DNA of 42,899 nucleotides from a virus, in the IMG/VR virus record IMGVR_UViG_3300037585_004131, positions 1 to 42,899 of that record, one strand, 5' to 3'. The stretch's first letter is position 1. Each line of letters begins with the position of its first letter. A program made the translations under genes and the position numbers. The notes below the pieces were generated by a model that made no database searches, was not told the origin of the DNA, and saw only the letters and a program-made list of their open reading frames with translations. This document shows, piece by piece, positions 1-42,899 of this stretch.

Positions 1-1290
1 TTCTTGTGTATCGAAAGCAATTACCTCACCTCGTTCCTTTGCTTTTTCCAAAGCAGCTTCTCCTTCAAGCTGTATCCAATTGTTGCTAAATCTTGCTTGA
101 TTATCATCATCTTTAGGAAACAAAGTGGGTGCTACTAAAAACTTACCGTCTTCTTCAAAGGTTGCCATTAAGTGAGATGAAACTGTACCGTCATCGTTTA
201 AACGTTCACCGACACGCATGCTTTGAGCTTGTAATGCTTTTGTGACAAAATCTACTTTTTCATTATACTCGTTTACTCTTGCAGGGTCATTAGCATTATT
301 ACGAATAAAATTTTGCATGTCCTGTGCTATGTCAGTTTTTCTTCCTAAAAAAGATATAGCTCCCTTCCCTGTGGTTTCAAAACCAAATAAAGGGTCTAAA
401 TCAAAAACTTCTTCTGCACTTCCATCATTTTTTCTAACAGCAACTTGCCCTCCTTTTTTTGTAAATGTTAAATCATATTTACCAAACTTGTCTTGTAATA
501 TTTTAATTGTACTACTATTATCATCTTCATTAATTAATTCAGTAGTAATAGTCTTTAAATCATTATTAAGTTCTTTTAAATTTTTTACTCTGTTTTGTTC
601 GGCTTCAGCATTAAATTCAGCAAGTTCATTATCCTCATGAAATTTTTTCATTTCTTCAGCTTTCTTTTTTTCAATAGCTGTTTGTTTTTTTTCTTCAGCA
701 AGGTCAACCGCTAAGTTATCACCATCTTCAATAAGCCTATACATTTCTTCAGTAGGCATACCTAATGGACTGTTGGTTTCTGTACGTTTAAATATTTTTT
801 CAAGCTCTGCTGCTTCTATATCGTCAGATAAATTTTGTGCTGTCAAGGCATCAATCAATTCGTTTGATTCAAGTGTAAATGCGTTAACTATTTCTCTTGC
901 TTGAGTTACATCAGGAGTATCACTCTCTAGTGATTTTGATTGTATATTTTCTTTGAAAGATTCGGAAATTGAAAGTTGTTCCTCTTCTGTTAGGGGAAGT
1001 TCGCTTCTTTTGTTTATTTCTATATTTCCTAAAGGCGTTACAAAAGTATCTGTAGTATCTTCCACAACCTCGACCTCTTCTTCTTTTTTTTTTACAGGCA
1101 TCGTTACACCTACAAGTTCAGCAAATTGTTCTTTAGTTCCCTTGTATCCTTCACCGTTAACCCACTCAAATCTGTCGTCAAAAGCAGCTTGGTCTGAAGA
1201 TAAAAGAGCTATAAAATCTTCTTTAGAACCTCTATAGTCTTGGTTTTTTACAACATCTCTATAAATATTTTGTAATGCTTGTTCATTCAT
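1..1290 (-). CDS. Large internal virion-type protein, N-terminal 430 residues (runs off left edge)
   Basis: An uninterrupted minus-strand frame begins with ATG at 1290 and is still open at base 1, so only the first 430 residues are visible. The N-terminus carries two related motifs of about 30 residues (YRGSKEDFIALL near residue 18 and YKGTKEQFAELV near 48), a pattern I associate with very large phage virion proteins. A long charged helical middle (Glu/Lys-rich, likely coiled coil, about 180-240) follows. The last visible part, with MATFEEDGKFLVAPTLF then a segment ending GEVIAFDTQE, resembles a small domain often seen in large internal or polyvalent virion proteins. It starts 11 bases after the stop of the preceding gene and is the last visible member of the late operon. 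Likely an internal or ejected protein; exact role unknown. Confidence 0.8.
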   Translation of the reverse strand, partial: MNEQALQNIYRDVVKNQDYRGSKEDFIALLSSDQAAFDDRFEWVNGEGYKGTKEQFAELVGVTMPVKKKEEEVEVVEDTTDTFVTPLGNIEINKRSELPLTEEEQLSISESFKENIQSKSLESDTPDVTQAREIVNAFTLESNELIDALTAQNLSDDIEAAELEKIFKRTETNSPLGMPTEEMYRLIEDGDNLAVDLAEEKKQTAIEKKKAEEMKKFHEDNELAEFNAEAEQNRVKNLKELNNDLKTITTELINEDDNSSTIKILQDKFGKYDLTFTKKGGQVAVRKNDGSAEEVFDLDPLFGFETTGKGAISFLGRKTDIAQDMQNFIRNNANDPARVNEYNEKVDFVTKALQAQSMRVGERLNDDGTVSSHLMATFEEDGKFLVAPTLFPKDDDNQARFSNNWIQLEGEAALEKAKERGEVIAFDTQE

Positions 1291-1301
1291 AAACCTGTGT
1301 T

Positions 1302-3194
1302 TTAGTTGCCTGATGAAGCTTGTGACCAATTGAAATTACTTTCAGATGAACTTTCGTCAGAACTTTCGTCAGAACCACCTCCTCCGTTACCACCATTCCA
1401 TGCGTCTTCTCCTCTTTGACCGAATGTAGCATAACCATTTCTTCTCAACCATTGGTCTTTGCTTATCGGTACAGCAAGTAATTCGTTCACATCATTTTGA
1501 CTCATAGAAGAATTAGATTCTAATACAGTTAATATTTCTAACATCTTCTCATAAGATAGGTTGTTAGGAATAATTAAAGGCATTGTTGTAACACCCGGCA
1601 TCTTAATTTTAAATTGATTTTGTACTTTTATAACTTCACCTTTACCAAATCTTTCGAATTCAGTTTTAATACTTGTAAATGGATTATCCTTATAACTCTT
1701 TTTAAAAGCTTCAGTAGCAGGTACTAAATCTTCTCCATCTAATACCGAAGCACTTGTAATAATTTTACCCGGTTCTTCTGCTTTAGGATTTTGAGTTATA
1801 GTAAAATTAATTTCATCTGATATAACCGAAGGCTGATTTCTTAGAACTTGTTTGCCATTTACAGTTTCAAATCCCCACTCTAAATATCTCTTATTTTTTT
1901 TCGCTCTACCTATATTATCAGCTCCTAAAAATAATCCTGCTTGCTCTATGAAACTTTCAGCATCTACATTTCTATCAATTGTAACAGTCTCTGTACCATC
2001 ACTAATAGTTAGTGTATTACCATCTGAACTTATTACTTTATATTCTTTATCGTTTTTAAGACCAAAGTAAACCATAGCATCTCTTATTTGCTGTTCCGAT
2101 GTAGCCTTATATAGTTGTCCTACTTGGAAAACATCTTCGTCAAAATCTTGTCTTTCTACTTTATTTTCTCTAAAACCTGATATTTCAGACGCACTATAAC
2201 CAACTTCTTCTCTAGACATTCCACCTCTAGTCATCTCTATTAACTTCTCAACAGACTCATTAACAATCTTTTTACCTTGTGCACTATCCGTATCAAATGT
2301 CCAACGACCATTTATTTGAACTAAAGGAATCTGATTAGCTTTAGCTTTTTCATCTCCTTTTAAAAATGCATATTCATAACCTTGTAAATACTGACCTGCA
2401 AATCCTGATGCAAAATCAGGGTTAGTTAAATCAGCTCTAATTTCAGCTTCAATTAATTTTCTAAAGTTTTTGTTTTGCCATGCGTCATCTACAGATTTAA
2501 ATCCTCCTCCTGATTTTTGCCACATAGTTCCTGCTAAACCTGCATAGTCTTTTACCGCTTTAGTAAAATCTTTTTGTTTTAATATTTGACCCATGTTTGC
2601 TCTTGCACCTTTTATACTGTATATATCATTAGGGTCAGTAGAAAAAGTTTCAGTAACAACACCGGTAACGTCATCTTTTATTTTAATTCTTTTAGCTAAA
2701 TAAGGATTTCCAAATTCATCTAACTGAACACCATAATTGTTTAGGTTTTCAAATTGTTCGTTGTATGCTTTAACAGCAACCGATTGTGGATTTATTGTTC
2801 CGTCTTGAACTAATGCTTGAAAATCAGCATCTATTTTTATTTTAGATTTATTCATTTCGCTAATATTAGCGACACCCTGTTTAAGGTTGTTTCTTTGAAT
2901 GGTGTAGTCTTTAAGTTTTAAAGAACCATTTTGTAAGGCTTGGTCTTGACGAAGCCTAGCTTCTGAAACTAAATTAGCTACACTTAACATTTCCGATGCA
3001 AGGTCTGCGTTATCGCTATCAATGTTCTCATATATTTGTGCATCTAATGCAGAAGAATCTGCAGCTATATCATCTTTAATAGTTTGTCTTCTGTCTATTT
3101 CAGCTTGTATAGAATCACTAGCGTTTTTGCCAACCTCTTGCCAATTTACTCTAGCATCTTGGTCTCTTCTTATGTATCCAAAATTAGTTGCCAT
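1302..3194 (-). CDS. Putative virion structural protein, 630 aa
   Basis: The protein is soluble-looking with no signal peptide or membrane segment. The N-terminus (MATNFGYIRRDQDARVNWQ, then EVGKNASDSIQAEIDRR) is predicted helical and resembles proteins found next to internal virion genes in other marine phages. The middle is mixed alpha/beta. The C-terminus is low-complexity, with a Gly-rich stretch followed by repeated Ser/Glu (DESSDESSSES), probably disordered. It lies 1 base after the preceding 311-residue gene and 11 bases before the next, so it is co-transcribed with internal virion proteins. Its position and size suggest a virion or ejection protein; I do not recognise a catalytic motif. 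Confidence 0.8.
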   Translation of the reverse strand: MATNFGYIRRDQDARVNWQEVGKNASDSIQAEIDRRQTIKDDIAADSSALDAQIYENIDSDNADLASEMLSVANLVSEARLRQDQALQNGSLKLKDYTIQRNNLKQGVANISEMNKSKIKIDADFQALVQDGTINPQSVAVKAYNEQFENLNNYGVQLDEFGNPYLAKRIKIKDDVTGVVTETFSTDPNDIYSIKGARANMGQILKQKDFTKAVKDYAGLAGTMWQKSGGGFKSVDDAWQNKNFRKLIEAEIRADLTNPDFASGFAGQYLQGYEYAFLKGDEKAKANQIPLVQINGRWTFDTDSAQGKKIVNESVEKLIEMTRGGMSREEVGYSASEISGFRENKVERQDFDEDVFQVGQLYKATSEQQIRDAMVYFGLKNDKEYKVISSDGNTLTISDGTETVTIDRNVDAESFIEQAGLFLGADNIGRAKKNKRYLEWGFETVNGKQVLRNQPSVISDEINFTITQNPKAEEPGKIITSASVLDGEDLVPATEAFKKSYKDNPFTSIKTEFERFGKGEVIKVQNQFKIKMPGVTTMPLIIPNNLSYEKMLEILTVLESNSSMSQNDVNELLAVPISKDQWLRRNGYATFGQRGEDAWNGGNGGGGSDESSDESSSESNFNWSQASSGN

Positions 3195-3195
3195 A

Positions 3196-4131
3196 TTATC
3201 CTTTCTTTAGTTTTGCTAATGCAGTTTCTAATTGTGCAATTAAATCTGCTTGTGAATTTGTACCACTCGTCAATCCTGCATCCTTAAACATTTGATTATA
3301 TTGATTTGACGATGCTATAAAAGGATTTGCATTACCTTTATCAGGGTTCATTAAATATTTCATGTTAGCACCCGATAAATTACCTCTAATAAAATCTTCT
3401 AATTGATTACCTTCCATACCACCTATACTTGTTATATCTTCTGCTGAAAGAGAACCAAACCCTTTACCATCTAAAGATGCTACAAAATCAGGGTCACTAA
3501 GTTTAGATTGTATTCCTTCAATACCTGTCATGCCACCAAACTCAAAATTTTCTATACCTCTTGTTTGAGCATTCTTACCAAACACAGGAGCTAGTGTAGA
3601 TACTGCAGCCATCGCTGTTTGAGGAATTTGCTTTAAAAAGTCTCCTTTAAATTTTTGAGCTAGCTCTTCAGCATCAGCCGCTTTCTTTTGTGCACCTGCA
3701 AGTTCACCTAAATCTAATTGTATACCTATATCACCTTTCCTTGTAGCTTCTTCAGCTTGAACTAAATCTAAATCTTGTAATTCTTTTACTTCTTTTTCAG
3801 TTATAGATGTATTGGCTTTATTGACTGCATCAACAATTGATTGAGCACCCATATTAGGTCTATCTGATTGTTGAGCATTTTCTATAAGTGCTGCACCAAC
3901 TTTAGAAAGCTCTTCTCTTTGATTGTCATAAACTAAGCTGTTAATACTTAACTCATCATATTCGTTTACTTCAAGTTTTCCTCTAGCTTCTTTCATGAAT
4001 CTGTCAGCATCTTCTTCTGCTCCCGCTTGAATTCTTCGTTGTTTTGCTGCTGCTGCACCTGATGCCACAGTAGTTCCTGCAGACATTGCTAAACTTGCTA
4101 TTCCTAATATTGCTGCTGTTTCTAATCCCAT
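3196..4131 (-). CDS. Putative internal virion protein with hydrophobic N-terminus, 311 aa
   Basis: The first 30 residues (MGLETAAILGIASLAMSAGT and an Ala-rich continuation, then AKQRR) form a hydrophobic Ala/Gly helix followed by positive charge. This is the layout of small internal virion proteins that T7-like podoviruses eject into the envelope. Residues 35-170 are strongly helical and charged (EEDADRFMKEARGKLE, then a Gln/Glu-rich segment), consistent with coiled coil. The C-terminal third is Gly/Asn-rich. It overlaps the stop of the upstream acetyltransferase-like gene by one base and is followed directly by the 630-residue gene. A role in genome ejection is inferred from position and architecture, not from a recognised domain. 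Confidence 0.75.
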   Translation of the reverse strand: MGLETAAILGIASLAMSAGTTVASGAAAAKQRRIQAGAEEDADRFMKEARGKLEVNEYDELSINSLVYDNQREELSKVGAALIENAQQSDRPNMGAQSIVDAVNKANTSITEKEVKELQDLDLVQAEEATRKGDIGIQLDLGELAGAQKKAADAEELAQKFKGDFLKQIPQTAMAAVSTLAPVFGKNAQTRGIENFEFGGMTGIEGIQSKLSDPDFVASLDGKGFGSLSAEDITSIGGMEGNQLEDFIRGNLSGANMKYLMNPDKGNANPFIASSNQYNQMFKDAGLTSGTNSQADLIAQLETALAKLKKG

Positions 4132-4538
4132 TATAAATTTTTTATTAATTCTGTACTTTTACTCCCCTTTAAATATCCGTTAGCTAAAAATGTGTTTATT
4201 AAATTAATATTATTATTGTGAGCATATACATATTTATATTTTGTTTTTCGAGCTACATCTGTTAGTGTTTGTATTAACAAATTAAGTCCGTCTTTTCTGT
4301 GAGGTTTTTCTCTAAATTTTTTATTAGATACTATCCAATCAATCCACGCAACCTTACTGTTTGTATTATAAATAAAACCTGCACAAACAGGAGTTCCATC
4401 CCACTCAACAATTAAACCACCTACCCCATCCAAAGGTAAAAAATCTTTAACAGGAGGAGTCCATTCCCAATCTTTCCACCATCCTACTAAGATATTTTCA
4501 TAGTCACTTTCACTAAGTACCCTTACATTAAATTTCAT
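4131..4538 (-). CDS. GNAT-fold acetyltransferase-like protein, 135 aa
   Basis: Length and strand/helix order fit a minimal GNAT (Gcn5-related) domain. The central beta strands are seen in GGLIVEWDGTPVCAGFIYN and VAWIDWIVSNKKFR. A helix begins at the RKDGLNLLIQTLTDVAR segment, where the acetyl-CoA pyrophosphate loop should lie. The ending YVYAHNNNINLINTFLANGY is the familiar last helix (N-x-x-x-x-x-x-x-x-x-G-Y/F). The canonical Q/R-x-x-G-x-G/A loop is degenerate here (EKPHRKDG), so catalysis is uncertain. GNAT-like proteins are seen in the internal-virion-protein region of some podoviruses, which matches this position. It has its own predicted promoter just upstream. Role inferred; substrate unknown. 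Confidence 0.7.
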   Translation of the reverse strand: MKFNVRVLSESDYENILVGWWKDWEWTPPVKDFLPLDGVGGLIVEWDGTPVCAGFIYNTNSKVAWIDWIVSNKKFREKPHRKDGLNLLIQTLTDVARKTKYKYVYAHNNNINLINTFLANGYLKGSKSTELIKNL

Positions 4539-4544
4539 TTAGCA

Positions 4545-4552
4545 CAAAGATA
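4545..4552 (-). promoter_or_regulatory. Bacteroidetes-type -7 element (TATCTTTG)
   Basis: Read on the minus strand this is TATCTTTG, an exact match to TAnnTTTG, the -7 element of Bacteroidetes primary-sigma promoters. It lies 7 bases upstream of the ATG at 4538, in the gap after the 276-residue gene. No convincing -33 TTTG is seen. The mRNA would have a very short leader. Confidence 0.5.
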
Positions 4553-4558
4553 CTAATT

Positions 4559-5389
4559 TTAAGGATAACTTTTCATAACATCTGACTCTACAGCAAATAA
4601 CTCTGTAGCTGTAATATCACTATTAGTTAAAGTAAATCTACCATAATGACCTAGTATACCATATGATTCTGCAACTTGGTCTTTTACAGCTGCAAAATAT
4701 AATGTTCCCGCAGGTATAACTACAGCTCCCGCAGCATCAATTAAAATACTTACAATACCATTAATAGCTGAGTAAGTTATAGACTGTATCTTGCCTGCGT
4801 AAGTTAATTCGTTAGTTCCTGTTAAATCACTCCAATAAAGAAAATCATTTACATTTATTTGTGGATTTATATATGAAGCTAAACTAGAGTTTACACCAAT
4901 ATCAAATTGTACAATAGGATTAGCTACAGTACCACCTCTAGCTGCACTATTCATTATACCCATAATAGAGCGTAAAGGATATTGTTGGCTGTCAATAGGT
5001 GTTCCTATTCCTGCAACCGAACCTTCAGTTCTTAAATACGCAAACCACGCACCTTCTTTTTTAACAAATGATGTGCTGTTTATATATCCTGTAGTTTGTA
5101 TATCGCTTGTAAAATCTACACTCCACGAAGAATCAGATTCTAAATTAATTGTTTTAAATAATTTATTTTCTAAAGGAGATTCATTAAATACACTTGTAAT
5201 GGTTGAATTGTAATCTACTCCATAATAACTATTTCTTCTTTCGTTGCTGTTATGACGGTAAAGATTACCCTTATCAAATGAATAGAAGTAATTATTCATA
5301 CCTATCATATAATTAGGATGATAAGAATAAAAAGAAGGAAATCCTTTTACACCATCGCTATAACTTACTGTCATGTTTGTACAACTCAT
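4559..5389 (-). CDS. Putative tail/spike structural protein, 276 aa
   Basis: An aromatic- and Ser/Thr-rich sequence (YSYHPNYMIGMNNYFYSFDK near residues 21-40) with little charge and no membrane span, typical of beta-rich phage tail accessory proteins. The middle includes LFKTINLESDSSWSVDF and a predicted beta-strand series; the C-terminus has short strands with Gly/Asn turns. The gene sits immediately downstream of the 315-residue spike-like gene and the 1501-residue tail-hub gene in the same operon, so a part in the tail tip or receptor contact is plausible. No domain is recognised; the functional name rests on composition and neighbours. Confidence 0.7.
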   Translation of the reverse strand: MSCTNMTVSYSDGVKGFPSFYSYHPNYMIGMNNYFYSFDKGNLYRHNSNERRNSYYGVDYNSTITSVFNESPLENKLFKTINLESDSSWSVDFTSDIQTTGYINSTSFVKKEGAWFAYLRTEGSVAGIGTPIDSQQYPLRSIMGIMNSAARGGTVANPIVQFDIGVNSSLASYINPQINVNDFLYWSDLTGTNELTYAGKIQSITYSAINGIVSILIDAAGAVVIPAGTLYFAAVKDQVAESYGILGHYGRFTLTNSDITATELFAVESDVMKSYP

Positions 5390-5399
5390 ATTTTAAATT

Positions 5400-6347
5400 T
5401 TAAGGAGGACATGTGCCTACATCGATTACTACTCCGTTACTATCAACCTGCATATATCCCGTACTTGTTTTATAATATCCCGCTCCTACAGCTGAAGTTC
5501 CAAATGTGTTTGTAAATGCATAAGAATACTTCACAAGTGAATTATTTACTGCAGTAGTTCCTGAAGCAATGTAAAGGTCATCAGTTGTTCCTGTAGCATT
5601 ACATGCATCTACAGGATTTGCAAAAGATGTTGCGTTATAAGGTGTTGCAACTAATAATGCAGAACATACCGGAGAAAATAAAACGTTTGTATTAACACCT
5701 GAAACTGATAAAGGAGGAATTAAAACAGTAATTTGTACAGTCGTACTAACCGCTGTAGTTTTTGAAAATACAGCTAAATTATTAGGGTCTTGTGTTGTTG
5801 TAAAATTTGTAGTACTATTAACTGTATAACCAACATTAGTTGGGGATTGTACCCACGATGTGCCATTCCATGTAAACGATGGTTGATTGGTTACTGAAGT
5901 GCCTGCAGCTAGTGAAGTATCTCCCATCCATATGGCATCATTATTACCCGGTGATTGATATCCTTCTCCCGTAATCCAATCGTTTACTACTGTTGAGTTA
6001 TGTACTATTTGAATTCCATAACAATCATTAGCGTTTTGACTAAGAAACATTCTACTAATTCCCGCTGCGTTACCTGTATCAATTGTTAAATTATAAACAC
6101 CCGGACCTTCTGTTGTACTTCCCATAAAATATGAAAAGGCACTTAAAAAAGGTTGTGATGAACACGCTTGATTACAAGATGGACATACACCAACTGCACC
6201 TAACGTACCGCCTGTTTGTCTTCGCCATCTATTATTATAAGAATACCATCCATCAGGTGCTAATACGGACAAAGCATTGTCTGTATAAACAGCTGTAGCT
6301 GTTTGAAAATCGTTTGTATCTAAATAATAATTTACCGTTATTCCCAT
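5400..6347 (-). CDS. Putative tail tip/spike protein with Cys cluster, 315 aa
   Basis: The start MGITVNYYLDTNDFQTATAVY followed by a segment ending APDGWYSY is a pattern I recognise from tail-region proteins of Bacteroidetes phages. Residues 55-62 read CPSCNQAC (Cys 55, 58, 62), and another Cys lies three residues from the end (TCPP), so a metal site or disulfides are possible. The remainder is Ser/Thr/Asn-rich beta sequence with almost no lysine, typical of an extracellular fibre or spike. It follows the tail-hub gene by 11 bases and precedes the 276-residue gene by 10. Receptor binding is a reasonable guess, not shown. Confidence 0.7.
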   Translation of the reverse strand: MGITVNYYLDTNDFQTATAVYTDNALSVLAPDGWYSYNNRWRRQTGGTLGAVGVCPSCNQACSSQPFLSAFSYFMGSTTEGPGVYNLTIDTGNAAGISRMFLSQNANDCYGIQIVHNSTVVNDWITGEGYQSPGNNDAIWMGDTSLAAGTSVTNQPSFTWNGTSWVQSPTNVGYTVNSTTNFTTTQDPNNLAVFSKTTAVSTTVQITVLIPPLSVSGVNTNVLFSPVCSALLVATPYNATSFANPVDACNATGTTDDLYIASGTTAVNNSLVKYSYAFTNTFGTSAVGAGYYKTSTGYMQVDSNGVVIDVGTCPP

Positions 6348-6358
6348 TTTATTTTATT

Positions 6359-9300
6359 TTACGAACACCCACAACAAGCGTCTTGCTCACCTGTAGGTGA
6401 ATAACACATTTGTAATCTAAAGGTTGACCTTAAATCATATACCAAATATAAAAAATCTAAATCATTGTTTGGCATTGTAAACTCACCATAATAATTAACC
6501 GGAGCTAATGTGGTATTTGTTGTTAACCAATTTGACGCACTATCTATAGCTGTTAATAGATTCGTTATATCTGTTGAATTGTTATTATAATTTGTTGCAC
6601 TTCTTAAATATCCAAACCTATCTGATGTTGTATCAAACACATAATCATCTGAAGGTTTAAATACTGTACCTAGCTGTACTGTCGAGTTGTCAGTTGGTAT
6701 TGCATTAATACCTTGACCTCCTGTTACCTCTACAAAGCTTGAAACTAACGGACTTGTACCACTTGCGAACTGAACAAATTGAGTTGTCCTCATTGATTGA
6801 AAAGCTGCATCAGTATAATCATAATAAGTATGTATTAAAGAACCTGAACTTGAATCACTTGTAACAACAATAGTTTTAACTGTAATTTGGTCTGCTTGTG
6901 GACAGCTGACAGATAATCCTAAACTTTGTGCGTTACCGCCTGAAACTGTAACATTAACTGTAGCTGTATTAACAAGTAAATTGTTTTTATCAAAAGTTGA
7001 TGTGCCACCTCCTGTTATATCACCTGTGTTTACAACCTCAGTTCCATCATAATCTACTGTAATTTTAAAAGTAGTATTAATATCAAGAATAGGTGCAGTA
7101 TACGTTATTGCTACTTGACCCGTTGGTTGTCCTAATCTTACAATAAATGATTGTGGTGTTGATGGAGATAGAAGTCCATAATTTATAGATATACCACAGT
7201 TTTCTTCTTGTGCTTCTGCGGGTAATAAAATACAATTGTTCGATAAAACATATTCATTCATGTATGGGTCGTAACCTCCAAGTTTTTGTGTATTAAAAGA
7301 ATTAATAAATAAATCTCTAAAAAATCCACGCATCCCCATTTCTGAAACAACAGCTAACTGTTCATTTTGCATATTTGTACCACGCAATTGTAACACAGCA
7401 CCTCTTTTAGAATCTGTAAAATATTTGTCAGAACCATAACAAACAAAACTTTCAGGGTTGTTACTGATACCATAAACTTCTTTTCTTGCTATTTGTGTAC
7501 CTAAAACTTCAGGAACTGACGCTACCGCACCTCCTCCTGTAGAATCTGTTAATAAATTTTTACCTGCTAATACATAAGAAATTTTATCTTCTTGTAACAC
7601 CAAAACATCTGTCTCTCTACCAAATAATTTAACTACAGGACCAAACGAATCTTCTAATATTTTATAATTTGCTACACTAAAATTAAATTCATTTAGTCTA
7701 TTAATATTTGAAAAATCACTATACCTGCCACTATATGTTAAATCTGCAAATCTATGAGCTTCTCTATATTCTTGATTAGCTGTTGTTGTAACTCTATTAC
7801 CAACTTGTAATTCTTGACCACCAATAGAATCTAATATTTTAAAACTTTCTACACCGTTTCCAAATGAATAACAATTAAATAATGTTGTTTGTATTTTACC
7901 TGCAGTTGCTGTAGTTTGTGTTCTATTTCCTGCAAGAATTTGTGCAGCTGTTCCACCGCCATGTAATCCGGTAGTTGAAATAATAGGATAGCTTTGGTCT
8001 CCTTCATAAAAAACATCCGGCAAAGATTCTTGTGGTTCACTTTCAAAAATTATAGTATCTTCACTTCTAAAAACAGTTACTTCAATTTTAGAACATGAAC
8101 GCCTTCTACTACCTTGCCCAATACCGGAACAGCTTTCTGTACCTGTAGCACATAACCATAATCCATTATCTGTAGTACTTCTTACAAATCTATATTTATT
8201 ATCAGTTACACTATTTGCAGTCATACCTGCTTCAACTTCTGTAGGTCTGTTATTAAAAGCAAACGTACGATTAGATAATAAAGTATTTGTTGGAGGATTT
8301 CCGGCTGATGTACTTCCACCTGTCCATAATCCATCATCAAGTCTCAATCCAATATTGTCACCATCAAACCATTCTTGAAAATTAGCATAGTTAGCTGAAG
8401 AAACCAAATCTAAATCTAATTCATAAATTCTTCTTTCACATGCATTGTTACCATCACCTGTTCCTAAACGTCTAAATCTAAAATATAATTTTATACGACT
8501 ACCTTCAGGAATAGTATAGTCACTATATAAATATCCGGAAGGCTGACCCGATGAGGTATCACCTCGATTGACTAAACATGCAGCCATAGGAGAATTTCCT
8601 GAATTATCTGTACACTTTTCATTTTCTTTAAACTGAACAGCTCCTTCATCTAAAATTACATTAAAGTCATTAGGAACTATACGCATGTATGTTCCTGCCG
8701 GTGCATCTATTTGATTTGAAGAAAAAGAAGAATCAAATTTTATAAATCCTGATTGTTGAGAAACTTTTTCTAAAACTGTAGCAACAGCACAGTTACTTAC
8801 CGAGCCTGACGTATCAGCTTTAACATTAAGTCTTTGTCCTTCAGAAATTTTTTCTACATTCTCTCCCTCTAACAAAAACCAATAACCTGCTGCATTTGGG
8901 TCATTTATAAATAAATTACTATATATAGTTTCGTATGTAGTTTCTGATGGTTTTAAAACAAACTTATATCTTTTTGCCCAAAAAGGCGGTAACATATTTG
9001 TAGGTATTTCTATGTCAATATTGTTTTTAAAATCTGAAACGGAACATGGTACATGAACTGAAGAGTTAGGAGCTAGTAAAGCTGTAGATGAACGACCAAA
9101 ATCATCCATATAAACAATACCAACTGCATAGTCTCTATTACTATGTAAGCTTTCTGTATCACTTATTTTTTGAAAAGTTGCTTGGCTAGTTTGAATACTA
9201 AAATATTCTGTTATTGTTTGAGTAGGTGTGGTTACATTATTTACCCATTGCATTGCAGGAATCTGCACAATAATAGAGTCTCCTGAAACCGTAGCTGTTA

Positions 9301-10864
9301 TTGAACCAACTGCCGGATAAGTAACAGGACCTATTCCTGAAGTATATGCAAAAAGAGAACCTAAAACATTTGGCATCAAACAATTATATTCATCTGTCCA
9401 AGTTGTTCCTGCAGAACATGCAGTTGAAATTGGCTGACCCGGACCTACAGTAGCTTGAAATTCTGTAGAGTTTACTAAAGAAGTAACCGAATTATAATTT
9501 GTTGGTAATGTATATGTAAATGATAAATCTAATTGTTCTACTGTTTGACTTGGAGCAGGAGTTCCTGTAAATGAAAAATGCACAAGTCTTATATCAAAAG
9601 ATATTTGAGCACCTGTTATTAAATCAAAATCACTTAAATCCAATGTGATAATTGAATTAGTAATTGTTTGAGTTCCTGCTGTAGTGTCTATTGTGTATGT
9701 TCCGTCACTTAACGCTGTAGGCACATCGTTTAATCCTATTGGTTTGCTTACAAGTGTTGTTGTATAATCTAAATTAATAGGCTCTCCATTAGAAGATGTT
9801 AAATTATATCCTTCAATATAATTACCATAAATTAATCTGTTACCCATTAAAGTTTGTGTTTTTGCCTTTAAGGGTACAGCATCATATAATCTTCCAAGTT
9901 GGTCTGAGTTTAATATTGTAAAAATTTGATTACTATCAAATTCAAAAGTTACATCTAGATTGTCTACAAAACCATTTTCTGCTTTATCAAATTTATCTAT
10001 TACGTTTATAGTATTTTTATTTGACTCTTTAAACAAAACCTCAATAGACTTTACTAAAGCACTTCCTGTATTGTAAGTTACGGAAACACCATTTCTAGCA
10101 TTCTCCATACCATTATTTAACTTATCATCAATACCTATAGAAAAGGGTTTAGGTAAAAACGCAGGCTTTGACCATTGTGAAGTAGCGGAATAATCATCAT
10201 CTTGATATTCATATCGATACGCAAAACAAATAAGCTTGTCTTCTAAATAATTATTTTCTTGAGGTGAGTTAAATAAACTGAATGAAGGACTTGTAGTAGG
10301 AGGTTTTTTAATAACCAATAAAGATTCAGCTGTAGTAACATCTATATTATTAAAAGGTTCTTGATAATTTCTTTTAACATTTATAAAACGAGGAGGATTA
10401 ATATTGTCAGTAAAAAACAATAAGTCTTCAACTTTATTTATAGAGTGTATTAAAAACTTTGGGTCAAAATTTAAAGTTGTATTAGTACCGCTTGTTCCTT
10501 CTTTCATTGTAACTACATGATAAGTAGTTATGTCATTCTGTTCATCAAACGAAACAATCATATCAATTTTACCTGTAGTTCCTACAGTATAAGAAGGGTC
10601 ATGTACAAAAAAGTAAATGGTTTCATTAGAACCATCTTCATAAGCACCAATACATCTTGCATTTGTACTTAAATCAGTTCCATTAAAAGAAAGTGTTGTA
10701 ACTTTTGTATTACCTTTTGAGTTTTCTACTGAACCAATTTCTGAAGCTTCCGTAGAACCTAATCTAACATTTAAAGCATCTATATATTGACCATTAGGAA
10801 TTAAGCGTTCATCAACGCTTTTATTCATTTTACCCTGTATAAAATTCTTTTGTATATTTGCCAT
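6359..10864 (-). CDS. Tail nozzle/muzzle-type hub protein, 1501 aa
   Basis: The largest gene in the window. The N-terminus NFIQGKMNKSVDERLIPNG, then YIDALNVRLG, is the hallmark of the family often annotated as phage stabilisation/tail tubular protein in crAss-like and related podoviruses, thought to correspond to the nozzle or muzzle (T7 gp12-like beta-propeller) at the distal end of the short tail. The body is beta-rich throughout with several cysteines, and the end is Cys-rich (DACCGCS). It begins 1 base after the ring protein gene and precedes two spike-like genes, the expected order adaptor, ring, nozzle, spike. Much longer than T7 gp12 (about 800 aa), so extra domains, possibly receptor-facing, are inserted. 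Family placement is from memory of conserved N-terminal sequence; confident on tail role, less on exact homology. Confidence 0.8.
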   Translation of the reverse strand: MANIQKNFIQGKMNKSVDERLIPNGQYIDALNVRLGSTEASEIGSVENSKGNTKVTTLSFNGTDLSTNARCIGAYEDGSNETIYFFVHDPSYTVGTTGKIDMIVSFDEQNDITTYHVVTMKEGTSGTNTTLNFDPKFLIHSINKVEDLLFFTDNINPPRFINVKRNYQEPFNNIDVTTAESLLVIKKPPTTSPSFSLFNSPQENNYLEDKLICFAYRYEYQDDDYSATSQWSKPAFLPKPFSIGIDDKLNNGMENARNGVSVTYNTGSALVKSIEVLFKESNKNTINVIDKFDKAENGFVDNLDVTFEFDSNQIFTILNSDQLGRLYDAVPLKAKTQTLMGNRLIYGNYIEGYNLTSSNGEPINLDYTTTLVSKPIGLNDVPTALSDGTYTIDTTAGTQTITNSIITLDLSDFDLITGAQISFDIRLVHFSFTGTPAPSQTVEQLDLSFTYTLPTNYNSVTSLVNSTEFQATVGPGQPISTACSAGTTWTDEYNCLMPNVLGSLFAYTSGIGPVTYPAVGSITATVSGDSIIVQIPAMQWVNNVTTPTQTITEYFSIQTSQATFQKISDTESLHSNRDYAVGIVYMDDFGRSSTALLAPNSSVHVPCSVSDFKNNIDIEIPTNMLPPFWAKRYKFVLKPSETTYETIYSNLFINDPNAAGYWFLLEGENVEKISEGQRLNVKADTSGSVSNCAVATVLEKVSQQSGFIKFDSSFSSNQIDAPAGTYMRIVPNDFNVILDEGAVQFKENEKCTDNSGNSPMAACLVNRGDTSSGQPSGYLYSDYTIPEGSRIKLYFRFRRLGTGDGNNACERRIYELDLDLVSSANYANFQEWFDGDNIGLRLDDGLWTGGSTSAGNPPTNTLLSNRTFAFNNRPTEVEAGMTANSVTDNKYRFVRSTTDNGLWLCATGTESCSGIGQGSRRRSCSKIEVTVFRSEDTIIFESEPQESLPDVFYEGDQSYPIISTTGLHGGGTAAQILAGNRTQTTATAGKIQTTLFNCYSFGNGVESFKILDSIGGQELQVGNRVTTTANQEYREAHRFADLTYSGRYSDFSNINRLNEFNFSVANYKILEDSFGPVVKLFGRETDVLVLQEDKISYVLAGKNLLTDSTGGGAVASVPEVLGTQIARKEVYGISNNPESFVCYGSDKYFTDSKRGAVLQLRGTNMQNEQLAVVSEMGMRGFFRDLFINSFNTQKLGGYDPYMNEYVLSNNCILLPAEAQEENCGISINYGLLSPSTPQSFIVRLGQPTGQVAITYTAPILDINTTFKITVDYDGTEVVNTGDITGGGTSTFDKNNLLVNTATVNVTVSGGNAQSLGLSVSCPQADQITVKTIVVTSDSSSGSLIHTYYDYTDAAFQSMRTTQFVQFASGTSPLVSSFVEVTGGQGINAIPTDNSTVQLGTVFKPSDDYVFDTTSDRFGYLRSATNYNNNSTDITNLLTAIDSASNWLTTNTTLAPVNYYGEFTMPNNDLDFLYLVYDLRSTFRLQMCYSPTGEQDACCGCS

Positions 10865-10865
10865 A

Positions 10866-11789
10866 TTATTTTATCCATTTATCTTGACCTCTCATGTTTT
10901 GGATAAGACGACCCGGATGAATATTACTTACTCTAATCTTGGCATTTCTTAATAGTGATGATTTTCTTTTTAAAGCTCTTTTAACTACATACTCTTGAAC
11001 ACCAAGCTTGCTATTCAATATAGCATATTCTATATAAGCATACATGTAATCTTCAAATAATTTATTGACAGAAACTTTTGAGTCGTCACCATTTTCCATA
11101 CCATCAGATATATATTCTAATATAGCTAATTTATCATTCATAGCTGAACTAAAATTTATTACACCTGCTTTTTTATCAATACGAAAAGTAGGATTAGCGT
11201 TAGCTGTTTCTGTGTTTAATCCCCAAGATGTTCCTATAGCCATGTCGAAAAACCATGCACCATCTACTTCCCATCCCCAATAACCATTGTAAGGAGCATT
11301 TTGATTTAAATACTGTGTTCTTTGTTTGTTTTGTAATCTTTCTTTTGTAAACTCTGAATTTTCAGGTTTTAAAATATTTCCATTTTGGTCAAACAATATA
11401 TTACCTGCGTTATCTTGTAGATAAGCACTAGCACTATTTATTTGTACATTTTCTACTAATGGTCTTAGTAATCCGTTGTAAGATAAAGATATACGAACCC
11501 AATTAACATAATCAGATGGTAGTACATATCGTAATGTATCACTAATCTGTAGCTCTAATACTTTGACTTCTTTAAATGCATCGTAGTTTAATTCTTGTAT
11601 TGCTCTTTTTGCATGAAACAATATTTTGTATCTCTCCTCATTATTTACCAAAGAATGATTACCATTATACATTAACAAAAAATTAGTAATTATATCTTCT
11701 AAACTAATATATTGATATGAACCCCAATTCTCATCTTGAGGATTAGTGTTATTGTTTGTATAATATTGATATTGATTTATATAAGCCAT
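10866..11789 (-). CDS. Head-tail ring/adaptor protein (P22 gp4/crAss ring-like), 307 aa
   Basis: Residues about 70-115 (AKRAIQELNYDAFKEVKVLE then LRYVLPSDYVNWVRISL) match the signature of the tubular/ring protein family that docks under the portal in crAss-like phages: a helical bundle followed by a beta-strand insertion. A helical segment returns near the C-terminus (KLFEDYMYAYIEYAILNSKL). It overlaps the preceding 245-residue ring gene by one base (stop/start overlap) and precedes the tail hub by one base, so the three are translated together. The protein probably forms the dodecameric adaptor between portal and nozzle. Start chosen by the overlap and the Met-Ala-Tyr beginning. Confidence 0.75.
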   Translation of the reverse strand: MAYINQYQYYTNNNTNPQDENWGSYQYISLEDIITNFLLMYNGNHSLVNNEERYKILFHAKRAIQELNYDAFKEVKVLELQISDTLRYVLPSDYVNWVRISLSYNGLLRPLVENVQINSASAYLQDNAGNILFDQNGNILKPENSEFTKERLQNKQRTQYLNQNAPYNGYWGWEVDGAWFFDMAIGTSWGLNTETANANPTFRIDKKAGVINFSSAMNDKLAILEYISDGMENGDDSKVSVNKLFEDYMYAYIEYAILNSKLGVQEYVVKRALKRKSSLLRNAKIRVSNIHPGRLIQNMRGQDKWIK

Positions 11790-12526
11790 TATTGTTCGTC
11801 TTGAGTTTCTATTTGGTCTTGCCCTAATGCAAACTGAACAACTTCAGTTTCTCTTATTTCCATTCCTGCAAATTGTAAAATCTTATTAACCAAGTCTTGA
11901 AAATAATCTAAAGGTAATTCAAAGTCTTGATAACTTGTCGTAACACTAAATTGAGGTTGCTGTGCCGCACCCAATGATACATATGTCCACATAGGTGTTT
12001 CAGGATATCTAATGTATTGTGCCTGAACTTGACCCTGTCCTACTATTGTAGCAGGAAAAACAGTTAAAATGCTTCCTTGTGTAGTGTAAGCAGGATATGT
12101 TTCTGTAGGTGCTGTATATAAAGAATTGTTTAATAATGTAATTTTACCTTGACTTACTCTTTCAGCTTCGCCCGTATAAGTAACACCATCAGCTTTGAAA
12201 CATAATATTTTGTTTATAAAATAAAAATCAGAACCTGTTGTGACAACCGATGGCATTTGATATGTATTGTTAACACCTGTTGTTAAAGCAGCAGTAACTG
12301 AAAACATATCTATTACTTCTACTAAACCTTTTTTTATATCTGCATAACCTGTTCCTGACTGCCTTACATTTTCTTTGTTAATCTGATAATTGAATTGATA
12401 AAAAATATCTTCAAATAAATCTAACTGAGCTTGTTTAGCATATAAATTAAAATCAGCCGGAGATAAATATCCGTAATTATTTTTGTTTAATATAGCAAGA
12501 ACAGCGTCATAAACTTGTTGTATCAT
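11789..12526 (-). CDS. Head-tail adaptor/ring protein, 245 aa
   Basis: The N-terminus (MIQQVYDAVLAILNKNNYG then LSPADFNLYAKQAQLDLFED) is a helical hairpin seen in head-tail connector proteins of many marine podovirus-like phages. The middle is beta-rich and the C-terminus returns to helix (LPLDYFQDLVNKILQFAGME). It is the first gene after a strong terminator and is preceded by its own TATCTTTG promoter, so it starts a separate tail-assembly transcription unit. It overlaps the next ring gene by one base. Function inferred from position between capsid genes and tail hub and from overall helical-beta-helical layout. Confidence 0.7.
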   Translation of the reverse strand: MIQQVYDAVLAILNKNNYGYLSPADFNLYAKQAQLDLFEDIFYQFNYQINKENVRQSGTGYADIKKGLVEVIDMFSVTAALTTGVNNTYQMPSVVTTGSDFYFINKILCFKADGVTYTGEAERVSQGKITLLNNSLYTAPTETYPAYTTQGSILTVFPATIVGQGQVQAQYIRYPETPMWTYVSLGAAQQPQFSVTTSYQDFELPLDYFQDLVNKILQFAGMEIRETEVVQFALGQDQIETQDEQ

Positions 12527-12541
12527 CTGTATTCTTTTCTA

Positions 12542-12549
12542 CAAAGATA
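12542..12549 (-). promoter_or_regulatory. Bacteroidetes-type -7 element (TATCTTTG)
   Basis: An exact TAnnTTTG match on the minus strand, 15 bases upstream of the adaptor ATG at 12526 and directly downstream of the T-run of a terminator. The arrangement implies that transcription from the capsid genes stops here and a new tail transcript begins. Confidence 0.55.
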
Positions 12550-12552
12550 AGC

Positions 12553-12583
12553 AAAAAAAAAAGAGGTTAATTTTTTTAACCCC
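12553..12583 (-). terminator. Rho-independent terminator after the 248-aa gene
   Basis: On the minus strand the sequence reads GGGGTTAA, a five-A loop, TTAACCTC and then ten T. The stem is 8 pairs with one G-T wobble. It lies just downstream of the stop of the gene at 12595-13341. Confidence 0.8.
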
Positions 12584-12594
12584 TTTCTAATTTA

Positions 12595-13341
12595 TTATTT
12601 TTCTAAACGTTTTTCTAGCAGTTTTAATGCTTCCACGCCTTCATCTGATTGAAGATAAGAAGATACTATATATAGCGGGTCTTCGCCAAATGGTATTGTA
12701 ACCATTCGTTTTTTGTTAGACGATGTATTAAAATGTACATCTCTTTTGTTATTTTTATATATTAACAATTTGTTATCAAAAAACATTTGAACTTTAGACT
12801 GTAATTTTAACATAGGGTCATTAACTATGTTAATTAAATCTGCAGGATTATTTCTTGCAAAAACTAACATATCTCTTTTTAATTCTGCTGTAGACATTTT
12901 ATTAACATCTCCAAATAAAACTCTACCAATCATTTCTAATTGAGCAAGCGTCATTTGTCTAGCTAAAATTAAAGCATCAACCTCAGCATACATTTCTTCA
13001 ACGTCTTGAGCTGCTTCTTTTCCTTTATTAATTTCTTCAAACAATGCACCGTTTTGAGGATGTAAAGCTAAAAATTTTTGTAACACTTGATTTTCTTTAA
13101 TCACGCTTAACATACCATCTTCAAATATTATAGGTTCTAATATAACGTTACCATCTTGGTCATCCACAAAAGGTGACTTTTGATTTTTAGCATAACGCAA
13201 AGGTTTGTTAACACCTTCATCAGTATCAAAATGCATTAAGGGAAATCTTTTACTATGTTGAGAAGCTAACATAAAAGCTAAAGGAGCTTTATCTCCTTTT
13301 AGTCTGTAGACTTTATCTACATATTCTTTTTTATTTTTCAT
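12595..13341 (-). CDS. Conserved capsid-region protein of unknown function, 248 aa
   Basis: The N-terminus VYRLKGDKAPLAFMLASQHS, then RFPLMHFDT, resembles a protein repeatedly found next to capsid genes in marine and crAss-like phages. Residues 85-180 are helical and charged; the C-terminus has a basic patch (NKKRMVTIPFG) and a final helix (EGVEALKLLEKRLEK). No enzyme motif or signal is visible. The gene is flanked on both sides by strong terminators, downstream of the major capsid gene and upstream of the first ring gene, so it may be made at a level different from either neighbour. It could be a minor head or decoration/assembly protein; I cannot assign more. Confidence 0.7.
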   Translation of the reverse strand: MKNKKEYVDKVYRLKGDKAPLAFMLASQHSKRFPLMHFDTDEGVNKPLRYAKNQKSPFVDDQDGNVILEPIIFEDGMLSVIKENQVLQKFLALHPQNGALFEEINKGKEAAQDVEEMYAEVDALILARQMTLAQLEMIGRVLFGDVNKMSTAELKRDMLVFARNNPADLINIVNDPMLKLQSKVQMFFDNKLLIYKNNKRDVHFNTSSNKKRMVTIPFGEDPLYIVSSYLQSDEGVEALKLLEKRLEK

Positions 13342-13370
13342 TTTATTATATTTTAATTTAATTTAATTTT

Positions 13371-13402
13371 AAAAAAAAAGGGAGGAGGTTAATCCTCCCT
13401 CT
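13371..13402 (-). terminator. Strong Rho-independent terminator after the major capsid gene
   Basis: On the minus strand a G-rich arm (AGGGAGG), short ATTAA loop and pyrimidine arm (CCTCCTCCC) are followed by nine T. At least five G-C/A-T pairs close next to the loop. It starts about 16 bases after the capsid stop, in the 76-base gap. Confidence 0.8.
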
Positions 13403-13417
13403 TAATATATACTCTTA

Positions 13418-14872
13418 TTATGATTTAAATAAGAAGAAGTTGTTAGCTCCTAGAGTACAAACACATCTTTCAGATAGGAAGTTAACTTCCATTGCATCTA
13501 AATCTTTGTTGCTTGCTCCACCTGCAGAACCTGTAATCCAAGACTTATAACGTCTGTCTTCAGCTTCTGAAGCTCTATATCTAACATGTAAGAAAGGTCT
13601 CTTAGCGTTTTTACCAAGTATTTGGTCATAAACAGTAGTAGAACCTGCAGGAACTAAAAGTCCGTTGATTGCTCCACCAATTAATCCACCTCTCATTGTT
13701 GGGTCATTTAAGTATTTCCACTCAGACTTGTAGAAGTCATAACCTCTTCTAAATCCTGTGAAACCTAAATTTAACGCCATCTCCTCATCGTTATCAAATA
13801 GTCCATAAGATGAACCACCTGCACCATAAGAATTTTGAGCTGCTAACATATCATCAATATCAAAAGAGAAGTTTCTGTTTACGAAAATTACATTTTCTTC
13901 AATAGAACCTTGCTTATCTAATCTTGAAATAATGCTATCGAATCCTGCTAAATCAGTAGGATTACCTGCACCCCAAACATTTCCTCTAGCTTCTACTACA
14001 TAGAATACACCTTCAGAACCTTTGTTACCTGCATCTGCATAAACTGCTTGAGTAGCAACACCTGAACCTGCTTCTGCCGGTACAGCTTCTACCATAGCTG
14101 TTTCTAAGTAATCATCGAAACGTAATCTAGTTTCGTGCTCTGATTTAAGATACCATAAATATCCATTTGCTCCATCTTCAGTTTGAATTTCAATCCATCC
14201 AATTTGTGCCATATCAGAACCTGATACTTGGTACTTATCTTTTAAGATAATTGGAGAGTTTTCAAAGATGAAATCGTTAGATATTAATCCACCTTCCATT
14301 CCATTAACTCCTTTTTTGAATTCAGAACCATAAATAAATACAGATACTGTTCCTGCGTAAGCTGCTAATCCTGCTGCTTCGTAGAAGTTAACAGTAAATG
14401 TAGTAGCTGTTACAGCTGTTACGATACCTTTGTTATTTAATGCAGAACCTGCTGTATCATCAGAAATCATTACTGTTTGACCTTTTCTGATACCGATTTG
14501 TCCTGCTGCACCTGCCGGTGCTACTGAACCTGATGGTTGTCTTGCAGGGTCAATTTGAGCTGCAGGAACTGTAAAAGTTTCCGCTGCTGCACCCGCTGCT
14601 GCACCACCTAGTACACAATTTACATATTTAATATGTAACCTTCCTTGCTCTGCCCATTTGATAAGGTCTGAGTTAGAAGGCATTTCAGCACCAACCATTC
14701 TTAAGAATGATGATACTGTTCTATTACCATATCTCTCAAACTCTTTTTCATAAGTATCCGGTAGATACTGATTCAAAAAGTTAAATTGAGTATTGGTAAT
14801 ATAGTTTGACGACAACGCTACTTGCTGAGCACTTGGCTGCAATTGAAACGTTGGAGCTGCTAATACTGCCAT
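13418..14872 (-). CDS. Major capsid protein (HK97-type inferred), 484 aa
   Basis: Length, position directly after a scaffold-like gene and portal, and its own strong terminator all fit the major capsid protein. The N-terminal arm is Gln/Ala-rich (PTFQLQPSAQQVALSSNYIT), followed by a long helical region (NQFNFLNQYLP-like, then EKEFERYGNRTVSSFLRMVG). A Gly/Ala-rich beta domain spans 80-190. A conserved-looking segment at 330-400 (NRNFSFDIDDMLAAQNSYG; GLNFTGFRRGYDFY-like) is typical of crAss-like capsid proteins. Codon usage in this gene looks cleaner (fewer rare runs, more GCT/GGT) than in its neighbours, consistent with high expression. HK97 fold is inferred from phage type, not seen directly. 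Confidence 0.85.
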   Translation of the reverse strand: MAVLAAPTFQLQPSAQQVALSSNYITNTQFNFLNQYLPDTYEKEFERYGNRTVSSFLRMVGAEMPSNSDLIKWAEQGRLHIKYVNCVLGGAAAGAAAETFTVPAAQIDPARQPSGSVAPAGAAGQIGIRKGQTVMISDDTAGSALNNKGIVTAVTATTFTVNFYEAAGLAAYAGTVSVFIYGSEFKKGVNGMEGGLISNDFIFENSPIILKDKYQVSGSDMAQIGWIEIQTEDGANGYLWYLKSEHETRLRFDDYLETAMVEAVPAEAGSGVATQAVYADAGNKGSEGVFYVVEARGNVWGAGNPTDLAGFDSIISRLDKQGSIEENVIFVNRNFSFDIDDMLAAQNSYGAGGSSYGLFDNDEEMALNLGFTGFRRGYDFYKSEWKYLNDPTMRGGLIGGAINGLLVPAGSTTVYDQILGKNAKRPFLHVRYRASEAEDRRYKSWITGSAGGASNKDLDAMEVNFLSERCVCTLGANNFFLFKS

Positions 14873-14898
14873 AATTTTAATTTTTTTTTGTTAGACTA

Positions 14899-15987
14899 TT
14901 ATTTTCGTTTTACACTTTTAATCTTTAAACCTCGACCTGAATCGGTATTTAAAGCTCTTACTCTCATTCCTCCTTTAGTAGTTCCTACTTCGGGTGTGTT
15001 TCTAACTTTCATATTTATATTTTTTGTTTTACGAACTACGTCAGTAACACCATCCGATTGACCTTGTTCATAAAAGAACTTGGCAAACTTTTCAGGATTC
15101 ATGGCAAGTGATAAAGCTCTGTGGTATCCGTATGCATCATTCATTTGACCTGAACTATCCATGAATTTATTTATAAAATTCATAACATTAGATTGTTTAG
15201 ATAGTAATTCTGATACATCTCCCGGACTATAAGTGACATCTTTATCACCTACTTTAAACTCAAAACCTTTGAACTCATTTGAAAAAACTTCTTTGGTTTT
15301 TTGTTGAAATACCTCAGAATTTTTTCTAGCCGTCTCCTCTTTGCTTTTTGCACTCTCTGCAAATTGTTTATATGCTTTAAGCTCTTCACTATCATTAGAA
15401 CTAGCAACCGTTCTTGACTCAAGGGGTTGTTTATATTGTTCTTTTTGTTCGTTAAAATACTTTCTAGCTTTAACAACTGCTCTCTTTTTTGCTAGCTTTC
15501 TTTTCTTTATTACCTGAGCGTCATCTACATCTTCATCAAATCTGTAGTCATCTAATAATGCATCTACATCTTCTGAATCAATAGCTTCGTCAGTTGCTAA
15601 AAAATATTCAGCTAACAAATTATCAGGTTGCATTTCCTCAAAGTCTCTGTTTAATTTAACATAGTCGTTGATTCCTCTACCTGTTTCTTTTTTATATTTT
15701 AAAAAGGAAGAAACATCTTCCGGTAATTCCGGCTGCTCTTCTCTTTCTTTTAACAAGTCTTCAAATGAATCGATAGACTTATTATATCTTTTTTCTAAAT
15801 AATCTTTTACTGAACTATCAGTCAGTTCAACATTATTTTCTTCTTTTTTCTCAACTTCCGGTGCTTTATCACTTTCAGTTGTATTTTCTGTTTGTAGAGC
15901 ACTCTTATCTAAAAGCTCTTGCTCAATTTCAGCTTTGCCCTTTTCAGGTGCAGAAACCTCTCTTACTTTAATGTTTTCTAAATTCAT
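14899..15987 (-). CDS. Putative scaffolding protein, 362 aa
   Basis: The protein has the three-part composition of a capsid scaffold. There is an acidic N-terminal half (runs of Glu/Asp; KAPEVEKKEENNVELTDSS near 42-60), a charged helical centre from about 140 to 230 with likely coiled coil (KKRKLAKKRAVVKARKYFNE), and a short basic C-terminus (RGLKIKSVKRK) suited to binding capsid subunits. It lies between portal and major capsid genes, where scaffolds are encoded in most tailed phages. A TAACTTTG -7 element precedes it, so capsid and scaffold likely start a new transcript. No protease motif was seen here or nearby. An alternative is an internal core protein. Confidence 0.7.
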   Translation of the reverse strand: MNLENIKVREVSAPEKGKAEIEQELLDKSALQTENTTESDKAPEVEKKEENNVELTDSSVKDYLEKRYNKSIDSFEDLLKEREEQPELPEDVSSFLKYKKETGRGINDYVKLNRDFEEMQPDNLLAEYFLATDEAIDSEDVDALLDDYRFDEDVDDAQVIKKRKLAKKRAVVKARKYFNEQKEQYKQPLESRTVASSNDSEELKAYKQFAESAKSKEETARKNSEVFQQKTKEVFSNEFKGFEFKVGDKDVTYSPGDVSELLSKQSNVMNFINKFMDSSGQMNDAYGYHRALSLAMNPEKFAKFFYEQGQSDGVTDVVRKTKNINMKVRNTPEVGTTKGGMRVRALNTDSGRGLKIKSVKRK

Positions 15988-16009
15988 TTGATTTAATTTT
16001 AATTTATTA

Positions 16010-16017
16010 CAAAGTTA
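16010..16017 (-). promoter_or_regulatory. Bacteroidetes-type -7 element (TAACTTTG)
   Basis: An exact TAnnTTTG match on the minus strand, 22 bases upstream of the scaffold ATG at 15987 and downstream of the portal stop. It would drive scaffold and major capsid genes. No clear -33 partner. Confidence 0.45.
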
Positions 16018-16045
16018 CACATTTACTATTACTTTTTTTTAAGTA

Positions 16046-18481
16046 TTATCTAGGGTCAAATTCAGCTAAATTAAAACCATCTAAACTATCCTCATTAGAT
16101 TCAAATGATTGCGGAGGTAGATTGTTTTTCTTTTGATTTATTAAATTTGACTGCTGAGTATTTTGCTGACTAATTCTTGAAGCTTTTGCTTCTTCTCTTT
16201 GTTTTTCTCTAGCACCTAATGCTTCAGACTCTTGACCTTTTATTTGCATATTATACTGAAACTCTTTATCCATCAAATCAGCTTTTAGCTCAGCTTCTAT
16301 TTTCATTTTTTCAATTTCAAAAGCAATGTCAGCTTGACGATATTGCATTTTAGCTTGAGATTCTGCTTGTATTTTTTGCATAGATATTGCAGCTGCAGCT
16401 TGTTGAGATTTCATATTAACATTCGCTTGCATTTGCATTTTCATCGCTTCTTTCTTTTGGTCGTCTTCAGCTTTTTGTTTACGCTTTAATTTTAACAATT
16501 GATTAGCTAATTTAATATTTCTTAATTCTCTAATGTCAATAGCGTCTTCTAAATTAATATCTTGTTTAGATAAAGCCATTTGTATGTTTTGCTCTAACAT
16601 AGCTTTTTGTTCTTCATCAGGAGAAACCTCAATAAAGATTCCAAAATCATATATATATAAATCAGATATTTCTTCCAATATAGAAGTGTTGTATTTACCA
16701 ATTTGATTAACTAACTCTTCTTTAAAATCAGAATACTCTAAAACGTCAGCAACTCTATAAGACAAAGCTTCAGCTAAAGTTCTATAAATATATAACGCAC
16801 CTTCTAATATATGTCTAGTTGCTACATTAGAATTTAATGCGGCAAGTTTTTGCACACCAACTAATGCATCAGGACTAGGAGTAGAGCCATCTCTTGCTTC
16901 ATTCAATCCTGTTACTGTTCTAATCATATCCATATAATGATTATAATTAGTAATCAACATTTGTGTTTTACTAGCTCCACTATTAGAAGTTAATTGCTGA
17001 ATAGGAACTCTAGCATTATTAAACTCACCATCTTGAGTATAACTTCTACCTACAACACTACCTGTTTGAAAATACAACCTTAATGCATCTTCAGGATTAT
17101 ATGCGTTACCTGTACCTAAATCAACTTCACTCAATCCATCAGCATCTATAAATACACCGTCAGGAACTACTTTAGCAATTACTTGTTGTAACTTCAAATG
17201 TGTAATTTGAATTAAATCAGCAAATGGAATCATTCTTCTAGTCAATGACTCTATATTTCCTTTATACATTCTAGGAGCTACAGCTACATAATTAGAAATA
17301 GCATGCTGAGAAGCAGATTTTGGTCTAACCATATTTTCCGCTAACTCCCATTTTAATATAAAGTTTGTTCCCATAACCATAACACCTTCATACCACACAT
17401 CAATTCTTTTACTTACTTTTTCAAAATTTCCTTCTTCCATTACTTCGTCAGGAGGATTGAATTGGTCATCTTTTTCTATTACTCTTGAACCGCCACCATC
17501 TAATTTCTTTTTCTTATACACATATTCTTTTGTGGTCTTATAATTAAAATACATTAAAGTTGCGGTATCTCTATAAAATATACTGTTTTGATAATACTGT
17601 GCAGTATTAAAATAATCATACCAAGATTGACTGTATTTACTTATTTCTTCTAAATCTTCAGGAGTTAAAGTAGGGTCAATCTTAATTAATTCTATAATTG
17701 GTACAGTTTTAATTTCACCCCAATAAAAACAATCTTTAAAATGTTTGTTTTCAGTATAACTATAAACTAGGTTTGCAGGGTCAACATAATTAACTGTCAC
17801 ACCACTTCCCGGTAAAAATTCATGTTTAGCACAACCAATTCCTAAAACTGTAATATCATAATCAATTTGTTTACGAATGTCCTGATAGTGGTTTTCAGCA
17901 AACAAAGTATTAATAGCTTCTTCTTCAGCTATTTCCACCGCAGGCTTGTAATTCAAATTCATATATAACGAAAGTTCTTCATCATTTTCAGGAAGACTAT
18001 CAGGTTGTGTAATAAAAGGGTCAACACCAAAATCTTTTTGTATATCTAACAGGATGTCTTTACCTGCCATTTGACCTTGAATTACATCTTGATATTTACT
18101 TCTATTTTGTTGCGACATTGCATCTTGAGCGTAAGCTTCAACTTTAAAAAGTCTATCTGACATACCATTAACTACTATGTCTACAAATTTAGGAATAACA
18201 GGAACTATAGACCAATCTAAGTTTAAGTAACTTAAATCTCCATCTACAGCTAGTTCGTTTTTATACTTGCCAATGTTTTGTTCTCCCCTTGCATATAGCC
18301 TAAGTCGATTAAAATTTTCCCATTGGCTATAATATCTACTACCAACGCCATCTCTTCTAAACCATTCATATTGAATAGCCTGTCCTATTTGTAATCCAAA
18401 CTCAGCGGTTGCTTTTTCTGCATCTGAAACAAACTGACTCGGGAATCCTGTGGACGTTATATCTATCTTAATATCTTTCAT
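16046..18481 (-). CDS. Portal protein, 811 aa
   Basis: Size and order (directly after TerL, before scaffold and capsid) match portal proteins of crAss-like phages, which are longer than typical ~500-residue portals. The N-terminal half is mixed alpha/beta with the sequence around residues 75-110 (LDWSIVPVIPKFVDIVVNGM) resembling the portal clip/wing region. A crown/barrel-like tail from about 650 to 790 is an extended, Gln/Met/Lys-rich helix (KMQMQANVNMKSQQAAAAIS; EIEKMKIEAELKADLMDK), fitting the long portal barrel seen in podoviruses. The gene starts one base before the TerL stop region with no gap, implying translational coupling. Start ATG at 18481 is followed by MKDIKIDITSTGFPSQFV. Confidence 0.85.
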   Translation of the reverse strand: MKDIKIDITSTGFPSQFVSDAEKATAEFGLQIGQAIQYEWFRRDGVGSRYYSQWENFNRLRLYARGEQNIGKYKNELAVDGDLSYLNLDWSIVPVIPKFVDIVVNGMSDRLFKVEAYAQDAMSQQNRSKYQDVIQGQMAGKDILLDIQKDFGVDPFITQPDSLPENDEELSLYMNLNYKPAVEIAEEEAINTLFAENHYQDIRKQIDYDITVLGIGCAKHEFLPGSGVTVNYVDPANLVYSYTENKHFKDCFYWGEIKTVPIIELIKIDPTLTPEDLEEISKYSQSWYDYFNTAQYYQNSIFYRDTATLMYFNYKTTKEYVYKKKKLDGGGSRVIEKDDQFNPPDEVMEEGNFEKVSKRIDVWYEGVMVMGTNFILKWELAENMVRPKSASQHAISNYVAVAPRMYKGNIESLTRRMIPFADLIQITHLKLQQVIAKVVPDGVFIDADGLSEVDLGTGNAYNPEDALRLYFQTGSVVGRSYTQDGEFNNARVPIQQLTSNSGASKTQMLITNYNHYMDMIRTVTGLNEARDGSTPSPDALVGVQKLAALNSNVATRHILEGALYIYRTLAEALSYRVADVLEYSDFKEELVNQIGKYNTSILEEISDLYIYDFGIFIEVSPDEEQKAMLEQNIQMALSKQDINLEDAIDIRELRNIKLANQLLKLKRKQKAEDDQKKEAMKMQMQANVNMKSQQAAAAISMQKIQAESQAKMQYRQADIAFEIEKMKIEAELKADLMDKEFQYNMQIKGQESEALGAREKQREEAKASRISQQNTQQSNLINQKKNNLPPQSFESNEDSLDGFNLAEFDPR

Positions 18482-20725
18482 TTATAATATTTTGCTTAAA
18501 GTTCCTGTGTTAGTGTATGTTGCAAAGTTAATGCTTATTTTTGACTCTTTTTTGGTAGGTAAATAAAGGTGTTTTTGATTAGCCATAATAGCCAATCCTG
18601 AGCTTATTGTAGCATCAAATTTTGTTCTATTTGATATATCAAATTTTGCCCAATCTTCAAGGGTGCGAATAAATGGCATTATACCCATATCTTCACTATC
18701 TCTAAACGTTCCTTCAAAATCCAAACCAACATGTTTTTCAATATAAGACTCAATAGCAGATGCATGAGACTGTTTTACGTCTTCACTTGAATTTGGTATA
18801 CCCCCTAATTCTCTTTCTGTTTTTGATAACTTATTAAATACTTTGTCAGGTCTATTCATACTAAAACCTCTATATCCTCTGTTTTTAAAATGATACAAAA
18901 GACGAGGTTTATTATTTTCACATAATAATGGCATACCATAAAATACACACGCCATTAAAACATCTTCAAAAAATATCTCAGCTGTTTGAGGTCTTGCTAC
19001 ATATTCTAAAAAAAATTCATTAGAAGGAGCATCGTCCATATTAAACTTAGTCATTCCATGCAAAGCTCCATTAGAACCTCCTCCACCTACAACTCCGGAT
19101 ATATCATAACTATCACAACCAAAAGAACCGATATGTTCATTAGCAGGATATTTTTTTCCATTTTTTACATAATGTCTGTTTTGTAAAGATTTTTTTGGTG
19201 TCCATCCTACCATAAACCTACCGTTTCTGTCAGGTCTAAACATTACTAAAGAATCTTTAATTCCATCTTTCCAATAAAAACTTCCTTTAGTAACATGATG
19301 TTCCATAATTAAAGAATCATTATAATCAATTTGTTGATATATTTTAGTTAAATTAAATAATGACTGCTTACTTTCATCACGAAAAGCATGAGACTCAGTT
19401 CTTGGAAATTGTCTGTAATATTCGTTTAACGCATCAGGGTCTGACTTTAATGAATCAACTTCATTTTGCCAATACTCAATTGCTCCTATTTTAATCATTG
19501 CATTATCAATTCCTAACACAGGTTCTTTAGGTGTTTCTAAAACAGGCATACCATATCTGTCAATAAACCCCTCCATATTCCATTCCATTGGAATAAATAA
19601 ATTATATAAACCTGATTTAGTTTGACCGTTAGCATTTCTATTTGTTGGGTCAGAATCTTCATAAAGATTTTTAAAATTTCCACCACCCTTAGATAATGCA
19701 TTAGACGTAGACCCCATCATACACTTACCAATTATTTTACTACCTAATCGTAAACAAGTTTTAGTAACTCTCCAATTATTTAAAATGTTATTAGGCTTTA
19801 ACCATTTTCCACTTTCATCATGAACTAATAATAATAATTTTTCTCCATCATAGGAGTTGTCATCTGTATTTTTCCAATCTATTGTAGTATCTAATCCGTC
19901 AAGTTCTTCATCCTCAACGTTATACATATTTTTTTTAGTAATCTTAGAAGCAGGAATTCTAAAAGCTAATTCAGTTTTAGGTTTGTCCATACCATCTTGA
20001 ATAGGTTTAAAAAAGAAAGGTAGATTAGTTCCTATTGGAACTACTTTATCTGTAAACATTTTTTTTGCATCAGAACCTGTTTTAGATAATATTCCAACTC
20101 TAGAATCTTTAGCTAATGTTCCTGTATTTATACATTCTGAAGAACCCATAAAAGAAAATCCGGAACGTCTAATTTTTAAATAACATAATCCAAAACTTCT
20201 TATATCAGCTTTACATGCTTCCCAATAAATAAAAAACCATCTATTGGCTTCTCTATAATCAGGAAAACCAACATCTATTTTTGTCCATTGAAGATATACA
20301 TAATGTGAACCCGTTATGTAAGTTGGCTTGCCATTATTGTAAAACCAATGTCCATCTTCTCTGCGGTCAAATTCATTTTCAATATAATCTACCCATTGAT
20401 TTTTAAATGCAGAAGGCATATCATTCCATTGAAATATAGATGTAATTCTTTTTAATACTTTAGGATATTCTTGTCGTTCCCAATATTGTTGAGATTTATC
20501 AGTATGTCTTTTTGTAATGATTTTTGGTTGTAATGGCAACGCTATATCTACACCATTTATTTGGATTATTTCTCCTATTTGACCTGTACGAGATATTATA
20601 ACAATACCGTACTTTTCATTAAAACCATATTCCCAAGTTTTTGCTCTATTTTTATTTGTTAAAACAGATTTAGGAATAACATCTACAAGTGTAGTGTATA
20701 TTTTATTTAGACCTTCGTTCTGCAA
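18482..20725 (-). CDS. terL: Terminase large subunit, 747 aa
   Basis: ATP-driven DNA packaging motor with endonuclease. A Walker A-like region is at about 185-196 (KIRRSGFSFMGSSE), lacking the standard GKS/T but in the expected place after WFFIYWEACKAD. Walker B plus catalytic Glu is LLLLVHDES at about 297-305, and the coupling motif is MMGSTSN at about 336-342. Downstream, GSFGCDSYDIS and LLCENNKP fit the first and second acidic positions of the RNase H-like nuclease. The central Gly-rich block (SKGGGNFKNLYEDSD) and the PMEWNMEGFID segment are familiar from crAss-like and marine TerL proteins. It overlaps the upstream 91-residue gene by 23 bases and abuts portal. About 200 residues longer than T7/T4-type cores, mostly at the N-terminus. 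Confidence 0.93.
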   Translation of the reverse strand: MQNEGLNKIYTTLVDVIPKSVLTNKNRAKTWEYGFNEKYGIVIISRTGQIGEIIQINGVDIALPLQPKIITKRHTDKSQQYWERQEYPKVLKRITSIFQWNDMPSAFKNQWVDYIENEFDRREDGHWFYNNGKPTYITGSHYVYLQWTKIDVGFPDYREANRWFFIYWEACKADIRSFGLCYLKIRRSGFSFMGSSECINTGTLAKDSRVGILSKTGSDAKKMFTDKVVPIGTNLPFFFKPIQDGMDKPKTELAFRIPASKITKKNMYNVEDEELDGLDTTIDWKNTDDNSYDGEKLLLLVHDESGKWLKPNNILNNWRVTKTCLRLGSKIIGKCMMGSTSNALSKGGGNFKNLYEDSDPTNRNANGQTKSGLYNLFIPMEWNMEGFIDRYGMPVLETPKEPVLGIDNAMIKIGAIEYWQNEVDSLKSDPDALNEYYRQFPRTESHAFRDESKQSLFNLTKIYQQIDYNDSLIMEHHVTKGSFYWKDGIKDSLVMFRPDRNGRFMVGWTPKKSLQNRHYVKNGKKYPANEHIGSFGCDSYDISGVVGGGGSNGALHGMTKFNMDDAPSNEFFLEYVARPQTAEIFFEDVLMACVFYGMPLLCENNKPRLLYHFKNRGYRGFSMNRPDKVFNKLSKTERELGGIPNSSEDVKQSHASAIESYIEKHVGLDFEGTFRDSEDMGIMPFIRTLEDWAKFDISNRTKFDATISSGLAIMANQKHLYLPTKKESKISINFATYTNTGTLSKIL

Positions 20726-20978
20726 ATCCTTGATTGGTATTAATTTTTGTTTTTACTCCTTCAGTTTCTAATGCGTCTCTTTCTATTTCTATTCTACTTA
20801 ATATTTCAAAAGCATCAAATATTGCTAACTTTTTTGTAGCTGCTGCATTTTTCAATCTATCAGCTGAAACATCATCTTCTGTTCCTGTAACAATTTTTTC
20901 TTTTGCTACATTAATTAATTCTTCAACAGCTTTTTCTGCTGCTTCTATTATTTTTAATTTAACATCTTTATTGCTCAT
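20703..20978 (-). CDS. Small helical protein upstream of TerL (small terminase candidate), 91 aa
   Basis: An all-helical, charged protein (KLKIIEAAEKAVEELINVAK, then SADRLKNAAATKKLAIFDAF) ending in a basic tail (GFAERRSK). The gene overlaps TerL by 23 bases in a different frame and the upstream 187-residue gene by 4 bases. Short helical proteins in this place are often small terminase subunits, but no helix-turn-helix is obvious and crAss-like phages generally lack a recognised TerS. Function is therefore inferred from position only. Confidence 0.6.
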   Translation of the reverse strand: MSNKDVKLKIIEAAEKAVEELINVAKEKIVTGTEDDVSADRLKNAAATKKLAIFDAFEILSRIEIERDALETEGVKTKINTNQGFAERRSK

Positions 20979-21538
20979 AGCTTTACTGTGATAAATTTAG
21001 ACATTATTCTGTAAAGAAGAACTCCATCAACTGTAAATTCATATTCACTATCAGGTTGAAAGGCAACTTCATCACCAACTTTTACACCATGATTTATAAG
21101 CTCTTGATTAGGATATTTAATTTTACCAATCAAAGGTTCGTATTTAACCACTTTATCTAAATAATAATCTTTAGATTTTACAGGCTCTACAAAACAATAC
21201 TTATCATGTGCATACCACTCATCATCAGACTTATATAAAAAAAATTGGTCATTATCTATAAAAAATAAATTATCTTTAAAATAACTTTTACCACTTTTTT
21301 CATGCCCTTTCATATCATAATATATTTTAAATACATTATGATGTACTAATAAAAGGTCGTTAATTTTTATAGGACCACAATAATTTAAAGGTAAAGAATT
21401 TACTCTAGCGAAACGATTTGAAAACTTATGGTCTTCTTGAGAAGTGCTTACTATAAAATCTACCTCTCCTAATTTCTTAGTATTATCGTAACGTTTCCCT
21501 TTTAATGGTTCTACAATAAAGCTGTGAGGTGATTGCAT
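20975..21538 (-). CDS. GroES-like (possibly tandem cpn10-fold) protein next to terminase, 187 aa
   Basis: The C-terminal ~75 residues read like a co-chaperonin barrel: a first strand KYCFVEPV, then GKIKYPNQELINHGVKVGDE with a following VAFQPDSEYEFTVDG and LLYRIMSKFITVKL. GroES has the same order (strand, VKVGDxVxF, DG/NE, final ILxIL-type strand). The N-terminal half repeats the pattern: SFIVEPL, a flexible segment, FARVNSLPLNYCGPIKINDL then LLVHHNVFKIYY and LFFIDNDQFFLYK. It may thus be a duplicated cpn10 fold. It is far from the groES gene at 39094-39351 and sits in the packaging operon, overlapping the 91-residue gene by 4 bases. The assignment is by eye; a generic beta-barrel is the alternative. 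Confidence 0.6.
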   Translation of the reverse strand: MQSPHSFIVEPLKGKRYDNTKKLGEVDFIVSTSQEDHKFSNRFARVNSLPLNYCGPIKINDLLLVHHNVFKIYYDMKGHEKSGKSYFKDNLFFIDNDQFFLYKSDDEWYAHDKYCFVEPVKSKDYYLDKVVKYEPLIGKIKYPNQELINHGVKVGDEVAFQPDSEYEFTVDGVLLYRIMSKFITVKL

Positions 21539-21552
21539 GTGATTTCATTAGA

Positions 21553-21777
21553 TTAAAAATTTATATTATATTCGATTGATATTGGCATAGCGTGATTAAA
21601 AGACTTCCAAAGTTTTATTTCTTCTCCTTGAATTATATATATAATAAAAGTTTGATTTTTTAAATCATGTTTTATTAAATGAATAACATAGTTACCACCT
21701 AAAACTTCTTGCCCTACTAAATAATGCATAGCACCTGACTTATAATCAGGACCTACAGAAATCTTTCTTATGTCCAT
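21553..21777 (-). CDS. Conserved small protein upstream of packaging genes, 74 aa
   Basis: A small beta-rich protein (KISVGPDYKSGAMHYLVGQE then VLGGNYVIHLIK) ending IEYNINF. I recognise the GPDYK...MHYxVGQ and terminal EYNINF pattern from short genes next to terminase in marine phages, but no function is known to me. It lies 14 bases before the GroES-like gene and 12 bases after the large fibre gene, on the same transcript. No signal peptide, membrane segment or metal motif. Confidence 0.65.
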   Translation of the reverse strand: MDIRKISVGPDYKSGAMHYLVGQEVLGGNYVIHLIKHDLKNQTFIIYIIQGEEIKLWKSFNHAMPISIEYNINF

Positions 21778-21789
21778 TATATTAAATTA

Positions 21790-24700
21790 CTAGAATGCGT
21801 CTTCTACTCTATATTTAACTTTAAAAGTTAAAGTTCCTCCACCCTGAGATGGATTTGCTGCTGCTGTAAAAAACAATCCATTGTTTACTAAAATTTGACC
21901 ATTAGCATTTCCTTGACTTTGAACCGGAGGTACAGCTTGATAAAAATCAGCAGCACCATTTACAATTCCGTTATCAAAAGCTCCAAAAGGTCTGTATTGT
22001 GTATTAGCTCCACCATTATCATATCTAATAAAAGGGTCAGCTGCAAAATCAAATACAGGAGCTGTATAGTCTAGTTTCCATAAACATTCTACAACAGCAA
22101 TTAATTTGTTTGCACCCGGAGAAGGAGCAACTTGTATAGGTGTTGAACCAATAGCTAACATCTGAGCATTAGTTATTGTTGTAGTAACTTCTAATATATC
22201 ATAATTACTATCTTTCCACTCTAAACCTGTATTCCCTGCATTCTTAGCTAATATTTGATTAGCAGTTCCAAGATTATTACCTGCATCAGCTATATTTTCT
22301 GTAAAGAAATTCTGCCATCTATTAACTGTTCCCCCTAAATTAATATCTTTATCTGTAACAGGAATTATAATTCCTGTACTATTAAGTTGTCCTTTAGTTG
22401 TTATATTTGTTGGTAAAGCAATTGTTAAAGATTGATTAACACCAACAGTTTCTATTTCGTTTGCAGTTCCAAGAATTGAAAGACTTTGTGAATTTAAATC
22501 TACAGTAGGTGTTCCTGTATTGGTATCACCTAAAAACTCTAAACTTGAGTCATCCATGTCAACCCATTCTAACTCTATGTTGTTTGCAGTTCTTGCTAAA
22601 AGTTGACCTGCAGTTCCACCTGTAGTCCAAATCATTGCATTTGCAGATGTATTGTTTGTTAAAATTTGAGCTGCACCACCCGTATTATTACCTGAATCTA
22701 CTATTTGATTAGTAAATAAATTTAACCATCTATTACTTGTTCCTCCTAAATTAAATGTTAAATCAGTTGAAGGCAACATTGGACCTCCACTATTTAATTG
22801 ACCCGGTGTTGTAATATTTGTAGGGAAACTAAAAGTTACTGTTCCTGCATTCTCAAGAGTTTTTATCTGACCTGTTGTACCTGCCATAACAACAGTACTT
22901 AAATCATTTACAGCTGTTTGGTGTGGAGGAGTTTGGTCATCACTTATTTTCCAACTACTATATTCATTATTATCAACCCAAACCAATGCATCATTAGTTG
23001 AATTTTTAGCCAACACTTGCGTAGCAGTACCACCCGTAGTCCAAGTCATTGCAGTTCCTGCCGCATCGTTTGTTAAAATTTGAGCCGCTCCACCTGTCAA
23101 ATCATCTTTATCAACTATTTGAGTAGTAAATAAATTTAACCATCTGTTAACTGTGCTACCAAGATTATGTGTAGCATCAGCTGTAGCGATTATTGCACCT
23201 CCACTATTTAATTGACCCGCTGTAGTTATGTTAGTCGGGAATGCAAAAGTAACCCCTTGATTTAATACGACAGCTTCTATTTGATTTGCTGTTCCTGTAA
23301 AAGTTAAAGTTTGAGTTGGTAAATCTACACTTCCTGCAGTTGAACCGTCACTTATACTTAATGTTTTATCATTCGCTTCATTAACCCACTCTAACCCTGT
23401 ATTAGCTGCATTCTTAGCAAGAACTTGACCTGCAGTTCCTAAATTGTCGCCTAAATCTGCAATATTTTGAGTAAAGAAATTCTGCCATCTATTAACAGTA
23501 CTACCTAAATTTTCAGTTGCATCAGATGTAGGGATTATCGGTCCTAAAGAATTTAACTGACCTCTTGTGGTAATATTTAAAGGTAAATTGAAGGCTATAG
23601 TTTGAGCTACAGGATTTGTAACTTCAATAGCGTTAGCAGTTCCTACTAAAGAAAGTTTTTGTGTAGGTAAATCAATAGAGGTTGCTGTAGCTCCACCGGA
23701 TGATATGCTTACATTTAATGTGTCAGACGCTCCATTAGTAATCCACTCTAATCCTGTATTAGCTGCATTCTTAGCAAGAACCTGTCCGGCTGTTCCTAAA
23801 TTGTTTCCTGCGTCTGCAATATTTTGAGTAAAAAAGTTTTGCCACCTGTTTGATGTACCACCTAAATTAGTATCTAGGTCTGTAACAGGGATTATAATTC
23901 CTTTAGAATTTAACTGACCTCTTGTAGTAATGTCTTGAGCTAATCTAAAAGCCGCTGTTTGATTAGTAGCATTTACTGTTTCTATTTCATTAGTTGTACC
24001 TACCAACCCTAAACTTTGAGTTGCTAAGTCAACTGTAAATGTAATAGAACTTGAAGAAGTTAATCTAATATTTAAATCTTCGTTAGGAACATCTTTCCAT
24101 TCTAATGCTGTACCACCTGAATTTTTACCTAAAAACTGCGTAGCTGTACCTAAATTGTTTCCTGCATCTGCAATGTTTTCGGTAAAGAAATTTTGCCATC
24201 TGTTAGCTGTTCCACCAAGATTTACGTTCTTATCAGTAACAGGAATTATTATACCTGTGCTATTTAATTGACCCGGTGTTGTTATGTTAGTTGGGAATGC
24301 TAGCTGCATTGTTTGTGCACCATCACCTGTTGTTGTGATTTGATTAGCTGTTCCTAATATTCTTAATGATTGTGTTGGTATATTTACTGATGTTGTACTA
24401 GTATCATAAGAACAAGATAAATCATCTACAGTTCCTATAGCAGTATCTACATAAGTTTTTATTGCAAGTGTGCTTGCAATGTTTGTGTTTGAAGCTCCTA
24501 ATAAAGTCGTAGCTGTTATTAATGATGAACCACTAACCGCTCCGCTAAGCACAAAACTTGTTGGAACAGTTAGTGTTATTATTTCTCCTACATCAGCTCG
24601 TAAATCATCTATACGAGCAACACCATCGATATATAAATCTCTCCACTCTTTAGAAGCAGAACCGATATCATATGTATCGTCAAGTGCAGGAATTAACGAA

Positions 24701-24849
24701 CCCGGTATATTCCCAAATAAATAAACACCAAGATTTTCTACAGTAACTGTTTTTGTTGCTAACGCAGAATCCTTGTCTGTTAATATTAAATAATCGTCAC
24801 CAACCGGTGCGATATTGGGATAACTCGTAGTGTCGCTAATTTTTGCCAT
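21790..24849 (-). CDS. Tail fibre with six ~115-residue repeats, 1019 aa
   Basis: The N-terminal anchor (MAKISDTTSYP, VGDDYLILTDKD) is shared with the 239-residue protein at 31770-32489. From about residue 160 to 900 a module is repeated six times. Each copy has an NITTxGQLNSxG(I)I stretch, then NLGGTxNRWxNFFTxxIxD, then GNNLGTAxQxLAKNAxNT and ending LEW. The repeats differ enough to be old, but are recognisable at DNA level. A different C-terminal domain (about 905-1019; FDFAADPFIRYDNGGANTQY, TLTFKVKYRVED) probably binds the receptor. It starts at the stop of the 94-residue gene (one-base overlap). The gene is a long fibre; repeats could promote recombination and length variation. Confidence 0.85.
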   Translation of the reverse strand: MAKISDTTSYPNIAPVGDDYLILTDKDSALATKTVTVENLGVYLFGNIPGSLIPALDDTYDIGSASKEWRDLYIDGVARIDDLRADVGEIITLTVPTSFVLSGAVSGSSLITATTLLGASNTNIASTLAIKTYVDTAIGTVDDLSCSYDTSTTSVNIPTQSLRILGTANQITTTGDGAQTMQLAFPTNITTPGQLNSTGIIIPVTDKNVNLGGTANRWQNFFTENIADAGNNLGTATQFLGKNSGGTALEWKDVPNEDLNIRLTSSSSITFTVDLATQSLGLVGTTNEIETVNATNQTAAFRLAQDITTRGQLNSKGIIIPVTDLDTNLGGTSNRWQNFFTQNIADAGNNLGTAGQVLAKNAANTGLEWITNGASDTLNVSISSGGATATSIDLPTQKLSLVGTANAIEVTNPVAQTIAFNLPLNITTRGQLNSLGPIIPTSDATENLGSTVNRWQNFFTQNIADLGDNLGTAGQVLAKNAANTGLEWVNEANDKTLSISDGSTAGSVDLPTQTLTFTGTANQIEAVVLNQGVTFAFPTNITTAGQLNSGGAIIATADATHNLGSTVNRWLNLFTTQIVDKDDLTGGAAQILTNDAAGTAMTWTTGGTATQVLAKNSTNDALVWVDNNEYSSWKISDDQTPPHQTAVNDLSTVVMAGTTGQIKTLENAGTVTFSFPTNITTPGQLNSGGPMLPSTDLTFNLGGTSNRWLNLFTNQIVDSGNNTGGAAQILTNNTSANAMIWTTGGTAGQLLARTANNIELEWVDMDDSSLEFLGDTNTGTPTVDLNSQSLSILGTANEIETVGVNQSLTIALPTNITTKGQLNSTGIIIPVTDKDINLGGTVNRWQNFFTENIADAGNNLGTANQILAKNAGNTGLEWKDSNYDILEVTTTITNAQMLAIGSTPIQVAPSPGANKLIAVVECLWKLDYTAPVFDFAADPFIRYDNGGANTQYRPFGAFDNGIVNGAADFYQAVPPVQSQGNANGQILVNNGLFFTAAANPSQGGGTLTFKVKYRVEDAF

Positions 24850-25133
24850 TATTCTACTTTTTCTAGAGGTTTATTTTCTTTTTCTTCTTCATCAGCTTTT
24901 ATTTCCTCAGCACTTTTAACCTCACCGGTCTCCATGTTGATACTGCTGTCTTGTCCGTACTTAGTTATTAAATCTTGTTCTAATACTGCGAAATCAGATT
25001 TAATTTTATCAATTTCTTTTATAATAGCTTGATGCTGTAAAGCATTATCAGCTAATTGCATTTTGCTTTTATTAAAGCTAATTTGTGCGTCTTGAATTGA
25101 TTTTAATTCTTGTTCTTCTAATTGTTTTGCCAT
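24849..25133 (-). CDS. Small coiled-coil protein, possible fibre chaperone, 94 aa
   Basis: Almost entirely helical with heptad spacing (EEQELKSIQDAQISFNKSKM and the segment after) to about residue 60, then an acidic tail (EEIKADEEEKENKPLEKVE). No cysteine, membrane span or signal. It is placed between fibre genes, overlaps the start of the 1019-residue fibre by one base, and has its own TATATTTG -7 element. Such short coiled-coil genes beside fibres are often assembly chaperones, but that is inference; small virion-linker proteins look similar. Confidence 0.65.
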   Translation of the reverse strand: MAKQLEEQELKSIQDAQISFNKSKMQLADNALQHQAIIKEIDKIKSDFAVLEQDLITKYGQDSSINMETGEVKSAEEIKADEEEKENKPLEKVE

Positions 25134-25172
25134 TTGATTAAATTTTAATTGTTTAACATTATTTTTATTCTA

Positions 25173-25180
25173 CAAATATA
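25173..25180 (-). promoter_or_regulatory. Bacteroidetes-type -7 element (TATATTTG)
   Basis: An exact TAnnTTTG match on the minus strand in the 59-base gap between the appendage gene and the coiled-coil gene, 39 bases upstream of the ATG at 25133. It could start the coiled-coil, fibre and packaging transcript. Confidence 0.5.
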
Positions 25181-25192
25181 CTACTTTTTAAA

Positions 25193-25876
25193 TTAAACAC
25201 CGGAGACTTTACTTATAGCACTTTTTGGTAAACCTACAACTCTACTTATATTTGAATTTAATACTCCTGCCACATTATTTTCATATCCGGCTGATGTTGC
25301 AGTAAAACTTAAATAGGGTATAGTACTAAAATTTTGATAACCATTTTGAATTCCTGTAAGAGTTGGTTGTATATTGGCATAATCTTGATACCACATAACA
25401 CAAACTTTAACATAATTAGATGTAAAAGCCGAAACAGCATTTGCATTTAACGACCAATAACTTAAATTATTTGTATCTGCCCAATATGTAGTTGCACCAC
25501 CGGCATATACTGTATTAAAATCCACACTATCCCAATCACCTGCTACTAAATTAGAGTTTGCATTTCCTTGAGCTGTTGACTTAACTACTGCGATAGGAAA
25601 ATTAGATGATGTAAATGTAGTTGGGTCGTAATATAATCTCAAATCTGTAATAGTATCAGATGCATATGAACTTACATCAAATGCCCACCATGACCTTTTT
25701 AACGTCCACTCACTCCCTTTACCTCCGGTAACATAGTTTCTTCTTACTGCTATAACATTTGAAGAGGTAGGCTGATTTGAAATACCATATCCCGTTGAAC
25801 CATTTCTAACTTCTGCAAAACTTTCAGTAGATGCATTTTCCATGTACCCATATTTTGAAGCGTTTACTGTTGCCAT
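25193..25876 (-). CDS. Virion appendage beta-sandwich protein, 227 aa
   Basis: The sequence SWWAFDVSSYASDTITDLRL and WADTNNLSYWSLNANAVSAF has the strand pattern of a jelly-roll/DNRLRE-type carbohydrate-binding or adhesion domain (residues about 40-190). The end, NVAGVLNSNISRVVGLPKSA followed by ISKVSGV, is a short repeat of [IV]-x-x-V-x-G-V units that I associate with tail appendage proteins of marine phages. It overlaps the fibre at 25878 almost exactly (adjacent starts/stops) and belongs to the fibre block. It is secreted-looking only in the sense of being a virion protein; no signal peptide. Confidence 0.65.
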   Translation of the reverse strand: MATVNASKYGYMENASTESFAEVRNGSTGYGISNQPTSSNVIAVRRNYVTGGKGSEWTLKRSWWAFDVSSYASDTITDLRLYYDPTTFTSSNFPIAVVKSTAQGNANSNLVAGDWDSVDFNTVYAGGATTYWADTNNLSYWSLNANAVSAFTSNYVKVCVMWYQDYANIQPTLTGIQNGYQNFSTIPYLSFTATSAGYENNVAGVLNSNISRVVGLPKSAISKVSGV

Positions 25877-25877
25877 A

Positions 25878-28800
25878 TTATGCTATTTTAACCCAAGTAT
25901 TATCAGGATTGAAATAAATATGATTAGTATCTATTGCATATCCGACAACTCTTGCAACATCATTTGTACCTGAAGGAGCTGTTGCTTGTAAATCTCCTTG
26001 ATTAGTTGATAAATATAAAGGAGTTCCTAAAACAAATCCATGACTTGCTTTATAAATTATTCCTTGTAAAAGCATTCTATTTGAAGAAGCAGTTCCTGAA
26101 GTTTTTGCATATGCTAATAATCCTTTACTGCTATTTTCACTATCAGCATCTGTTTGACTCCAAGACGAACCTGAAAAATAATAAAATTTACCACCTGTAA
26201 CAGAACCTGAACCAAAAGGTAGTACAATACCTGAAGTTTGATTTGTAGTAAGTGATGCGTCTAAATTAATATTAGTGTCTCCCGTTAGCCTTATATCTCC
26301 GCCTTGCATTGTAAGGTCAACATTAGATGATGCATTTATTGAACCATCATCTACTTCCATCTGCATACTTCCCGCTGCTTTAAATTGAATTTGAGATATT
26401 CCGTCTGTCTCAAAAGCATCACCTAGTAGCAATACACTTGAATTTGAAGAACTACTCATAACTACTTCACCATTAGATTGAAAATCTCCTTGTGTAGAAG
26501 TTACAGTTCCTCCAACTGTCAAACTTGAACCATTGAAAGTTAAATCAGAATCTGAAGTAATTCCTGAAGATGAGTTCCAATAAGCTACTCTACCTGATGA
26601 GCCGCTTCCTGTTACAGTTCCTGTATTTGTAGTGTATCCTGCTCCGTTAGTTAATTGATTGTTATTAGTAATACTATTATTAAACGTAACTGTCTCGTTT
26701 GAGGATTGATTAAGAGTTATTGCACCACCACCTGTTAACCCTGTTCCTGCAGTAAAAGTTATTGTAGGATTATTGATAGAAGATGAAGATGCCGCACCAA
26801 TATCAGAACGCACTTGAGCAGCGGTTCTAGTTACTATCTGTGTTGCTTCAATAACACAAAAGGCAGAACCCGCTGATGATGCTGCTGTTGCTGTTAAAAA
26901 TACATCATCAACACCAATACTACTTGCAGTAATTTGACCACCACTATATAAGAATCCTGAGTCACCCTCAATATTAGTAGCACTTGTAAATACAGCCACT
27001 CTATTATCAGCTCCACTAGAAGACGTTACTGTACCATTATTTGTAGCATTGAATGTAACGGTCTCATTAGAAGACTGATTTAAAGTTATTGTACCACCAC
27101 CGGTAAGACCTGTTCCTGCTGTAAGAGTAATTGTTGCGTTATTAACAGTAGGTAGGGATGCTGAAGTTATATATCCGCTGTTATTAGTCCATTGGGATAT
27201 ATTACCGCTTTTATTGGTAAATGTCTGAGTATTTGAAGCAGTAGTAGTTCCTGTATTGGTAGTATATCCTGCTCCGTTAGTTAACTGATTGTTGTTTGTT
27301 ATTGTGTTGGAAATAGTTAGAGTACCACCACTTGATGTAGATGTAAGCTCTGTTTGTATACCTGCTCCTTGTGCAAAAGTTACAGTTTCTCCATTAGTTA
27401 CTGTACTTGTTTCTGTACCATTACCCTCTTTGAGAATCCATGAAGACATAGAGCCTGCAGATGTTAAATATCCTGAATCATTAGTCCATTGACTAATATT
27501 ACCACTTTTATTTGTAAGTGTGTCAGTTGACGAAGCTGTTATATATCCTGCTCCATTGGTTAACTGATTATTATTAGTTATTGTACAATTCAATGTAACA
27601 CTACCCGAAGTACCACCTCCACTCATTCCTGTTCCTGCCACAACTGCTGTTATATCACCTTGTGGTATACTTGGGAATGATACTAAATCACCTTCACCAT
27701 TAACGTACTCCGAAGAACTACCTTGCCACACACCTGTCATAGTTCCTGAAGTAGTTATACTATTAGAAGCTACATTTAAAGCTGTACCATCTGTTTTAAA
27801 GTTTACACTTGTTACAGTACCATTATTACTCGCATTAAATGTAACTGTTTCATTTGAGGATTGATTTAAGGTTATTGTACCTCCGCCTGTTAATCCTGTT
27901 CCTGCACTAAAGGTAATTGTAGAGTTGTTCACCGTAGGTAAAGATGCTGAAGTTATATATCCTGCACCATTAGATAATTCGTCATTATCTGTTGGAAATC
28001 CTGTTACTGAGACAGCACTTAAACCTTGTCTGTTTAATGTTAAAGTACCATTACTATATGAACCACTTGTTACATAATAATTATCATTATCATCATTAGG
28101 ATTAAATGTAATAGTATCTGTACTAGCGTTTGTAGTAATAGTCATTCCACCTGAAGCAACCAAAGTTAATGTGTCGTTGTTATTATCAGCGACAACTGTT
28201 GATTGTCCACTTACTGCAATGTTTTTAAATATGTTTTGAGATGAACCTTTGTCTGAGTTAGTTAAAGTTACAGTACCGGAAGTTCCTCCCCCTGACAAAC
28301 CGCTTCCTGCTGTAACACCTGTAATATCACCTACATTTGTAGTGTAACCCGCATCATTAGTCCATTGACTAATATTACCTGATTTATTAGTGAAAGTTTG
28401 TGTGTTAGAAGCTGTTGTTGTACCTGTATTTGTAGTGTATCCTGCACCGTTAGTTAACTGATTATTATTGGTTATGGAGTTGTTAAATGTAACTGTTTCA
28501 TTAGAAGATTGATTCAGCGTAATCGTTCCACCACCTGTTAATCCTGTACCGGCTGTAAGAGTAATTGTTGCGTTATTAACAGTAGGCAAACTACCTGACG
28601 TTATATATCCTGCTCCGTTAGTTAATTGATTATTATTTGTTATATCATTATTAAACGTAATACTTTCATTAGAAGAATTAAATGTAGCTGTGATATTTGT
28701 ACCACCAACTAAACTTAATGTCTCTCCATTACTAATAGTAAATGAAGAACCACCAATAACTGCTGCTACACCAAAACCGGTCATGTACCCTGCTCCATTG

Positions 28801-29393
28801 GTTAACTGATTGTTATTAGTAATTGTACAATTTAAAGTTACTGACCCTGAAGTTCCGCCACCTGACATACCTGTGCCTGCTACAACAGCAGTAATATCAC
28901 CTTGTGGTATTGATGGAAAAGTAGTAAGATTACCTGCTCCATTAACGTACTGTGAAGAAGTTCCTGCCATTGTAATAGCAAGAGTACCTGACGTAGTTAC
29001 TGCTGAGCCTACATTAAACGCATTTCCTCCATGAGATATTCCTACACTTGTAACTGTACCTGTGTTTGTGGTATACCCTGCTCCATTGGTTAACTGATTG
29101 TTATTAGTTATGGAGTTATTAAAGGTAACCGTTTCATTAGAAGACTGATTTAAGGTTATTGTACCACCACCGGTAAGACCCGTTCCTGCAGTAAAAGTTA
29201 TTGTACTATTATTAACAGTAGGTAAACTAGCTGACGTTATGTAATTTTGGTCTTTTACCCACGCAGTAGAAGGGATTCTTGTAGAATCATCACCTGTTGA
29301 TGGAGCTGAAACCGTTGCCGCTGCAAGAGTCGTAGTACTACTAACAGATAATGTACCTGTTATAGATTGACCCCTTAAAAATCTTATAGCCAT
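25878..29393 (-). CDS. Long tail fibre with Gly/Asn-rich repeats, 1171 aa
   Basis: The N-terminal anchor MAIRFLRGQSITGTL resembles that of the next fibre (MAIRFL...). Most of the protein is built from short repeats: NNNQLTNGAGY occurs seven times (plus one DELSNGAGY), and TFTAGTGLTGGGTITLNQSS with SNETVTFN recurs many times. TFTNKSGNISQWTNxxGY and GDITAVVAGTGMSGGG also recur. These make a beta-helical shaft. The last ~120 residues (GGKFYYFSGSSWSQTDADSE, GTPLYLSTNQGDLQATAPSG, VVGYAIDTNHIYFNPDNTW) are a common fibre C-terminal domain, probably the tip. The repeats are also visible as near-identical DNA segments about every 100-300 bases (26630-29200). Confidence 0.85.
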   Translation of the reverse strand: MAIRFLRGQSITGTLSVSSTTTLAAATVSAPSTGDDSTRIPSTAWVKDQNYITSASLPTVNNSTITFTAGTGLTGGGTITLNQSSNETVTFNNSITNNNQLTNGAGYTTNTGTVTSVGISHGGNAFNVGSAVTTSGTLAITMAGTSSQYVNGAGNLTTFPSIPQGDITAVVAGTGMSGGGTSGSVTLNCTITNNNQLTNGAGYMTGFGVAAVIGGSSFTISNGETLSLVGGTNITATFNSSNESITFNNDITNNNQLTNGAGYITSGSLPTVNNATITLTAGTGLTGGGTITLNQSSNETVTFNNSITNNNQLTNGAGYTTNTGTTTASNTQTFTNKSGNISQWTNDAGYTTNVGDITGVTAGSGLSGGGTSGTVTLTNSDKGSSQNIFKNIAVSGQSTVVADNNNDTLTLVASGGMTITTNASTDTITFNPNDDNDNYYVTSGSYSNGTLTLNRQGLSAVSVTGFPTDNDELSNGAGYITSASLPTVNNSTITFSAGTGLTGGGTITLNQSSNETVTFNASNNGTVTSVNFKTDGTALNVASNSITTSGTMTGVWQGSSSEYVNGEGDLVSFPSIPQGDITAVVAGTGMSGGGTSGSVTLNCTITNNNQLTNGAGYITASSTDTLTNKSGNISQWTNDSGYLTSAGSMSSWILKEGNGTETSTVTNGETVTFAQGAGIQTELTSTSSGGTLTISNTITNNNQLTNGAGYTTNTGTTTASNTQTFTNKSGNISQWTNNSGYITSASLPTVNNATITLTAGTGLTGGGTITLNQSSNETVTFNATNNGTVTSSSGADNRVAVFTSATNIEGDSGFLYSGGQITASSIGVDDVFLTATAASSAGSAFCVIEATQIVTRTAAQVRSDIGAASSSSINNPTITFTAGTGLTGGGAITLNQSSNETVTFNNSITNNNQLTNGAGYTTNTGTVTGSGSSGRVAYWNSSSGITSDSDLTFNGSSLTVGGTVTSTQGDFQSNGEVVMSSSSNSSVLLLGDAFETDGISQIQFKAAGSMQMEVDDGSINASSNVDLTMQGGDIRLTGDTNINLDASLTTNQTSGIVLPFGSGSVTGGKFYYFSGSSWSQTDADSENSSKGLLAYAKTSGTASSNRMLLQGIIYKASHGFVLGTPLYLSTNQGDLQATAPSGTNDVARVVGYAIDTNHIYFNPDNTWVKIA

Positions 29394-29413
29394 AAGGTGT
29401 TAAATTAAATTAT

Positions 29414-31756
29414 TTATGCCACCTTAGTCACTAAACATCTTGCTCCGTTAGACGAAATTGCTGATGTACTTAATAATGTTAAGGCATTCGTACTCGTTCT
29501 TTGAACTTCTAAATATAATGTATCATAAGGCGATGCTGTATCGTATACTTGTACTATCACATCTCTTGTTCCAAAGTTGTGAGATACTGTATAAGATGTA
29601 GCAGAACCATTTCCAATATTCTGTGCATACGTATGGCTTGAACCAATACATGATTCAACAGCTGTACAGAAATCAGATACTTGTGATGCTGTAATACTTA
29701 TTGCAGATGCTGACATTGCAGTAACTAAACCTTTAGCATTTACTGTCGCACTTAAAGTACTTGATGCACTTCCAAAACTACCAACATTACTGTTTACAGT
29801 AGAAAGTGTTAAAGCTGAAGTTACGTTAGCCGAACCATCAAAAGATACTGACCATGCACCGTCTCCTGTAAGAGCTATTGTTCTTGCAGTAGCAAGTTTA
29901 GTTGCTGTTGATGCGTTACCGGTAATTGTACCCTCAACGTTTGCTATTAATGTTCCTACATTTGCTATAGTTGCTGTATTACCCGGTTTAGATGTAGCAT
30001 TACCTAATCTAAATTTAGGAGCTGTTGCACTTGTAGATGCTGATGCATCATAGAACATAGCAGGATAGTAATCTGTACTAGATATTACATAATTACCAAA
30101 CCAACCAATGTCTAGTGAATTAGCACCACCACCGGCAACATCGTTACCGTTAGCGTATTCCATCATATTATCTGCTATAGATACTACAGTAGAATTTATT
30201 GTTGTGGTTGTTCCATTAACTGTTAAGTTACCTGCGATAGTTACTGTTGAACCATCATCTGTCATTAGGGAGTCAGTTAACTGATTGTTACTATTATCCC
30301 ATTTCAATACCTTGTTCGCACTTAATGAAGCATAGTTTTTAAGTCTTAAACTTCCTGAAGTAGTTATTGTACCTCCTGTTAAACCACCGTCTGTCGGAGT
30401 TGCTATAGAAGTTACCGTACCACCTGAATTATCAAAAGGTAAGTCAGATACATTATGATACTCTACAGCATTACTAGATGAATTACTTACTAGAATTTTA
30501 TCAGATGTACCTATTGCACTACCTGCATCATTAGTTCCGCTTAAAATAACGTTACTTGTTCCGGCATAATTTACAGACCATTCTACAGCTGTAGAACCAT
30601 TGTATGAACTTCCTGAAAGTCCACTACTAACAGTATGACTTGCCAAGTTGCTTCCTAAAGAAACACCACTTATTGTACTGTTAGCTAGTCTGTCATTCTG
30701 TATACCTCCTGCAGAAATTCCAAATGCTAGTGTTCCTGAACTTGTTATTGGAGAACCGGAAACGGTAATTCCATTAGCTCCTGAAGCAGCTACACTTGTA
30801 ACTGTACCACCACCAATAGAAGTTTGTAATTGTGATACGGTTATATAACCTGCATTATTATCAGTAGCATCCGATAATAAAATCTTGTCACTTGTCGCAA
30901 CAGTAATTCCTGATTTGTCAGGTGCTGCTTCAATAATATTATCAGCTCCAATATAGTCAACATTTAAAGTAACAGAACCTGTAGTACCACCACCGGACAA
31001 TCCTGTACCTGCAGTTACACCTGTAATATCACCTTGTGTAGACGCATTAATTGTTACTTCACCTGTTGCACCACTTATAGTAACATTAGTACCGGCAACA
31101 ATAGAAGTTACACCTGTGTTTGATAATGCTATAGTTCCTGAAGATGTTATAGGTGAACCTGAAACTCCAATTCCTGTTCCGCCTGTAACCGCAATACTTG
31201 TAACAGTACCTGTAAAATAATCACCTAATGTTAAATCTCCTAATACAACTTGACTTGAAGTTCCTGCTCCTGCTATATTAAGTGTTCCTGAAGAAGTAAT
31301 TGGACTACCTGTAATAGTCAATGCATTACCTGATTCTGTTAATGCTACACTTGTAACAGTACCTCCTGAAGAAGGAAGTTGACTTACATTAATATATTTA
31401 ACCGCATTATCTGTTGCGTCTGAAAGCATTAATCTATCACCGGTTGCTACAGTAACACCTGTTCCGTCTCCTGCAGCTAAGATAATATTATCTGTTCCTG
31501 CATAATCAGCAGCTAAAGTAACACTTCCTGATGTACCACCACCGGATAGACCCGCACCTGCAACAACAGCTGAAATGTCTCCTGTACCATCTAAACTAAC
31601 CCAACCTGAACCATTATAGTATTTAAATGTGTTAGATGTAGTGTTGAATATAAACTGACCTGCATATCCCGCAGGGTCAGATGCTAGGTTTTGAGCTTTT
31701 ACGTTTTGTATCTCGTTAGTGCCTAAATCTAGGTTGTTTAAAAATCTAATTGCCAT
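29414..31756 (-). CDS. Tail fibre/collar fibre, 780 aa
   Basis: The N-terminus MAIRFLNNLDLGTNEIQNVK followed by FIFNTTSNTFKYYNGSGWV is a typical fibre anchor. The body repeats GDISAVVAGAGLSGGGTSGS, DNIILAAGDGTGVTVATGDR-like and VTSVAxTExGNAxTITGSPI blocks. The region around 515-600 (NGTTTTINSTVVSIADNMME, DIGWFGNYV) is a phage-type intramolecular or trimerisation block. The C-terminus IGNGSATSYTVSHNFGTRDV, then IVQVYD, is a small beta domain common to fibre tips. It is 14 bases after the 239-residue gene and 21 bases before the 1171-residue fibre. Function as fibre is well supported; receptor unknown. Confidence 0.85.
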   Translation of the reverse strand: MAIRFLNNLDLGTNEIQNVKAQNLASDPAGYAGQFIFNTTSNTFKYYNGSGWVSLDGTGDISAVVAGAGLSGGGTSGSVTLAADYAGTDNIILAAGDGTGVTVATGDRLMLSDATDNAVKYINVSQLPSSGGTVTSVALTESGNALTITGSPITSSGTLNIAGAGTSSQVVLGDLTLGDYFTGTVTSIAVTGGTGIGVSGSPITSSGTIALSNTGVTSIVAGTNVTISGATGEVTINASTQGDITGVTAGTGLSGGGTTGSVTLNVDYIGADNIIEAAPDKSGITVATSDKILLSDATDNNAGYITVSQLQTSIGGGTVTSVAASGANGITVSGSPITSSGTLAFGISAGGIQNDRLANSTISGVSLGSNLASHTVSSGLSGSSYNGSTAVEWSVNYAGTSNVILSGTNDAGSAIGTSDKILVSNSSSNAVEYHNVSDLPFDNSGGTVTSIATPTDGGLTGGTITTSGSLRLKNYASLSANKVLKWDNSNNQLTDSLMTDDGSTVTIAGNLTVNGTTTTINSTVVSIADNMMEYANGNDVAGGGANSLDIGWFGNYVISSTDYYPAMFYDASASTSATAPKFRLGNATSKPGNTATIANVGTLIANVEGTITGNASTATKLATARTIALTGDGAWSVSFDGSANVTSALTLSTVNSNVGSFGSASSTLSATVNAKGLVTAMSASAISITASQVSDFCTAVESCIGSSHTYAQNIGNGSATSYTVSHNFGTRDVIVQVYDTASPYDTLYLEVQRTSTNALTLLSTSAISSNGARCLVTKVA

Positions 31757-31769
31757 ATTTTTTTATTTA

Positions 31770-32489
31770 TTAATTTAAAAATGCTTTTCCCGCAAACGCA
31801 GCTGAAAACACTATGGTTAACTGATTTGCACTATTATATGTTACTGAACCAAATCCTACCGCATACGGTGTGTTAGCTGAGTCAGTAACAGTAACCGATG
31901 GATACGAATTTAAGTTGTGTGTTATCGTCCATGTAGCTGAAGCTACATTTTGTGGATGAATATACGTTGTCGCAGGGTCACCTTTATATGTTAGCAAAGA
32001 TATGAAATAATCTTTACTATCTTCGAGACTCCCATAACCTGTAGCATAAGTAACATCTATGTTCCAAAAATTAGTTTCTGTACCATCTTGAACTGCCGCA
32101 TCCCATTCAAATAATCCGAATGTAGAAGGGTCAGAACATTTAGATATTAATACCGTTGACTGTAATAAAGGATTAGTATAATATGTACTAACATCTACTG
32201 CATTATTAATTTGTTGTTTACTCAATTTAAATTGTGTTAAACTACTAAAAGGAACAGTTCCTGTGTTTAAGTCATCAAAAGTTATAGTACCGGCTAATCT
32301 TACATCACCCGCTTCCATGTCTTTATATTTATATCTCAAAGATTGACTCTCAATCTTATTGTATTCATTGATAAAAACTGAAACAGCACTAGCAGAAAAG
32401 TTTTTTGTTGCTGCCTGTGCATCTGTTCCAATCCATTTATCAGACCCTACTACAGGGGTTGATAAGGGATATGTACTAATTTTTGCCAT
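31770..32489 (-). CDS. Short tail fibre/tip protein, 239 aa
   Basis: The N-terminus MAKISTYPLSTPVVGSDKWI parallels MAKISDTTSYPNIAPVGDDY of the 1019-residue fibre, so both may dock at the same virion site. Residues 55-110 are beta-rich with a helix, and the C-terminus WTITHNLNSYPSVTVTDSAN, ending FSAAFAGKAFLN, is a frequent C-terminal module of fibre and collar proteins (T-W-x-I-x-H-N-L-N...). It overlaps the holin start by 14 bases, a sign of tight packing between lysis and fibre blocks. A short fibre or fibre-tip role is likely. Confidence 0.75.
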   Translation of the reverse strand: MAKISTYPLSTPVVGSDKWIGTDAQAATKNFSASAVSVFINEYNKIESQSLRYKYKDMEAGDVRLAGTITFDDLNTGTVPFSSLTQFKLSKQQINNAVDVSTYYTNPLLQSTVLISKCSDPSTFGLFEWDAAVQDGTETNFWNIDVTYATGYGSLEDSKDYFISLLTYKGDPATTYIHPQNVASATWTITHNLNSYPSVTVTDSANTPYAVGFGSVTYNSANQLTIVFSAAFAGKAFLN

Positions 32490-32892
32490 TTTGTTTTATT
32501 TTATTACCTTTTTCGTAAGACCTTCCTCCGAAGTATGCTGCGGTAATTGTTATAAGCAGCATTTTTAAAAGTTCTTTCCATTCATCGTCAACTGCAAAGT
32601 TAATAAATCCTGAATCAATAAAAATAAGCACCACAGTAGATACAAATAAAAATATTAATGTTACAGGACGAACTGATTTTGAAAGTTTATTGTCGCTTGC
32701 CATATCAGCTTTCCAACGTTCTGTAACGTTTTTTTGTTGTTCAGCTTCTGCATTAATAAAGATTTCTGTCATTTGTTTTTCAAATTCAGCTTTCTCTTCT
32801 TTCGTTCTTATAAATTTATCCGCTATACCTGTAAGCGAACCCGCAATGTTTTTTGCACCACCTCCGAATAATTTTGTTAGTATTTCTATCAT
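32476..32892 (-). CDS. Holin, 3TM (gene-transfer-release) type, 138 aa
   Basis: A cytoplasmic amphipathic N-terminal part (GGGAKNIAGSLTGIADKF, then coiled charge) precedes the conserved segment RWKADMASDNKLSKSVRPVT at about 59-78. Two clear membrane spans follow (LIFLFVSTVVLIFID about 79-93; LLKMLLITITAAYFGG about 108-123), with a basic tail. This matches the family known as holin of 3TMs for gene transfer release. It overlaps the M15 peptidase by 4 bases, forming a holin-endolysin pair. It would permeabilise the inner membrane to release the peptidase. Confidence 0.85.
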   Translation of the reverse strand: MIEILTKLFGGGAKNIAGSLTGIADKFIRTKEEKAEFEKQMTEIFINAEAEQQKNVTERWKADMASDNKLSKSVRPVTLIFLFVSTVVLIFIDSGFINFAVDDEWKELLKMLLITITAAYFGGRSYEKGNKIKQNGKN

Positions 32893-33347
32893 ATTACTTT
32901 ATATTTAGTTCTACCATCTTCTTTATAGGCTTTTAAACATCTACCTCTATTTTCTTCTTTTGATACATAAGAAACATGAATCCAATTAGGGTTCATGTCT
33001 GTACCAAACTCCCAAATTAATTGGTCAAAATCACAATTCTCTTTTATAAACAAATACATTTCTGCATTACTTTTATAGCCATAAACATCATCAAGGTCAA
33101 TTGCTTGACCTTTACAATGCTGTGAGGAAGCTACTCCGCCAATTTTTTCATTTAAAGCAACTGACCTAAAAAATGAATTCACTTTTATAGGTCCTCCAAC
33201 CCATTCTCTTAAAGGTTCAAATATTTTTTCAGCGGTTAACTTCATAGTGTCAACTTGTGTTGGGTTTGGAGTATTATCTATTCTTTTTCTTTTTGCTGTG
33301 TTAGAATGTATTGCTTCTGCATATGTTATATGTTTGCTTATTCTCAT
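32889..33347 (-). CDS. Peptidase M15-family endolysin, 152 aa
   Basis: A zinc peptidase that cuts peptidoglycan cross-links. The motif S-x-H-x-x-G-x-A-x-D is present as SQHCKGQAID with His77 and Asp84 as ligands; the third His is His124 in NWIHVSY. The acidic catalytic position is in LIWEFG (Glu113). Length and motif spacing match the M15_3 subfamily of endolysins. No signal peptide, so release depends on the adjoining holin. It overlaps the upstream outer-membrane-like gene by 4 bases. Confident on family; the exact bond cut is not known. Confidence 0.92.
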   Translation of the reverse strand: MRISKHITYAEAIHSNTAKRKRIDNTPNPTQVDTMKLTAEKIFEPLREWVGGPIKVNSFFRSVALNEKIGGVASSQHCKGQAIDLDDVYGYKSNAEMYLFIKENCDFDQLIWEFGTDMNPNWIHVSYVSKEENRGRCLKAYKEDGRTKYKVI

Positions 33348-34603
33348 AATTCAAAATTTAATCCTACTGTTGAGTTAAAAATTTCTGTATCCCAAAATTT
33401 AGTATATTCACCTTCTACAAATATACCTAATTTAGAAGTAAGTTTCCACCCCATAATTAATCCAAATTGATAGTCTTCCCATTGCTCTAATTCTGAGTCT
33501 ATCTTTAATCCACCTAACCCCCAATTATTTCTATTTAAATAACTAAAAGCTTCGTCACCTTTAAAATATGAATGATACGGAAGTATATAATTTGCATATG
33601 CATGTACCCACATTTTTTCATTATAAGTATAAAAATCAGCTCCGACAATTGGAGCATACTCTGCAAAAGCATCTAACATATCCCATTGTTCTCTATTATA
33701 TCGATTCATTAAATCAGCAAAAACTGTCTCACGAAATTCTAAATCTGTATGAGCTACTATTGTTCCCTCTTCGTCTATCCAATACCAATCTGAAATTTCA
33801 TTACCTAATTGGTCTGTTTGAGTATAATAAATATCATCATAACCATATTCAAAACCTAAAGTATACCAAGCGTTTAATGCAAATCCATCTGCATCAGTTT
33901 CGTTTAACCATATTTCTACAGGATTATATCCAAAGGCTTGGTCATGAGTTCTTGCTATAACTCCGGCTGATATACTAAACTTTTTTCCAATAGGTAATCG
34001 AGCTCTAATTTCAGCTGAACTATATTTAAATCCTACATTACCCTCTTCTCTTGACTCTATTTTAGCAATGTGATACTTACCCGTATGCCTAAGAAAGTAA
34101 CGATGGTTTGTAAATACCTCACCTCTCTCTCTTTCTTTTTCCCAATGAAACATGTATTCAAATCCATTAAAAGCTGCTGTAGGAGCAGATAATGCTACAT
34201 TTTTTTCCGTACCATCATAATATGCTTTTTCTTTATTTTCATAATCAAAGCGAGCAATACGTCTAATTCCAAATCCATAACGATAATCAAAAGGGTCGTA
34301 ATTAGTTGCATTTTCTACTACAGGTACATCATACAAACTGCCACTAGGATTTGTTCTTACAACGTAATCTATACTTTGTTTTTGATAAGGATTATTTATA
34401 TTACCTGCAACATAAAAAGTTCCGTATTTTAAAAAATCATCATATACTTTTTTAAATACAGATTCTTTATTTTGAATTACTAAATCATCTTGTGTCACAA
34501 CCTGTGCTTGTAGATTAAATGTAAATACTGATAATAAAATTATTATTACTAAATACATAATAGCATTGACTGCAAACTCTTCTGTTTTTTGTTTTCTATT
34601 CAT
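33344..34603 (-). CDS. Phage-encoded outer-membrane beta-barrel-like protein, 419 aa
   Basis: A type I signal is seen: basic start (MNRKQK), hydrophobic core (IMYLVIIILLSVFTF), then NLQAQ cleavage near residue 33. The mature part alternates aromatic and polar residues over many predicted strands (YRYGFGIRRIARFDY; WVHAYANYILPYHSYF; FGLIMGWKLTSKLGIFVEGE) and finishes STVGLNFEL, a barrel-like C-terminus ending in a hydrophobic residue. No carbohydrate-binding or enzymatic motif. It sits in the lysis cassette between the thioredoxin-like gene and the M15 peptidase. Possible roles include outer-membrane disruption, receptor masking or superinfection exclusion. The barrel call is from pattern, the function is open. 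Confidence 0.75.
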   Translation of the reverse strand: MNRKQKTEEFAVNAIMYLVIIILLSVFTFNLQAQVVTQDDLVIQNKESVFKKVYDDFLKYGTFYVAGNINNPYQKQSIDYVVRTNPSGSLYDVPVVENATNYDPFDYRYGFGIRRIARFDYENKEKAYYDGTEKNVALSAPTAAFNGFEYMFHWEKERERGEVFTNHRYFLRHTGKYHIAKIESREEGNVGFKYSSAEIRARLPIGKKFSISAGVIARTHDQAFGYNPVEIWLNETDADGFALNAWYTLGFEYGYDDIYYTQTDQLGNEISDWYWIDEEGTIVAHTDLEFRETVFADLMNRYNREQWDMLDAFAEYAPIVGADFYTYNEKMWVHAYANYILPYHSYFKGDEAFSYLNRNNWGLGGLKIDSELEQWEDYQFGLIMGWKLTSKLGIFVEGEYTKFWDTEIFNSTVGLNFEL

Positions 34604-34606
34604 AAT

Positions 34607-34942
34607 TTAAAATTTACTTTTTATTATTTTATTTATATGATATTGTATTGTGTCTAATGTGTTTTCCGGTAATTGCAATGTAATATCACTTTCAACTCGT
34701 ATAATAGTTTTTCTATTATGATACAAGATAACTGTTGGTAAGTAAACTATATTATTTTTTTTAAATAATTTGGGATGGTCTGTAAGATAAAGACGAATTT
34801 GGTCAGCTCCTTCAAGCTTATCAAGATTTACTTCAGCAGCTTTTACAAAGTCAGCTGTATATTGTATTACTACAATTCCATCTTTATATTGTGCATGTAG
34901 GGTAGATGTAAATAAAATCAATAATACTATCCATAGTCTCAT
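34607..34942 (-). CDS. Secreted thioredoxin-fold-like protein lacking the CxxC site, 111 aa
   Basis: A cleavable signal (MRLWIVLLILFTSTLHA, cut near residue 17) leads to a small domain of thioredoxin pattern. A first strand GIVVIQYTADF corresponds to the strand before the active site. The conserved loop YLPTVILYHNRKTIIRVESD carries the cis-Pro position (Pro69) and the following strand pair. Where CxxC should be there is VKAA, so redox activity is not expected. The gene is 4 bases before the outer-membrane-like gene and overlaps the 101-residue gene by 4 bases. Likely periplasmic, perhaps a binding or structural partner of its neighbours. Confidence 0.65.
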   Translation of the reverse strand: MRLWIVLLILFTSTLHAQYKDGIVVIQYTADFVKAAEVNLDKLEGADQIRLYLTDHPKLFKKNNIVYLPTVILYHNRKTIIRVESDITLQLPENTLDTIQYHINKIIKSKF

Positions 34943-35244
34943 CTTTCCTTTGTTAGTTGATATAAACGAGCATCCATTTTATCTAATTGAGCTTTTATTT
35001 CACCAACATCTTCTTTAATAGTAGACATATCGGACTGCACTCCTTCAATTGTTGCCCTAATTATTTGGTCTTTATAAGAGAATTCTATTTTAGTAATTTC
35101 AGGTTCAGGTTGTGTTGCAGCATATGCAATATCAGCTTTTAGTGAAAACCACATAGTGGCTAAAGAGATGGTGAAGCCAATAATCATTGCTATTGTCTTC
35201 AAGTCTAATGTTATGTTAGTTTCTTCACCAATCTTAGTTGCCAT
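34939..35244 (-). CDS. Membrane-anchored coiled-coil protein of lysis cassette, 101 aa
   Basis: One membrane span (TIAMIIGFTISLATMWFSL, about residues 17-35) is followed by a long charged helix to the C-terminus (SDMSTIKEDVGEIKAQLDKM, then DARLYQLTKER), with heptad spacing. It resembles an inner-membrane spanin-like subunit or a small holin/antiholin partner. It is the first gene of the lysis cassette, overlapping the thioredoxin-like gene by 4 bases. No lipobox or catalytic motif. An outer spanin partner is not evident unless the secreted neighbours serve that role. Confidence 0.6.
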   Translation of the reverse strand: MATKIGEETNITLDLKTIAMIIGFTISLATMWFSLKADIAYAATQPEPEITKIEFSYKDQIIRATIEGVQSDMSTIKEDVGEIKAQLDKMDARLYQLTKER

Positions 35245-35247
35245 TCT

Positions 35248-35313
35248 TTACATGCTTTTATAAACGTAAGTAAACGTTATATCTTCTGACCAAGTATTTG
35301 ATTGTGTGTACAT
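35248..35313 (-). CDS. Possible 21-residue peptide before lysis cassette
   Basis: In the 89-base gap an ATG (35313) preceded by the same A/T-rich leader type as neighbouring genes opens 21 codons and stops at 35248, four bases before the next start. The peptide begins MYTQSNTWSEDI and ends TYVYKSM. It may be a real small gene or a translational coupling leader. Too short to judge from sequence alone. Confidence 0.3.
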   Translation of the reverse strand: MYTQSNTWSEDITFTYVYKSM

Positions 35314-35333
35314 AATTTTATTTTATTTATTTA

Positions 35334-36182
35334 TTACCAAAGAGCTATAATTCTTGCGTTTGCTATTGCAGGCGATGCATAAACCTGAACCACTTGAACA
35401 GGTAATACTTCTCCCACAGGGAAATTATTAAATACAACATCTTGACCTCCAACAGTTTTTACTTTTATATTAACATATCTTGGGTCATCTGTTCCTGCCG
35501 CTGATTGGTCAACATCCTGTTTTATTGGTGTAGTTGTTCCCACATACACTAAGCACCCTTGAGCTTGTGATGGGTCTGCACCTGCACCTTGTGGAGGATT
35601 AGCTGAGTATAATTCATATTTCTCACCTGTTGTTCCAAAAATATTAGCACTTAAAAGTATAGTCCTATCATCTTTTACACTAACAACTTGAGCCATTGAT
35701 GGCGTTCCTCTGTTAATAACAATGTCTCCCTCTTTAACGCCATATCTTGACACAAAGCCTTCGCCTTGTACTGTATAAGCTTTTCCTGTTGGAACTCCTG
35801 AATCAAGTAAAAGTTTACTAGAAAATGATGCGTTAGAATCTTTAACAGCTGAAACTATATGCTCTGTACTATCAGTAGTGTTTAATACAACATTACCTTT
35901 TTTTACAAACTTTCCTGCTCCTACTATTGCACCTGCTTGAGCTTGAGTTGAGTTTAAAATAAAATTTTCAGAATCATCATTAAGTTCATCTGCTACTGAA
36001 GCTCCATCTGTAGTTCCTGTCCATATTGTAACAGCGATACTTGTATCTACTAACCTATCATTAGATTGAAAATCTTGAGTATCAGCTACAATAAGATGAG
36101 CAGGATTTGGGATATACAGCGAGTCATGAGGTATTACCTCTAACGCTGTCATTCCATTAATCATGTTTTTTAAATAAGACAT
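35334..36182 (-). CDS. Putative virion decoration/minor structural protein, 282 aa
   Basis: An N-terminal beta-rich region with the start MSYLKNMINGMTALEVIPHD; residues about 100-200 hold repeating beta strands (GVKEGDIVINRGTPSMAQVV, EKYELYSANPP). The last 75 residues (CLVYVGTTTPI, NIKVKTVGGQDVVFNNFPVG, EVLPVQVVQVYA and IIALW ending) match a small head/tail decoration module found as a stand-alone protein in many phages. So this may be a fusion of that domain to a larger N-terminal part. It lies between the tiny-gene cluster and the lysis cassette. Confidence 0.7.
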   Translation of the reverse strand: MSYLKNMINGMTALEVIPHDSLYIPNPAHLIVADTQDFQSNDRLVDTSIAVTIWTGTTDGASVADELNDDSENFILNSTQAQAGAIVGAGKFVKKGNVVLNTTDSTEHIVSAVKDSNASFSSKLLLDSGVPTGKAYTVQGEGFVSRYGVKEGDIVINRGTPSMAQVVSVKDDRTILLSANIFGTTGEKYELYSANPPQGAGADPSQAQGCLVYVGTTTPIKQDVDQSAAGTDDPRYVNIKVKTVGGQDVVFNNFPVGEVLPVQVVQVYASPAIANARIIALW

Positions 36183-36199
36183 TTTATTTTATTTATTAA

Positions 36200-36307
36200 T
36201 TAATATCCCCTAGATTTGACTTTCAAACCTCTTTTTTTAGCAGCTTTCTTAGCAGCCTTCTTACCCTTTGCAGTATAAGAATATGTTTTGTTTCCTACTT
36301 TAGGCAT
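36200..36307 (-). CDS. Lysine-rich peptide, 35 aa
   Basis: ATG at 36307, stop TAA at 36202-36200. The protein starts MPKVGNKTYSYTAKGKK and is dominated by Lys/Ala pairs, ending GLKVKSRGY. Small MPKVGKK-type peptides of this kind recur in phage virion regions and may bind nucleic acid. It lies 17 bases before the decoration-like gene. Function unknown. Confidence 0.7.
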   Translation of the reverse strand: MPKVGNKTYSYTAKGKKAAKKAAKKRGLKVKSRGY

Positions 36308-36318
36308 ATTTTATATAT

Positions 36319-37014
36319 TTAGAAAGTTGATAAATCTGCTTTTTTCCAAGTGTTTGCAGCTACACAAACATAAATTGCATCTGATGCAAATACTATAGCT
36401 CCTGCTGTACCTGCTGCTGTTGCTGATGCAGGTGCTGTTTGCATTGCTGCTACAGAAAACGCTTCTGATACAACTGAAGATGCACTAGATAAAATTCCGT
36501 TCATTGTAAGATTAGTAACACCTGTTACTGCTCCTGATACACTTAATGTAGATGCTGAAGTTAAAGAATTTCCTGCTACTACTCCTGAACCTGTTACATT
36601 TACAGCAGTCATATTTCCTGATGCTGCCATATCAACTGCAGCCATGTTTCCTGAAGCAGTCATATTAACTCCTGTTACGTTTCCACTAGCTTCTAAACTT
36701 ACAGCTGCTACAGCTGCAGATGCAGTAACATTTGCAGAGTTTACGTCTCCTGTTGCTGTTAATCCACCTGTTACAGTAATTAAACCTGTTGTTTCTGCCA
36801 TGATAGAATCACCAACTGTATTAGCATCTATCCATTTAGATATTTTGCCTGCAGTTCCTGAACCATCAACACCCCCGCCTACTGTTACAGTATCTAGGAT
36901 GTCTTGCATTGTATAAATTGTTCTTTGTGCATTTAATGCAGCAGAACCTCTGTTCTCTGTTTCAACCGTACCTGCTAGGGTATGGAATTTTTGACTATTT
37001 GGTATTGTTGCCAT
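36319..37014 (-). CDS. Short fibre-like repeat protein, 231 aa
   Basis: Low-complexity, Ala/Val/Thr/Ser-rich protein. After an N-terminal MATIPNSQKFHTLAGTVETE, residues 75-170 repeat ASGNxTxVxMTASGNMxAV-like units, typical of beta-helical fibre or baseplate-associated proteins. The C-terminus (GTAGAIVFASDAIYVCVAAN, then TWKKADL) is a common fibre-tip fold with a conserved Trp. It is embedded in the run of tiny basic genes. Presumably a minor fibre or capsid fibre. Confidence 0.7.
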   Translation of the reverse strand: MATIPNSQKFHTLAGTVETENRGSAALNAQRTIYTMQDILDTVTVGGGVDGSGTAGKISKWIDANTVGDSIMAETTGLITVTGGLTATGDVNSANVTASAAVAAVSLEASGNVTGVNMTASGNMAAVDMAASGNMTAVNVTGSGVVAGNSLTSASTLSVSGAVTGVTNLTMNGILSSASSVVSEAFSVAAMQTAPASATAAGTAGAIVFASDAIYVCVAANTWKKADLSTF

Positions 37015-37043
37015 TTTTTTTTATTTTAAGGGTTTTGTTTATA

Positions 37044-37208
37044 TTAGTTTTTTTTATAAGGAAACATTCGATTTAAAGAATCTTTTCTGCTATTACAACC
37101 ACAATCTTTTATTCCTACAGCTTTTGCTGTAGCACCTACAAGGTGTTTAATTCCGGTTGCTTTAGTTATTTTTTCTATAGTATCTCCTACTCCTTTACTT
37201 TTTGTCAT
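37044..37208 (-). CDS. Small CGC-motif protein, 54 aa
   Basis: Starts MTKSKGVGDTIEKITKATGI, a helical, positively charged segment. A Cys-Gly-Cys motif (DCGCNSRKDSLNRMFPYK) is at residues 36-38 before the end. I recognise the CGC...RKDxLNxxFPY pattern from small phage proteins; it may bind metal or form disulfides. It overlaps the upstream 48-residue gene by 14 bases. Function unknown. Confidence 0.7.
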   Translation of the reverse strand: MTKSKGVGDTIEKITKATGIKHLVGATAKAVGIKDCGCNSRKDSLNRMFPYKKN

Positions 37209-37341
37209 TACATGTACATAATTTATTTGGACAGCTTTCTACGTTAAAAAGAAGCTTTTGTACTAACCAATTCCAAAAACATTGAAAATTACACCATAAT
37301 GTGCTAATTTTATTTCCTAACCAAACTAAAGCTTTTCCCAT
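37195..37341 (-). CDS. Cys/Trp-rich small protein, 48 aa
   Basis: An amphipathic helix with several Trp (MGKALVWLGNKISTLWCN, then QCFWNWLV) is followed by a Cys-rich end (ESCPNKLCTCNDKK). Five Cys in 48 residues suggest membrane association or metal binding. ATG at 37341 overlaps the upstream gene's stop by one base and its own stop overlaps the next gene's start. Similar short proteins occur near tail genes of marine phages; function unknown. Confidence 0.68.
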   Translation of the reverse strand: MGKALVWLGNKISTLWCNFQCFWNWLVQKLLFNVESCPNKLCTCNDKK

Positions 37342-37538
37342 TATTTTCTAAAGTGTTTTGAATTAGAACCTAAATGTTTTTCGTACTTCATAGAATGGTC
37401 TCCACCATATGCATGTCCATATCTTTTTTTAGACATTGCTTTAGATTCATCTCTTCTACTTTTCATACTTTGTTTGTGAGGACCTTTGTGTTTCATACCT
37501 AAGGACTCATTTAGTCTAGCGTTATAACCTTGTGCCAT
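37341..37538 (-). CDS. Basic protein of virion cluster, 65 aa
   Basis: Lys/Arg/His-rich (MAQGYNARLNESLGMKHKGP, then SMKSRRDESKAMSKKRYGHA). I recognise the NARLNESLGM...HK..H.QSMKxRRDESK pattern from small phage genes. Predicted disordered or helical, likely nucleic-acid or virion-binding. It overlaps the next gene by one base. Confidence 0.72.
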   Translation of the reverse strand: MAQGYNARLNESLGMKHKGPHKQSMKSRRDESKAMSKKRYGHAYGGDHSMKYEKHLGSNSKHFRK

Positions 37539-37561
37539 GTTTTCTTTTTTTTTATTATTAA

Positions 37562-37717
37562 TTAAGCATTTCTGCGTCTCATTCCTGCTTGAGCTTTTCT
37601 TGCCATTCCTTTCTTACCGTATTTGTTTACGCCAATAGAATAAGCAATTTTTTTCGCTGCTTGCTCAGACTTTCCTTGAGCCATCAACTTTTTTACCATT
37701 TTTTTAAATGCACTCAT
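37562..37717 (-). CDS. Basic small protein, 51 aa
   Basis: ATG at 37717, TAA at 37564-37562. Reads MSAFKKMVKKLMAQGKSEQA with an ending MARKAQAGMRRRNA; a GKSEQAAKKIAYSIG-like core recurs in short phage proteins. Strongly basic and helical. Preceded by a TATCTTTG -7 element, so it begins a transcript for the genes at 37044-37717. Function unknown. Confidence 0.72.
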   Translation of the reverse strand: MSAFKKMVKKLMAQGKSEQAAKKIAYSIGVNKYGKKGMARKAQAGMRRRNA

Positions 37718-37734
37718 TGCAATAATTTATTTTA

Positions 37735-37742
37735 CAAAGATA
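37735..37742 (-). promoter_or_regulatory. Bacteroidetes-type -7 element (TATCTTTG)
   Basis: An exact minus-strand TAnnTTTG match 18 bases upstream of the ATG at 37717, in the 46-base gap after the 93-residue gene. Confidence 0.5.
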
Positions 37743-37763
37743 CTATTATTTTTCTATATCGTT

Positions 37764-38045
37764 TTAACACTTCCATCTGCGTCTTGCCTGCCTAATTCTT
37801 GAATTAGGGTCGTTTCGTGTTGCCGCACTACTTCTTTTCAATTGACCTAAGCTACGAGCACAATATGACTTTCTTCTTTTAGAAGCTTTACTACCCGGTT
37901 TAACTTTACCGGTAACAGCTGTTTTTAATTTAGAACCGGGATTTGCTTTACGATAAGCGGCAACTCCTTTCTTCGTCATTCCTGCTCCTTTTTTTGTAGG
38001 TCTATAATTTGCACCTTTACCCTTCGTAGTCTTTCTTATTGCCAT
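37764..38045 (-). CDS. Basic conserved phage protein with GSKASKRRKSYCAR motif, 93 aa
   Basis: A very basic protein. The N-terminus (MAIRKTTKGKGANYRPTKKG) leads to the family core KANPGSKLKTAVTGKVKPGS, then KASKRRKSYCARSLGQLKRS, ending RRRWKC. I know this core (NPGSKLKTAV...KRRKSFCAR...W.C) from many marine phages and large DNA viruses, where it is a small domain of unknown function. Two Cys bracket the C-terminal part. Its start overlaps the previous gene's stop by one base. Possibly packaged with DNA. Confidence 0.8.
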   Translation of the reverse strand: MAIRKTTKGKGANYRPTKKGAGMTKKGVAAYRKANPGSKLKTAVTGKVKPGSKASKRRKSYCARSLGQLKRSSAATRNDPNSRIRQARRRWKC

Positions 38046-38164
38046 TACTTCTTTTTATGCGTATATCCTTTTTTCTTTAACGCTAAATGTTGCTTCATGG
38101 TTGTAGCTTTTTTTACTAAACCTGTTTTACTGTACATGTTATGGGCTTTAAATTTTTTTGCCAT
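38045..38164 (-). CDS. Basic tiny protein, 39 aa
   Basis: ATG at 38164, TAA at 38047-38045. Sequence begins MAKKFKAHNMYSKTGLVKKA and ends GYTHKKK. The MAKKFKxHxMY...A.T...HL.LKKKGYxH pattern recurs in phage clusters of tiny basic genes. TAATG-type one-base overlaps at both ends show translational coupling. Function unknown. Confidence 0.75.
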   Translation of the reverse strand: MAKKFKAHNMYSKTGLVKKATTMKQHLALKKKGYTHKKK

Positions 38165-38280
38165 TACTTTTTCTTTTTAGGAACACAGTTAGGAACAGGC
38201 TTTCCGCCTTTACCTTTTTTCATTCCGTATGCAACAAATCCTTTCCAACATGGGTTTTTCATTTTCTTTTTTCTAGCCAT
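38164..38280 (-). CDS. Basic tiny protein with NPCWKG motif, 38 aa
   Basis: Begins MARKKKMKNPCWKGFVAYGM, with Cys11 and Cys32 (PNCVPKKKK end). I recognise KMKNPCWKGYExxGMK...VPNCVP from short phage proteins. Two Cys at fixed places suggest a disulfide or metal-supported hairpin. It overlaps the gene before by 8 bases and the next by one. Function unknown. Confidence 0.76.
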   Translation of the reverse strand: MARKKKMKNPCWKGFVAYGMKKGKGGKPVPNCVPKKKK

Positions 38281-38401
38281 TTCTTCCTTGTCCTTTATAT
38301 GGTTTTTTATATCCTGTTTGTCCTACACTAGCATTTTTGCTGTGAGGATGTGATTTTCTTTTCTTTTTTTTGTAGACAACTACATTAGCTCGTCTTGCCA
38401 T
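38273..38401 (-). CDS. Basic tiny protein, 42 aa
   Basis: ATG at 38401, TAG at 38275-38273. Reads MARRANVVVYKKKKRKSHPH, ending YKKPYKGQGRNG. The NVVVYKKK...SHPH..N...GQxGYKKPYxGQGR signature recurs in phage tiny-gene clusters. Overlaps the upstream gene by one base and the downstream start by eight. Likely nucleic-acid binding; unproven. Confidence 0.75.
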   Translation of the reverse strand: MARRANVVVYKKKKRKSHPHSKNASVGQTGYKKPYKGQGRNG

Positions 38402-38655
38402 TAAGCGTATCTTGTGTTTCTTCTTCTAATAGACTTTACTTTTCCTTTAGTATCTCCTAATTGTCTTAATCCGGTAACACGCATCTTAGTTGATTTCTTT
38501 TGATTATTGGTGTCAAGGTTATTAGGTTTATTACTTGAAACATCGCTTTCTTTATCTTTCATTTGATTCATCAAATAAGATGAAATAATGTTTTTAAAAT
38601 TATCATTAGGATTAACGATTTCTTTTTCTTTATTTGTTTCTTCTGTATTGGGCAT
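38401..38655 (-). CDS. First gene of the tiny basic cluster, 84 aa
   Basis: The N-terminal part is acidic and Asn-rich (MPNTEETNKEKEIVNPNDNF), with a helical middle (IISSYLMNQMKDKESD) and a basic end (KMRVTGLRQLGDTKGKVKSI, then RRRNTRYA). The tail contains an RVTGLRQLGDTKGKVKS-type block seen in other small phage proteins. It is the promoter-proximal member of the cluster, with a TATCTTTG element 17 bases upstream. Function unknown. Confidence 0.72.
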   Translation of the reverse strand: MPNTEETNKEKEIVNPNDNFKNIISSYLMNQMKDKESDVSSNKPNNLDTNNQKKSTKMRVTGLRQLGDTKGKVKSIRRRNTRYA

Positions 38656-38672
38656 AATTTATTACTTTTACA

Positions 38673-38680
38673 CAAAGATA
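38673..38680 (-). promoter_or_regulatory. Bacteroidetes-type -7 element (TATCTTTG) for tiny-gene cluster
   Basis: An exact TAnnTTTG match on the minus strand, 17 bases upstream of the ATG at 38655. A TTTG lies 16 bases further upstream on the same strand, near a -33 position. Both lie in the 38-base divergent gap and overlap the leader and start of the plus-strand winged-helix gene, so that protein could regulate itself and the cluster. Confidence 0.55.
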
Positions 38681-38693
38681 CAAATTTAATTGA

Positions 38694-39128
38694 ATGCAAA
38701 ATAATTATCTAAAGTATTGGAGAATCATCCGATATTTTATAAAATGTAAATATGGTATTACTACAGGTGAGCTTGATATGCTTCTATTTCTTTATTCTGA
38801 GAAGTATTTTGGTAAAGAGAAATTCAAAGAATTTAACGAACTCTTAAGTTGGAATGTAAATAGATTCGACCAACTACTTAAAAAAGGTTGGATAGAAGTA
38901 TTTCGTAAAAGAGTAGGAAAGCATAAAACTCTATATTGTTTAAGTTTTAAAGCTAATAGAATGATTGATTCTATATACAAAAAACTAAATGGACAGGAGA
39001 TTCCTGAAAGTCCTACAAGTAATCCTATGTTTAAATCTAATGTAAGCTATACTGATAAAGTATATAGGAATATGATAAAAGAAATGAATAAGTTTATAAA
39101 ACAACAACGACATCTTGCTCCCGAATAA
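38694..39128 (+). CDS. Winged-helix-like putative regulator, 144 aa
   Basis: A plus-strand gene inside a long minus-strand region. The protein is helical and basic: YLKYWRIIRYFIKCKYGITT, then a second helix (GELDMLLFLYSE), a third (FKEFNELLSWNVNRFDQLLK), and a beta wing KGWIEVFRKRVGKHKTLYCLSF. This matches a winged-helix DNA-binding fold. The C-terminus (NGQEIPESPTSNPMF...) is a conserved extension I have seen in relatives from marine phages. It converges with groES, overlapping it by 35 bases, and diverges from the tiny-gene cluster. A regulator of late genes is plausible. Confidence 0.7.
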   Translation: MQNNYLKYWRIIRYFIKCKYGITTGELDMLLFLYSEKYFGKEKFKEFNELLSWNVNRFDQLLKKGWIEVFRKRVGKHKTLYCLSFKANRMIDSIYKKLNGQEIPESPTSNPMFKSNVSYTDKVYRNMIKEMNKFIKQQRHLAPE

Positions 39129-39351
39129 TTGAACAAGTTAAACCTTCAAGTACCATTTGGTATCCTGCTCTTTTGTCGTAATATATCATATCATCTCTTT
39201 TAATAGATTTCACTTCCGTACCCGGAGTAACTACTTTAGCTTTTCTATAACGAAATTGTTCGGCATCGTGCTCAGATAATAACAAGCCGGATTCCGTTTT
39301 CATTTCTTCTTTTATATTTTCAACTATTATATACTTATTAATTGCTATCAT
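39094..39351 (-). CDS. groES: GroES-like co-chaperonin, 85 aa
   Basis: Co-chaperonin lid for the phage GroEL. The first strand INKYIIVENI, mobile-loop residues with Gly22-Leu-Leu-Leu (TESGLLLSEHDAEQF), then KAKVVTPGTEVKSIKRDDMI and the final strand SIIREQDVVVVL follow GroES order. At 85 residues it is slightly shorter than bacterial GroES (about 97) and has a shortened roof loop. It follows groEL after the 42-residue ORF (transcription order groEL, ORF, groES, unlike the usual groES-groEL). Its last 35 bases overlap the plus-strand gene. Confidence 0.85.
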   Translation of the reverse strand: MIAINKYIIVENIKEEMKTESGLLLSEHDAEQFRYRKAKVVTPGTEVKSIKRDDMIYYDKRAGYQMVLEGLTCSIIREQDVVVVL

Positions 39352-39466
39352 ATACTTTATCCTTGTTGTAAACTATGTAGCCGTTTTTTTCTAATAGCTC
39401 AATTGCTTTTTTAATTTTAATTTTATTTTCTCTAAAGCTGTGAAAAATTTGATTGTGTATTACCAT
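39338..39466 (-). CDS. Small ORF between groEL and groES, 42 aa
   Basis: ATG at 39466, TAA at 39340-39338. Reads MVIHNQIFHSFRENKIKIKK, then AIELLEKNGYIVYN. A helix-loop-strand of the kind seen in short conserved phage ORFs. Overlaps the groES start by 14 bases and follows groEL by 14 bases, so it is in the same unit. Function unknown. Confidence 0.55.
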   Translation of the reverse strand: MVIHNQIFHSFRENKIKIKKAIELLEKNGYIVYNKDKVYDSN

Positions 39467-39480
39467 TATATTTAATTTAA

Positions 39481-41094
39481 TTAATTTTTACCCTCATATG
39501 TTCTCGCCATAGTTATAATGGCGTTAGTTGATAAAATTGTTACTGCAACTGAAACTGCATTTTGTAAGGCACTTTTAGTTACTTTCATTGGGTCAATAAT
39601 TCCCATATCAATCATGCTCCCCCATTTTTCATTCTTAACATCATAACCTTTTCCTTGTTCCTTTTTACAGCAATATAGTTCTTCAGGGTCTAGTCCTGCA
39701 TTCTCTAAAATCTGACGTAATGGAGCAATGAGAGAATTATATAAAATTGCGTCAGCAATTTTTTTGGAATTTTTTTCAGAATTAGGTTTATGTTCTGCTG
39801 CAATGTCGTACAATGCTATTCCACCTCCCGGTAATATTCCTTCTTGTAGTGCAGAACGCACCGCACATACAGCATCATCTACTCTATCGAACAATTCTTT
39901 TTGCTCAATATCAGTTTGCCCTCCTACATATATTACACCAATACCACCGCTGAGTGATGCAATGCGTGATAGTATAAACTCTTTATCTTCTTTCTTTGTT
40001 GTAATCTTATGAGCTTCCCATAATTGATTTACTCTTTCACTTACATCAGTTTGTACGGTAGATGATTTTATTAATATAGAAGACTCTTGTCCTATTATAC
40101 ATTTATCTGCATGACCTAAATCAGCAAATGTAATTAAGGATAAGTCATCTCCTGTTTTTTCTGAAAAGTATTTAGCACCAACCGAAACTGCTATATCTTG
40201 CATAAGCTCGTGTTGTTTATATCCAAATGATGGAGGACCTATTACGCAAAGCTGTAATCCATTCTTTACAACATTAGCTGCAAGAGTGTTTACTACATTA
40301 ACAGACATAGGTGCAATAATTAATAATTTCTTTTGTTCATTAATGATTGGTTTTAATATTCCTTCAATCGCTAATACATTAGTAATCTCTGCATCGCTTA
40401 CAAGCACATGCACATTTTCTAATATACTTTCATCTTTCTTTTGATTGTTAACGAATAAAGGTGAAGTCCATCCTCTATCTATTTTAATTCCATTAGTCGT
40501 CTCGCTATATGTTTCACTCGACTCTGACTTTTCTACAGTAACGATTCCGTTCTTTCCTACTTTCTTATATGTATCCGCTATTACTTTACCTATTGTCTTA
40601 TCATTATTAGCTGAGATAATAGCTACATCTTTTAATCTTTTACTCGTAATCTTTTTAGATGCCTTTTTTAAATTTCCAATAACGTTGTCGGTTTCACGCA
40701 CAATCTCTCTTAGAACTTCAGCTCGATTTGTGGTTTCATCCATTAACTCGTTACCTTGCTTTACTAACTCTTCTGTCAATACGATAGCTGTTGTTGTTCC
40801 GTCTCCGGCTGAGGATGCTGTATTGTCTGCAGCTTGTTTCATCATACGCACCGCTAGATTCTCTACAGGGTCTAATAAGTCAACGGCTTTCGCTACAGTT
40901 ACTCCGTCTTTAGTTACAGTTAATCCTCCTGTTACATATTGAGACTCTATCAATACTGTATTCCCTCTAGGTCCTAGAGTGCTCTTTACTGCATTTGCGA
41001 TTTGGGTGATACCGGAGATTAGTTTATTTCTCCCCTCTGTTCCAAAAGATAATTCCTTTGGATTAAAGCCGGATGGCATTTTAATTGGATTCAT
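39481..41094 (-). CDS. groEL: Phage GroEL chaperonin, 537 aa
   Basis: ATP-dependent chaperonin subunit for folding phage (probably capsid or fibre) proteins. The nucleotide site is intact: TLGPRGN at 39-45, TKDGVTVA at 61-68 (catalytic Asp63), GDGTTTA at 97-103, RVDDAVCAVRSAL (Asp matching GroEL Asp398) and PGGGIALY. The equatorial and apical regions are at normal length; the C-terminal Gly-Gly-Met tail of bacterial GroEL is absent (ends ARTYEGKN). Sequence is divergent but clearly group I. It has its own TATCTTTG promoter 21 bases upstream and sits upstream of groES. Full-size chaperonin-co-chaperonin pairs on phages are uncommon. Confidence 0.93.
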   Translation of the reverse strand: MNPIKMPSGFNPKELSFGTEGRNKLISGITQIANAVKSTLGPRGNTVLIESQYVTGGLTVTKDGVTVAKAVDLLDPVENLAVRMMKQAADNTASSAGDGTTTAIVLTEELVKQGNELMDETTNRAEVLREIVRETDNVIGNLKKASKKITSKRLKDVAIISANNDKTIGKVIADTYKKVGKNGIVTVEKSESSETYSETTNGIKIDRGWTSPLFVNNQKKDESILENVHVLVSDAEITNVLAIEGILKPIINEQKKLLIIAPMSVNVVNTLAANVVKNGLQLCVIGPPSFGYKQHELMQDIAVSVGAKYFSEKTGDDLSLITFADLGHADKCIIGQESSILIKSSTVQTDVSERVNQLWEAHKITTKKEDKEFILSRIASLSGGIGVIYVGGQTDIEQKELFDRVDDAVCAVRSALQEGILPGGGIALYDIAAEHKPNSEKNSKKIADAILYNSLIAPLRQILENAGLDPEELYCCKKEQGKGYDVKNEKWGSMIDMGIIDPMKVTKSALQNAVSVAVTILSTNAIITMARTYEGKN

Positions 41095-41115
41095 TTATAG
41101 TGTATTTAATTTAAG

Positions 41116-41123
41116 CAAAGATA
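41116..41123 (-). promoter_or_regulatory. Bacteroidetes-type -7 element (TATCTTTG) for groEL
   Basis: An exact TAnnTTTG match on the minus strand, 21 bases upstream of the groEL ATG. The region between it and the terminator at 41337 is AT-rich, with a short CT microsatellite near 41174-41190 and no other ORF I would support. Confidence 0.55.
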
Positions 41124-41293
41124 TAAAAACTATTTATACTTTATGCTGTTATGCTGATTTTAATTGCTCACTATACTCTCTCTCTCTTTTCTATTTAACG
41201 CATATGTTTTTTTCTCACTACAGTTCCTTTTTCAAATCAACATTTCAACATTATATTTTATAAACTATTGATTTATAATTAATTATCAATTTT

Positions 41294-41315
41294 AAAATCA
41301 ACACAAAATCAACAC
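41294..41315. repeat. Tandem 11-bp repeat (AAAATCAACAC x2)
   Basis: Two perfect, adjacent copies of AAAATCAACAC at 41294-41304 and 41305-41315. A further partial AATCAACAC lies at about 41369. They lie about 170-200 bases upstream of the groEL -7 element, so a regulator or replication protein could bind; unproven. Confidence 0.6.
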
Positions 41316-41336
41316 AACTTTGTTAAATAACGACAT

Positions 41337-41370
41337 AAAAAAAAGGGACTCCTAAGAATCCCCCTTTCAA
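41337..41370 (-). terminator. Rho-independent terminator downstream of 78-aa gene
   Basis: On the minus strand the stem GGGATTC / GAGTCCC (7 pairs, one G-T) with a TTAG loop is flanked by AAA before and eight T after. It closes the transcript of the gene at 41394-41630 and isolates groEL's promoter. Confidence 0.85.
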
Positions 41371-41393
41371 TCAACACACATACTCATCTTCAA

Positions 41394-41630
41394 CTAAAAC
41401 TCATATATATCTTTATCGCCATCCATTCTCATTTTAGCCCTCTCTATTCCATCAGCGATACAATCTATTTTATATTGCTTTTTCATTTGCTGTCTATACA
41501 TTGCAGCTTGAGCAATACCTGTCATTCCATCCGGTCTTGCATTCTTTTCTCTTCCGTTCTGCATATACAGACCGTCTACAAAGTTTGAAATCTTTCCATC
41601 TCTTTGTAATTGTTTATAAGGTTTGCCCAT
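41394..41630 (-). CDS. Small conserved protein, 78 aa
   Basis: Charged, helical protein (MGKPYKQLQRDGKISNFVDG, then GREKNARPDGMTGIAQAAMY and KIDCIADGIERAKMRMD). No recognised domain. It is a single-gene unit: preceded by a near-consensus -7 element, followed by a strong terminator. It is the leftmost gene next to the divergent control region and so may be an early or control gene. Function unknown. Confidence 0.65.
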   Translation of the reverse strand: MGKPYKQLQRDGKISNFVDGLYMQNGREKNARPDGMTGIAQAAMYRQQMKKQYKIDCIADGIERAKMRMDGDKDIYEF

Positions 41631-41644
41631 GATAATTTTTTTTG

Positions 41645-41652
41645 TAAAGATA
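41645..41652 (-). promoter_or_regulatory. Near-consensus -7 element (TATCTTTA)
   Basis: On the minus strand TATCTTTA, one base off TAnnTTTG, is 15 bases upstream of the 78-residue gene's ATG. The TTTG of the neighbouring sequence is close by. Likely but weaker than the other elements. Confidence 0.4.
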
Positions 41653-41715
41653 CAAAAATTTTATTTAGTTATATGTACTGTTTAGACTCCCCCCCGTTAT
41701 GCGTTTGTGTGCCGC

Positions 41716-41742
41716 AAAAAAAAAGTCAAATTTATTTTTGAC
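41716..41742 (-). terminator. Weak terminator-like hairpin in control region
   Basis: On the minus strand GTCAAA, an AATAAA loop and TTTGAC are followed by nine T. The 6-bp stem is AT-rich. It would stop leftward transcripts entering from the pyrimidine-rich tract, though no leftward promoter was found to its right. Confidence 0.4.
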
Positions 41743-41964
41743 CCCCCTTATTGATTTTGTTTTTTTCTTTCGGATTTTTTACAAAATTTGTCCGGTGTCC
41801 TGTCCTCCTGTTGACCTCCTCCCCTCCTTCCCTTATACCACACCACACAACCCCCTCGATTCCCTCCATACCTTCCCCCATTTATTTATTATTTGTAACA
41901 GATAGACAAAGAATAAAGAGAGCAACCGAACCCAATCAAAAAAGATTAAATAAATCTGCGTGAA

Positions 41965-42097
41965 TTATCAACATATAACTTGCTCATTATCAACGCTTTA
42001 CATAGTTATTAACATAAAGTAAATAAAATTAAACGAAAATAAAACTAAAATTATACGAGAATTAAAAAAAAGTTTATATCTTTGCTGTATTATTAAC
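41965..42097. repeat. Four TTATYAAC sites (iteron/DnaA-box-like)
   Basis: TTATCAAC at 41965-41972 and 41987-41994, TTATTAAC at 42006-42013 and 42090-42097, all on the plus strand. The first three are spaced 22 and 19 bases apart, close to two helical turns. With the next base, TTATCAACA and TTATTAACA differ by one base from DnaA-box forms TTATNCACA. An AT-rich stretch lies between the third and fourth. Consistent with an origin or repeated operator. Confidence 0.45.
42077..42084 (+). promoter_or_regulatory. Bacteroidetes-type -7 element (TATCTTTG) for rightward genes
   Basis: An exact TAnnTTTG match on the plus strand, 41 bases upstream of the ATG at 42126. The predicted leader contains a small GCCGAAAGGC hairpin (42099-42108, GNRA tetraloop). 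Confidence 0.6.
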
Positions 42098-42125
42098 AGC
42101 CGAAAGGCACTTAAATTTTACTAAA

Positions 42126-42710
42126 ATGAACACAGATTTAAAACAATTAATTTACGAAATGTTGACAGAGTCAACAGGTAAACACATGCTAGATTCCGGT
42201 ATGACTGACGGGAGACATTGGCAGAGAAACCAAAAACGCAGTCTGACAGATTTCGAGAATGACCAACCTGAAACCATAGAAAAAGATTCATCTGATTGGA
42301 TACAGAGAGAAGTATCAGTCTTCCATTTTTTAGCCGGTGAAGATTCAGCTCTAGAGCTAGATTATATCTGCAACAACTTTAATGAAATTCAATCAGGTGC
42401 AACAGATTGGAACGGCGACTCTGAAGCGTGGGGAGTATCTCTCGAAGCGTGGGACGATTTAAAAGAGGGCAACGAAGTCGTTGAGGGCAGAACCTTCAAC
42501 ACCTACAACGCAGAGAGTGACCTCTCTCAAACTCTTCAAGGTGGATGGCTAGAGATTAACGGCGAATCTTACTTGTTGTTACAGATACACAACGGAGCTG
42601 ACGTCAGAGGAGGTTACACAGATGCGAAGCTCTTCAAGTGTGATGATATGATTATAAATCATTGTCTTTATGAGTACGAAGAGCAAGAAGAATTAATCGA
42701 AAGAATTTAA
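42126..42710 (+). CDS. Conserved phage/plasmid protein of unknown function, 194 aa
   Basis: First gene of the rightward unit. The N-terminus LIYEMLTESTGKHMLDSGMT leads to GRHWQRNQ, and the conserved C-terminal block is GRTFNTYNAESDLSQTLQGG followed by YLLLQIHNGADVRGGYTDAK. I recognise the HWxRNQ, NTYNxExxLSQ and QIHxGADVRGGYTDA signatures from a family spread over phages and mobile elements, function unknown. It is acidic and has no membrane span. GC content in this gene looks clearly higher than in the late genes, which hints at different origin. Start chosen by the A-rich leader after the promoter. Confidence 0.8.
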   Translation: MNTDLKQLIYEMLTESTGKHMLDSGMTDGRHWQRNQKRSLTDFENDQPETIEKDSSDWIQREVSVFHFLAGEDSALELDYICNNFNEIQSGATDWNGDSEAWGVSLEAWDDLKEGNEVVEGRTFNTYNAESDLSQTLQGGWLEINGESYLLLQIHNGADVRGGYTDAKLFKCDDMIINHCLYEYEEQEELIERI

Positions 42711-42731
42711 TAACCAATAAAACCAAAAATT

Positions 42732-42794
42732 ATGAATGCATATGATATAGCAATACAAGACATTTCTCAAGAGTTTGAGATTGTTTTAGTATAA
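42732..42794 (+). CDS. Short ORF downstream, 20 aa
   Basis: ATG after an AACCAAAAATT leader opens MNAYDIAIQDISQEF and stops after 20 codons (TAA 42792-42794). The frame stays open past the stop to the window edge, which is probably incidental. The peptide may be a leader peptide for the structured RNA that follows, or a truncated gene. Support is weak. Confidence 0.4.
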   Translation: MNAYDIAIQDISQEFEIVLV

Positions 42795-42830
42795 CCAAAC
42801 CGACCTGAACAAGTCGAGATAAAAAGGTTC

Positions 42831-42879
42831 TCTGTCGTAAGGTGTGTGCCTTACCTGAAGAAGCGAAAGCAGAAACAGA
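42831..42879 (+). ncRNA. Candidate hammerhead ribozyme
   Basis: The sequence folds as a hammerhead with stem III open: stem III TCTGT (42831-42835) pairs fully with ACAGA (42875-42879). C42836 is the cleavage base in the triplet GTC. Stem I is GTAAGG (42837-42842) with CCTTAC (42849-42854) and a TGTGTG loop. The core CTGAAGA is at 42855-42861, and GAA at 42872-42874. Stem II is GC-GAAA-GC (42863-42870) flanked by an A-A mismatch (42862/42871), where a G-C pair is usual. All strictly conserved core bases are present. The mismatch and short stem II make activity uncertain. A second small hairpin (CGAC/GTCG, 42801-42816) lies upstream. Confidence 0.55.
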
Positions 42880-42899
42880 TTATAAATTTAATAACAAAC

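Follow-up and report, generated by a model that had tools for sequence, protein, structure and literature searches.

A predicted short-stem-II hammerhead ribozyme behind a pseudoknot at a gene junction of a flavobacterial-type phage

Does the extreme right end of a viral contig encode an RNA that cuts itself and, if so, what would such an RNA do at the junction between two genes? The window analysed here, an entire IMG/VR record (42,899 bases), ends 20 bases past the ribozyme candidate. By its sequence, predicted structure and comparison with relatives, the stretch 42831-42879 (+) is a type III hammerhead: a small RNA at the end of the contig that is very likely to cleave itself immediately upstream of a gene. 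Read directly from the window, the CUGANGA...GAA core (CUGAAGA at 42855-42861, GAA at 42872-42874), the A15.1-U16.1 pair and a residue other than G at H17 are all present, and three helices with an open stem III surround the core, as judged from the fold and from the covariation of stems I and III. Stem III pairs UCUGU (42831-42835, +) with ACAGA (42875-42879), the U16.1-A15.1 pair included (TCTGT/ACAGA), and covaries in alignment A3. Stem I is a hairpin (GUAAGGU-GUGU-GCCUUAC, 42837-42854, +) in which GTAAGG (42837-42842) pairs with CCTTAC (42849-42854), with a U·G closing pair and a GUGU loop; it is found in the fold of the 3' product, and five of its seven pairs are altered on both sides among relatives. 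Stem II is minimal (AGCGAAAGCA, 42862-42871, +), with two G-C pairs (GC/GC, 42863-42864 with 42869-42870), a GAAA loop and an A42862·A42871 mismatch at 10.1/11.1, where a first G10.1-C11.1 pair is absent; from the sequences compared, that pair is a frequent feature of hammerheads and not an absolute requirement. Conservation extends to loop I (UGUGUG/A) and loop II (GAAA/AAAA), as a loop I-loop II contact would require, and the core is invariant across alignments A3 and A5. By analogy with the family, cleavage is predicted between C42836 (C17) and G42837 (+). All three stems are present in the minimum-free-energy RNA fold, whose energy is unremarkable (z -1.2), and the pattern of core and stem II (CTGANGANGCNNNNGCNGAAA) occurs once in the window and in none of 100 shuffles. 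The original prediction of a hammerhead with a type III fold is borne out, and its coordinates, core, perfect 5-bp stem III and 6-bp stem I proved exact.

It is the relatives that settle the identity of the hammerhead. A covariance model (R2) built from 41 canonical phage hammerheads, from which the window and all short-stem-II sequences were excluded, assigns 52.9 bits (E=1.5e-12) to the ribozyme of the window, and both models built here (R1 and R2) recover it strongly. Two of the checks that had been proposed in advance were run. The first, compensatory change in the stems of relatives, was found for stems I and III. The second was a search with Rfam covariance models, in which the lack of a hit above threshold was to count against the candidate; RF00008 detected no hammerhead in the window at the gathering threshold or when relaxed to E up to 10. 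Since the two canonical hammerheads of a related contig, L002, also fall under the RF00008 cut-off (36.4 and 33.4 bits for a cut-off of 48.5), we ascribe this miss to a gap in the model: RF00008 is simply strict for this hammerhead group. The window resembles RF00008 (Hammerhead_3) in strand order, open stem III, CUGANGA...GAAA core, A15.1-U16.1 and H17=C, but differs from it in a stem II cut to two G-C pairs and in the A·A at 10.1/11.1. A full structural descriptor gave 143 matches in 2.0 Mb of viral DNA but none once this DNA had been reversed or shuffled, and a scan of viral contigs in which only stem III and the core were fixed yielded about 40 clear hammerheads with a perfect stem I, a set apart from the chance matches with no stem I. 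The short-stem-II variant pattern found no match in bacterial genomes. Compared by DNA similarity with named phages, the window end had no match, and two of three other ribozyme loci were likewise unmatched, the third matching coding DNA only.

A protein search with the 194-aa ORF of the window retrieved one close relative whose sequence continues downstream, the 65-kb contig L002. It carries an orthologous ribozyme at the matching place, and each of the two gene junctions that follow has a canonical type III hammerhead, which bears out the claim that the element sits at a gene junction. The ribozyme and its 20-nt leader are nearly identical in the window and L002, whereas the flanks have diverged. 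The gene downstream of the ribozyme in L002 is a 64-aa ORF starting 23 nt past it, in support of the earlier expectation that the downstream partner lies beyond the window; the leader of this gene (42880-42899, +) is identical in L002, with the ATG 3 nt further on. On the ribozyme strand, the upstream gene is the 194-aa ORF (42126-42710, +; phrog_11344), followed by a 20-aa ORF (MNAYDIAIQDISQEFEIVLV, 42732-42794, +) that lies upstream of the pseudoknot described below and ends 6 nt before it. The latter ORF differs between the window and L002 by five synonymous changes and one amino-acid change and is probably a real short gene. The 194-aa ORF is also common to Mycobacterium, Gordonia and Erythrobacter phages (32-40% identity), an unexpectedly wide spread. 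A Bacteroidetes-type -7 element (TATCTTTG (TANNTTTG), 42078-42085, +), assigned from the general Bacteroidetes consensus and identical in L002, is a possible promoter of the operon, its activity being presumed.

The position of such ribozymes relative to genes is strikingly constant. In a set of 104 distinct type III ribozymes, about 27 nt separate the 3' end from a start codon. The following gene shares the strand of the ribozyme in 95/98 cases, and a long reading frame starts no more than 60 nt away in 90/103 (median 27 nt, 5-95% range 17-35); for the antisense of the 5' flank, which served as the control, the figure is 3/43. In hosts that use ribosome-binding sites, these fall in the gap between ribozyme and start codon. 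The upstream gene is on the opposite strand for 14/32 short-class ribozymes and 3/71 of the others; a ribozyme in such a setting would trim a leader and cannot split an operon, and a role in defining 5' ends covers both cases. Sorted by PHROGs, the downstream genes belong to no single type, and most are without assigned function.

The 5' side of stem III is also occupied. An independent structure abuts it with little or no linker, spanning from shortly past the preceding stop codon to stem III. For 58 non-redundant ribozymes, the 45 nt immediately 5' of stem III had a median folding z of -2.8; the median was -0.3 for 150 intergenic regions taken as controls from the same contigs (p=1e-10) and -0.1 for the sequence farther upstream. 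The flanks played no part in the search for ribozymes, so that this structure constitutes an independent observation. The upstream hairpin sequences are mutually unrelated. One hairpin, GUGUCUUCAAAGACAC, recurs before hammerheads in L078, L066, L076, L005 and L182, as if it were a copied part. An intrinsic terminator was rejected by inspection for the upstream hairpin, since stem III, and not a U-run, comes next.

In the window, in L002 (two copies) and in other contigs, a predicted H-type pseudoknot stands in the place of the hairpin, as indicated by covariation and by the co-occurrence of its P1 helix with a hammerhead. In the window (42801-42830, +) it joins stem III without a linker and reads CGAC-CU-GAAC-AA-GUCG-AGAUAAAAAG-GUUC: P1 pairs CGAC (42801-42804) with GUCG (42813-42816), P2 pairs GAAC (42807-42810) with GUUC (42827-42830), and the A-rich loop lies at 42817-42826 (all +). 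The general order is P1, CU, P2, one base (AA in the window), P1', A-rich loop, P2' and stem III. Both strands of P2 are swapped between contigs (GAAC/GUUC in the window, GAGCA/UGCUC in L002, AGGCA/UGCCU in L189), and 6/9 pairs are altered on both sides among 21 distinct sequences, a covariation with a bias, since P1 and P2 were requirements of the scan that gathered these sequences. Two further scans left P1 unconstrained. In the first, 5/7 sites with four P1 pairs were followed by a hammerhead, or 6 with the inclusion of L258, whose core has a one-base insertion (Fisher p=0.0003 with L258 included); in the second, 7/10 were, two copies with a core insertion being scored as no. In both scans, sites without P1 were almost never followed by a hammerhead. 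The invariant nucleotides of the pseudoknot are CCU...CA.G and the A-rich loop. An extra A in the hammerhead core (CUGAAUGA for CUGANGA) is found in L275 (6031-6120, +), L283 (3765, -) and L258 (2338, +), behind the same type of pseudoknot as that of the window; these are possibly slow or dead copies. The pseudoknot matched no Rfam family or riboswitch, and a known riboswitch was rejected on this ground, as was a frameshift signal because no slippery sequence is kept between the window and L002. Within the searched library, the layout of structure, ribozyme and ribosome-binding site in its pseudoknot form appears to be newly described here; the upstream pseudoknot, the conserved 20-aa ORF and the multi-copy arrangement of hairpin, ribozyme and ribosome-binding site all go beyond the original prediction.

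The computations presented here show the ribozyme with its variant stem II, the structure on its 5' side and the fixed spacing to the start codon. We consider it likely that the hammerhead, the upstream pseudoknot and the downstream leader with its ribosome-binding site together mark an mRNA boundary, as an element made of RNA only. Cleavage, end protection and an effect on expression, which we infer, would proceed as follows. A transcript started at the promoter ahead of the 194-aa ORF would extend through the junction, and the ribozyme would fold and cut it after C42836. This would leave the upstream mRNA with a terminal 2',3'-cyclic phosphate just past a compact structure (the pseudoknot in the window), which is expected to slow 3'-5' exonucleases. 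The downstream mRNA would carry a 5'-OH with the stem I hairpin immediately behind it, and its start codon would lie about 85 nt from this end; these two features should prevent decay that depends on a 5'-monophosphate and provide the gene with a standard leader. Protection of the ends of both RNAs is expected from general knowledge of RNA decay. The processing of a phage transcript, which had been advanced as the likely role, is supported as a reading of the locus. On a wider scale, the chances seem to us evenly balanced that hairpin or pseudoknot, hammerhead and ribosome-binding site constitute a widespread, modular and protein-free mRNA-boundary element of lytic phages, in which the upstream structure and the ribozyme would evolve as exchangeable parts and a single cut would make protected 3' and 5' ends, the pseudoknot form being perhaps a new RNA family that blocks exonucleases or senses.

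A genuine hammerhead could instead only split polycistronic phage RNA or trim leaders, the upstream structure shielding its folding from ribosomes and from the sequence upstream without protecting any end. The extent of this structure, which runs from near the preceding stop codon to stem III, fits an insulating spacer equally well, but insulation by itself leaves unexplained why the start codon follows at so constant a distance (5-95% range 17-35 nt), as well as the strength of the long hairpins and the conservation of the pseudoknot, and we hold this alternative to be rather unlikely. A regulated ribozyme, in which the pseudoknot would sense a ligand or a phage protein and switch cleavage so that the downstream gene responds, seems to us improbable. 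The pseudoknot does have invariant nucleotides, and it abuts stem III, so that P2 could stack and affect cleavage; however, an unrelated plain hairpin occupies the same place in most other phages, which argues for a structural rather than a sensing role, and Rfam offers no riboswitch match.

The preferred reading, a boundary element built around an active hammerhead, also has to accommodate the weak stem II to which the original prediction had drawn attention. The two base pairs and the A-A mismatch are indeed present, but comparison of sequences indicates that they are a conserved, recurrent variant and not a defect, although cleavage could be slow. A 22-nt pattern with CTGANGA, NGCRAAAGCN and GAAAC fixed and stems I and III unconstrained, an unbiased test as neither of these stems was required, retrieved 100 stretches at 75 distinct sites; 68 of the 75 fold as hammerheads (39 type III, 29 type I) and 7 as neither, several of these 7 resembling coding coincidences. 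Among 31 distinct short-class type III sequences, 9/15 pairs are altered on both sides, and stems I and III covary. None of 500 shuffles was as good on four of five covariation measures (share of paired cells, pairs changed on both sides, cells changed on both sides and covariation score), the percentage paired being biased upward and the pair counts partly biased, since stems I and III were requirements of the scan that gathered the sequences. The pairs of stem II are invariant in the short class, and covariation there thus covers stems I and III only; in 41 canonical hammerheads all three stems covary, stem II included. The minimal stem II of the window is conserved in 31/32 short-class type III sequences, and positions 10.1/11.1 are A·A in 31/32 and C·A in 1/32; in 72 other ribozymes these positions are non-G-C in 34, with U·U in 27 and A·A in two. 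A stem II of two base pairs with U10.1-U11.1 occurs in active natural hammerheads, U-U being the best tolerated mismatch at 10.1/11.1 (Perreault et al. 2011, PMC3088659), and the accessible portions of that text hold no mention of A·A at this position. The short stem II A·A class appears to be a new description within the searched library. Type I hammerheads of phage contigs (L146, L130, L135, L148 and others) share the AGCGAAAGCA stem II with type III. A decayed or chance look-alike without activity, to which the 2-bp stem II, the A·A mismatch, the plain folding z-score and the score below the Rfam threshold might point, is highly improbable: in many phages the core and stem II are conserved while stems I and III covary, the sequence is nearly unchanged in L002 despite drift of the flanks, and the null searches gave 0 matches.

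The phage itself had been thought to be crAss-like (Crassvirales); this was rejected, as its terminase and a structural protein match those of flavobacterial phages. The best matches of the terminase are MW202828 (75%), Elemovirus (45%) and Cellulophaga phages (37-39%), those of the structural protein MW202828 (67%) and the Flavobacterium Elemovirus (47%); Tenacibaculum phages and Maribacter phage Panino are also among the matches of these proteins, MW202828 is uncultured, and the families matched are Pachyviridae and Pervagoviridae. The only crAss-type phage in the match list, the gut phage cr272_1, has a terminase with only 24% identity over 68%. Gene order, groEL included, is shared with MW202828. 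Based on these matches and on gene order, the phage resembles a podovirus of the flavobacterial-phage kind. The GroEL-like chaperonin is encoded at 39481-41094 (-; PF00118, phrog_5725), and the MW202828 copy adjoins a GroES-like gene. A search of MW202828, a close relative, and six other named phages gave no detectable hammerhead; as none is detectable in MW202828, the ribozyme is not essential in this lineage.

Two systems familiar from elsewhere help to place the element. In phage T7, the host protein RNase III cuts hairpins at the junctions of early genes and leaves structured 3' ends. The likeness, a polycistronic phage transcript cut at gene junctions, is an analogy of function only, and unlike the T7 sites the window RNA would cut itself and need no host factor. 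RiboJ-type insulators are engineered type III hammerheads placed upstream of a ribosome-binding site, which yield a defined 5' end and have a hairpin added downstream. The window element is likewise a type III hammerhead just upstream of a ribosome-binding site, but it is natural, and its extra structure lies upstream and not downstream. Hammerheads in phages are already known. Cleavage of tandem prophage hammerheads has been demonstrated both in vitro and in E. coli, and the HHphage site of haloviruses HF1/HF2 lies 13 nt upstream of a start codon (Perreault et al. 2011, PMC3088659); the same authors cite an early halovirus mRNA whose 5' end was mapped to no more than 3 nt from the HF1/HF2 hammerhead site. 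As in the phage and prophage hammerheads of that study, several ribozymes occur per genome and at gene junctions, and transcript processing is proposed. By contrast, the accessible portions of PMC3088659 make no mention of A10.1·A11.1 combined with a 2-bp stem II, or of a hairpin or pseudoknot directly 5' of stem III. A literature search for natural insulator ribozymes and for ribozymes of crAss-like phages found nothing closer than this paper.

The purpose of phage hammerheads has been a question since 2010-2011, and the constant layout of 104 ribozymes points to one testable role, in which both ends of phage mRNAs would be set without host RNases. Elements with a short stem II are probably undercounted, since this variant is invisible to Rfam. 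All 68 cultured Elemovirus records (68/68) contain one identical or near-identical ribozyme region each, and as the cultured pair Elemovirus / Flavobacterium sp. BAL314 carries one ribozyme, its RNA ends can be mapped directly. The Elemovirus type III hammerhead (MT497071, 17864-17922, -) immediately precedes the opening gene of the leftward operon and lies about 180 nt past a Bacteroidetes-type promoter motif. A structured leader of about 180 nt is predicted between the promoter motif and the cut site (L244, 3914-4095; MT497071, minus strand), and this leader, which the ribozyme would release, is perhaps a small RNA.
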